Part shown: piece after piece, positions 1 through 64,000 of the stretch
Position numbering within the stretch: the stretch's first letter is position 1
Layout: every line of letters begins with the position of its first letter
From: Apus apus
Taxonomy: Eukaryota; Chordata; Aves; Apodiformes; Apodidae
Reading direction: 5' to 3'
Length of the DNA: 64,000 nucleotides
Assembly: GCF_020740795.1 (NCBI RefSeq)
Contig: NC_067295.1
Span: forward strand, 4,898,501 to 4,962,500
The notes under the pieces: generated by a model
What the model was told of the DNA's origin: nothing
The model's database searches: none
What the model saw: only the letters and a program-made list of their open reading frames with translations
Translations under genes and position numbers: made by a program

Positions 1-3000
1 CCATGGCCCTGCCACCATCACCTCAGCACCTTCATCACTGGATTGCAGGTCCCTTGCATGTCCTGATGCTGCCATCTGTAGCACAGAGCTCCTGGCACAG
101 TGCCTGGAGAGCTGGGAGCTGAGCAAGGAGACCACAGCACAGCTCAGCTTCACATGGCTTGGCTTTGTAGGAGTCCAGACGGGCAAATCCCAGCCTGGGA
201 CTTGGCTTTTTCAGCCCCGAGAGAGGCTGTTGGCTTCTATGTCCACTGGATTGCATTTTTAATCATCTGCCAAGGGCACCAGAGCCTGGGATAGTAGTTC
301 TCATTCTGCTTATCTGCTAGAAATAAAACAAACACATTAAATAAGATCAGCACTGTGGCCCATGCAGTGAAGATGTTTTAACCACAGAAGCCATGGATTC
401 CTGTAGGACCAGCTGGGGAGCATCACAGCCTCCTGTGCATGCAGGGAGACTGTTTTTAGTGCATTTACCTTGCAAAGGGAGGGTGTGGGGGGGTGGGGAT
501 GTGCAGCCATCCCTGCTTTCCCTGGCTGGGCTTCATGCAGCCATCCATTAGCACATGCTGACTGTCAGCATGGAAACCCCCATCCCTGACATTCATTTAA
601 TCACTACCCATTTCTTTTTCCACGACATTTCCATTTGCCTTTCCATGACAGGAAGTACCGGACAAAAGCTCCCTCACCCTGCTCCCAAATCCCTGTATTG
701 TCCCCAGCAGGGAGGGGGTACACAGCCTGGGACATGCTGAGTTCAGCACAGCAGCATCCTGACACCATCCTCCCTCCTTCCCCCAGCCCCGGGGTGCCAT
801 GAGGTGGAAAAACAGCTGTGACAGGGCTGGCATCAGCTCATTTCAGACCAGGCTCTGACCCAAAATGAGTGAGCAAAAAGGAAAACAGAGAAAAAGAAAT
901 CTCTGTTGGTCAGGGTGAAGCTGAGCTCCTGTAGAAGCCACCATTTCTCTCCTGCCACCTGCCTTCTCTCTGGACCTTGCAGCAGGTGGGAATCCTGGTG
1001 TCTCTCCCCCACTTTTGGGAGTCTCCATCCTTCCTTCATCCATCACACACACCTCCCCCGCGCGGTGGAGAAAGGAAAGCCGCACAAACAAGGGCAAGAA
1101 AGGTGAAAATCCTGAAAGACGTGGGGATGCTGCTTGCAGCTCAGCCCCTCCGTTTCTGCCCAGTCCAGGCTGCTGCAAAGCCAAGAGCTGCACGGCTGCC
1201 GGTGAAGGACACCAGGACAGGTTTTCCATCTTGGCTATACCAGGGCTGGCCTGGAGTAACACTGCCCTGATAGCAGCACTTTTGGCTTGGACAGTTTAAG
1301 CTGAGACCAAAATCAGACCAGTGCTTTAGCAGAGGAGATGTGTGCTTTGCCATTTGTCTCCACCTGCAGCAAAGAGGGAATTGCTGTTCCCTGTGTATGT
1401 GGTGTTTTTTCCTGAGGTGGTTGTAGTGGTGACAAGCTGAAGGCCAAGGGCAGGCTAACCTGGGTGCTGCCATCATCACTTGCTGTTTGAAATGGCATCA
1501 CCAGCTCCATCAGCCCTCTGTGTTTCACAGGGGGAACACTGGTGTGGCCAGAGCCTTTGAAAGACCATGCACATGCTCACAGAGCTGCTCACTAAAAGTA
1601 TCCAGGCACTAGGGCATGAGGTCAGTCATTTTCATGTCTCAGTTCCTGCCCAAAAACATGTATAGCCCAAAAATGCCTTGGAAATGTGAAATCACGGCAG
1701 AGAGAGAAACAGGGGAGTGAAAGTGCTGAGCTATGGGGAGGGAAAGCAAGGCATGGAACTGGCAGTGAAGATATCAAGGCTGGAGAGATTTTCCCAGTGT
1801 CAATGACAAGTTTGGGAGAGAGGAATGCTCAAAAATGCAAGATAATTAGAGTGCTAAAAAAAGTGGGGTGAAATGGCAAGCAGCTTTTATTAAAATGAGC
1901 TATTTAATAAAACCATGAATTATTCAAAATTGAACATTTTCCAGCTCATTTTATGCAAGTTTAACCTTCAAGCTGGGGGGGAGCAGGTGGAACAGGAGAT
2001 CAGGCAGGAGTTTGTGGGAAGAGTCACCCATGTAATACCAGGTGAGGATGGGCTGGATGTCACCTTGCACCCATTCCTTGATCAGTCCTTGTCTTTCACA
2101 CATTGCTTCAAAGCATCACAAAGTTTTCTGCTTTGGATTTTGTGTTGTCCAGGAGGAGAGAGGGAGCAGAATGTCTTTGTGTCCTGCTGACAATGAAGAC
2201 ATTCAGGCTGTTCTTTAATTTTTGCTCCCTGATCCTCTCCAGGTCTTTAGAAAGATGCTGGGGACAGCAAATCCCACCTCATCAACTAGATGTTTTAGCA
2301 ACCTCATTTTGTACCAATTTAGAGTCCCTGAGACTGTTTAGGAGTGAGAAAAGGGCAGAGGCAGAGAATGTGCCTGTGTGGGAAGCAGGGAGAAAGGAGA
2401 AGATGATGAGGGTGTGAGAAAGACTGAGAAGTGTAAGGAAAGAGCAGGGCTGTGCTCCTCTCCTACCTTGCTATGCTTCACCTTCACCTCCCCACTGGCA
2501 GTTCAAGGCCCTCTACCCAGAGGGGACGTGTCCTGGCTGGTGTGTCATGGTCAAGAGTGAGACCAGCTCTCACACAAGCATGAAAGGACACGCTCTGCTC
2601 CCAGCTGGCCTGAGCCAGCAGCATGGCTCCATGGCTCTCCATCACTTCTTTATCTTGCTTCAGTTTGAAATGAATCTGCTCTGTGATCCGGGAGACCAAA
2701 TCGTTCTCCACTTTAACCCTCACTTCTCCAGCTCCAAAATGGTCAGCAACTCCCTCCTCGGCAACCACTTGGGAAAGGAATAGTCTGGACACCCTAGAAA
2801 TTGAGTTTGCCCAAGAGTAGGGGGTGGATTAGCACTAGTCCTCAGCTGGCCACCTGGTGAATGACGTAACAGGTGTGGGTGTCAGGGATGGAAACAGACA
2901 TTATTTTTTTTCCCAGGAACTGGGTAAAAATGCTACCCTATTTGCCAATAAAATCACACAAAGAAAACCCTGCTGAAACACCCCTCACTGGGCAGATCAA

Positions 3001-6000
3001 CTGAGTTGTTCATTCCCTGCAAAGCTCCAGACACTGGGCATGAGCAAGGACTGGAGACTGGGCAGGAGGACACAGGCTGAGTCTTGCTTGGTTTCAGCAC
3101 TGGCAAAATCCTGCCACTTTGCCTTGAGGGTCCCGTGTACAAAGATCAAGGTGATACTGTTCAACTTGCAAGATATTTTCAGATATTCCTTTCACCAACT
3201 GAGAAATGTTTGCTCAGCCTGAGCCTCACGAACTCCAGACTTGTTAGACAGACCCTAAGAGTGATGCAGTGGGTCAGAAGAGGGTAAAAGCTTAGAGACA
3301 CATAAAAGCACAGTCTCGTCATCATGCAGCAGAAATGCAGCTGGATTCCAAACAAAAGATCTGAGGAAATCAATGTCTAGAAGTGTTGATAAGTTCAGAA
3401 TGAACAAAGTGCCATTATTCCTGTGAATAGTCTCTGGCTTTTCTCTTTACTGTTTTCTTCTCTTTCAAAATCAAAACAGTCCACTTGTCCCTCCCCCCTC
3501 CCCTTCTCTTTCCCCTCTCTTCCTTGGAGCACAGAACATCTGACTCCTTGACCAGGCCACAGCAGGCTAAAAGATTTTGGGTTTGCTTTGTTTTAATTAC
3601 GTGCATCATAAGAGGCATAATGTCACAACATTAAATTGGAACAGGAACTGACTCCAAAAATGCAATTACAGCTGCCCCCAAATCGCTCCTTTGTTCCTCA
3701 GACATAAGACAGGCCACATTCCTGATGCAAAAGGCAAAGATGATCCCGCCTTGCCAGTCCTTTCCATCAAGGAAAAACTACTTGGTAAGAAGTCAGTCCT
3801 TGCCTTTGAGCAGGATCTCTGAAGGTCACAGCTTGGCTCCAGCCTTTTCTCAATGCTTAAATTGGCCATTCCCAACTCTTCCCTCTTTTTATAGGCTCAA
3901 GGACTCATGAGGAAGAGGTGACCACATTGCCAACCACAACACAGGATGCCACAAAGTTGACATTTATGAGTCTTATAAAAGTTTATAATGTTTTTCCAGA
4001 TCATAAAGAACATTAACTGGAAACCATCCTGTTCATGTGGCAAAGGACACAATGGGAACACAAAATGGTCCCAAATGGTACCTCCTCCTTCCAAAAAGAA
4101 CAGAAAATATGGCTTGGAAACAGCCGCAGCCTGGTTTGCAAATCAGGAAGGTTGGAGATGGTGAGACTTCCTATGGTCTGGAATAAATCCATCAGCACCA
4201 GGACAAGAGGGTCAGCTCAAATTCTGCTTGTCATGATGAAACTCAAGAACGAAGTTTGTTGAACCCCTATGACCATCCCTTCAGTAAAAGAGGCACACTG
4301 GCACCTCTGTGTCATACATCTGATAATGCAGAGCTGCATTTGAAAGACACTCTTTTTATTCATGCTTCTTTGGGGATTGATAGAGACAGATCATTTTTCA
4401 TGGAGGAAGAGCAATGAAATTATTTGTAAGGGTAAAACTTTGTACTTATATGGCCACAAACTCCATCGATGGCCACTGCTGCAGAAACACACCACAATTG
4501 CATTGTTCTCCAGAAATGAGCACAAAGGACCACAGACAAACAGGACAAAAAATTATTCCTAGTATAAATAAAGAGATGCCACAAAAAATCAGGCAGCAGC
4601 TGAGATTATGCCCTGACTCCTGAACATGGTCCCTCCAGCTCCTGCCAGCAGCTGATCTCACTCCATCACCATCTGCCTCCAGAGCACCCAGTCTCTCCTG
4701 ACACATCCACAGCATTGCTGCTGGCTTCAGGATTTTATCTGCTGCCTCCTCCAGCCAAAACACTCCCAAGGGTGAAAGGGTCTTCGGAGAAAGAGAGGTC
4801 TGGGGAGCTACAAAGCATCTCTGGGAGGAAAACTCCAGGCCTGGCTGTTTATAGATGTTTTGCAGTTTTATGGGGAATGAGAGGTACTCTCCAAGTCTGT
4901 GACCCTCATCTGCCCCTTAAGGAGAAAATCAGCATGAAAATGAAGCTCCTCAATCATGATGGTCAATTAAACTCCCAGGAGAGGAGCTGGCACAGCAGAC
5001 TTGCACAGGCATCGTGTTCTGGCGCTGAGGTGATCAAAGGGAACAAACCAACCCTTTGTTCAAATTTCAACCAGCTTTCCTACTCATGACCTGGAGGGTG
5101 AAACTGGGAGTGGATAGAGATGAGCTCCTGCCCAGGAGTATGTTTTGAAGAACTGAAGGCCTTTTAAAGGGGAAGAAGCAGAAGCAGCTGGAGGTGCAGA
5201 GGCAGCTGGAGATGCAGCTCTGGGAGGAACCAGTGTTTCACAGCTCAACCTATATGTGAAGCTCAATATTTTTGCTCTGGCCAAGTGCAGTGCTGGAGCC
5301 AGGCTGAAGTGCTTCCAGAGTGAGCTATTGCTGCAGGATGGGATCAGGGCTGTCCTAGACAGGATCTGCTTACAAAGCAGCAGCTGCTGCCCTTAAAGTT
5401 TACATGAACTGGGGAGGAACACGTGAAAGAGAAATGTCCCTCAGGAGGGAAAGCCAGCAGAGGTGGTGACCTCCCACCTGAGCTCTCTCTTTCCCACCAA
5501 TTCTCCTCAGTTAAGTTGGATCTGCAGAGCTCAGTGAAATGCTCTGTCTTGTCCCTGGATCAATGAGAGGAAAACCAGGCTCGAAATCCTTCGTGCGTGA
5601 GCTGTGCCAGGACTGCCTGGGCCAAGGTCCCCTTTGGCAGAGTCACAGCACTGCAGCTCTCCTGCGGAGCATCTGCTGATGCATGACCAGAGAGTGCTCC
5701 TCGGTGTCACTGACACTGCTGGCAATCATCACGTACCTCAGCAGCATCCACCAGCAGTTTCCTTACAGGCTGGTAAACAAACGGCTCCCACGTCAGTGAC
5801 ACTCGTGTCCCATCAGCAGAGAGCAGCCTGCTGACATCGGGCTGAGTGATGCTGTCTCTGCCAGCCTTGGCAAGAGACACTTGAATATCAGACACTGGGT
5901 CCTGCCTTGGGATAGGGAAGGCAGTGTTAAAAAAAGGGCAAGGACTTGTTGCCAATGCAAAGGGAAGGACTTCTAGGAAAGTAAAAAACCAAAAAGGAGG

Positions 6001-6052
6001 AAGTCATGAAGCTCATATCTGCCTCATGTTCACTTTCTGACTCACTGTTTCT

Positions 6053-6073
6053 TTTTGTTTGTTTGTTTGTTTA
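6053..6073. repeat. (TTTG)n microsatellite
   Basis: About five tandem copies of TTTG are seen directly. An A-rich tract follows 20 bases later. Confidence 0.9.
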
Positions 6074-6094
6074 GAACCTGGCCACCCCTCTGCC

Positions 6095-6143
6095 AAAATA
6101 AAAATAATTTAAAAAAAAATAAAACACACACACAACAACAACC
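6095..6143. repeat. A-rich and CA low-complexity tract
   Basis: Runs of A with interspersed T pass into a short (CA)n and then CAA repeats. This is low-complexity sequence. Confidence 0.85.
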
Positions 6144-9100
6144 CACAGCAAAATCAAAGAGAAAAAGACTTCAGTGCTGGACTTACAGCCATGGACTCCT
6201 AGCTAGAGAGCAGCTCTGGTGAGGAAAGGCAGGAGGAGAGCAGATGTTAACCATTTAACTGAGGATTCCCCTTCTCCTCCCATTTCAGTGCCCCCATGAG
6301 CATCTCCTGAACAACTGCACCACCTCTCCATTCATCCTAAGCAACAATGGATCAGTGATCTTGGAACCACATCTGTGGCATCTCTAAGGTGAGCAGCAGA
6401 TCGCAGCTGGAAAGCAGAGGGTGTTTCTTTTATTGCATTGAGAGAGAGCTTAAGAAAGCCATTTTAACTCACAGCATCCCCATCCAGAGCCAGCTCAGAC
6501 AGGAAAGCAAACCTCCAGCTCTGTTCTTGTATGCATGGTGGCAGGTACCAGCTGCAGACATTGAATGCAAGTTGGGGAGGGATTATTTTCTGAAAGGAAG
6601 GATCTGCCCTAAAGGTTGAAGAACTGGGAGCTGATGGTATCACTTTATTTGGCAGCTGTGTTATTGTACAGCATTGCCATGAAAAGAAAGGGTGAGAGAA
6701 ATTAGACTGATGCCCAAATTTCCTGGCCCTCCAGTTCTGCAGTCTGTTCAGGACCCTCTTGCCAAAGCTGGATGCAATCTATCATGTTGTCCCTTCAAGC
6801 TATCTGAACATAGCTGGCCCAGTCTCTCACTTTACCAGAGCACAAGGCAGCACCCTACAGACCAGATGCATTCTCTTCACCATCACACCATTGTAAGGCT
6901 GCCTGGGTCTCGTAGGGCACTTTAAAACTATAGAAATCCAAGTAAACCATAAAAAGAAGTATCATAACACCCTTGTGCAGGTGAGGAAACCAAGGTAAAT
7001 GGAAGAAAGGAGCAGAGCAGAAAAGGAAGGAAGGAACCAGGTGCTTTTGTCTCCAGCCAGGTGCTCTCAGCCTGCAGCTCATGGCCTGGCCATACAGCCT
7101 GTGGGTAGCCTTGGCTGAGACTTTTTATGATCCATCAGATGTTGTCCTGAGCCTTAATGAATTACCAGGGTCCATACAACCCCTCTGCAGCACAGCCCAG
7201 AGGAACAGAAGAGCCAGTCCCTTGTCTTAAATGAGGAGCCAGGGCTGCTGAGCAGCCCATTAGCCCAAGAAGTTTTCCATCCATCTGTACACAAGTCTCC
7301 ACTACTAACCAGAATTTTATTATAGCTTCTCTCATGCTCCAGCACACGCAATGACTAAAGAACCACCACCAACCCTTCATTTTCTTCCCCTTCTTTGATA
7401 CACCACCTGTCCAAAGAAAAGCTTAGCAATTGCCATGTGATTTACCACACAAAAGGCTTGCTGGTTGCAAAAACTGGGAGTAAAGCTGAGATGCAGCTAC
7501 TTCACCTTCTAACCTCTGCCTTTGTGCTAAACTCCAGCTATTGTCAGCTTTCATTTCTTAAAGGTGCTCTGTGCTGTGAGCACACCCTGGAAACAGAAAG
7601 ACAGACATGGTCAGTGCTGATGGGTGGGCAGTGATTGTACTGCCAGTAAGTCACCCCAGTCTTTCCACATGAGTCACTGCACAGAGAGGTGAGGCACTGT
7701 TACTAGACAGAAAAAGTTTGCAGCTGATCCTGAACAGAGTTAAACCACCTCTCAAAGCTTCTGCCTGCCTGGTTTTCTACAACCAGTTGTGGAGATTCCT
7801 TCTAAAAAGCTGCCCAAATCAAATAACAGCTCACAAAGGGGTTTTTCCCCTTCTATTTTCAAACAATAGAGCAGGCTGCTGGAAAGCATTTCAGACCCAG
7901 GATCACATCTCTCCCTACCTCCCAGGTGGTTCCCTCGTGAATCTACAGAGCAGAAGTCCTCAGGACTTTCTGATTAGAAGTATAAAATATAGGAAAGTTT
8001 ATTTTTTAAACACAGAACACTTGATCACCAAACCCTTGTTGCAAATGTGCTCAAGTTCTGGTTCTTACTGCAACCATGATTCCAGCATATCTGCTTTGTG
8101 ACACTTACCTGCAAAGCATCATCTAGGCAGAGAGCAAATCATCTCACTCAGAAAGACAAATTCCCTCATGTTGTACTCTCTAAAATCTCTATCTTCTCCC
8201 TGGTGCTAGCAGATCTGGGCCTTGAGAGTGCTTTTCTCAGAGCCTTTCCTTCCTGCCTCCCTGCATTCCCCCTCTGCAGCTGGGAAGAAGCAAACAGTGG
8301 TAAATTTAAAGCCTTTGTCAGAGACTTCCCCCAGCTGGCAATCAGCTGATGGAACACAGAAAGCTTTGTCATTTCAAAGCCCTTTATTAGCCTCTTGCAC
8401 CTGGGTATGGAGCACCAGGGAAGCAATATTGTGTTGCAAATCCGGCAGCACGCAGGTAGGATAGAGCTCTGCCTGCCTCAGAAGCCCCTGCTCTTGATAT
8501 TGTTTTACTTGCCTCCCTTCTCAGCAGTACTGCTGAGACCCCTGGAGCTACAAGAGGGTGAAACAGCCCCACAGATCTGATCAGACCATCAGGTTTCCTC
8601 AATTACCAAATCTGTTTGATCTGAGCTTTGCTTTCAGCCTGGTTCTAATTATTTCTCCTCAGGGCTGATGATGTCTTTTTTGATCAAGAGGGTGAGAGCA
8701 CCACACAAGACCTGGACACGGAGGAAATCCTACAATTCTGGGTCATAGCTCAGGGGAGAGAGGGGCTGGGTGCAGGCAGTGTTCAACCACTGCTTTGCTT
8801 GGCAGCTGCGACCCTCACTAAGTCCTGGCTTCTCCTAACTTCCCAAAGACTTGACTTAGTTGGTGCTCAATAACACTTTAAAACCATGTGCAGAACTTTG
8901 GGCAATGAATTAGGGCACTGATTTCTCCTAAAAAACCCAAACACTTTGTTGTGCAATGCATCTCCATTTAGTGACCCTCCTTTTAATGAGACAGGGTCAA
9001 ATTCACTTGGTGTGGTCCCGTTTTCAAGCAGCAGAACCTTCAGCCCTGCCTTCCCCTCCTGCTACTTGTCTTCACCTCTGCACAAACCAAAAGCAAAGAC

Positions 9101-9589
9101 ATCTGAAAGACAGATTTTTTTCAATCACACCAATGCCAAAATGATGTTTTATTGTTCTTCACTGACTGAACATCATATCAGATGTTCATACAAGCTCTTC
9201 TGTACAGAATTATCTTTCGAGTTCAGTCACTATATTTCTGGAGCACTCTAAGAGGCTTCCAATAAAAAGGATGAAAGATAAGGAATTTGGCATATATCTG
9301 TTTGTGAAAACAGACATCAGTTAGTATTCTCAGGCACAAAAATGCACACATTCTCCATCTAAAATCCTCCAAAGGACACTTGAAATAGTTCAAATGTTTC
9401 ATTCTTTGATTGAGAGGGAGGGACAGTGGGAGAAGAAAGGCTTTAACTCTCATAAAAGTAATTACAAACAACAAACATCGATTCCCAGATGTTTTTTGTT
9501 TGCTCTGCGATTTTATTTTCAAAGACTCTGAAGTGCACTTGGCATCTTCTGTGTACCGTGCGCAGCGTTGGCCTCTTATCTCATCCTGG

Positions 9590-9780
9590 ATGCACAGCCG
9601 CGTCAATGAGCTGACATCAGCCACCGTCACGCCGGAGCTATGCCCGGGACCTGGGCCGCGGGGACAGAAACAACTCGTGTCCCTGCCGAAACCGCGGGGC
9701 CGGAGCAGCGCTGGCCCTGGGCTGGAGCAGCCACCAGCAGAGGGAGCGGCAAAGCCGACTCAGAGGTTCCCCAAACCGAT
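9590..9780. other. small CpG-richer patch with CTCF-like motif
   Basis: Several CpG dinucleotides lie in about 190 bases, in contrast to the CpG-poor surroundings. Near the right edge (9734-9747, plus strand) CCAGCAGAGGGAGC fits the known CTCF core at 13 of 14 positions. No splice-bounded coding exon is evident. It may be a regulatory element, but no function can be shown from sequence alone. Confidence 0.35.
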
Positions 9781-11246
9781 GGTCCCCAGGATTTGGGGAG
9801 TTTTGTTGTTGCTGGGTTAGAGATTTGCAAGAAAATATTCCAGAGAAGGATGAGTGCTTTTTCTTGGTTGGGTTTTTTTATGTTTTCATTTTGGTTTTGG
9901 GGGTTTTTTTTGGTGTGTTGATCTGTGGGGGGTTTTTTGTTCAGTACAAGTTAGCAAATGGTGATGCTGATGGCAAGAGAGACCCAGAGAGACTGGTATT
10001 ACTCCTGTCTGTGTCCAGCACCAGAAAGGCTCACACAGACCCGCCCAGGTTGCAGTGGGGTCCCGGGGAGGGGGACAGAATGTGTGCAGGGCAGGACTGA
10101 TGCAAGGGCTTGGGGACCATCCCGTACCCCAAGGTCCTCCTGTCTCCATGCTATCAACCAAAACGTGTGAGAGGCAGATGAGATAGGTAGCAATGAAGGT
10201 GGCTTTAGCCAGTGCTTTTCAAGGGCAATCCAACCAGCACCTCCCAGCAAAACCGGCAGGAAACAATTTCTCTATTGCCAGTGTTTCCCCCAGTATGGAT
10301 CTGGGATGTGCTTCCAGCTCACCTAACACAAGCAGCACCCAGACAGTTCATCCTAGTAGCACCAATCCAGCTCCAGCTTGACTGAGACAAGCCCTAATGT
10401 TGTTTCATCCCTGTGAAGTGAGCAGAGCCCATCCCACCTGTCTGCTGGGCAAGCACAGCATGGGGAAAAGCAGCAATGTCCAAACAGGCCTCTAGGTGAA
10501 CCCATGGCAGCTGAGACACATCAGGAATGTCAGGATATGCAATGGAAGACAGCTAAGAAAGCAAAGTGCCCTTTGGTTGGGTTCCAGCCACCACTCAGGG
10601 GGTGAAGGACACAGCTCTGCTGGAACCACACCAGGGTGTGCTTTCCCCCATCTGTCCAAGTACTGTCCCCTTGTAGGCACAGGGAGAAAAGTTTAAACAG
10701 AGAGAGCACGTGAGTTGCTGTAAGTGATGCACAACCAGAGGAACTGTTCCACCTTCACCCTCTCAAGGTCCACCTGGTCACTAGGATAAGCTGGAAAAGC
10801 CTCAGGGTTTTCCTGAGCTTCCACTGGTTCTTGGGCTGGGTACAGTCAGAGCATCACGGTGGCTGTGTGACTTCCAGCTCATGCTGCAGCAGGAGCAGGG
10901 AGGTTGTGCTGAGACAGCTTTGCTAAATTTACCCCACCCTGGGACTCTGATGTGCAGTGGGCAGAGCAGGTTTGGGCAGCCATAGCAGGCTTGGGAGCTG
11001 TGGGGAGTTTTTCAGAGATTCTGGCAAAGGCCCAAAGTGGCTGACTCACTCCTCTCAGGTCAGTTCTTCACAGCTGTAACTCCAGTGAGACCAGGGGGTT
11101 ATTTCTGCTGTGCATTGCTGTAGGAGCAGAGCCCAGTCCATCACCCTTGCTGATGAAGGATGGCTCCTGTCTCCAGTGGGCTTTATTTAGCTTCCACTCC
11201 AAAGCTGTTCCGTAAGAGGGGAACCAATGTGAAAAGGGTACAGCTC

Positions 11247-11275
11247 TTTTTTTTCTTTTTTTTCTTTTTTTTTTA
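11247..11275. repeat. T-rich tract
   Basis: Runs of T are broken by single C bases. This is low-complexity sequence. Confidence 0.85.
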
Positions 11276-11546
11276 ATTGGAGATTCCCCATCTTGAGTTA
11301 TTTGCTGATTTTGAACTTGTGAGACTCAATGAACTCATTATAATCGATGTCCTTGTTCTCTCTCTCAGCTGTATGCAGCAGATAGATTTGTCATTTGTTG
11401 TTAGAGATGACTTGGCATTTGTGAGTTGTGTCAATGGATGCAAAAGCAGATTCATCCTAATTATATCGAACCACTGTTCAACTTAGTAGTCTAGTCTAGT
11501 ATTTTAAGCCTTTAATGTTCCTTAGCAGTAAATCATGTGCATTGGA

Positions 11547-11598
11547 AATAAAGGGCACGGGGCAGGAAAAAAAAAAAAAAGAAGAAGAAGAATAAGAA
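11547..11598 (+). repeat. AATAAA followed by A-run and GAA repeat
   Basis: AATAAA (11547-11552) is followed about 14 bases later by a run of A (to 11580) and then GAA repeats. The arrangement resembles the 3' end of a reverse-transcribed polyadenylated RNA, but no coding remnant is recognised upstream. A chance A-rich microsatellite is equally possible. Confidence 0.5.
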
Positions 11599-12644
11599 GC
11601 TAACTGTATTTATTAGCTGGAACATTTGGAAGGTAACTCCCTGGACAAAATATGTTCAAAGAGCCCTGGCACATTCCTCCACTCTCTTCTCTTGTATTCT
11701 GTTAATACCCTACTAAAACCTTTGACTTAAACACCTCCCTTCTGTTGTTTTCTGTGTGTAATGGCAGGTCTGCTTTAGGGAGGCTGGGCAGAGCCTGGCA
11801 AGAGATTGGATGCATGGAGATTTCCAATTGTTAGTGTCAACCCTGGCCTGTTTGTGACAGATCTATTTGCTGTGGAGAAGCTGTGAAATTGCAGCAGATT
11901 TTAGGTGTCCATAAGAGTATCCGTGCATTTCCCTGCATAGAATAATGTGTCCCTTGTGCTCTGGGCAACACCGTATAATTAGTTTGTAGAAGTTGTTTGT
12001 CTCTGAAGATCCATAAATACACATACATAAAACTATAAGGGAATAAGCAGTCACATGCTTAAAGCAAATGCATTCTAATGCAGATGAGCTTTATACACTG
12101 ATCACATTTTCCCCCCCTACACATGTGATTCCACTGCTGATCTTTCTTTCATTTCACGTAAGGCTGACCAAAAATATTTACTTTCTCTTTCACATAAATA
12201 GACTAAAATGGATGGAGAGTTTCCCACTGAATTCAAGGGCATTCAGCATTCAGTGACAAACAGCCTCCACCTGGGCTGCATGTGTTACCCTGCTCTATCT
12301 CAGAGAAGGCAAAGAAAGAAAATAAAAATTAGACACCTCAGGCAAAGGTATCAGTTCCTCTTGTCAAACATTTCCCCCTGTGATTCACTGGCATCATCTA
12401 GTGCCTCTGGTCAAAAGCTCCATTTTACAAACCAACCATGTTCCCCAACCAAGCCTTTCAACTTTATCAAGCAACTTTTTTCCATGGCCAATTCTTCTCA
12501 TTCCTTCAGTTTAAGAGACAAGACAAAAAGTTGGGTTTCTTTCTGGAGCACTCCTTGCTCAAGTGGGTTCTCCCCAATACTTGCTGTGTTGTTAACCACT
12601 GATGTACCAGCCTCTGCTGGAAAGCACAGGAGGAGAGTGGATTT

Positions 12645-13238
12645 CATGGAATCACAGATTGGTTTGGATTGGAAAGGAACATAAAGATCATCTAGTTCCA
12701 ACCCCCCTGCATGGACAGGGGCACTCCCCACTAGACCAGGTTGCTCCAAGCCCCATCCAACTTGCCCTTCAACACTGCCAGGGATGGGGCAGCCACAGCT
12801 TCTCTGGGCAACCTGAACCAATGTCTCACCACCCTCACAGGAAAGAAATTCTTCCTAATATGTATTCTAAAACTACCTTCTTTCAGCTTGAAACTGTTAC
12901 TCTTTGTCCTGTTACTCCATGCCCTGGTAAAACGCCCCTCCTCAGCTTTCCTGAAGCCCCTTCAGGCACTGGAACATGCTCTAAGGTCTCCCCAGAGCCT
13001 TTTCTTCTCCAGGCTCCACAACTCTCAGCCTGTCTCCAGAGCAGAGGTGCTCCAGCTCTCAAAGCATCTTGGTGGTCTCCTCTGGACTCTCTCCAACAGT
13101 TCCATGTCCATCCTACGCTGGGGACGCCAGAACTGGACCCAGCCCTGCGGGAAGGGGTCTCACGAGAAGGGGAGAATCACTTCCCTAGACCTGCTGGTCA
13201 CAATTCTTTTGAAGCAGCCCAGGATCCCGTTGGCATTT
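12645..13238 (-). mobile_element. CR1 LINE fragment, 3' end, minus orientation
   Basis: The left edge begins with the reverse complement of the CR1 3' terminus (GGAATCACAG followed by GGTTTGGATTGGAAAGGAAC). The body then matches what is known of avian CR1 3' sequence. Recognisable phrases include CATCTAGTTCCAACCCCCCT, CAGCTTCTCTGGGCAACCTG and, near the right edge, GAAGCAGCCCAGGAT. About 590 bases remain, so the element is strongly 5'-truncated. That is normal for CR1, which has no terminal repeats and often no target duplication. It would be read on the minus strand. Frames on either strand are remnants or shadows and do not encode an intact reverse transcriptase. It ends about 140 bases before the receptor's CpG island. 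Confidence 0.93.
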
Positions 13239-13545
13239 GACGTTAGAGTAGAAGTAGGCACTGAAGCGCCTGGTATCACCCCACCTCGCTGCAGTTGAAC
13301 CCAGAGAACCGTCAGGAGAGGAGAAGGAGAGGGGAACATCAGAAAGAGTGAGGCACTGAAAAAGTCCCTGGCACTGCCTGGCTCCCGCCCGGTCCCTGCC
13401 CCGCCGCGTCCCTGCAGGGACCTGCCCGGCCTGGGAGCTGTCCCTTCAGCACCACGGGCACCCGCAGCGCGGCCCCGCACGGCCCGGGCAGGGACTGGAC
13501 CGCACCAGCATTCCCGGAGGAGGGAAAGGGGGCCGGGGTTGTGGG

Positions 13546-13579
13546 GTGGATGTGTGTGTGTGTGCGTGTGTGTGTGTGG
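13546..13579 (+). repeat. TG-rich dinucleotide repeat
   Basis: A run of TG units, interrupted by one CG, lies inside the CpG island. Confidence 0.9.
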
Positions 13580-14112
13580 TCTACAGGGCAGGGCAAAGGG
13601 GGGAGCATGGGTGTGCAAAGTGCGTGAGTGCGCGCGTGTGCGGGAGCACAGGGGGGACAAAGGTTGAGCCGAACCGGTGTGTGCGGGGAGGGTGTGAGCG
13701 GGAGGGGTCGGGCGGGGGGGGGGCAAAGCGGGCGCGGACAGGCGGAGGAGGGGGGTGCAGGGGGAGGGTGGTGCGTGCGTGCGCAGGGTGTGCAAGGGAG
13801 GGGGGGGTGCGCGCAGGGCACCTGTGGAAAGGTGAGTGCAACCAAGTGTTTGCACGGGGAGTCTGCACAGAGAGTGTGCGGGTGCGTGCGGCGGGGTCTG
13901 TCACCCTGCGTGTGCGGCGTGGGGGGTGCAGGGACCGGGGGGGGGCTCTGCCCGGCGGGTGGGCACGCAGGGCTGCGGGCACGCAGGGGGTGTGTGCAGC
14001 GCGTGTGTGCCTGGGGGTTCCGGACAGAGGCTGTGCCTGCGTGCGGGACCTGCGTGTGCAGCGCCCTGAGAGACGAGCCGCCGCCGGGAGGAGCCCGGTC
14101 CGCCGCCGCCCG

Positions 14113-14502
14113 GTGAGTGCTGCCGCACCGGGGGAACGGGGAGGGGATCCGGGGTCTGGGGGCTGCTCGGGACCGGGGATCGCCAGCGCGGCCGCGGAGC
14201 GCGCAACTTTCCCGGGAGCGAGAGGAGTGGCGGCGGGCCCCGGGGCTCTGCCGGGGTGCAGGGGGGACCGCGGTCTCGTCCCCCGTTTCTCCCCCGGAGC
14301 GGCCGGCTCCCGGAGCTCCCCGCCGGCTCCGCCGCCCCTGTCCGGGCCGCTGCCCGTCGAGCCCAGCCGCGCTGCCCAGCGCTCACGGCCGCCTCACAAC
14401 TAAGTTGCCGGGAAGCCATTTCCGACCCTGCACCTTCCCCTAGAAGGGAAAACACTGCCAGGAGCCGGCGCTCATCCCTCCTCTCTGCACCCTCTTTTCC
14501 AG
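14113..14502 (+). other. probable intron in the GPCR 5' UTR
   Basis: A near-perfect donor (GTGAGT at 14113-14118) and a good acceptor (polypyrimidine tract and CTTTTCCAG ending at 14502) bound about 390 bases just upstream of the receptor coding region. If it is used, exon 1 ends at 14112 and exon 2 starts at 14503, 92 bases before the start codon. This rests on splice motifs only. Confidence 0.6.
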
Positions 14503-14524
14503 GCGTGTCTGGTCCCAGTTAAAG

Positions 14525-14569
14525 ATGCCCGGAGCGCTCAGGGCTGCGCGGCAGGCTCTGCCCCATTAG
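14525..14569 (+). promoter_or_regulatory. short upstream ORF in the GPCR leader
   Basis: An ATG with A at -3 opens a 14-residue frame ending in TAG, 25 bases before the receptor ATG. It lies in the predicted second exon, so it should be in the mature mRNA. Upstream ORFs of this kind commonly reduce translation of the main frame; that role is inferred here. Confidence 0.6.
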
Positions 14570-14594
14570 CCCGGGTGCCCGGGGGGGCTCAGCC

Positions 14595-15923
14595 ATGAAT
14601 TCCTCCTCCCCCGCCCCCGGGCCCCCCTCCGGCTCGCTGCAGCTCTGGCAGGAGGAGAACCAGACGCAAGGAGGGCTCTGGAACAGGAGCCAGGAGCTGG
14701 ACTGGGAAGAGCTGGAGCAGATGCTCTTCCTCTTTGTGAAGGAGCCCGTCACCATCAGCCTCACGGCAATGTACCTGGTGTCCTTCGTGGTGGGCTTCGT
14801 GGGCAACATCATGTCCATCAGGGTGCTCACCCGGAAGCGCCAGAGTCGGGTGTCCAGCCTGAGTGCCACCCGCAGCCTCCTCATCAACCTGGCAGTGTGC
14901 GACCTCATGGTGGTGTGTGTCTGCATGCCCATCACCGTGGGCAACCTCATCTACAAAGCCTGGGTGTACGGGGACTTCCTCTGCCGGGCAGTGCCCTTCA
15001 TCCAGGCTGTGTCTGTCTCTGCCAGCGTCCTCAGCCTGACCGTCATCAGCGTGAACCGGTACTACAGCGTGCACAACCCGCTCAACGCCAGGTCTTTCTT
15101 CACCCAGAAACGGATCCTCAGCACCATCCTGGTGGTGTGGTTGTTGTCCTCAGGGATATGCATGCCCCTCATCTTCATGAACAAACGGGATGAGATTGGG
15201 GTGGTGGAGGGCTTGCCTCTGGTGTTTTCCATCTGCAGGGAGATTTGGCCTCAGGAGAGGCTCAAGCAAGCCTACAACTTTCTGCTCTTCTGTGCCCTCT
15301 ACTGCCTGCCGGTCCTGTTCAACATGGTCATCTGCTTCCTGACGGTGCGCCGGCTGTGGAGCCGCAGCAGCCAGCTGAAGGAGAGCACTGCCCTGAACCG
15401 ATCTCTGCCAGCCTCCAGGCTGAAGATCCGGAAGAAGGTAGCGCAGATGGTGGTGGCCCTGGTCCTGCTGTTCGCAATCTCCTGGCTGCCTGTCTACCTG
15501 ATGGACATCTGGATTGATTTCAACATCCCTACATCTTTGCAGGATGTGACTCCTTCTCCTTGGATCCTGCAGCTCAGACCTTTTGCCCAGTGGCTTGGTC
15601 TCACCAATTCCAGTCTCAACCCTATATGTTATTGCTTTGTTGGGAACCTCTACAGGTCAGCCAAGGAAATGAAGAGCAAGTACCACCAAAGAATGGTGTC
15701 TCTCTTTAATTTCTCTCTGTCAGAAGGAACACCCCGTTCCTCGGTCCCAGAGCTGCTCTCTTACCGGAGTCCAATGGAGCCAGCAAGGAAGGGGCTCTCA
15801 ACAACCCCTACCATGGGCAGGAGACTTCAGGGAGGTCACAGCCATAAGAACAAGTGTGGACGCTTGAAGTCCTGCCAGCATCCACCTCTGAACACTGTCT
15901 CCAGTGAGAACACTTCCTTGTGA
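14595..15923 (+). CDS. orphan rhodopsin-class GPCR, peptide-receptor-like
   Basis: This intact, intronless coding region of 442 residues encodes a class A seven-transmembrane receptor of the plasma membrane. The extracellular N terminus carries N-glycosylation sites at N2, N22 and N30. Family landmarks are GN at 70-71 (TM1), LAVCD at 99-103 (TM2), C130 at the start of TM3 with C214 in loop 2 as disulfide partner, W182 (TM4), P239 (TM5), SWLP at 296-299 (TM6) and NPICY at 342-346 (TM7). A basic third loop and a tail of about 90 residues rich in S, T and basic residues follow. Two landmarks are unusual: NRY (154-156) replaces D/ERY, and SWLP replaces CWxP. The overall look is of the peptide-binding beta group. 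I do not recognise the specific receptor or ligand. The ATG at 14595 has G at -3 and is the first in this frame after the predicted acceptor. Confidence 0.92.
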   Translation: MNSSSPAPGPPSGSLQLWQEENQTQGGLWNRSQELDWEELEQMLFLFVKEPVTISLTAMYLVSFVVGFVGNIMSIRVLTRKRQSRVSSLSATRSLLINLAVCDLMVVCVCMPITVGNLIYKAWVYGDFLCRAVPFIQAVSVSASVLSLTVISVNRYYSVHNPLNARSFFTQKRILSTILVVWLLSSGICMPLIFMNKRDEIGVVEGLPLVFSICREIWPQERLKQAYNFLLFCALYCLPVLFNMVICFLTVRRLWSRSSQLKESTALNRSLPASRLKIRKKVAQMVVALVLLFAISWLPVYLMDIWIDFNIPTSLQDVTPSPWILQLRPFAQWLGLTNSSLNPICYCFVGNLYRSAKEMKSKYHQRMVSLFNFSLSEGTPRSSVPELLSYRSPMEPARKGLSTTPTMGRRLQGGHSHKNKCGRLKSCQHPPLNTVSSENTSL

Positions 15924-16468
15924 TTCTGCACAGGAAGTGCACCTCGTACCCTCATCTGCATTTAACAATTCTTTTGAGGTCTTTCTGAACCAGACACTTT
16001 AATGACAGAAAAAACTTTCTTCTAATCGCCCCCACCACCAGTTCAAAAACTGAGACAGGCAAAGAAGCAAACAATGAGAGAAAAAGATGACATATTTTAA
16101 CTAGATCAAGTTTTAAGATAAATGATTTTTACTTGGGACAATCTGCAGCCTGTTTCTCAGTCAGCAGTTGCCTAATTAGATAGATCAGCTTCCCAACGAG
16201 TGGGCTCTCCTCCATCTCTGGATGCAGAGCTGCCATTTGGATACAGCAATGATTTGACTACTTGCTGCTGCTCACCCTGTGCTGATAAAAAGCAGCAAGA
16301 AGCAGCAGCAGCACACTCTGCTCCAAATCCATCGATTGTAGTTGCAAGCAGTGAAGAAACGCTAGAAACTGTTATCATAAAAAGTAACAGTAGTGGAGAA
16401 TTTCACACACTTTACCACTTGAGATTTTATTGTCTGATCATATTGTTTCACTCCTCCATGCAAATAAA
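15924..16468 (+). other. probable 3' UTR of the GPCR gene
   Basis: The first AATAAA after the receptor stop is at 16463-16468, about 540 bases downstream. Another AATAAA-type hexamer occurs near 16,896. No further coding frame is apparent. The actual cleavage site is unknown. Confidence 0.45.
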
Positions 16469-17382
16469 TTCGGATGTGGAGAGACAGTGTTAGAAGTGCT
16501 AAAACAACCACCACCACTCCACATTTGGGAATTTTGAAAATTCAGAAGGGATAATGTGGTCTTGGAGGCAACTTAGAAAATGCACTAGGAAAATATTCTT
16601 TGGGTATTGGCGCTCTCTCTTACAGCTATGTTCCTGCAGGTGGAGTGGAAAGAACTGGGCATCTATTAACATGATTTGCACTTGAAAAACCAGCTCTTCT
16701 TCAGCTGTGTACCAAACAAAGTCAATGGCATGTGAAACTAAAAATGAAAAGGCTTTATAGCTAGTGAAACCAGAATCAACTAATGCAATGTTATTTAACT
16801 GGGAAGGAGAGAATCAAAGTGTTAGCTTTTCCTGAGGATCAGAAGTAGGTTAAAACCTATTTCTTCCATCATCTCCTTTAAAGGAGGCTTTGAGAAATAA
16901 ATTGTATGGTTTTATTATGTTAGCATTGAAATGCCCCACTAAAGCTTGTGAATCATATCGTGCTGCTCACTGGATCTGTATTCATAAAGAAAAGAAACTT
17001 TTCTCCCAAAGATCTCAAAGTGAAAATACATCAGGACCAGGCAACAGGAAAGAAAGAAAATAAATACATGTCCCAAAAGTCTGGAATGCAACTAGAGATC
17101 AGCCCCTTCCCCATGCCTGCCCAATGCTATGTGGGTGGGATGCACACTGATGTCCCCTGATGCCAGGGGTACAGGTACATGTGTCCCAGTGCAGCAGCCC
17201 CAGAACAAACACAGGAACCTTCCTGGGAGAGGATTGTGCATTTAATGAAACTCGGGCTTTTGAGGGCTGGGGGTTTTTGGTTTGGGGTTTTTTTTGTAAT
17301 TATTACCTAACAAAGGAATGACGTTCTGAGAAACCCAAGACTCAAATAATATCCTCCTGCATCTCAGAAAGCCTTTTGCTCA

Positions 17383-17407
17383 CAAAAAAAAAAAACAAAA
17401 CAAAACA
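17383..17407. repeat. A-rich run
   Basis: A run of A passes into CAAAA units. This is low-complexity sequence. Confidence 0.85.
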
Positions 17408-20400
17408 ACACTAGAGATGAAAAACAGCCATTCAACTCAACACGATTCCCACCTTTGTAATGATCACTCAACAACGTTTTCTGTTAACAATGATCTGCCT
17501 GGGAAACAGAAGATTCCTCCTTAACTGGCAGTGCCATCAACAATTTATAACCTTTTTTTCTGTGAATGAGAAAGAAATTACAACTACCCAGATGTACTTT
17601 GGGTGAGAAATGGCTTTGATGTGTTCTGGGAGATGAAAACATCTGAATTTTTGCAGGTGATACAGAAGTGTACTGCTTGATCTTTTAGTAGCTGTGGAGA
17701 AAAGCCTGTGAAGATTTTATTTCCTCTTTCAATACATGTTTTTAGGGCTTGCAAAATGCACCAGGCTGAGGAGCATTAAAAGCTTGCTCCAAATGACCAC
17801 TGACTCCAGGTCCTAGAAACAAATGAACTCCACCTCCAGACCAGATGCGACACAATACTGAAACTTCCCCACATTGCCCTGGCCAATGTATTTAATCCTG
17901 CCTTGAATAAGCCACAAAGAAAGCACCATGGAGATGCCAGCTCTGTCCCATATGGTGGCCTGGCCCTGAAAATGGCCAGGATGAAATGATGCCATCAAAG
18001 GTGCAAGAAATCCACATTTTAAAGAATCCCAGAGGAGAAGGACTGTTTTTTCTCAGCTCAAGAACTGTTACCTGGGTCCTACTCTGAAAATTCTCCACAC
18101 TTTCCATGGAGGAAGAAATACCAGGGACTGTGTGTTCCCCTGAACGTGCTGGTGCCTTTCCCTCCTGATGCAAATGCTCACGCCTTTCTCCAGCCCCACA
18201 GCACTCCTGACCACCAAGATACACTGTGGCAAGGGCCACTTCCACTGGGCAAGGTCATCTCCTCTTCACACTTTAAGATGTATTTTTCAGTTTCATTCAG
18301 TGTTCCTGATTTCCTATAATAAAGTCAAGTTGCTCACTTTAACCTCTTCTGTCTTCCTGGGTCACTCTCTCCCTATCCCCACAGCTCCAACCACTTCTCC
18401 ATTACTTCTATAGCAAAATCTCCCCCTGCCTCTCCCTGTTATCACTCTTTGCCTGCAGATTCCCCTCGCTCTAACAACTCATTCATGTCTTTGCTCCTCT
18501 GATGAAAAGTCCCTCCCTGCCCTGCTGGCTCCTCTCGTGCTGCAGCCACCTGTCTGCACCGGCAGCACCGGTTTCTTCAGCACAGCGTCCCCGACGGCTG
18601 CCAGGTAGTCATGAATTTCGGTCCCCATCACCCAAGGGTAAGTGAGAAGCAGTGACGTCAATTTGAAAGCCACACAGCATCCCGTGTGTGCCCGGGCTCT
18701 AGAAGTGATTTTATTAACCTGTGTAACTCAGCAGTGCCTGGGTGACTCACGCTGGCTCTCAGGGAGGTGAAACCTCAGCGTTTGGGAAAGGGGCTTTTTT
18801 CCCCTTCTATCTGATAAAATGTCTCCTTAGATTTAGGGCTGAGGAGACATCTGAGGGCCCTTCAGGCCACACAAGCTGCTTGTTTCATATGGCAGGATCT
18901 TTGACTGGCATTCAAGGGACTCCTTTGAAGGATGCGGAGCAGCCACGGCTCTGGCTGGTGAACACAGATGGTTTCCTCAAAGGAGCTCAGGCTGAACATC
19001 TCACACTAGATGTGTGGTGCAGGATGTCTGTTTCTCTCTAAATGCACCCAGGCAGACTGGAAATGTGAATTTTTACATGTCTCGAGGACAATGTTTTCCT
19101 GTGGCAATGCTGCTAATGCCTCTCAGTGTCACTCTTCCCCCCACAGGTCTTTCTTCTGTGCTTTATCATTTGAATCAATATCAGCATTTTACCACATTAC
19201 CAAAATTGGACATTTGAAACAGCTTTACTTGAATCCCTTTGCTGTGGTAAGACTACAGAGAGTTGCTTGTTTGGTAACTCGCTCTGGGAATATCCCATGA
19301 TCTGTTCTTGTACTGTCAGAACTGTCTCAAAGAAGCTACAGGTTTTTCTGCCTTTGAGCCACTGGAGAGATGAAAAAAGAGAATCTTTTGTATGAGGTAT
19401 CATAGAGGTACATAAGATCACGACTGGTACTAAACCCCCTCATATGGGGAATGATGAACCACTTATAAGTTTCTTATAATAAAATACCCAGGGGAAGCCA
19501 GTCAAAGGATCAGTTAGCATGTGTAGGGACACAGCAGCACCTTTTCTCACACCTCGAGCAAAAGCTGAGCTCATGGGCAGAGGAGATGGTGAGGACTGAA
19601 AAAATAAAAAGGATTCAAGAGGAGAATGGGCTTTTCACAGCAGAAAGGGTCATTAGGGGCTATTAAAGACAACAACGCAACTTCTGGCATAGAGGCCATT
19701 GGGTGTATAACCTATCATTTTCACTTTGGCTCCTTCCCAGGACACATGCTACCAGCCACCACTGGGAGCAGGGTGCTGGGCTGAGCATCATCTGGTCTAT
19801 TTGGTACCTCTTTCCTACATCCCTATGCAAAAAAAGCTCCACATTAGTCTGAGTCCTGTTTTAAAGAGCTGGGGGATAGGAGGGGGTGATTTCAGACCTG
19901 GCATCATTTGATCAGCAGGAAGACTTTGCAGGACACAGGCACCTGGAGGTAGAACACATGAATGCTGACAGCACAGGCTGAGAAATGCTTGTTCAGTCAC
20001 TGGCAGAGCCAGAGCTGAGCAGTCCCAGTGGATGGTGCATGGTGCCCACTCCAGAGCAACACAGCAGAAACAACAGATCTGTCCTTCTTCCAGTATTTAT
20101 CAGCCCTCTTGTTGGGTCAGCACCTTCACTGCAAGAGCCCAGAGAGAAGAATGTCCTCCAAAGGGACAGTCCTCCCTGATGGTATTTTACAGTCTTATTG
20201 ATGCTGGGACTCAAACTAGGACAGGAGCTGCCTGGTGAGATACCTGCAACACCAGCAGCTCCCAGCACAGTTGCTGTGTGTCCTCCCACATTCATCCCAC
20301 CACAGCACATCCCATACCCAAACACCTGAGCCTTCCTGACTTGAAATATCCACAGGAAGTGGGAGAGTGCAGGAGTTACCTGGGTTTCCAGTGTGTTGTG

Positions 20401-23400
20401 ATGGTAAAGAACCACAGAACTATCAGTGTGAATTTTATAGGAAAAAAATCAGTGCAGCTCAGTTTACCTTTGTGATTATTTTCAGTGGGAAGATAAATCA
20501 CCAGGCACTGTTAGAAGAACAAATAAGAGAGCAGCTACCAGCAGGTACTACCAAAAAGATCGCTGGAGCCCTCTGGGAAAGTACTGCTAGCCTGGCACAT
20601 ATGAGAATCTTGTCTTGACTTTTCCAGACTTTTTGGGAATGACTGACTACTGCTTAGGTCTGCCCCACGGGCACAGGAATTCCAGTTGTTGCTTTCTCTG
20701 CCTGCTAAACATCTCTAGGTAAAATTCCAGGACTAAGAGCTGACACAACAGAGCTGTAAAGTCAATGCAGTCTCATGCCTGTCCCCAAGCTTCCCTGCCA
20801 GCCCGTGGTGGAGGCTCCTGGCTGCCCTGATTTAATTTCAAAATATTGCAGCAATAAAGGTGGATTCAGAACTTTCAGAAAACATCTTTTCAGGTGAGAA
20901 ATCTACACCAGTCTTCCTGGTGGTGTCTCCTGTTGACTGCAAGAAACCCCCTGAAGATATCAGTGCCTGGAGCTCACCAGTGAAGAGCTGGCTCAGGACT
21001 GCCAGAGCAGGAGACACCAATTCCCTGGTGATTTTCCTTACTACATGGGGAACATCTCATGGAGCTGCGATAAGACCTTTGATGTTAAATGCTTTCTATG
21101 CCAAATCTTTTCCCTCTTACATCTTTACACCCCAAGACAACTGGTTTATGTTGCAAACTGGGGGAGGAAATTACCCAAGGAGACTTTAGTTCAAAAAATA
21201 CAAATTAAATCTTTCTGCATCTGAAAGATCCAGGAATTAGTAGCTTATCCCTATATGCCTTATCCCCATCTCTGAGTTTTTATGATAACAGCCAGATACT
21301 GTGGAGCACAAAATGCTGTGTGCACTCCAGGATAAAATCACCAAACTTTAACCCTTCCTTACCCAGGCAGGTGTTTCCTAGCCACCACTCTGCCAGGCTC
21401 TCTGGCCCCAACGAGCAGTCAGCACTGCTGAGGGCCAGACCCTGCCTCTCCCTGTGCCTGGCAGCTTGACCCGCCCCTGCCAGAGGTGGCTTTTTGGTGC
21501 CTGGACGAGCTAAAGACCCTCAAACTCCACACCTCCAAACACCGAGGACCACAAGCTCAAGCAGAGCCACCAGGGACAACTCCCAGGCTGGTTCCTCTGC
21601 TCCATGAAACAGGCTTGACCACAACCTGGGGGATCTGTTGCACTGGGCTGGTGCAGCCTGGGGACACTGAAGTATTGATTCAACTATCTGAACGATTCCC
21701 ATTTCTAGTCACCACGGGGAGGCTGAGCTTGTGGAGAGCAGCTGTGAGGACCTGCTGACCACAAGCTGAAGATGCTCCAGCATCTCTGGGTGGCTGCACA
21801 GGTGGGCTGCTCCCCCAGGGCTACACAGGCTTTGCCTTTCTGCATTTTCTATTTGAGATGTTTTCATTCAACCCTTGCCTTCCTCTCCTCAGCCATTCAC
21901 CGGGGGAATGGAGCTGCTGAATTCAACAGCTGTATGAATAGGTCTTTAAGCAGATGGATCCTATTACCTGGTGCTCACAAGTCATGAGCTTGTTATTTCT
22001 CAGCGTGAGGAAGGAAAAGGTAGCAAAATATTCAGGAAACAAGCTAAAGAATAAAAAGGAGGATGAAAGGAAATACAGGCAGTGAAATGAAACAATTTTA
22101 AGGCAGTTAGCTGGGAAGAAATAGAGCTGCCAAGGATATTAAAGCTCTCACACACCTGCTAATCTCTCCAGATAAAGGGCTGACTGGCTAAACTAATAAC
22201 ACTATTATGTCCACAGTAATCATACCAGAGGCAGCCCAAGGATCTCAAAAAGCCACGTGCCTGGAGTAAGACAACTTCCAGCAGAGCCAGCAGCAAGTTA
22301 AGTGGGCCCTGCACCTGAGATGTCAGTGTAATTGCTGAGTGGCTGTGACTCAGAAACCTCCCTAATTGCCTCTCTCAGCTGAGAACTGAACCTGATTTCC
22401 TAAGGCTCCATCCAGCACTTTTGCCTTTTCAGACTGTTCTCCTGCGCTCTGGGTAGCACAGGAGAAAACAAGAAGCTCCTACACAGCCCCACAGCACAGA
22501 TCAGTATTCAGAGTGGGCTGACTCATAAAGTCTTCACAAAGGCTGGGATGTTCTTCAAAAGCTAATGGAACAATGTGGACTCTGGCAGCAGTGCCAGAGT
22601 GAAAAGAAAAGGATGTGCAACAGCAAAAGTGTCAGAAATCCTTCTCCAGAATCCTTGTGGCAGGGACAAAGCTGCAGTCTTCTTCTCCTCAAGCAGGAGG
22701 AGAAATAGGCTGGGATGAGCAGTCCCCGTGGTGACCCTGGCACATGGGGAGGAAGTGCCGAGGTGCATCCAGGCAACAACAGGAAAGGATGATCAAGAGT
22801 TTGGGCAAAACTGGTTTTGATGCTGTTGCTCCTGCAGGTTCCTGAGTGCCCAGAGAGGTGGTGGGGCTGCTGCCTCCTCCACAGCAGGGCAGTGTGCACA
22901 GGTTATCTGCTGCCCAAAAACATGCAGCTCCTGCTTCTCTGCCACTCCCTCTCCACACTGTTGACTTTGGCAGAGTTTCTTCTGATTTATACCAGCAGGA
23001 GATTAGAGTGAAGCCCACAGTGGATGAACACTGTCAGGGTGAGGCTGCTGTCACATCAGCTACTGTAATTCCATTGACTTAATGGATCTACTCTTAATTT
23101 ACAAGTTAGAGCTGGATCCAGCACCAGAGGCTGACTACAAAGGTGTCATTTTTATACAGTCAGTTTTATATCTGAAAGAAATACCACATTAGATCTTTCC
23201 AAGAGGTCTGAGCTGCAACATATTCATTTTTCTCCCTGCAGAAAAGTGAAATTCTCAGTAATGTTTTCAGGTTAGCTTCGCATCTCAAGGTTGGGTATTT
23301 TTCAACCATCTTATTGTTCCACACTGGCCAAAATGGGCAAATGTATCCTCCAGAGAGTCCTCCAGCAATTTGTTGCAAGGGGTATGAAGCCCCTTCCTGA

Positions 23401-26400
23401 GATTGTCATTTGCTGGGAACAACAGAGCATCCTGATGCTGTGCAGCCTCTTGCAGTGAAAATTAAGATAATGAAGAATAAAGTAGTTTACATCTATATGG
23501 GCTTTTCTTATATACTTCAGAAATAAGGGATGTTACACAATTCCCAGCCAACAACAATGCAGGTATATAAAATAAAAAACACCTTAGTTGTTTCAAAATT
23601 CAGTGAATATCCATGTGACCACCAGCTGTGAATGGAAATTCGTGGCTTAATCAATATCATGTCACAGAGAACCAACTGCAGGAGAGTGAAACGGACCTAC
23701 ACAGACACACATCCCAGGAGGAAACCACATCCACAGCAGCCACATGTCCACATCTGCAATAACAGTGCAGGAAAAGTGTGTAGGGTGGGAAAGTCTTTGC
23801 TCTCAAGTAAAATCACAAAATATTCTTCTTGATCTCATCTCCCTAATTCCCTTTCTGAAGTCCAGGCAGGACAGCCAGCCCAGAAACTAGAAAGCTGCCA
23901 AAATTGTCATAGAAACTGTAAAGCTTTTCTGCCAGGCACAGTGCCAGAACTGGAAGCCAGAATTCCTAGCAACAGCAAACAACTCTTTCCCCAGGCTTTT
24001 GCTCCATCAAGCAAAAAGTGAAACTTGGGAAAATGAGGGGCAGTGATGGATGCAGGGGTCTGGGAAGTGGTAACAGAGTAGCTCCCCTTTCTCCATGCCC
24101 AAGGGAAGCCAAGAGGGACACAGGGAAAGCGCCTCCCTCCAGGTTTGGTCGGCTGCAAGGGTTCAATGCAACTGAACCAGAAGACCTAACATTTCTTATC
24201 TGCAGACTTGAAGCTGTTACACAAAACACTAAACCAGACAGGCAACCAGGGGCATTCTTTGCTGCCTGCTCTCCTAGTGTGGTAGTGTGGCCAATAACCT
24301 GTAGGTTCCTCTCACCTTGGCAATCAGAAGTGACTGGAGGATGTGTCTCAGGGCATGGCACCTTCTGATGAAGGTCCATATCCTGCCCTGTGGGAGCAGA
24401 GATGGTAAGAAGGACTCAAAAGGAGTGAGAAAGAGAAAATTAGTGTTTCATTTTTGCTGATAAGCTCAAGCATGTTCAGTCAAGCAGACTGTGCCCATGG
24501 GAAATGTTTTGATAGATTATTGTAGTTGTTGGTTTATTTTTTCTCCCAAGTCCTCTCTCAACTGTGAGAAAAGTTAAGCTTTTTTTTATTATTCCTTGGC
24601 ACGCTGTGCTGGAATAAGAGCAATCTGCAAATAAAGGGGTGAGATAATGGAGTATGACCCTGAACAAAGAGCTGGACACATACAGAGTGGAGAACAGCTT
24701 AGACTGTGAAGCAGCAAGAAAGAACAGAGATGAAGTATCCTTTGGTGAGCACAGGGAACTACATGAATTGGTTGTACCCTGTATGCCTGTCCCATTAGCA
24801 TGTGATGGCCTGCCACTCATCCAGGGGAAGGGGAGACCAACTGGCTTTGGCAGACCTGACTGTCCTTTCCACCAGCTCCTCAAATGGAGGATGCCAAGCG
24901 ACTCCCCTCACGCCTCCCTCCTACCACCACACGAGCTGGGGTTTGACTCCCCTCAGTCCTGCCGTCCCTGAGGAGATGCTGGGAGCCTGGTCCCTCAAGC
25001 TCCAGAGCCCAAGGCTTCAGTCCAGGGAAGGACTGGCTGGAGCTGTACCCTGCAGGGACTGGGTGCACAAAGGAAATGCTATCTGCATACATTTGAAAGT
25101 ATGGGATTCAAATTTGTCCTTTCTTTGCTCCTATTTTTATTGCTAGCCGTTTCAATTATACAAATTAGGTTTTCCCTTGTCTTGTCCCCAGAGAGTCAAT
25201 GCATTAAACAAAACATTAAAATATACTCATAATCATGGAAACTCTCTCATATATATTTATAGTCTCTGAATTACTGGCATTAATGCAGAAGTGGTTTCTC
25301 TGTGCTTATCTCTTCTCACTGCTTCTGTATTCAAAATATACAGCACACAAAAGATAAACACATTGAAATTACCCATCCATTAACACATCTGCCATCCAGA
25401 AACAAATGAAAGGAACAAATTTACAAGGAAAGCCAGTGAAGGATACAAACACAATTATGGTCATGTGTCTCCACCACTGTCTGATCATTAAGGACAACTA
25501 TAAGGGAATCAAGCCTCACTCCGAAGACTCTGGCTACTCAGGGGGTGTTTCCAATGTGAGAAGCACAAAAAAAGAGCAAGGCAGAAAACTCACAGTGACC
25601 CAGGGCACACAGGCTGGCTTGTCACCTGTATGTAGGTCAGGAGCCTCCCAGAAATACTGGAGGGGACTATGAGTAAAGAAGACAGAAGTTAGAGTGTATT
25701 TTCGATGGTTGCACCCAAAATACTTCCCATTTTCAGTGAGAAATAAGACACCAAGAGCAGCCCTCAGCCTTGCTCTGCAGGAGAGGAGGGTAAGAAAGGA
25801 TTAAGGTGCTCAGTGCTTCTCAGCACCAGCAGACAGAGCAGCCACCATTTGCTCCAACCCCTCTGTCACTCTCGAGCTCCTGAAGATGTGCTCAGCCCCA
25901 GTTCAGTGCTGCATTCACAGACCAAGCTGTGCCCTGTCCCAGTGCCTCCCTGAGAGCCATGAGATGGTTGCAGACCATCTCACAGCCTCCAGCAGCTGTA
26001 GAGCCCACAGTAGCTCCCTCTAAACAATACCTAAAGTGATAGAAAATTACCTCTACTACACGAGTCTTGCCCCCTTCTCACATTCCCTTTGCCTTTCTGT
26101 TTTTCCTGGGAAGGAATTGCTGCAGCTTTCTCCCTGGGTGGGAAGAGTCAGACCCAGGGTACCTAATGAAGGATCCAGCCTCTTTCAAGCACCAAAACAT
26201 AGACACAAACCCTTCAACACATCACCAGGCTGGGGAATCTTTACAACCCCTTGAATAGCCCCAACCCTGCACAGCTTTCCTTCAAAGACCTTTGAATTCT
26301 AAGGCAGGAGATGCTCTCCAGCTCACCAGCTCGACAATCCGAGTTATTAAGAAGCCCTCAGCCTCCAGATTCCATTTCAGACTGATGCTTTGTGCTGCTG

Positions 26401-27768
26401 AAGCATCAGTTTGTAGGTAGCCAGCTGTCTGCTTGATTTGTGAGTACCTCCAAACCTCTCACAAATTCCATTAGCCACCCTTGCAGAAATCTCCCCCACA
26501 GCTGCCTGAGATTCTACGGTCATTACCAGGAATGGCCAGTCATGAAAAGCTGACCTTCAGCATCAATACCTAATGTTGCCAAAGCTGAATCCTTAGGCAT
26601 TAGTGAGACTGACTGCTGCTCCCTGTGAGATGCATTGATGCCAAGTGCACCTCGAGTGTGTATTAGCCATGAGTTACTGTAGGTACCTCTCAGTTTCTTC
26701 AATCAAAAAGCAATCGCCCTCCTCTCTTCCCCATGGCAACCAGGGTTCAGTAATCACCTCATCATCTATTCCAAATTGAGCCTGAAATACATGTTCCCAA
26801 AGACTGAAAGCTCCAGTCTTTATTACACTGCAAATATTTGTTACTTTGTCAGACAAAGCATCTTCCAGTCTGCACATGGATAAATGTTCCCTTCTCCACT
26901 TTGAAGTATGGCAGGATGGGAAGGGCAGAGAAAGTAAATATTTAAACAGTCTGCTGAAGGAAAGCCATGCTTTTGAGACCCAGAAAACCAAGTGCTCCAC
27001 AGGTGAAGCTTCCAACAAAAAGGAGAACAAAGCATCAGGAACGAAGCATTGTACTTTGGCCACGGAGAAGTCTTCTCTCATATCTGTTTTTCTGTCTTTT
27101 GTGGGCAAATTGACAGCCTGAGCTATCAAAGCATTTGTGCTACACAGAAGGTACTCTCATTTGGGGGCTGATGCAGCAGAAGACATCTAATCCAGAAACG
27201 GAGCACATCATTTGTTTCTTTGCTGTCAGCTTCGGTTAAAAGAAATTAGATACTACGAGTTCCAGCCTGGCCAGAGGTAGAAGTAAAGGTGGATCTCTCA
27301 GTGCCTGCAAACGTGCTGCTGAGCAGTCTGGAAAGGGAGAGCTAAGACTCCTCAGGACACGACCAGGGATGCTGAGCACTCACTTGAAACATTTCTTTTC
27401 CAGAACCACTTGCTTCATAGGGTTTTCTAACATTAGATTCTGGCCCAATACAAAATATAAGCACTGACTTTTACCAAAAACAGGCAAAGCCAGAGAAATG
27501 AGATAAATGTAAACATAAAAATCACAATTGGGCTTTTTTAATTATTTTTTAAAGTGATCATACTGTAAAAATTATTCTAAATAGATGACATGAGGAAAAC
27601 TGGGAAAACTTACAGATATAAACTGGTGGCAATATTTAAGACCTGGGGAAAAGCTCTTTGTAGTGGGGGAAGGGAAGGATTCTGCTGGATAGTGAGACAT
27701 CAGATGACCTTGAAGGAAACATAAAAAGCCTCCGATAAGAAACCACCCAAACAAATCCGTTACATGGT

Positions 27769-27783
27769 GGCACCATCTACTGG
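27769..27783 (-). promoter_or_regulatory. CTCF-like motif, minus strand
   Basis: Read on the minus strand, CCAGTAGATGGTGCC matches the known CTCF core at 13 of 14 positions, with T in place of the usual C in GGC. Occupancy cannot be told from sequence. Confidence 0.4.
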
Positions 27784-28360
27784 GGGTCAAGAGAAACAGC
27801 CGAGAAACGGAGGAATGGAAGTCAGTCATTTATCGCATTCGACAGACACTGTGAACGATCTCTCGGGAAACCCAGAGCAGGGTTGGGTTGTAACGTGGGA
27901 CTGTCGACGTGCAGGATGCACAAAAGCATCTGCAAAATCCTAAAGAGCTGCTGGCTCCATCTCACAGAGTCATCCCCACCACCACACAAAAGGGTGAGAG
28001 ACCCTCCTCCCCAGGCTCCTCCTTTCCGTACTCTTCCCAGAAAGCCACAGAGTAGGACACGTGTTCTCTTCCTGGTGAGACCACGAACCACACGCTGACT
28101 TCTAATGAGGAAACACTACGTGCTTATTTCTCCTCTTACATCCAAGGAGTATAAACCTGAGAGAATGTCCAGCAGAAACGTTAAGTAATTGCTTTTGAAC
28201 TCTCTCTCCTTCAATCCAGTGGAAAGGGCATCGACCCAACAGAGAAGAAGGGTTTAAACAAAAGGACACAGTACACACAGCACCTTCATAAAAGCCTCCC
28301 TGGACTTGCCCTCAGTTGATGTGTTTGGCTTCCAACCTATTTCTTGTGCTCTTTGGTGAA

Positions 28361-28401
28361 TCCAGGCCCCCTCTTTGGCGACTCCAGGCCCCCTCTTTGG
28401 C
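28361..28401. repeat. tandem duplication, 22-base period
   Basis: Two identical 19-base copies of TCCAGGCCCCCTCTTTGGC (28361-28379 and 28383-28401) are separated by three bases. It is a simple local duplication in non-coding sequence. Confidence 0.9.
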
Positions 28402-31400
28402 ATGCCTGAAAGCACCCAGCCCTCCCACCATGTCATGGAGGTGGCCTGCCATGCCCTGGCTGCCCCACATCCCCAAGGTCAGCATGGATTTCCAATAAAA
28501 GCCCTCATCCCAAGCCTTGATGCCCCAGGCACTCCAGCTCAGCAGGTCATGGAGATCACCTCTGCTCTCTTCAAAGGCAACTTACTTCAAAGGGAACAGA
28601 CCTCACAGTACTCTTATAAAGAACACAACCTTAATCTTCTCCTTCCAGGTTTCATAGAATATATAGAGATTCCCCAAACACTCCCACTTTGCTCTTAGAG
28701 AATTACACACTGTGCTAGTCACTGAGCAAGGTAAAGTTAGAAGCAATTGTAACAAGAAGGTGCCAGTTTGGTATTGTCCTCTGTTAAATTGCTTCACACT
28801 AATCAAAGTTTTTCACAACACTTCTTTCAGGTATATGTCTGGAACACTTGATATCTGGATTTAAATCTCCCCCATCACAGATTCTGTGGCTCTTGAAGAA
28901 GTAATAAACTTCTCCATGATTTAGTTAGTCCAGAGATGGTATGAAATTAATGGAAACTCCTACATTTTCCTAGCTCTGCTGCTGCAAAGCAACACCCTGT
29001 TAGAGAAGCTATTAGTACTTTTATGATCCAGGTCTACATGATGGTTGGGCATGTCACTGTGCCCTAGAGATGCTCCACTGCCTTAAGAGTGAATTCTGGG
29101 ATATCTGAGATGGTGGATCATTGCATATTGTCTTTTTTCATCTCCAAAAGAAGCAACCCAAGACCCCTAGCCCATCCTTGGATTGCACCACACAGTCATT
29201 CTATAAGCAAGCTGATTTAAAAAGCAAGGTCAAATTAAAATTAAAAGAGTCCCGCATTAAAATTACTGAGCCTCTGGACTCTACAAAGGATGGCTATTGA
29301 AGTTAATTCCTATGCTTCTGGAACATGCATCAGAGAGACAAATTGAGAGGGTTTTTTTGTTTTAGAATTCAGCTTTGAAAGCAGGTTGATGCATCAGCAG
29401 AATTGCTGCCCTGCCTCTCACGCCTGCTTGCATCCTGTCTCAAGGTAAAAAAAAAAAAGGGTATTTCCACTGGGGTTTGTGATGAAACAAAGTTGTTGGT
29501 TGCCTTTATGATGACCTGATGAGATACTTGAATCTTCATTCCATATAAGTGGAACTTAAATTATTTATAGATGAGCTACTTCAACCACCAAGGCACAAGA
29601 AAAGTCTAGATTTCACCACACTTCCCATCTGGAGATAAAAACAACCTGGAAAAGATTTTCTGATGACTTTATGGTCATTTTGAACCATAACTTCTTCCCC
29701 ATGCACCAGCCTGGGGTCTCTCACAGGTTGGAGATGGGTTGGTTTTTTTTTTACTTACATCAACTACCATTTATGGGGAGAAAGGCTTTATCTCTGCTCT
29801 GACCTGGACCTCTCTGAGACCTGATCTTTTACAGCAAACAGCAAAAATGCATTTTCCATTACCTTTAATCTTGAATAATAATAATAATTTTAAAATACAT
29901 ATAGGAGTGGTTCTAATTTTGGGGTTTTTTTTTCCAGCCATTGATGATGACTATGTTCTGGGGTTTTTTCATTTCCATTTTTAAGACCATCAGAAGGATC
30001 CTACCTGAGATGATTCATGTATCTGCTACAGTGATATTTTGGTACTTTGCTTTTAAGATAAATAGCTAGGGGTAAGCTGAACTCCAGAGAGCTGCACTTT
30101 GCAAACTAGAAGAATATAAACAAGGAACTTGTGAAAACACTTGCCAAGGATGCTGTTTATCAGTTGCTGCAGAACCACAACAGAATAGGGCTTAGTAGCA
30201 TATACTTTGTAACACCAATCGATAAAGTAATTCAAATATTTCAGGTACTTCTTTCAGGTTTTTCTTTTCATTAGAAATGAATATTAGACACTAAACATAT
30301 TCTTTCAAAATACTTGAGTTGTAGCTTTTTAATTTTTTTTTCAAATGACACAAAGCCCTGAGCTTTCTCCTGTCTTTTTGCACCCCTTTGTACATCTCAG
30401 GTTTGTTAGAGCACAGTCCACTTAGAGGCTATTAGTCACCTAATGGCATGTTTAGGAGGCTATAATAGCTTTGAAAATCTGATCCTTGTGAGCACAAAGT
30501 GTTTGGTCACAGCACCAAATTACTTGGCAGCACAAATCCAAAGTGACAGAAGGACATGGATGCAATTGCCCATCCTAGCTGCTGAACCAGGCAGAGCACT
30601 CAATGCCATCATGATGCTAATGACAGGCTTGGGCAGACTGGTCCCCAGATGGCAAAACACCCACCCTAGGTGCCTGTCTCTTCAGAAGCATCCTCCAGAT
30701 GCAAGCAGGATGCTTGTGGGAGGCTTCTTTAGGACATGACTTTCTCTCCTAAGTCAGCTCCTCACTAGGAAAAGCACCAAGCCTTTGCCCAGGCACCGTT
30801 ATGTTTGTTTCTCAGCAGTTCCCAAGTGCCATTTTAACGCTGCATCTCATAGCAGCAGGAATTCACCTCTGATGTGGGCTCTCCAAGTCTCTCTTCCCAA
30901 GTGAAACCTGGTGATGGTGAGAGATGCCAAATCCCCATGCCAGAACTGGCTGTATGTGCTGCTCATGCCCTGTCTGTAGGAGATGTGGCAAGGGAGAGAG
31001 AGTTGACACATGGAGTGCCTGACAAATCAGATGCTCTGGCAGGCTTTGCTTACCTGTCATTCTTCAGCTTCATCTCTATCTTCTGCCTTCTCACCCTTCT
31101 CCACCAGCAGGGCATTTCTCCATCATCTGCAGACTGTCATAGCAAAGAAAGGGAGAGAAATTGTCATGGGTCTGGCTTCCCAGCTGATGTTATTTGCTTT
31201 CCAGGCAGCCAGGGAACTTCCTCAGGTACTGAGTCTGTCTAGGTCAGCAGTGCTCTCCCTTGCTATCTGACAGACCTGCTGCACACAGAAGGGTCTCATC
31301 CACTGAAAACAAGGGAGGGGGCTTCCCCTTCAGAGCTTCAGCCCCACCATCAGGTCCAGATCTACCAAACACTTGGACAGCAGGAGGGAGCTGCTGTCTG

Positions 31401-31779
31401 AAGGAACCAAGACAGAGCCAGACCAGTAACTGACGTAACTTGTTTTCTTGCCTGATGTCCTCATAGATCATCCATGTCCTTTCTGCCATTTCTCTTCACA
31501 TCCAACTCTACTGCCCTTTGTGAAACTCGTCCCCCAGGTCAGCAGGTCTTTACTCCTCTCCTTTCTTCACTCTTTACACCACTGCCTTTTCAGAGATGCA
31601 ACAGGAATGACAGCAGTGGAACCATCTAAGATTTCGAGGCCTTCTGTCAGAAACGGGATAGCACACACTAAGTGCTGTTGGCTACCAGTGAGTCTGACCC
31701 ACGGAAGTCCTTAAATCTAGGCTTCCGCATCACCGTGTCCTCCTAAAATATTGATGCCCTCTTAAAAATGTCCCCCCTG

Positions 31780-32510
31780 GTGCTTTTGCCCCCCCAGGAC
31801 TCCAGCTTTGCCCGCCTTGGGCTGCCGGCTGAGATTTCCCAGCTGGGCACTAGGTGGCAAAACATCCCGAAAAAGGGAAAATCCCACCTCGGCCCTTTCG
31901 GAAGGGGCTGTGGGAGCTTTGGGGTGGTTTTCAAACGCAGCTGAAAACTCCGGATTTGCAAATCTAAAGGCACAGAGGCCAGCAGAGACAGGAGCTCATT
32001 TGTATTCCCGTCCTCCCTCCAGGCACAGGTGTTTTGCGTACGAACGTCGGAAGCAGGTTCGGTGGTTGCTGCTCTCCCGAGGGCAGATCGTGCCCAAAGT
32101 GCTTCCAATCTGCAGACACTCCAGGGCAGCAGAGCCCGGCTGCTGCCACAGAGAGACGCTGGCTCCTTGTGACAGGCGCGGACAAGCGAACGGGTGGCCC
32201 GTGGATGTCTGCAAGCCTGGCACCTGCAGCTGCTCCCACCTGAAGAAAGGATCGTTTCTCACAGCATGGTTCCCCCACCCCGCTCCACCGCGCCTGTGAC
32301 TTTCCCCTCTCCTCCTGCCACCAGCCCCTTTGGGGTGGAAACGGAGCAGCTGCTGCCTTCAGTGAAGCGAATCTCCCCGGGGGGCTGGAAACCAGCCCCG
32401 GTTCAATGGGAGCTCAAGGGGAAAAGGAGGATAAGATGGAAAACTGTCCTGCAGGGCGCCGAGCTAGGATTCGCAAGCCCTGTTGACGCGGCAACGCCGC
32501 TTCTGTTTTT
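31780..32510. promoter_or_regulatory. weak CpG-rich patch, possible promoter or enhancer
   Basis: CpG dinucleotides are clearly more frequent over this 700-base stretch than in the surrounding 25 kb, although less dense than in the two gene promoters. It contains a near-consensus CTCF motif at its left end (31847-31860) and an RFX-like palindrome at its right end (32482-32495). No start codon in a recognised gene follows on either strand. It could be a promoter for a non-coding RNA, a boundary element or an old CpG island. Confidence 0.4.
31847..31860 (+). promoter_or_regulatory. CTCF-like motif, plus strand
   Basis: GCACTAGGTGGCAA matches the central CTCF core (CACTAGGTGGCA) almost exactly. 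The nearest other candidate (27.77 kb) points the opposite way, so the pair is divergent. Confidence 0.5.
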
Positions 32511-34908
32511 ATGGACCCCCACCCCTTGATGGTGGGGGACAGGAACGTGGGAGGAGGAGAGGACACCCACCACAACCTCCCAGATCTTTGTCCTTCACCC
32601 TGAAGGGTCCCCAGCCCTCCAGATACAGCCTGAGCCTGCAAGGTTTGTCTCATAAAGAGTAGATTCCTACTACTCCTTGCTGCATGTGCAAGGGGGTCAT
32701 CCTGAACCACACACCCAGCACATCTCCCAGCCAGGCTCAAGCAGATCTCTGGTGGGAACCACCTCTCCTCTGTGTTCCCCTTTGGTGCCAGAGCCTTTCC
32801 CTGGTCTGCAAAATCAGACACAATAGATGGAGGGAAGCCCAAATATTTAACAGGTTATTGTGCCACCAGGCTGAAGTCTCCTCCTCACCCCAGGACCTTC
32901 ACTTACCAGCACACTTGCCAGGTCCCTGTCCCTTCTACAGCATCCACTGCTTTGGCCAGTTGCAGGGTCCAAAGCAGGAGACCAAAAGCCACTTTCCCAA
33001 AAAAAGAGCCAGACCCTCAGCCCCCTCCCCTCACAATCCCATGCTGGCAACTGCCATCTTATTCCACAGTAATCAGCCCCTTGATGGGACTCAGGGGCCG
33101 AGCAGCCTCAGATTGCACACAGGTGTCAGTCATTTCTGCCTTCCCTGCCAAAAGCTCTCCCTCCCCCAGCTGCAAACCATCACACACCATGCTCCACTGT
33201 CTGGTGGGCAGGAGCTGGAATAAACCCACAGAAACTTGACCTCACAAGCTGCTTTGTCCTCCTCTTTTAGCTCTCAAATTCTCACCCAGACCCCTCCTGA
33301 CTCTGCACTTTTACAGCCCCTTGCTCAAAGGCCCTGAGGCAATTGAAGGTGCAGACTTTGCAAATCATAGAGCCAATACTGGCCAAAAGACACGACAACA
33401 GGCAAGGTCCAGCTCTCCAACCCTTCATGCTCTGCACTGCCAACAGTACCTATGGGTGAAGACATCCCTGCTGCCTCACTCCAGGAAGCTGGCCTGGAAA
33501 AACAGCAACCAAGACCCCCATCAAGGAGGTGATGTGGGGAGACTTGGGGGCACAGAAGGGCTGTAGCTCTACCAGAGCAGGAGGCTGTTGAGTGGGCACT
33601 CTCAGCTTGTATCACATGTGTCTGGTGGAGCAGTTTAATCCTACAGGAAAGTATTGGAAAAGGATGCTGTGCCAACTCCACAGCTTGGCAAATAGAAGGG
33701 AAAATGTATTAAAAGCTACAACTTCTGAGCATGTTCTCTGTCTGGAATCTGCCTGCAAAACAACTCGAATCTCTCAAAGGGATTAATTATTCAAAAATAT
33801 TTGCTTAATAATTTCTGTGAGTAATTGCAGGTCTGAAGCTTGTCTGCAAACAATTCATTAGGAGCAGCCAGACAGGCAGCTAAAACTGTGCTCAGACTCT
33901 GGTCTGTGTTCCCTGGCTGTGTGTGGATAACTCCAGAGTCAGGCAGTTTACAAAATCAGGATCGTGGGGGAAAAAAACATTAAAATAAAAATTGTATCAG
34001 CTTAAAATTAGCCGCTTCCACCAACAGTTCTAGATACAGCTGCAGCTAAAGCAGCCTAGCAGAGAGAACTGGGCACTGGGGGACTGACCATGAGCTGCCA
34101 CATCCCAGCACGTGGTGTGTGGCTCTGTCCTCCAGCTGTCCCTGAGGGAGCAGCAAAACCGGTCCCCAGGCAGGACAAGGAGGAGCAGGAGACAGGGAAG
34201 GAGCAGCTGCTTCCACCCTCCATCCTTGCAGGGCCCCGAACATCACGGAAAGAGCTGTTTGCTGGAGGAGCACGTCACAGAACTGCTGTCCCCAGAAAAT
34301 GTCACCAGGCAGCGCTGACAATTCACACACACATTTGGAGAAGGAGCAGAGACTGACTAGAAGGGTTTTCACAATTCAGGGCTGAGAAAGTGCACAGTGG
34401 CACTGGGCTGGGGACCAAAGTCATCACTCAGGCTATGTTTCCTGCTGAAATCATGAAATAATAGATGTCCAATTAACTGGCAAAGCGAGATGCAAAGAGA
34501 AATATTGCTTGCAGACAGCTGGCATCATGCCCATGGAGTTATAATAAGAATATTTTATTTGTCTGGGCTTTAGATAACCTACTTCTATTCTCTCTCTTGC
34601 TGCCCTTGGGGCTCCTGAGAGTGTATCAGTTTCTTGGAATAACTTTTTTTCTCCAGTGTCTCTGAAGTCCTCTGCCAGCTCCACCAGCTCAAATATAATC
34701 TCAGATACTGCTAGACTGAACAGAGCCCTAAGAGCTGGTGTTAGAAACCAGAGCATCTAACACATTCAAACTGCACAGACTGCAAAATTGAGGCTGTGGT
34801 ACTCTTTAAAATGTGCCTGTGTGGGAGCTGGGAAGGAGAGCAGGGGCTAGCCTACTTCATTCTTTAAAATAGGCAGAGCAGGCAAAATCAAAGCAGGAAT
34901 AGGCAGAG

Positions 34909-34925
34909 AAAAAAAAAAAAAAAAA
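34909..34925. repeat. A-run
   Basis: An uninterrupted run of A, about 17 bases long. Confidence 0.9.
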
Positions 34926-35677
34926 GAACACAAACAAAAACCAAAACACCCTAGGAACAAAAATATTTGGCAGGAAAAGAGCCTGCCTCACACTGCAGTT
35001 TCCTAAGTCAAAACAAAACCAAAGAGGTGCCAATAGGAGTAGACAGATGTCAACTTACCATTGACCTGCCCAGTAAATTATTAAAATCCAGAGACTCCTG
35101 CATGGAGCAAACCTTGTGTACAGCCCTCTGGAGCTAATACAAGGCACGTACCACACAACCCTGAAAAACACAACAGGAAAGCACACCAAACTATCAAGTA
35201 CACATGATTTAGATTAAGGATAACTAGCATAAACTAAAACCTCTGAACAAGGTGTCCAGAAAAATAATATTTTTAATGGGTCAGCACCTCCCTATGGGCA
35301 CCACAGCAGTAACCTCAGTGTTTGCTTAACTTGCCCTGCAGATGCAGCCTGAAACCATTTAATTGTTGCAGCCACTAAGCCAAAATGTGTTTTCTGTAAT
35401 TCTCTGTATCTGTCTGGCCCCAGAGCATTTCCGAATCCTTGGAAACAAGTTGCTAGTTATAACCTCAGGAAAACTGAAGGCATCAAGCAGATAAGTGACT
35501 CACTGAAGATCAGAGTGTGACTCAGTTTCGCTAAGAATGGAAAAACCTTCACCTCGACCTCCCAGCCATATATCCTGGACCTTGGATACAGACACATTCC
35601 TGGTGCTCTCTGTTCTTGGGAAAGGCAAAGCAAAGGCAGCTCCAAGACATCTACATGTGACCTGTCAATTCTGTTTC

Positions 35678-35800
35678 CTTTTTCCTTCTTTTTAATTTTT
35701 TTTTCTTCTTTTCTTAGAAGAAATCTTTTCTTCTTAAAATTCTTCTGTTCTTCTTTCCCTCTTTTTTAATTCTTAAACTTCTCATTTTTCAAAACCTCTC
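35678..35800. repeat. pyrimidine-rich low-complexity tract
   Basis: A stretch of TTCTT and TTTCC units contains almost only T and C on the plus strand, broken by a few short A-containing words. Confidence 0.8.
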
Positions 35801-38800
35801 TTTATATGCAGAGAACTTCACTAGAGAAAAGCAGAAGACTTGTCCCTAGTGGGAAGGGAGTTCTTAAAATCACCTGCCTGTTAATCCCTTTGTTGCTGGT
35901 GATTTCCACTCTCCTGACCTGATGACAGCCAGGAAAACAAGGAACTAGGGCTGTGTAAGTGTCAAAGTGTTAGAAGCCCTGCAGCCTTCCAGCCTAAACT
36001 CCTGATCAGCACATGAAGTAGAAGATGTTGTTGTTAGGGCACCAGGCTGCCCTGCCTGCCCAGCAGAAAGCAGCAGCCCTGCAGGGGATGGGGCTGATGT
36101 TGCAGGGGTGCAGACCCCAGAGCTGACCTCCTCTGCAGCTTGGCCAGAGACTGTCCACATGTGCTAATCTTCTCCGTGTTCCTACCAGGGGGTGAAGGGA
36201 AAACTGCTCTCCATCCCTCACCCCAGCTCTTTTCTGTTCTGCTTGTGTTAAGAAACAAAAAGCACAGAAAAGAGCATTTTCCCAGGTGTGGGGAATGAAG
36301 TTCCATCGACGTGAGTCAAGAACACTCACAGATTTAATGCAGCTAATTTGGGGGTTTCTTCCCCTTCCATGCCCTAGTGTGTTTAGGAAGACACAGAAGT
36401 CACATGCCAGGTGGTGGTTGCAGTTGCTGAAGAAGACATAGCTTTACCTTCCCATGAATTCAACCCCAGTTCCTTATGTCAAAGCCCGGAACATACAGGC
36501 AGTTTTACAGCACACAAGGCAGAACCATCTCCAGAAGTGGAAATGGTATAGCTGTGTTACAGCTCCAAGCCACTAAAACCCTGCTGAGGAGCTAATTTCA
36601 GCTCCATCACTTTTGGGATGGAGCTGGTGCCTGCCCAGCACTATGCTGGGCTCTGCAGATGCAGCCGCCCACTGGGAGCTGCTCCAGAGACTCTGGAGGG
36701 ATTGATGTGAGCTTGGGATTTTACTCTGTAACATGATGACAGAGTGAGAAGGAAAACAAAGGACATGTTGGGGAGTGGAAGATGTTTCCTCTCCTCTAGC
36801 ACTGTTCTGGGAGCCCAGCAAAGGCCCAGTTCTCACCAGTGGAAGCCTGGTGCAGGTGCAGAAAAGCAACCCAGTAACTACAAACACAATGAGACAGCCT
36901 TTTCCTGCCTGTCCTTGACCTCATCCTTTCTCAAACCAAACACTGCAGTTCTTTCAGGGGAGAAATATCCCCCACTGCTTTTGACCAAACAAGAAGAGAA
37001 GAAAAACAAATCCCAATCCAGCTCGTGCTATCTTTGGGTAACTGTCTAAAAAGGGCTGAGAAGAGCCATGTCTGAGCGCCACGCTGTCAAGCCCTGCAGC
37101 TGCAGGGCAGGGAGCTGCAGTAGCACAATGGCCTCAGAAATGCCTTGCCAGGGTCAGGCAGATCAAGCCAAACACGTGTAGTTTCCCTGTTTTTCCTGGG
37201 AAGGCACCAAATGAGATGCCAGAGGCAAACAGATAGTGTCTAACTCTCAGAAGCAAGATCAGAAGCTAAGAAAAAAAAAAAAACAAGCAGGTTGTCTCTA
37301 ACACGTTGCCCACATGAAGGTCCTTCACCAGCACATTAACTCCATCCTGATGGGATTCCTCCTCTTGACTCCCAGTATTACAGGGCCAAGAAAGGATCCT
37401 ACAGACTTTGCTTGTGGACATCTGCAGAGCACCACGGTCCCTGTAGTGTGGTAACAGGCTTGTCCAAAGCAAACACCAGCAAAAAAACCCACAACAAACC
37501 AATAAAAATAAAGCAAATGTCAAGCTCAGAGTTAAAAAACAAAGCAGCCAATTGCTGTGTGTTCTCACACTAAACAGCATCACTGCAAGGAGCAAGTCAG
37601 AATATTTTAACTAAAATGTTCCAGCAAAGAATCTCTTTCTGGCAACTGTGCAGTATTGGAAATTTCCTCCTAATCAGCATGGCCAGAAAAAAAAAATAAA
37701 AAAGCTAACACTGACAACAGCAATCTAATCTATACTGAAAGCTTCTTCCTGTACATTGGAGAAAAAATAAAATAGGAAGGAAAAAAAATAAATAAGAAAA
37801 AAGCCTTGTTCCTAGTTGTGTTTCTAGCCTAAACTGACAAACTGAAGAGCTAGATTTCAGCTAGCATCCCAATTCCAAAGGCAAACCTTGCAAGTAGGCT
37901 GTCTTCTTATTAGAAATAAAATGAAAAGCATCACTCCCAAACCTGCAGACTTTCCAAAAGCCAGGAACTACATCCAAGCACACTGACCTTTTGCTAAGCT
38001 CTAAAAAATGTGATAAATGCAAAGTGCAACAGCATCTGGCACCTGCCCCGACATCTTGAATTCACATTCTCGCTTGCTGATGAAAGACACTTTGCATCTT
38101 ATTTTAAATAGATTTGCTCCCAGAAATCATGGGATAGCCTGGAGGCAGGAATGTGCTGGGGGATCTGGTCCCAACCTGACCCAGTTTTGCTCAGGAGGAC
38201 CTCACCATACAGCAGCTTCATCTTTCTACTCTGCTTCTACCTGCTGCTGTGGGGTGGAACAGAAGCACAGTCTGTCCTGGCCTTACAAAGGGCTTTTGTT
38301 TTCAGGCTGGCTCCCAGCTCCCTCACTTTCCTCAGGAAAATCTGTGTATATAATGCAAAATCAGAGCATTGCCTCAATTCCATAGTGCCCATGGAATAAC
38401 ACTATGAGTTTTAGTGCTCACCACAAACTGCACTCTTCCTCCTGGCTGGCAGGTCTTAGGAGTAGACCTGGGTCTATTTTGAGAATCTAAAAAATCAAGA
38501 AAGCTCAGATTTGAGGCATCTAAATTAGAAGAGGAAAAACCAACACAAACCCAATTTTGAAGCAGGGATGAGCTCCCGGCCCCACTAACCACAGACTTGC
38601 CCTAATCCCTGGATCCATGCAGTGAAAGCTGGCCAGTGCTCACAGCAGCCCCTCTCTGCGTGTGCTGGGTTCGCCCTTTGCCTGCCAACAGCAGCTGGGA
38701 CAGGCAAAAAAGAAGCAGGCTCAGGGATGTCCAGCCAGAGGGATGTCCACAGCCACTGCCAGAGCCTGACTGTCCCACACCCAACTCAACACCCGCTTTT

Positions 38801-38896
38801 GCCTGCTGGTTGTGCAATACAAGCAGTCCCAGGACACAACAGGACTTGCTTAGGAGAACTGAAGAATGAAACTGGGGTAACAAGGAGGAGTGACCA

Positions 38897-38962
38897 TCCT
38901 AGAAATCACAGAACTGTCATGGTTGGAAAGGACCTCTAAGATCACAGAGTCTGATGACAACC
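38897..38962 (-). mobile_element. CR1 3'-end scrap, minus orientation
   Basis: The phrase GGTTGGAAAGGACCTCTAAG, preceded by AATCACAGAA, is the familiar reverse complement of the avian CR1 3' end. Only about 65 bases are recognisable. Confidence 0.75.
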
Positions 38963-41830
38963 TATTGCAACACACTAAAGGTCATAACTTGCATATATTT
39001 CACCCTATCAGAAACTTATGTGTTTGTTTAAACATTTCAGGTGTGTTCACCTGCCCAGGATCGTGGATTGATTCTGAGCCCCTGACTTTACATACACATT
39101 CATTCACACAATATTTAAGACACAAGATGATCAAGAAACACAAGTGTAGGCCATTCTGACCTGATGCACAAAGCTGTATCCAGGAGACCTGCATGCCCAG
39201 ACTGTTGTTGGGCTGCCATGCTATGCCAAGGTGGGTCCTCACTGTGCACAGCATTACCCAGCACTTGGGAAATGCTTGGATACACTCAGTTGATTGATTT
39301 CCCATTAGCTAAAGGTCACTGAAGGCTTTGTAAAGAGCTTTATAGTCTCAGCATGATCACTCTAGGTGACATATACTTCTGATTTACCCAAGAGCCAAAT
39401 TATACACAGCCTGAAATCAATAAGGCATGCAAAAGTTGAGAGGGAGGAAACTGGAGACAGACAGAGGTGCCCAATAGCATGTGAAAGGTCATTGGCACCA
39501 CGTCTCCTACATCTCCATCCCCCATGGACATTGCCCTGCTTGCAGAGCCTGACAGCTGGTGAAGCTGCAAGCCTTTCTCTCCCAGCAAGGAGCACCTTAG
39601 CCCACTGCTTTTTATAGTCTGCCTGTAAATGCCTGCTTGTTCAGTCCAAGCCTACAAGTCCCACCACCAGTCATGAAGGGACATCTGTTTCAGATAACTG
39701 GACCCTGCAGCATGTATCAGAACCCTTCAGATTTTGCCCACTGTACCTTGATAAGCTTTCACCATTTAATCATTCAATTATTAGTTTTATCTTCTACTTT
39801 GGCCCCTACTCACACCCCTGGAAAAGCAAACAGGGCAGGTCTGCATGCTACAGCAGATGGCACTTGGTTTCCCAGCAGACCCTCTCACTCATCTCTGCAT
39901 TTACCCCCTCCATAGCATCCCCATTTATTTGTAGATGCCCTCAACTCTCCTGACCCTTTTTATCCTTCAGAAACACATCCACAGCCCTGCTACACCACTC
40001 CCTGCTGACCAGTATTTTGGCCACCACTGTCGTTTTGACATGTCTTCTTGGCTCTTCTCTGTCCCCAGTGCTCCTCCCATGTTTTCCGCAGAGACCTGTC
40101 CGGGGTCCAAACTAAACAAGAGTCAATCTCAATGGCATTTGCTTCCATCCATTTTGAATTCCTGCAATAACAAAGAACTAAACTCTGAAACTGCAGCTTC
40201 TCTGCCACAAAATGTGGCTTTGCCAAAGCTGCGTGTGATCCATCTGCCTGGGGGATAAAACATGGGATTCGTGGTGGGTCAGGAAAAGCCTCCCTCATTT
40301 GTTTAACACACGGTTTGGGCAGGGCTGGGAGTATTCTGATAGGGGTGCAGGCTGACTCCCTGATTTGGCACAGTCTGAGGATGAGAACTTGAGACAAAAT
40401 TACAAACACCTTCATCAGGTGAAAAGCAACAGCCCCATTAATGTTCACTGCCATCCTCGCTGGCCCAGCACCCTCTGCTCAAGGACACCCAGCATTTTCC
40501 AGGATAAAGAAAGACATTTTGTTTGGAGGAATGGTGTGCTTGGTGCTTCCCCTGCATCCCAAGCTGTCTGGAAGCCAGGGATGGAGCAGGATGGTGACCT
40601 CTGCGCATTTCTGTAGCCGAGTTTTGCCCACGGACCCATACAAGCCCTTGAGCTCTCTGAAGGGTACGTACTTCTTGAATTCAGACAGTTTTCATGCCAA
40701 CTGCTTCCAGGCTCACCCTGTGGTAAGTTTGGATTGAGGCAGTTTTGCATGGCTTTCATTGCCAAATGCTGTAGCCCTGGCTTCCAATATTCCCACCCAA
40801 GGTGTTGCTGTTCTGGGAGACCTTCAAACCTCCTGTGGACACAGCTCACACCCAGGAGCCCTCCCAAAAACAGGTATCTCTCACCTCCCCTTCATGGGGG
40901 ACAAACAGAAGACAGCTTGAGTAACTCACCAAAGGGCTTACAGCAAACAATTAGCAGCACTACTAATTAAAAACATGCTCCTCAGCTCTGCCTCATGATT
41001 TGAGGAAGAGAATGTGGTACATTTCATGAGCCCCTGGGTTTGTGACACCAGTATTTACAGGAGCCCCTGCAAGGGCAACTCCTGCTGCCCTGCATCCCAC
41101 CACAGCCTGGGGGTCACTGTCCCTCTCCAAATGCAATGGGCCCTACCAGCAGGGCCCAAACCTCATGGTCCAGATGGAAAAGACATCAACACCTGAAAAG
41201 CCAAAGAAAAAAAATGCAATGGTCTTAAGGCATAAATGGTGAGCACAGCCTGCTGAACAGGCCTGTTGACCTGCCCTGCTTCCTCTTCGGGGCAGTCTGC
41301 TACAATTACTGTGCCATTCTCCATTAGCACCTATAGATTATTTTTAAAATCAGCTTCCGTGTATCTTTCCGGAGCCTTTGGTATCCTCTGACGCCAATTA
41401 ATTTCCCCTTCTCAGGGAAAGGCTCATGAAGAAACAAAAAGCCTACAGCAAGGCGATTGCTTTCCATTGAATATGGCGACAGCTTTCCCAAGGGGCCTCC
41501 CGGGTGTCAGGTTTGCTCCTGAATTCACCATGTCTCTGTCGATGGTGAGAGCCTGAACCCTTGCACCCACTGCCAGCAGACATGCCTCACCCTGCTGCTG
41601 GCAGGGTCTGGCCCTGAGCTGAAACAGGAGAGAAGCTGAGGATGCGACCCAAAGCCTTCCCAAGGCACAGAAACACCATCTCCAGGTGGTTTTCTGAACA
41701 TTAAAGAACAAGGCCCAAACCAACAAACAGAGAGTTTCGTTGTGAAAACTTCCCTCCCTCCTTGTCAAGGATCAGGCTGATGATCTTGTATCTTCCTCCC
41801 AACAGGAATCAGCTGCTACAACTTCTCAAT

Positions 41831-41863
41831 GTCTTTTTTTGTCTTTTTTTTTTTTTTTTTTTC
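41831..41863. repeat. T-tract
   Basis: Two T-runs separated by GTC, the second about 20 bases long and followed by CAG. It looks like a splice acceptor on the plus strand, but no exon is supported after it. Confidence 0.85.
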
Positions 41864-44800
41864 AGTATTTTAAACCATCCCTGAATGAAGCAAAACCTGA
41901 AAAATCAAAGACAAAGCAGGGCTGGGAGAACATCAGGCCACCGCTGCCAGGCCCACGGGAAGGGAACACAGCACACCAGGACACTTCAGGGGACACTGGT
42001 GGTGCTAGACATGGGGGACACTGAGCAGAGACAAAGGGAAGGGAGCTTCATGTCTTGCAGGGAAAAGGCAGCCAGGCCTGATTCCCAGCTCCAGCAATGG
42101 GCTTTGCTCAATCATTTCACAGGGCACCCATGACAGGAATCGCTGCTGAGGGCGGGTGTAAGAGACAGGTCCCCGCTGCCGCAGGAGCTGGGCTGGGGGG
42201 AGCAGCAGCAGAGTCTGTCAGAGCCCAGAAACAGAAAATGGGTTTCAGATGGGCCACTGTGGAGCTGCTGCACGGCCCCAGCTCTCACAGCCCCTCACAG
42301 ACACTGCAACTGCAGCGAGAGGCTCAGCCAGCCCTGCTGCCCCCTAAGCACGAGCACCTCTGGAGGCACAGGGCCCTGCCAAGCATCATTCCTGTCCTGA
42401 CACGGGGCTCTGCTGCAGCGCCCAGGCCACATGCTACCCAGCTCCTGCAAGGACAAACCTCAGCCTCCACAGTCCAAACTAGATTCCCAATTTGATTTAA
42501 CCAAGGAGAGCTGCCTTATGCCTGCACCAGACCCACTGCCACCCAACCCTCCCCATCCCTTCCCCAAACAGCCAGGTAGCCACAGCTTTATTAAATTCTG
42601 TTGTGTAGGGTGGTTTTTTTCCCCCTCATTCCCTTTTCCCCCTCCCTCTCTCCTTCTCCCAGAGGGCTTACAAGCAAGACTAGCATGGGCAAGCCCTTAC
42701 ATTCACATAGACACACTTGTAAGTCACCACACCCCACACCCTCCCTGGCCCCGTTCTGCTCCTCAGCCACGCAGCACCCTGCCAAGTCACCAGCTTTCCC
42801 CACGGGCTGCCACGAAGGTCCAGCTTACATAAGAAGGAACAAACTGGCTTTTCTTCACCACCCTTTCAATGCCGCCATTCATGCCCTGCCCTCCATCCTC
42901 CCAAATGCCACCTTGAGGGATGCAAAACACACAGCCAAAGCACTTCATCTCACATGTTAACCCTGGGCAATTTTTTCTGTTGTCTGTGGGTAATGGACCT
43001 ACAATTTTGTCCCCCTAAACCACGAGTGAATTAAATGGTTAAGGCAACAAACTACAGAGATGCAAAGGTACCCGTGTGCTAAGGACATTCCATACCCTGG
43101 CAAAGCTATGTCACTACTCAAAAAGCAAAGGGTTCTGAGGCCTGACAGTCCTTCCCTGGAGGACACAGGGGCTGCAGAGCCAGGTCACACGCATCCCACC
43201 ACAGGAGTGAATCTGACATCAAACAGCAAGAGACTGAAACTCTTCAATGGTTGTGTAAAGACTTTGGCTCTGACGCTGAGCAAGCACTAAAGCTGGTCTC
43301 AGTTCTACCCGGTTGGAAACATCTTGGTCAAGACCCAGGTTATTTTTGCACCCTCACATCGGTTCTGCCTGGTTAGAGACTCCGTGCTGACTTTGGCCAA
43401 GTGGTCAACCCCAGGGAAATGCAAGCCAGGAGGGGAACAGGACATAACTTTGCAGGCTAAGCATGAAACGACAAAGCCAGGTTTATTGAGACACAAATAG
43501 GCAGCTTCAAAGCATTTTTTCCACCCCTCGTAAAATCAGTACTAGCATCATAATCATCTACACTCCAGGATTCTAAGTCCTTTTCTGATTTCAGGCCAGC
43601 AGAGATGCATACTGCCTGCCCTTTCCAATCATTCTTCTATAATTTGTAAAAAATCAAATTCCAGCACTTTTAGGAAACCAGGGGGGAAGGAACCATGGCT
43701 GGTTGAACTTTTTGTCCTTCTCTACACCCGCCAACTTTTACATCATCAGGACAGGGCAAGAAACCCACAAAAAATGCACATTCCCAAAGCCAGAGGCTAC
43801 ATCCCAGTTCTGGCAACCCAGTGGTCTTACCACAAAGCTCAGCGCAGCCTGGATCCCCTTTGACTTCTGAACAATAGATTTACAGTGGTGAAAGGGTGGA
43901 GAAGGAGGGCTTCAAAAGCAAAGAGCAGCAAGGGAGAAGTCATTTTGAAGCCAGAAACAATCCTCTGCAACATGAGCCCTCTCCATCTCAGCTTTGCTGC
44001 TCTTCCCGGCAAGCACTTTGAAGTGTGGCAATGGGACATGAGGAGAAGGCCAACAGCCTGTTGGGTGTGGGCCTACAAACATGAACATGGCTTATGTGTC
44101 AACAAAGGCTGGACTTGACAGGGTGAAAGAAGGAAAGTACAGAAGACAGAATCCTCAGTGGCCTTATGCCAGCCATGCATTCTCCTGACTGCAGCACTTA
44201 GGGAGGTTGATGAAGAACACGGGGTGTGCAGGGACTTTACTGTGATGCTGGGCAGTGTTTGTGAAAAAAGCTGGAACTTACCCCCTTTAGCCAGCTTGGG
44301 ATGGGGACGGAGAAGCCAGTGCACTGCAAGTCTCCCCTGTCTAGCCAATGTCCACAGGGAAGGGAGGGCTTTTTCTTCTATTGCTGTTCAATTACAAGGC
44401 AGTCATAAGGAGAGGATACGTCCACACATCACATGGAGCAGCTGCTGTGCAGGATTTGCAGCCATTTTTGCACTTTCTCTGCTAACTGCACAATGAGGAA
44501 CTTGCTGCCAAAAGTGATGGCAACACCCTACAACCCATTCCTCCTCTGCCCTGGATGACTGACTGACAGCCGGTCACCTGGAAAAGATGCTCCTGGGCTC
44601 TTGTCTGGGACAAGCTAAGGCCATGAATCACAGGACAACTGTGGTTAGGGAGGCAGCAGGTGGTTTGCAGGGTGAGCTGATATCACAGAGGTACTGGTCA
44701 GAGCATGGCCAAGTGCTGATTGGAGGGGCAGGCAGAGACAGGACCAGATCAAGAGGCACAAGGGAAGCAGCTGGAAGGAAGTTTGCACAGCATCTGCACT

Positions 44801-46608
44801 ATGGTCCCATCCGCTCCTGTCTACACATACTAAACATCAATTAAATTTGAATTAAAAGAGAAAAAAATAAACACTTCAGAAAGACGAGAGATGAAAACAT
44901 CCATGCTGTATCTTTGAAGAGCAAGATGAACCCACCCTGAAGAAATGTAGATGTAGTGGGAACAAAGAGACTCCCGGGATTACTCATTACAGGAGATGAG
45001 ATTCTCAACATCTTTCTATTTTGCAACAATTAGCTGGTAACCGGGAAAAAAAATTGAATAAACACTTTTCTATTATTAGTTTTAAATAATGACTCAGAAA
45101 CAGGCACTTCCTTTTTCCCCAAGCTGTGAAGAGCTAAGCACCAAGACCCTGATCATGGCTTCAGGCTTGTTTAAACTGCAAACGTCTCTGCAGAAATTAC
45201 AGCAGAGTGGTTTGAGTACAATGAGAATCAAATGCTTTGAGTGTAACTACTAGCAATTACCTTTCATTTATAGGTTAAAAAGCCTGATGCAGCATATTTG
45301 CTAGGAAAAGCATGCACTGCCAAGAAGATATATGTGTACAGAGGTTGGGAAAGCAAGGAGAGAGAGGGGAAAAGTCACGCCGGCTGATAGCCTTGGAGAG
45401 AAACTGAGTAAAAGGCCAATACAAAGAGGTCTGCCCAAAACACAAGGTTGCCTCTCAAGGCCTGACCCTGGACCTTAATCACCAATACAATCCACAGCTC
45501 AGGGAAATAATTAAGTACTTCAGTTCTAAAAGAATTGCATGCCCAATCTGCTAAGCAGACAGTTTTTGCAGAGCAATTCAGAGAGAAAAAGATAAGCAGA
45601 TTCAGCTGATCAGACACAAAAAGTCTCTCTAAAAGCAATAATTTCCTCTGGGAAGCGGCCCACATGCTCCTAGCACAGTGGGCAACCATCACTGCTGCAG
45701 CAGGTCCCAGCAAGGCAGATGATTAAATCTGCATCTGTCATTTGGTATGAACAGAAAGGCAGCAGATAAGGATGCAGTGTCACAAACAGTAGCTGGTACT
45801 CTGTAAACAAAGGAACTTCAAGCTCACCTTGATGCCTGCTGATTGAAAGAAACCTTTTGGATCTTCTCCTTCCAGGGATAAGCATCTGCATCCCTGCCAC
45901 ATGCCCTTGAAGTGTGCAGAGGAATGAGGACACAGCATCGGTCTCAAGGGACTTGCACTGCACACAGCAGTGACCAGGTCACAGAGCAGCACATCACCTC
46001 CCCATCCTGTGACTGGCTGCAAGATGTTGACCTGCTTTTCTGCCCAAGCTACTGCAGCATGAAGGCTGGCTGCCAAGTTCTGGACAGCACATCTATCCAA
46101 GAGCATGCTCTGCCCGCCCAGGTTGGCTACAATGCCCAAGAACTTCAGGCATCATCCTGGAGTAGAACATGTCACGGAAGATGTTCCACACTAGCAAGGT
46201 ATACAGAGGCTGCAGAACCTCAGCTTTTTGGAAAGTAGAGTGCCACCACCACTTTGCCAAAGGGTGAGGAATTGCAGAGGTTCTGTGTTGGCCACCTGCA
46301 CATCCTGGAACACCCCACAGGACTTGACGTCACTGCTCCCAACCGCCATTTCCTTCCTGTCACCCTGGAGTCATGCTCACCAGAGCACTGGTGTCCTTCC
46401 AGGGCTGTTTGGCAGAGTCAGGCACTGAACCATCTCCTCCCTAACTTGAGCCCAGCTCTGAGCAACCTCCAGCAAATGTGGCTGCAGATGGCACCACCAA
46501 CATACGCAGCTCCTAGTGTTCGGCAAACCTCTTACTTCCAGAACAGCAGCCGTGAGACAACACACAGAGGCAGGTGCATAATTTCTTGAAGTTCTCTTTT
46601 CTTTTGTT

Positions 46609-47002
46609 TTTATTCTTTCCCTTCCTTTGCCATGACACACGCTTTGTATTAAATATTTTAAATATATTAATTTTTTAAAAGTATTAATAAAAAGAGCTAC
46701 GGAAGGACACAGCTGGCAGAGTGACCGAGGGCAGCGACCCATTGCAAAACATGGGGACATTTAAAAAATAACAAACAGAAATCAAATTATAACAAAAAAA
46801 ACTGGCATTTTTTGCATATGCACAGCCGGCTGGAATACCCTGGTCTCTGGCATTATTGCAAAAATGAAAGAGGAAGTGGTAGAAAAAATATATTCCATTG
46901 TACCAACCTGTACAGGGAAGCGAGTTAAGAGCAAAAATGAGGAGGCTTTAAACATTTTTGGTATTTCAGATGTTCCCTCCCCCACCCATCGCCCAAACAC
47001 TT
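46609..47002 (-). other. probable 3' UTR of CHST12
   Basis: On the minus strand AATAAA occurs at 46609-46614, about 390 bases beyond the CHST12 stop codon. The AT-rich context fits a polyadenylation site. Later sites are possible. Confidence 0.45.
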
Positions 47003-48250
47003 TTAGTCTTTAAGCAAGTTTTCTGGCTTGGGGTAGCCAAAGAGTACAAAATCTGCTTCATAAAGCTTGTAAAGCTGCTGCCTCCAAGCCAGTGGGATAT
47101 TGGCAAACCAGTTCTCTTCCCAGCTGCTGGCAGTCCTGTTCCGGTAGCTGGGGGGGAAGTGAAGCAGCCTGTCCACTTTGAGGAGTTGCAACAGATAAGC
47201 AGCATCCTCATCCAGTGTCTCCAGCTTCCCAATGAAATCATAGTCTATCTGGCACGGGTGGCACAGACGGTAAATCTGCCTCCAGTGCTCATTGAAGGGG
47301 ACCATCTTCTCTGTCCTGGGGTCCAGTAAGTACTGGATGAAGTCAGAAAAGGAGACTTTGAGGCCTGCCCTGAAAGCCTCTCTAACAGAGATGGGAAGGT
47401 TGGAATGGTTGGAATACAGCTTTAGCATGGGGATGGCAAAACGCTGGTAGAACTCCTCATTCTCCAGCTCAAACTTGCTGCGGAAGGCAGAGATGAGGCG
47501 GACAAAAGGGTCTCGTACAAAGAGGAACTTAGTGTACTTCTTCAGCTTGATCTTCATCAGGTGCCGGGAGAACTTCCCGTAACGGCGCCAGAACTTATTG
47601 AAGGTCAAGTGGGTGCTGGTGTTGTGGACATGCTCCCGGGGGATATCCAGAGGGTGCCGGTATGGGACCCCCTGGTCCAGCAGGCTCTCACTTAGCACAA
47701 TCATCACCCGTTTCCAGTTGGTGCAGGCAACCTTGGGGACATAACAGTAGATGATGCCGTGGCGGTCATCCACGATCAGGTGGTTGAGCTCATAGTTTGG
47801 GATGTCATCAAAGGAACGCTCCTTGGTGGGGAAAGTGAAGCTGGAATTGGCACAAAACTCCCGCAATGTTCTCTGCCTCTCTCTCTGCAGTTTTTCTTGG
47901 TCCAAGCTGTTTCTGTCACTGTGCACAGACCAGTCATAGCCCCGCACATTCTCCTCCAAATTGCTCCCCACGGGCTTGCTGGAGCCCTGGATGAGCAGCT
48001 GCTCTGTCTTTTGGGGGACAGAGCTATTCTGTTTCAGGCTTGAACTAAGCAGCTTTGCCAAAAATTCATCCACATCTGGCAAAGCTTCCCAGCCTTCACC
48101 TGTCTTGATACCTGAAGAATGAGGCCTGGAGAAGGACGTATGCAGGTAGAAGTGAGCCGTTCCCACGTTGTCCCAGTACACAATGATCAGGAGGATCATG
48201 AAGATGGAGACCAGCACCACAGAGAGACGGAGGAGCCGTGCTTTGGTCAT
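47003..48250 (-). CDS. CHST12: carbohydrate sulfotransferase 12 (chondroitin 4-O-sulfotransferase 2)
   Basis: This enzyme transfers sulfate from PAPS to position 4 of N-acetylgalactosamine in chondroitin and dermatan chains in the Golgi. The 415-residue frame is complete in one coding exon and nearly equals the 414 residues I recall for human CHST12. It is a type II membrane protein with a short cytosolic end (MTKAR), a membrane anchor at about 7-26 and a lumenal stem. The 5'-phosphosulfate loop VPKVACTNWKR is at 171-181 and the 3'-phosphate motif VRDPFVRLISAFR at 245-257. The family-typical C terminus (FGYPKPENLLKD) is intact. N-glycosylation sites include N75, N135 and N210, with another in NRTASSW near the end. 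Identification rests on near-identity to remembered CHST12 over the catalytic part; the stem is more variable, as expected. The start is the first in-frame ATG and gives the conserved N terminus. Confidence 0.97.
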   Translation of the reverse strand: MTKARLLRLSVVLVSIFMILLIIVYWDNVGTAHFYLHTSFSRPHSSGIKTGEGWEALPDVDEFLAKLLSSSLKQNSSVPQKTEQLLIQGSSKPVGSNLEENVRGYDWSVHSDRNSLDQEKLQRERQRTLREFCANSSFTFPTKERSFDDIPNYELNHLIVDDRHGIIYCYVPKVACTNWKRVMIVLSESLLDQGVPYRHPLDIPREHVHNTSTHLTFNKFWRRYGKFSRHLMKIKLKKYTKFLFVRDPFVRLISAFRSKFELENEEFYQRFAIPMLKLYSNHSNLPISVREAFRAGLKVSFSDFIQYLLDPRTEKMVPFNEHWRQIYRLCHPCQIDYDFIGKLETLDEDAAYLLQLLKVDRLLHFPPSYRNRTASSWEENWFANIPLAWRQQLYKLYEADFVLFGYPKPENLLKD

Positions 48251-48345
48251 CCTGACACCTACTGTGATAGCTGGTTTTCACCTGGATTCACCTCTGGCTT
48301 GCCAAGTTAGGCTTGGGATCCAGCATGGTGCTGCAGATCAGGATC
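48251..48345 (-). other. CHST12: 5' UTR part of the CHST12 coding exon
   Basis: On the minus strand a long polypyrimidine tract and CTTTCTAG end at 48346, so the exon most likely begins at 48345, 95 bases before the start codon. A second AG (CTGCAG) slightly downstream is an alternative acceptor. Confidence 0.6.
48288..48326 (-). promoter_or_regulatory. short upstream ORF in the CHST12 leader
   Basis: On the minus strand CACCATGC, with A at -3 and a strong initiation context, opens a 12-residue frame ending in TGA about 37 bases before the CHST12 ATG. It lies in the predicted coding exon and would be present in mRNA. A role in limiting CHST12 translation is inferred. Confidence 0.55.
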
Positions 48346-51300
48346 CTAGAAAGGTACCAGAAAAAAAGTTAGTTGAACCCTTAAAAACTCTGGTTTGGAG
48401 AGAATGACCTCTTATGATCGAGACTCATCATGGGGCTGACCATCCGTTTCCAGAGAGCTGTGTGAGTCTGAGGCACCCATACAGAACCCATGGAGAAGAG
48501 CTGAGTGGCCAAAAGGAGGCTTAATGTGTTGCAACATTACCAGTTTCCACAGCCATCATGGTTGATTTATCCATCTCAAGCTTCTGGAGCCACATGATTT
48601 CAAGAGAATCTCTGTTTTCTTAAAATATAAAGACTTCAGGCCTAGAGTTTACAGGGAGTAGGTTGAAAGTATTAAAAAAAACAACTACGTACAGAAAATA
48701 TGCAGTCAACTACCTTTCAGACTTCCTTTCTTTTAAAAAATACCTAACACACAACAGGAAGGAGGTTTTAGCTTGTGGTATCACACTGTGGTCTCCCCAC
48801 GAAGATGCTCTGTACCACTGTGCTGGAAACAAAGACCTCACTGGAGGTGTATTTGTACAGCTGAAGATGCTGTTGCCACAGTGGCTAAAGCAAGACCCTG
48901 TTGAGAGAACACCACTGATCTGAATGCACCATCTCATCTAATCTGTGTGAAAGCCCTCAGTAGATGTCACCTCCATGGCCTTTCCTGGTAACTATTTATT
49001 TTGTGAAGAACAGAGATTACACAAACAGTTTTCCTACAAAAACCCCCAAAGGGACACGGCCCCAGTAAAAGCCACACATCAATAAAAACCTGAAGGAATG
49101 ATTACTTTTAACTGAACGATTTCTGAGATTTAAGATGCTCTGGTAAATCTTTGTCCACATCAGGACCTCTTTTCCTGGTTTAACTGGTAATTTCTACCAC
49201 ACTCATCCTGAATGACTCTTGATCAATGACAGGCAAGAAATCACGGTTAAATGGGCACCTTGGAGATATTCTCTGGAGGGTGCAGCAAGTTATATTGTGT
49301 TTTGTTTTGGGGTTTCTTTTTACATCAACCAGTCCCATCTTTTCACTGCTACCTGCTTCCCTGCTCCCAGCCCATTTCCACCACCAAGCTCTTCAAGGGA
49401 GATCCATCTCCCCACCCTGCCAGAGAGAGAAATTCAGTGCAGCTGTAGCCTAACACCTGGCTTTGCTCTGCAACACCAAACACTTCCCTGGAGCCAGGCT
49501 CTTATTCTACATGTGAAGAGGAGCTGGAGGAACTGCAGTCATAACACTTTGCACTCTGCAGAGCAAGAAGCAGGTATTACTCAGCAGTAACTCTCTACAT
49601 TTAGCCAGTCAAGATTGAGGATGGAGCAGATCTGAGAAGAAACACCCAGAGAGATGAGCACGGAGTCAAAGAAGGGGCAAATTGCATATGTGCGTCAGCA
49701 CTTCAGGCCAAGCGTCTCAGTCCAACAGCAGAAGATAATGGAGAGATGCTGCCAAGCCTACTGCTTGGCACGTTCCCGAGTTTGTGATTTGCCTGAATCT
49801 GCTCTTGCTTTCAAGCTGGTTAGCTGCTCAGGGCAGGGACTGCTTCCTATTCTGGATGAATAGGGTGCCCACTGTGCACATAATTCCTAGCACGCTGGTT
49901 TTTCAACGCTGCTTGAGACCTTTGGGCTGGCTGGAATGCAGCAAGCCCAGAAAACTGCACAGAGCATCCCTTTCTGCCATCCCTGTACCCAGCAGCTTCC
50001 ACAGCTTGGGGCAGTGCAGCAGCCTGCCAGCATTTCTGCAAAGCCATCCCACCCCAGAACAGACAGATCACCCTCCCGGCAGCAGCGACAGACGCAAACG
50101 AGTCGCTGTGTGTGGTACAAGCATTCCTTGGGCAAACAGAAGGAGAGCTCTTTGTCAAAGCCACCAACATCATGTAGCTCTACCAAGGGCTTCAGCCTGC
50201 TTTCCAGGACACAGCACGCAGGCCTGCCCAAGCATTCGGCTTTTCCAAGACACACAGCAGTGAGCAGCACAGAATCGAAATGACTCCACTTCTATTAACT
50301 CTACCAGTGCCAGAGAGGAACCCTGAAAAAGAGCTTAATTTTCCCTCACAAGAAAAATGCTACAGAAAACAGAGTTGATCTATTGACCACGACACATCCC
50401 CTTCCTGAGCACTTCATAAGAGATGCCAGACTGAAAGCACAAATTAGAGGTCTCTGTGCACAGCAGAGGGAGTGTGCCTCCATCCTCCCCTTGTCAGAAT
50501 CAAAAGGAAAAGCCTCCAGGAGGAGCCAAGAATTTACTCTCAAGTTTAACCCAAAGTCACCAGCCAACAAGAACGTGCAACAGGATCCACACAAAGCTGC
50601 TTCTGTGACAAGATGGCAGCAAACCAGGCAACAGACCAAGTGCTATAATCATCTTGCAGAGTGCCCTAAGCAGCCACCGCATGATCATCTCCAACCTTGA
50701 ACCTGGCCTGACCCTTCTCCCCATTCCAGGCCTAAGAAAGACACCAACATCTGAAGTGACAGGTCCCATCCTCTCCTATCACAATCTGCCATGCCAAATA
50801 ACCACCTCTCAAACTGTCACTTAAAACCAGAAAGGGAGGATGTCTCCACAGCACTCAGTGCAAAAGCTATTGCAGATGTAAATCCTCAGGGATTTGGAAA
50901 CCTTATTTGCACTTCACGGTCTGAATGTAACTGTTGGTTCTCACAGCAAACAGCAACTAAAGTAATTTCTGTCTCTTTCTTCCTCTTTTCTCAGCTTTGC
51001 GCTACAACTACATTCTCTCACAGCCTCTTTTTGCAAAAGAAAGTAACTCCAGCCTGCTTACAGGAGCAGTAAGGCCTACAGAAAATAAAGCTTACACACA
51101 GGTATTTACCAGAGACGAGGGATAGTAATTCCTCTCTATGAACAGTGCTGGTTTTGAAGGGTCTGTGCCTCCAAAGGCTTGGCTGCAGATTCCACCCCTT
51201 CTTGCTTTGTGTCTCCTCAGGCTTGTCCCCCTCTCACTGCTCCTAACTCCCTGCAGGGAAGCACAAGGCACAGGTCAGACTCTAAGCACCAGCTCACCTC

Positions 51301-52833
51301 CTCCAGCGCCCACTCATTCTAGCATGAGAAGATATAGGATTTCAGGTAGCTTGCTTGGCTCTGCCTGCTTTTGAAGAGAGAAAGAGATGGAATGAGAACT
51401 TGTAAAAACATAGAAAAAAACCAAAATTCAGGTGGTTACCTTCCCTTGGGGCACCTGCAGTCACTCGACCCATGAAGCCTTCTTTACCCACACATCATGG
51501 TACACACCTGCTACCAGTTCTCTTAGGGAATAAGCAGTCTCTAAAGAATTTGAACCAACTTAACCTTCTGCAGGTGCAGAAGAACATACTACCATCAGCC
51601 AAAGCAGACAGATGCTATACCATAAACCCAGAAACTAATTCCATGTGCTTAGCCATCACCCAATAAATTGCTTCTCCCCAGCTTTCCAAGAAACCTAGCA
51701 CCCTTTACAGAGCAGGGATGTTTTAACCCATGTAATAACATCAGAAATTACAGCATATAAGTGCACAACATAAGCAAAAAATAGAGCTTGCAGTGCATGT
51801 TTTACCTCAACTTAACACATATATGCTAGAGACCAGCAAAAGAACATCCCCATCTACAGAGCTATCCCAATACCTTCCCTCCCACCACTGCCACAAAGCC
51901 TGGTTTGTACAGGCTTGGCAGCACCAGTCACCTCTTTTTTAATGTCCATACTTGGAAGTTGACTCAATAACCATATTTCTAAGATTTCCCAGAAGGAAAC
52001 TGTCAGAACACAGCAAGTCCTGTCTGTTCATTACCTTTGTCACAAACTTCAAGCACACCCGCCATTCCCGGCCTTCCAAGTGAAAGAAGAGTCTCAGAAA
52101 CAGACGTACCTGTACCTATATATCTATTTACCTACTTCCCAGGCCAACCAAACCCCACAACATTTGCTGTACGCCAACGCAGGGGCCAGAAGTGTAGTTT
52201 TCTGCTGTACATAGCTCAGCTCTGCACTGAAGCTCCGAACATGAAGTTTAAGCCAGACGAGCCACGCCAGCAGCAATCTCTGTGCAGCAGTTTAAAAACC
52301 ACGCTCTGCCATCGACAGGAACGCCCCGCCGAGGAGGCTGCTTCCAGGGTTTGCTTTTGCGGCCGCTGGGACCGCAGACGCTGCCGGCTCCGGGCGCAGC
52401 GCATCCCGCAGCACCACGCGGGAATCCCCGCACACGCGGCTGCTCTCAAGCCTCAGGCCCGGCACCCCGCAGCAGAGAGCGGGAAGCCGACGTTTCATAG
52501 TTTGGAGAAGAGGAACAGCCCCGCAGAGCCGCCCCGCAGACACCCGAGCGCCCGCAGACCCGACCCCCTCCCCAGCGCTGCGCGCACCTGGCCGGCTGAG
52601 CCCGCGGGCACAGCGGAGCGGAGCGCGGCGGGGCCGCCCCGGCAGCAGCTCGGCACTGGGGCTGGCGGGGCGCCGTGACGGGGTGGAACCCCCGCCGGGA
52701 CCGCCTCACCCGCGCCCCGGGCAGCGCCGCCGCCCAGCCCGTCCCCGCCGGCACCGAGCCCGGGGCCCGGCCCCGTCCGCAGCGCAGAGGCCGCCGCCAA
52801 CCCACGCCCCGCCCTGGGCGGCTCCGCGCTCAC
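48346..52833 (-). other. CHST12: probable first intron of CHST12
   Basis: Bounded on the minus strand by a strong donor (GGAG then GTGAGC) directly below 52834 and the acceptor ending at 48346. No other coding exon is visible inside. Another possible donor in the island lies near 52,585 (CCAG then GTGCGC). Confidence 0.5.
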
Positions 52834-53440
52834 CTCCCGCCCGGACAGCGGAGTCTTCCTCTCTTCCTTCCTCTCCTCCCGCTGCCCGTCCCTGTCCCGC
52901 CGCTACCCGGGCGCTGCCGCCGCCTCTCGCGAGACGCCGGGCACGGGGGTCCCCGCGGGGCCGCGGCGCAGGCGCCGCTCCGCCCGCCCGGCCCCGCTCC
53001 CGGCCCCGCTCCCGCTCCGCCCGCCCGGGCCCGCTCCCGGCCCCGCTCCCGCTCCGCCCGCCCGCCCGGCCCCGCTCCCGGCCCCGCTCCCGGCCCCGCT
53101 CCGCCCGCCCGGGCCCGCTCCCGCTCCGCCCGCCCGGCCCCGCTCCCGGCCCCGCTCCCGCTCCGCCCGGCCGGCCCCGCTCCCGCTCCGCCCGCGGCAA
53201 GTCCCGCTGCCGCCCGCTCTGCTCCCTCCGCGCGTTTCCCTTGGCCCGGCGGTCGCTCCCCGCCCCGGCCGCCGTGGGGTGCCCGCGGGGCCCCGGGGGC
53301 AGCGGGAGCCCGGTCCGCCAGGAGGGCCGGTAGCGGAGGGGCTGCCCGGTACCGGCGGACGGCACCTCCGGCTCCTCCCCACGCACGGAGCGGGACCGAG
53401 ACGCCCGTAGAAAAGCAGGGGTAGCAAACACTGAAGGGGT
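52300..53440 (-). promoter_or_regulatory. CHST12: CpG island, probable promoter and first exon of CHST12
   Basis: This is the most GC-rich and CpG-dense stretch in the window. It lies upstream of CHST12 on the minus strand and contains a good donor (exon end at 52834), so a non-coding first exon is likely just to its right. The KIF19-like gene ends about 2.5 kb away and runs in the same direction, so the island is not that gene's promoter. Long frames inside it on both strands are products of stop-poor GC-rich sequence. Confidence 0.75.
52976..53198. repeat. GC-rich minisatellite in the CHST12 promoter
   Basis: Irregular tandem copies built from CCCGCTCCCGGCC and GCTCCGCCCGCCCGG modules fill about 220 bases. 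The C-runs on the plus strand mean G-runs on the minus strand, which is transcribed as sense toward CHST12. Confidence 0.9.
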
Positions 53441-55903
53441 TTCTGTCTCCTCAGAGCTCTCTGGGCTGGGGCTGCATTGCTAACCCCATCCCCCCTCCTT
53501 CAAGCAATTACGTGAGGAAACTCACTTTTAAGTTCATTACAGGTTGTATGGAGGACTCGTACCACACCATAACCATGTGTGGGTATTGAATGTTCCTTAG
53601 GGGCTGCAGAGAGAAGAAACCCCCCTCAGCACCTGCCCTGTGCCTCACCCTGAGATGGACACAACGTCCCAAGACCCGACGTGGCTGCTTGCTGGAGCAA
53701 AGGGTCTTTATTAGGAACAAAGTATAAATCACTGGGTACAGCAGGGCTAGAAAATGCTGCTTGAAAAAGCTCAGAACGCTTTAAGCTCTCTTTGCTACTC
53801 TGTATTGTTTGTGATCAAGAAAAATCAAAAAGCCATTAGCCCAGGACTGAAAACGAGCATGGTCCCACCCTGTGCAGGAGATAAGCCTCAGCACCAGCAA
53901 TTATCAAAGATAAAAATGATCATTTACAGATTCCCCCTCAGAGATCTCAATCCCCAACATTTATTAGCAAACTTAAAATGTAGGGGTTACAAACAAGGGA
54001 ATTAGCGCATCACGTGGGTCTGTATTTCTCACAACAGGCATGGCAAATTATCCAACTTCATTACACAACATCCCTCCAGAGTTACAGCTTCAAAGCAAGG
54101 CATTTAGCTTAAGTGTCCCACTCTGTACAAAATAGCTGCAAACACTGCAACGTTTCATGGTGATTCAGCCCAAAGGTATTTGGTGGGGATGTATACGCTT
54201 GGAAAACTCCCATTTTCCCTCACTTTTGGTCCTTCAGTGTTTGCAGGTCACGTGAGGTCCTGTAAACACAGGCTTGGCTCAAGACCTGCTGGCACAGGTT
54301 TGTTTTACACAGTCTGTGCTTATTTTATCTGTGTGCCTTTTTTTTTATATCTTTGTTTATCTGGAAGCGTCAGCCTCGGGGGACAAGTATTCCTGACCTT
54401 CTACTTCACCATCACACCTCTTCCTGCTTCTTTCTGTTTAATAAGGAAAATCAGCTGCTTGCTGTAGCAGCTCACACGCTTGCATTTCATCCTCACTTCA
54501 GGGGTTTAAGGCATTTTATGAATGCAAGCAATCTAGGCTTCCTCATCCCTGAAGGAATCCATCCCTCATCTTCCTGACACACAGCAAAGCAAGAGGCAAA
54601 GAGGGGGTGTGTGCAGTGCCACGCAGCAAGTCAGGAAGGCCACACAGAATTCTTCACAAATGCTGCAGCTGTAAAAAAGGTTCTTCATCCACTGGAAAAA
54701 TGCACAAACCTACCCAAGAATGTCACCTTAGACACTTTGGCAGACCTAGGAGGGAAGCCGTTCCTCTTTAGGGCACGGAGTCACTATTCATGCAGTGCCC
54801 TGACCAGAACCACTTTATTTGCTGAATATTTAAAAAGCAGGGAAAATACTTTTTACAAGCCCCTTATGTGGAAGGCTGCTGGCTGGAGACAAAAGGAAAA
54901 AAACACATTCCTGCAGTTTACCTCCAGGCTCTCTCTTATCAGGGTCTTCACCTATCACGTGCTGCAGTCAGATCTGAAATGCTCTGTAGCTTGGAGCAAT
55001 CTCTGGCTGCTCTCACAGCTAAACATCTGCTCACCCAAACAGCATTCCAGGCACATGTGACACCTCCCAGCTTCACAGCGACAGCAGGGAAGAACAGGGA
55101 AACTATTTATCAGGCATTTACATTTGGTTTTAATAGTCACGGAGCCGTTTGGATTCATGGGTGGCATCCATGCTTTTGCCCCAGGAAATAAGGCGGCTTG
55201 GGCTCCATGCTGACATCTTTTGGGAGGTGAACACTGCTGGGAAAATGAGGTTTTCCTCTTCTCCTGGACTCTGTTAACATCCTACATGTCTTAAACTAAA
55301 GCTAAGAGCTAGAGTGCACAGTAGAGAGGAAAGACTTGTGGTCGGGATGCGGAAAAAAACACCTACAAGATGCAAGATCTGTCTCCCCTCTGCTTTTCAG
55401 CATCACAGCACAGAAACTAAAATGCATTTGAAGGCACACTCCCCCTGCATCTGCTTCCAAGACTTCCAGCACTCTTGAAATTGTCATCCCTTGGGGCCAC
55501 AGAGAATCCTGGTCACTTCTATTTAGTCTTCTGCTGGTTCCCCAAGCGGGCGACCGGCTGCTGCTTTTGCCGACTGCTGGCACCATCTGCAGGCCCTGCA
55601 AGCGAGGGAAGGTGAAGGACTTGGTCAAGTTTCTCATGCTTCCATTTGAGTCTCATTACCAGTCAAAGGGGGAAGGACAGGTTGCCATGGGCTGCAGAGG
55701 GATGAGGGTGGCAAAGGCACTAGGAGAGCACACAGTTGCCATAAGGTGACACTTCCAGTGGCAGCAGTGGCTGTCACACAGCTAACTCTGATTGAACTCT
55801 GCACTTCACATATGGATCAGACTAGGATTATGAACACCTCGAAAAATGTTATTTTCTCCTTCCTAAGACGTTATTTTTGGTTAAGAGGGAGATGGAGTAT
55901 AAC
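53441..55903. other. interval between CHST12 promoter and KIF19-like stop codon
   Basis: No coding exon is recognised. On the minus strand ATTAAA (55129-55134) and AATAAA (54814-54819) are possible polyadenylation signals for the KIF19-like gene, about 0.8 and 1.1 kb beyond its predicted stop. The right part is therefore probably 3' UTR and the left part spacer. Confidence 0.45.
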
Positions 55904-55932
55904 TCATTCTGGAACACTGCCCATGTCATCTG
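55904..55932 (-). CDS. KIF19-like, terminal coding exon
   Basis: An excellent acceptor (long T/C tract then TGCAG) is followed by two bases that complete the split codon, eight sense codons (reading DDMGSVPE) and TGA. The phase fits the preceding exon exactly. If this exon is skipped, read-through of the previous exon would stop at 56018. Confidence 0.6.
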
Positions 55933-58900
55933 CTGCAAAAAAGAAAAAGGCTTAAAACTTGGCTGTTAAACCCCTACCCATGTGACTGCTTTCCCAACTG
56001 GTCCGTTTGTGTCGCATTTACAGCTCTTTAGGTTCAGATTGCAACAGAACAAGTGCTGAAGGATACAGTAGTACCTCCTGGGTATACCAGTACTCCAGTA
56101 TACCAGTACACCAGCCAACCTGATGTATGAACTCACCCTTGACTTGCTTCTGTAGGACCCGACCTTTGATGCGATCAGCTCTGCTCTGTGGGATGGTGCT
56201 GGCAGGAGCATCGTGTTTTGGCAGCACCTCTTGTGGAGTCCCCTCTATCAAAGGCAGGGACAGCTTCATTATGGACAGTGGGAGCACAGCACAGTTGAAA
56301 CACATTTTTCAATAGTTGCCAATATAAATTACAGTGTTGTTAATCAAAAGTTAACAAATTTTTAGTAAAAAGCACCTCTTGCCAGAATAGGGAAGGATTC
56401 TGGCTACATTTCAATAGGATTTGGGTATCCAGGTCCCCTAATCTCATCCTGGCCTTGTGTGTCTGCAGAAAGCAAAACAACTGAACTGACAATCAGTCAG
56501 TGTAGCCTGTCCTGTCTTGGTCTCCTTGCTGAGGTTTGGTTTGGCTGTGAGACTGCCTGGGTGATCAGCCCTTTGTGGCATGTGAATGCAACTGAACACT
56601 AATTCTTCCCTCTAGATTACAGGGGCATAGTTGAGGCAGTGGTCTGCAAAGGATATGCTTTCTTACACATCAAAAGCTACTTAGATGATATTAAAAACAA
56701 ATTAGGATGAGATTCTAACATTGGCCTTTACTCCAGCTTATTTCTCACATTACAATCCATCTTTTCCAACAGAGGTGATGCAGGATGTTGGCCCCTACCT
56801 GAATTGGGGCTGATAGGAACCTTGGCCTTTGCAGCACTGGATGTGCTACTCACAGCTTCTGACTGATGGAGGAGTCTAGCTGGGTGCAGGTGGTTCCCAC
56901 GAGCTTTGTCTCCACTGGGGCTTAGGGGAGTCCAATGCTTAGCTTTCGAGGTCTGAAAATACACCAAGTTAAGCTCAGTAGTGATGTCTCTCACCTCTGA
57001 TTGTTGCCACGCTGTACCAAAAAGATTCTCTTCACACCTGAGTTTAGCTTATCCAGCTGTTCAGGCAGGAGGTGAAGGGCATTACAGAAGAAGAAAGATA
57101 GTTAACTTATTTCCTCATGAAGTTTGTACTATGTTTCTCTTACCATATTTAAAAGCCGCCCTAGTTCCACTGGGTCTATGCCTTCTGCTCAACCCATTCT
57201 CATTAGAAAGAAACACAAAGGATCTACCCTGTGGAAGTTTGGTTTGAGGGAGTGAGATCTTTTCTTTCTGGCTGTCTTCTCAACAGACATCTCCTGGTCT
57301 CTTCCATTCTTCAGCACTCCCCTGGCTGGGGACCACAGCTGGGTCCCAGCTGAGGGGTCTAACACCAAACTCCTGACACTTACTTTGTCTCTTGTCTGAA
57401 ATTCCAGGGTGGAATTGGCCTCTGGATACTTCAGCTCAAGCATATCCTGCTCCTCAGAGAAGTGGTCTGAAGAGACTTTGCTCCCTGGGTCTCTGTGTTG
57501 GGCTCTGGAATGGTGACTGGCTGCAATGAGGGAGATGCTTTTCATGTTGGCTGCAATTTCCTTCAAGGTCTCCAGACTCAGTGGAACAGCAGCAATGTCT
57601 GCAGGTGACTTTTTCCCATGCAGATCTAGAGAGGTGGGGGAACTCGGCCTGGGAGTCATCCTTCTTGCAGCAACACCTTTTGGTTTTTGCTAAAAGTCAA
57701 AGCAATTGCAGCATAATAGGCTTTTTATTCAAAGCTTTTATTCTTTTCCTCTTGAAAGCACTTTCAAACATTTGGAAGACATGCAATTTCATCACAATTG
57801 TTATAATGACTTCTATGTATAGAGAAACAAAGGCAAAGCTTTTTGACTCTGTATCTCCCACAGAGCCAGGCTACAAGAGGACTCAGCTGGCAAACAAGAG
57901 ACTGATGAACTCCTGATGCTCCTTTCTGTTCCAGGATGCTGAGTAAAATTGGTCTCACTAGATAATCATCAAAACAGGGCCCAGCAGATCAGTTAATGGC
58001 ATAAAAGGAGGTGACCATCCTGGACAGCACAAGTCCCCTCACACCAGACCATGCATTGTAGGACTCCTATTTACAGCACCTGTCATTCTGCTGGACACAC
58101 TGTGGTTCACACAGAGGGAAAGCCTAAATTGGAGGTGGCAGCTAAGCCTTGGACTCTTCAGGGAATTCCAGGCCTTAAACCCAAGGCCAGTGCTCTAAGA
58201 GTGATTGTACTGCCTGCCAAGGTTTACCTTCCTCACATAGAATAGATTCAGCTGCTGTGCACGTTCTCCCATCACAAGGGAGGTGCTAACCACAATGAAT
58301 GTGCCTTGAATTCAGTTCCTGACATACTGACCTGCTGAACTGGAACTCTCAGCAAAACAGAGGAAGTTGGGCTGAGATGACCCTTCCCACAGGGTGTGGT
58401 GTTAGATGATCTGCAACTGCCACTGTGAAATGAATACACCAAGAGGTTAATAGATGAATGCACAGACCTTGTATCAACAGGGAGAGATGAAACCTGTCTA
58501 GGGGAGAGCTTTCAAGCTGTGGGGAAAGCCAGAAACCTGGTAAACAAGGTAATAAAGAACACAGCAAGGAAGGACTTGAGGATTTATGAAGGAGTGAGGT
58601 TTTGTCCCCTGATCCTCACAAACTTTGCTACTTTATTTGGTTTAAATGCTTGTCAACAGGAGCAAATCCAAACACCTCCCATAGCCCCCTCAGCAGAGAC
58701 AGTTCCTACTAAAACCCAGAGCTATTTTGCAAGAGGAAACTCTTGCAATATACCTATACCAGGAAACTCTTACAGATTTCAGTTTCTGGAGGTTCTTCCA
58801 GTTTGATATTACCCAGCTATGGGGATTTAGCTTGGAGTTGCCAGGCACCCACACCCTAGAAAATAAGTAACCATGAAAGAGTTCCACATTACCTGTCTGA

Positions 58901-61900
58901 CTGATGGGTAATGGAGGGAATGTCAAACTTCACCCCCCAGGGAAGATCCTTCACGGTCCCAGGTAGACCCTTTCTGACCTCATCTTTATTCAGATCCAGA
59001 TGCTGACTTACCTCCAGAGAAGGGCTGATGTGGGGCTGCAGGAAGAGGGAAGAATGAGATCCTCAGCTGATTTTTCTCACTGTAAAGCCCCACCTCTAGC
59101 CCTGGCTCCCAGTCTGTGGTCACAAAGACACCCTTGATACCTCATGTTTTTTTCTATAGTTCTGGCCACCTGCTATTTGCTCTTTTGTGAATGGCACCCA
59201 GAGTAGTTTCATCTCTCATATAACATGACTAGCATTAAGTTTATTATTTTAGGTGAAACCAAACTCTTCAGCCCATTCATTCTGGGCAACCATAATAAAC
59301 AAGAGACCTGCTGCTTGGGCTCCCTGCTGAACACTGGCAATTTCCTGGCAGCCCCTTTCTGTCTCAAAACACACACATGCTTTCCAAAGGCAAAAGAGCC
59401 AGCAGTGTCTTTCCCTTCTTGCAGAAAAGACCTGAAGACCTCAGTAATTGTGCCATAAGCAAGTAGAGGTCTCCAGAATGTTTGGCCATCTAACCTTTGC
59501 TTTTCTGTGTGCCACCAAGGCAGTTATCTCTCTCAAGGCTAACACAACAGCAACTAGGAGGATGAACATGCTGGCTCGTGCACAACCCTGCCTGGGTCCT
59601 TTTCTGTCTCTAAAAGCTTCATTAATTCTCTGAGTCAAAGGGAAGGAGAGCAGAGCTCTAGGGAGACAACACATTCATAAAACAAAGCTCTGTACAGCTC
59701 CTGACTAGCACCAGGACCCAGCCAGGCTTTGGGTGTATATGAGTCTATGGCCATGACACAAGATCATAGACAACCTGGATTCTCCATCAGAAGGGTCTGC
59801 TCTGCCTTACCCTGAGCATGCTGGACATCACTGAATGCAGCAGAAACAGGCGATTCAGTGTCCCCTCCTCCAACTCAGAGAGGTGCAGGTGGTGTAACCT
59901 TGCCAGTGTCTCTGGGACAGGAATATTCTGGGCTGGAGCAGAGATGGGAAGGAAAAGTTAAAAATCACTCCTAGATAAACAGCTGAGAACTGTGGACTCA
60001 TTACATCCATGACAAGGACTTCTGGGTGGCTTGTTCACTTTGGCATCAGAAAACAAAGCTCAGGAATCATGACAGAGCAGGAGCAAAGTTCTGCTTTACC
60101 TGTTATCAGCATCTGCTGCTGCTGAATAATTTCTTCACAGAGCAGCATGTGCTGCTGCAGTTGCTGGATCACAAAATCCTTCTGGCACAACAAATTCTCC
60201 TTGTACAGTGTGTTTGCCTGCAGCTCTGTGTTGCCAAGCTCAAGCTCATGGGCTCTGCAGAGGAGCCTTAGCACCTCCTGCTGATCCTCACTGGTGATTT
60301 GTCTGGGGAGAAGCTCCTCCATCTGGGAAGCTTTCTTCTTGGCATTTGCTAAGTGCTGCTCCAGCTCTGTCTGAAAAAGATAGAGAGGGGTTGTCAAGGC
60401 AGTTTGGCTTCTTGGGATAACAAGGGCATGTGAACAAATCTGTGCTATGTCCTTCAAGCTGAGATTAAAATAACATCTACAAAAAGTATTTTGCTTATTC
60501 TATTAGCAGCCACCATGTTTCAGTCATGGCAGATAGATCCACAGGTGCACAGGCCTTGCCTAGAGGAACTCACAAACGTTAACATTAGGTAACAAAAAAC
60601 AGGATTACCAAAAGACTGAACAACCAGTGAGTGAAAAAGCCCTAAAAGTGTCCCCAAAAAGGGAAATGGAAGAATGAGATCTCTTATGGGTGGCTGAACC
60701 CAAACAGTGGGCTTGTGATTTTCCCTTGTCCTAAAAAACACAAGGGACAGAGGCAGGATGTTCCCATGCTGCTTCCTGCAGCAGCCCCAGGTATTTAGGA
60801 GCCCAGCTGTGGTACAGGTTCCACACTGCTCTTGTGGTGCTGGCCCAAAGCCACAAGCACCTCTCTGACTTCTGCTGCTGCCATCCTGCCCCTCAAGCAC
60901 CCACTAGGCAGAGGTCAGACTTGCCACTGTAAGGACACCTTCACCTCCTCACCTTCAGGGCCACCGTCCTGCGCTGTTCTGCCAGCAGCAGGTCGATCTC
61001 TTCTCTTGCTATTGTAACTTCATGAGGTTCAGGTGAATCTATGATCTCTGCTTCTCTGTCTTCCTCCTCTGCATGTTCATCTTTTTCCTCCTTTGCTGGC
61101 TTGTCATACTTGAATGCACCCTGAGCCTTCTCTCGTTCCCAGCTGCCAGCACAAAAGGAAGGAACTTCTTAGGACACAGTGTCATAACTCAGTGATGCCC
61201 TACATTGTATCTGTCCAGCTCCTTCTTGTGTGGCAGCAGTGGAGCTAATTAGTCCAGGCTACTCTGTAGCTGGACAGACCATGCCAAAGAGCACAATTAG
61301 TTTCCTCCCATTTGGAAACGTGTAAGACTGGCCTCCTGTGTGATCTTTCCATGGCACGGGGAACAGTGCCTTTCCCCATTCTCATCACAAATTGTTCACA
61401 GTTCACAGGTACTCGTTGAAGACCTTTAATGTCCTGAAGACTGTTTTAACTACACAAATTACCCAAATCTTAAGAGACTACAACATTTACAGAGGCATTA
61501 AGAGGGTGACTAGCAACGATGAGAGAGAACTGACACTTATTTAGAGTTTATCCAGAAGAAAGGGATAAGGCAGATTTCTCTGACGTGAAATTATGACCAG
61601 ATGCAGTACATATGGATGGAAAACACAAACACAAGAGGACTGGAACGTGCAACGACCAACAATCTCAGACTGTGCTGCCATCCAGTTTTTCCATTAAAAC
61701 ATGAGTCCAGAATAAGGTCCAAATAGAGGTGAAGAATCTGCTATTTAAGCTTTGAGTCCTGAGCTTAAGCTTGATGATAGAGGTAGCAGGTTGCCTTACT
61801 GAGCTACATCAGGCAATTGCACTGCAGTGCAGCACAGTGTGCAGGCTGCAGTCTCCTTACAAGCACCAGGAGGGATTAGGGATGTGCTTCTCAACAGCAG

Positions 61901-63486
61901 AAAGCACCCGTTGCAAATATAGCACCTTAATCTAAGGCTCAGAGTCGCATGGATTTAAGCTACCCTAAATCCCTGGGTACCTTTTACAGACCACCACCCT
62001 GTCAAGTTTCTCCTCAGCACATAGGTAGATCTCAAATCTACACTTGATCTTTCTGCATGAACAATTAAATACTCTCTTTAATAGCATCCTTTGGTCATTT
62101 TTGTTGGGGGGTGTGTGTGTGTGTGTGATAACGAGATATTAATATTTCTCATGGGGCGTTTGGAGGTCCATGTATAAATTGTGCTCAGAGCTAAGGAGCT
62201 ACTCACTCTGTGATTGTCAGGAGGTGCCTGCAGGTATCCATGTGCAGATCAATGTTGGTGTTTTCCAGCTCCATCAGGCTGCGGCGCATCTCCATTTGCT
62301 CCCTGAAAGCCCCCATCAGCTGCGCCCGCAAGGCCTTCATTACTTGGCCACTGGGTGCCTCAGAGCCTTGGTGCCTCTCTGCTGCAGGAGAAGACTTTTC
62401 TGAGCTGACAATAGGCCATGAAAACTTCTGCCAAACCCCCCAAAACTACTCTGGGACCAAGCCACTCAGTCCACATGTTACAAAGTCTGTGTTTGTAGGA
62501 CTCTGCTTCATTCTCTGGTCTCTTGAAGTTAATCACGTGGTGAAGAAATCTATCTTTATGACTGTATTATTAGCAATAAATAGGTCTCATTGTACTGCTT
62601 TTGTCAGTATCAGGAGGATACTGCATTGCAGGCACATCTCTTCCCCCTTTCCACCCACCAAAAAGAAAAAAGTATCAGTTTTCTGTGCTTGTTATCTAGA
62701 AATGACCTTGTGTGTTGGTAACAAAGACCTGTTCTACCTCATGTTTTATCTGTCAGAGAACTTGATTATTTTTATTTCATTCCTTTCCAGATTCAACAAC
62801 AAAAGGAACAATCCCCAGGACAGAACAATCAATGTTTTAAAAGCTTTGCCTGCCCCCTCTCCCTATTTTATTTATTTTTAATTGGGTACAGTGAACCATA
62901 CAACAGGGCTCAGTGTCCTGATGTGGCCATAGAGCCTGTGGTGACACAGGCTACAGACTCAGGACACCTCTCTGTAGGAGTCAGGACTTTCCACAGCAAA
63001 TGCCACCATTTGATGTCAAAACTCTTTTCAAGGGCAGGTTTGCAAAATTTAACACATTTTAATGTTGGGGAAGATGCTGAGAAGGTTGTGTTGGCCAGCA
63101 TCATACAGCTCACCAGAGACAGGCTCACATAGAAGAACAACTTCACGCCCCCTGCCTGCCTCCTCTGCCCATCAGACTGTGTTCTCCTCTCTGGTTCCCT
63201 ACAAGCATTGTTGAGCTGCCCCTGCTATGTCTACATGGAGGCCCAACCAAGTGCTACCACAATATGTCCACACAGCTCCTCTCCCAGCTCCCTTCCCTGC
63301 AGTTACCCCAGAACAGTTCTTGTTCCTGGCTCTACCTTGCAGATCCCCGAGGTCAGAGCTGACTGCACTTTTCTTCTCCTGGTTTTTGATCCTCTCCTTC
63401 AGATACTCTATCTCCCTGCTGAGGTCCGTGATGATGCTGGTGTACTGGTCGATGTGGCAGGAGACGTTCTGCAGGTTACATTTTAC
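55904..63486 (-). CDS. KIF19-like kinesin, 3' part (11 exons, motor domain outside window)
   Basis: Eleven minus-strand exons with GT-AG borders and matching phases join into 1,896 coding bases (631 residues and a stop). They start at the neck just after the motor domain. Recognition rests on two stretches that closely follow human KIF19 as I recall it: NVSCHIDQYTSIITDL in the first exon and QQEVLRLLCRAHELELGNTE in the fourth. The charged segment between them and the ELEEGTL stretch after them align in order without gaps of a whole exon. KIF19 is a kinesin-8 that walks to and depolymerises microtubule plus ends and limits cilium length. The tail diverges but keeps a basic patch (ARKKRSHS). 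No frameshift or stop interrupts the frame, so the gene appears functional. It could be the KIF19 orthologue moved here or, more likely given its place beside CHST12, an ancient duplicate. The motor exons should lie above 64,000. Confidence 0.85.
56082..56113. repeat. 16-base tandem duplication
   Basis: GTATACCAGTACTCCA is followed directly by GTATACCAGTACACCA, with one mismatch. It sits in the last intron of the KIF19-like gene, about 25 bases beyond an exon donor. Confidence 0.9.
56137..56244 (-). CDS. KIF19-like exon, tail
   Basis: This is 108 bases, entered in phase 1 after CCTTTGATAG and left in phase 1 at AAGG then GTGAGT. It encodes a polar, basic tail segment (ending GRVLQKQVK). The acceptor is weaker than the others; the phase match supports it. 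Confidence 0.6.
56799..56952 (-). CDS. KIF19-like exon, tail
   Basis: This is 154 bases, from TATTTTCAG to TCAG then GTAGGG. It encodes a serine- and proline-rich basic segment, TSKAKHWTPLSPSGDKARG and onward, as expected for a disordered kinesin tail. Confidence 0.7.
57228..57689 (-). CDS. KIF19-like exon, long tail exon
   Basis: This 462-base exon is entered and left in phase 0. It starts after GACTTTTAG and ends AGG then GTAGAT. It carries the basic patch ARKKRSHSLKP near its end, which resembles a basic, serine-containing patch in the KIF19 tail and may bind microtubules or act in nuclear import; both roles are inferred. Read-through would end at a TGA at 57189. Confidence 0.75.
58332..58422 (-). 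CDS. KIF19-like exon, tail
   Basis: This 91-base exon runs from TTTCACAG to GCAG then GTCAGT. One base completes the split codon and 30 codons follow, reading GSCRSSNTTPCGKGHLSPTS and onward. Confidence 0.7.
58893..59035 (-). CDS. KIF19-like exon, tail
   Basis: This 143-base exon runs from CTTCCTGCAG to ACAG then GTAATG. It begins PHISPSLEVSQHL and ends in the middle of a codon that the next exon completes. A GTAAGT inside it (after SLE) could act as an alternative earlier donor. Confidence 0.7.
59811..59932 (-). CDS. KIF19-like exon, ELEEGTL region
   Basis: This 122-base exon runs from CTGCTCCAG to CAGG then GTAAGG. It encodes a helical segment with HLSELEEGTLNRL, which parallels the ELEEGSLEQ region recalled from KIF19. 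Reading on into the next exon is in phase. Confidence 0.8.
60100..60370 (-). CDS. KIF19-like exon, conserved coiled coil
   Basis: This 271-base exon runs from TCTTTTTCAG to ACAG then GTAAAG. It encodes the best-conserved part in the window: MEELLPRQITSEDQQEVL, then CRAHELELGNTELQ, then CEEIIQQQQMLI. These line up with the KIF19 coiled coil in order and spacing. Confidence 0.9.
60953..61142 (-). CDS. KIF19-like exon, charged segment
   Basis: This 190-base exon runs from GCTGGCAG to GAAG then GTGAGG. It begins WEREKAQGAFKYDKP, has a glutamate-rich acidic middle, and ends with the helix REEIDLLLAEQRRTVALK. Confidence 0.85.
62109..62127. repeat. (GT)n microsatellite
   Basis: About nine GT units in an intron of the KIF19-like gene, following a G-run. 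Confidence 0.9.
62207..62381 (-). CDS. KIF19-like exon, helical segment
   Basis: This 175-base exon runs from CTCCTGCAG to CAGA then GTGAGT. It reads MKALRAQLMGAFREQMEMRR and then LENTNIDLHMDTCRHLLTI, parallel to KIF19 (REQL, FQEQM, DTSRHLLTI). Confidence 0.88.
63336..63486 (-). CDS. KIF19-like exon, neck after the motor domain
   Basis: This 151-base exon runs from GCTCACCAG to AAGG then GTAGAG. It begins VKCNLQNVSCHIDQYTSI, the sequence that directly follows the kinesin motor in KIF19-type proteins, and continues as a coiled coil (REIEYLKERIKNQEKK). The preceding motor exon is not within the window. Confidence 0.88.
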
Positions 63487-64000
63487 CTGGTGAGCCAGAA
63501 CATGTGAGCATTTGTCCCAGGGTTCATTACTAGTACAACAGCTGCAAACAAAGCTATGCTTTCAGTTAGAGGGGCATCAAATTCTGTGATGAGGAAGAAT
63601 TTTTCCTTATGAGTGGGGAAACTGTAGATTAGTGGTTTTCCCTAATTCTGAGAAATTACCAAAAGGTAACAGAGAAAAGCCAGGGGACCTTGTGGCCTCA
63701 AGGAGAACAGGGAACAAAGAGTGAAAACCCTGTTGAAGGTCAGTGTTCAGCTTCCTTCACCCAAGCCTCTCCATTTTATTCCTCATTTCTACAGCCACTC
63801 ACTTCCTCTTCCAGGCCCAGCAACCCCACCGGGACGTTCCCCATATGTTGTCCTCCAGTAGCCATCTTCCAACCACCATTCTTTATGTTCTGCAGCCAGG
63901 TCTACACCAGGCACATCATCATCTGCCTTCCCATTATTCTGCTCCCTTGTTTTGACCCTCACATTCTTCTTCTCATCCACAACCCACACAGCTTGCTTTC
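63487..64000 (-). other. intron of the KIF19-like gene
   Basis: No motor-domain sequence is recognisable here on the minus strand, so the stretch is read as part of the intron before the neck exon. Confidence 0.6.

Follow-up and report, generated by a model that had tools for sequence, protein, structure and literature searches.

A second KIF19-type kinesin-8 gene resides in the genome of Apus apus, on contig NC_067295.1 (C15 hereafter), and is distinct from the orthologue of human KIF19, found on another contig (C18). Its 3' half was noticed in the window, the stretch of 64,000 nucleotides which was analysed (C15:4898501-4962500). We consider it likely, with a probability of about 0.84, that the gene is functional and has survived as a duplicate since the early whole-genome duplications of vertebrates (2R), in a block which also holds CHST12 and EIF3B-, fringe- and TTYH-like genes; in the partner block the orthologue of human KIF19 resides beside TTYH-, DNAI2- and BTBD17-like genes. 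The gene is intact and made by 20 exons, KIF19 occurs at two loci, the neighbourhoods of the two are paired, and the copies have diverged as deeply as a neighbouring duplicate pair. We infer that the duplication belongs to 2R, and does not merely predate the bird-mammal split.

Structure of the window gene

Eleven coding exons extend on the minus strand from 63486 to 55904 of the window. Internal junctions conform to AG and GT, phases chain unbroken, and the frame ends with a TGA stop at 55904. The exons, and the open reading frame (ORF) of the neighbour that marks the locus, are listed below in window coordinates; we assume the name CHST12 for the latter.

63336..63486, minus strand: exon 10, neck and start of the coiled coil; AG and GT bounds, entered in phase 0 and left in phase 1; matches the KIF18A neck
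62207..62381, minus strand: exon 11, first coiled-coil segment; only short chance-level matches in C18 (best E 0.10 over 19 aa)
60953..61142, minus strand: exon 12, acidic stretch, another segment of the coil; without C18 match
60100..60370, minus strand: exon 13, coiled coil (LPRQITSEDQQEVLRLLCRAHELELGNTELQ); 31% identity to the C18 copy, E 1.3e-5
59811..59932, minus strand: exon 14; weakly matched (E 0.24) at the expected position of C18
58893..59035, minus strand: exon 15, tail; from junctions and phase
58332..58422, minus strand: exon 16, tail; from junctions and phase
57384..57689, minus strand: exon 17, tail; from junctions and phase
56799..56952, minus strand: exon 18, tail; from junctions and phase
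56137..56244, minus strand: exon 19, tail; from junctions and phase
55904..55932, minus strand: exon 20, final codons and TGA stop; from junctions, phase and stop
47003..48250, minus strand: CHST12-like sulfotransferase, ORF of 415 aa; Pfam Sulfotransfer_2, 5.8e-73

All eleven exons, described by the sequence-only reading as in phase and endowed with the neck and coiled coil of KIF19, are present with the ends assigned there, and the KIF18A neck matches exon 10 (42%, E 5e-4, in a search over 173 kb). The motor domain, which the same reading expected beyond the window, is encoded by 9 further exons at C15:4972144-4962669. The complete gene (C15:4954404-4972144) consists of 20 exons in one closed frame of 924 codons, 579 of which come after the motor, and the protein starts MKEQQLTVALRIRPIS. 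No stops, frameshifts or broken splice sites were found across the 924 codons and 19 introns. The protein spans the whole Pfam Kinesin domain (PF00225, positions 1-327 of 327, 5.1e-112), and the P-loop (GPTGAGKT), switch I (SSRSH) and switch II (DLAGSE) motifs of the kinesin superfamily are intact.

In the PDB, the motor best matches mouse KIF19 (568 bits), followed by three kinesin-8 chains (388-399 bits), which we take to be Plasmodium kinesin-8B, a kinesin-like chain (332 bits), some engineered chains, and KIF18A (306 bits). KIF18A shares with the window gene a kinesin-8 motor and a related neck, but the motor is nearer to KIF19, which assigns the gene to the KIF19 subfamily.

A second KIF19 locus

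The other KIF19 gene resides at C18:11493589-11497628. Its exons 1-9 agree with those of the window gene in boundaries and phases, and among PDB entries mouse KIF19 scores highest for this copy too (516 bits). A DNAI2 exon lies upstream (1.2e-33), BTBD17 downstream on the opposite strand (TRAF_BTBD17, 2.3e-45), and a Tweety (TTYH) gene nearby, at C18:11478160-11483046. Assuming that the human order at 17q25 is TTYH2-DNAI2-KIF19-BTBD17, the C18 gene sits as human KIF19 does. The sequence-only reading, to which a single KIF19 in the genome would have been fatal, had pointed to the vicinity of TTYH2 and BTBD17 as the place of a second one; two KIF19 loci were found, and the C18 copy adjoins these genes.

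The window motor, searched against the genome (1.1 Gb), had 73 matches. Those on C15 (8) and C18 (7) belong to the two KIF19 genes recognised; the other 58 (33-68% identity) lie elsewhere, and may include a further copy. The top two hits, single-exon kinesins on C16 and C4, were set aside as KIF3-like by eye. A third KIF19 locus was not found in a whole-genome search with the neck and coil encoded by exons 10-13. The genome also has 134 matches to the feather/beta-keratin family PF02422, in keeping with a bird.

Paired neighbourhoods

Genes on C15 are arranged in the order Tweety (4746487-4807232), fringe (4831693-4841195), CHST12-like ORF (4945503-4946750), window gene (4954404-4972144), exons of the eIF2A family (4979190-4980773). 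The latter are presumably EIF3B, as suggested by the human order; the search for the family cannot separate EIF3B from EIF2A, and its other matches fall on C9 only. We assume that human KIF19 maps at 17q25 near TTYH2, SDK2 and BTBD17, and human CHST12 at 7p22 near LFNG, TTYH3, SDK1 and CARD11. Duplicate pairs shared by two such regions, as proposed by the sequence-only reading, do recur on the same two contigs of the bird. TTYH matches in the genome are evenly split (7 of 14 on C15, 7 of 14 on C18), as are fascin matches (5 of 10 on C15, at 3.71 Mb, 5 of 10 on C18, at 11.56 Mb). Of 26 fringe matches, C15 and C18 (12.55 Mb) have 5 each, and the remaining 16, some of them in a multi-exon locus on C1, fall elsewhere. 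TTYH and fascin are therefore confined to C15 and C18, and fringe is found on both and elsewhere. TTYH and fringe (LFNG) are families named in the earlier reading, fascin was added here. This distribution marks the blocks of the window gene and of KIF19 as paralogous. For fascin and fringe, the partner genes are ~1 Mb off one of the two KIF19 copies, which counts against a 2R origin.

When 173 kb of C15 were compared with 109.5 kb of C18, no common genes were found besides the KIF19 exons, and other shared ORFs matched several places in C18, as repeats do. Blocks sharing only scattered genes are what is expected of an old duplication, not of a recently copied segment.

Divergence of the two copies

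Identical residues in 334 aligned motor columns number 258 between the window copy and mouse KIF19, 241 between the C18 copy and mouse KIF19, and 222 between the two bird copies. Exclusive patterns in the same columns are 30 for mouse and C18, 47 for mouse and C15, and 11 for C15 and C18. Trees were built with six or five rows, with and without KIF18A, and with a simpler model; mouse KIF19 and the C18 copy form a clade in all of them (support 94/89, 88/86, 96/94). The alternatives are not firmly rejected, as p-AU is 0.071, 0.095 and 0.037 in three runs for a clade of C15 and C18, and 0.0715 and 0.095 in the first two of them for a clade of C15 and mouse. Polarised shared changes are about even (6 for mouse and C18, 7 for mouse and C15, 3 for C15 and C18). 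The end branch of the C18 copy measures 0.35-0.43, that of the window-copy motor 0.15-0.16. Such a long branch should drift to the distant outgroup, yet the C18 copy groups with mouse, which counts for their orthology. Taken alone, the tree is suggestive of the C18 copy being the orthologue of mouse KIF19, and the case is carried by the locus. Of the tree with KIF18A that the earlier reading envisaged, the junction of mouse KIF19 and the C18 copy is obtained with moderate support, from few rows, and leaves the alternatives standing at p-AU 0.037-0.095.

At fourfold sites the KIF19 copies differ in 73 cases out of 122, close to what unrelated third positions would give (0.70). In the fascin pair 33 of 89 fourfold sites differ (0.545 expected), and protein identity is 63%, to be compared with 66% for the KIF19 pair and 41-59% for three short Tweety pieces. 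This sequence comparison gives no sign of a KIF19 pair younger than the duplicate pairs nearby. The window copy and the C18 copy encode the same residue at 225 of 343 aligned motor codons, and mismatches by codon position are 86, 72 and 172. Since changes are concentrated at the third position, the protein sequence has been guarded since the copies parted, on a branch that the counts leave unspecified.

Residues of the motor and likely function

Mouse KIF19A controls the length of motile cilia (PMC6359247), and its depolymerising activity involves residues L55, R56, H58, R59 and R61 in L2, and K290, K294 and N297 in L12 (PMC6359247, PMC5045296). The window copy retains L55, R56, R59, R61, K290 and N297, features R in place of K294, and departs from the KIF19 set at H58, replaced by N. 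The long basic L2, the two basic residues of L12 and N297 are thus common to the window copy and the mouse protein (PDB 5gsy, 5gsz). They differ in that L12 is two residues longer in the window copy and G341, the helix-6 glycine of mouse KIF19, is H, a change which counts against the favoured reading; the two genes differ also in locus.

By analogy with mouse KIF19A in motile cilia, the dimer of the window protein would walk to the plus ends of microtubules, where L2 and L12 would grip curved tubulin and remove it, limiting the length of the axoneme. A search for X-boxes, the RFX consensus taken here as a sign of ciliary control, gave no support to a ciliary role of the window gene. No match was found at up to 3 mismatches in exon 1 and ~9 kb upstream (0.53 expected by chance), nor at up to 2 mismatches in the window (chance 0.38), and 3 matches with 3 mismatches were found at the C18 locus (C18:11490501-11500000, L010 hereafter; chance 0.90).

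An apparently reduced C18 copy

The sequence-only reading did not foresee that the C18 copy, the orthologue of the mouse gene, is reduced and fast-evolving, and the window copy full length. Only 279 bp (L010:6325-6603, corresponding to C18:11496825-11497103) separate the end of exon 9 (L010:6324) from the start of the exon-13 homologue (6604). Both flanking junctions are in phase 0, and so the join of exon 9 to exon 13 keeps the frame. Exons 10-12 have no convincing counterpart on C18 or elsewhere in the genome at the level of sequence similarity. Queried with exons 10-13, the whole genome returned 4 matches on C15 and a single one on C18 (exon 13, E 1.83), 5 in total. Within 109.5 kb of C18, tblastn detected neither exon 10 nor exon 12 up to E 1, and aligned exon 11 to five short stretches. 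A gap or a repeat array hiding the exons was considered and discarded, as the interval contains no N, and its repeats are just four short ones, each in about two copies. Either a real deletion, which keeps the frame and yields a motor devoid of neck and first coil, or faulty assembly of GC-rich DNA could account for the loss. GC3 is 0.84 in the C18 copy, in contrast to 0.63 in the window copy, and the two differ also in the L2 and L12 residues, the C18 copy featuring R56H, H58G and K290Q.

If the deletion is real, the window gene is the sole complete KIF19 found in this bird. Roles may even have been swapped, a tentative view to which we give less than even odds: in the KIF19A orthologue, in-frame loss of the exons for the neck and first coil would have left a short motor that evolves fast and is probably monomeric, and the window duplicate would have kept, or taken over, the full-length dimeric function in the control of cilium length. 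A natural pair of full-length and neckless motors would permit a direct test of what dimerisation contributes to walking and depolymerisation.

Alternative origins

A retained whole-genome duplicate beside CHST12, as proposed in the sequence-only reading, is sustained by the two loci and by the paired blocks; the trees leave room for other histories. A younger duplication, within birds or sauropsids, would require that the second copy landed by chance beside CHST12. The clade of C15 and C18 that it predicts withstands the test with the mixture model (p-AU 0.071, 0.095), but sites shared only by the two bird copies are the rarest of the three exclusive patterns, each copy is closer to mouse than to the other, fourfold sites are near saturation, and members of three families are divided between these two contigs; this history is improbable. 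Slightly less probable still is the reverse assignment, in which mammalian KIF19A has its true orthologue in the window copy and the duplicate is the one on C18. The 258 identities with mouse KIF19, against 241, are in its favour; against it are the grouping of the C18 copy with mouse in spite of the outgroup pull, and the location of this copy between DNAI2 and BTBD17, the arrangement given above for human. A decaying relic devoid of function would fit the lack of X-boxes in the window and upstream, and is very improbable for a gene with 924 codons and 19 introns free of lesions, intact P-loop, SSRSH and DLAGSE motifs and a short motor branch. The history favoured here remains the retention of a functional 2R duplicate.

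Overlapping with it is the view that the window gene is the bird orthologue of a mammalian gene, KIF19B, which decayed to a pseudogene in human. We presume that the P in the human symbol KIF19BP stands for pseudogene. This orthology may hold, at odds somewhat short of even. KIF19B is assigned to kinesin-8 in a table of PMC12439720 and in the legend to Figure 2 of PMC9083010, which deals with human, mouse and rat kinesins and gives it as only predicted in rat. Kif19b, in mouse style, figures among expressed genes in PMC12810420, PMC12800911 and PMC9913820, the last of which labels it 'Kinesin Family Member 19', and KIF19BP is found in a human Ensembl list in PMC12388004. In contrast, Table 1 of PMC6359247 has one KIF19 entry per species for human and mouse. 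In the passages of these papers KIF19B is a name, given with neither locus nor sequence, and a mammal-only copy at another locus is equally possible. With these names already in print, the novelty of the gene is weakened, and so is a simple loss in mammals, of the kind that the sequence-only reading proposed for humans. The window gene could explain the identity of the obscure KIF19B. Differential loss of 2R duplicates may have occurred here as for ohnologues which birds retain and mammals have lost, for instance among nicotinic receptor genes (PMC6354393). No bird KIF19 duplicate is described in titles and abstract openings among the literature matches listed; the window gene may well be present in automatically annotated bird genomes.

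Other features of the window

A very GC-rich, low-complexity block at ~52300-53450, which contains long chance ORFs on both strands, is probably the CpG island of CHST12. The ~2.5 kb said to separate the kinesin gene from the CHST12 promoter correspond, by eye, to the interval from the stop at 55904 to the end of this block near 53.4 kb. An intact single-exon ORF for a class-A GPCR is found at 14595-15923 on the plus strand, about 31 kb from the CHST12 ORF. Among solved structures hypocretin/orexin receptor 2 comes nearest, with no better than 1e-38, and a peptide-type receptor is as far as the assignment goes. ORFs on both strands at ~12596-13295, each with several partial matches in C18, correspond to an interspersed repeat, which at a guess is CR1-like.
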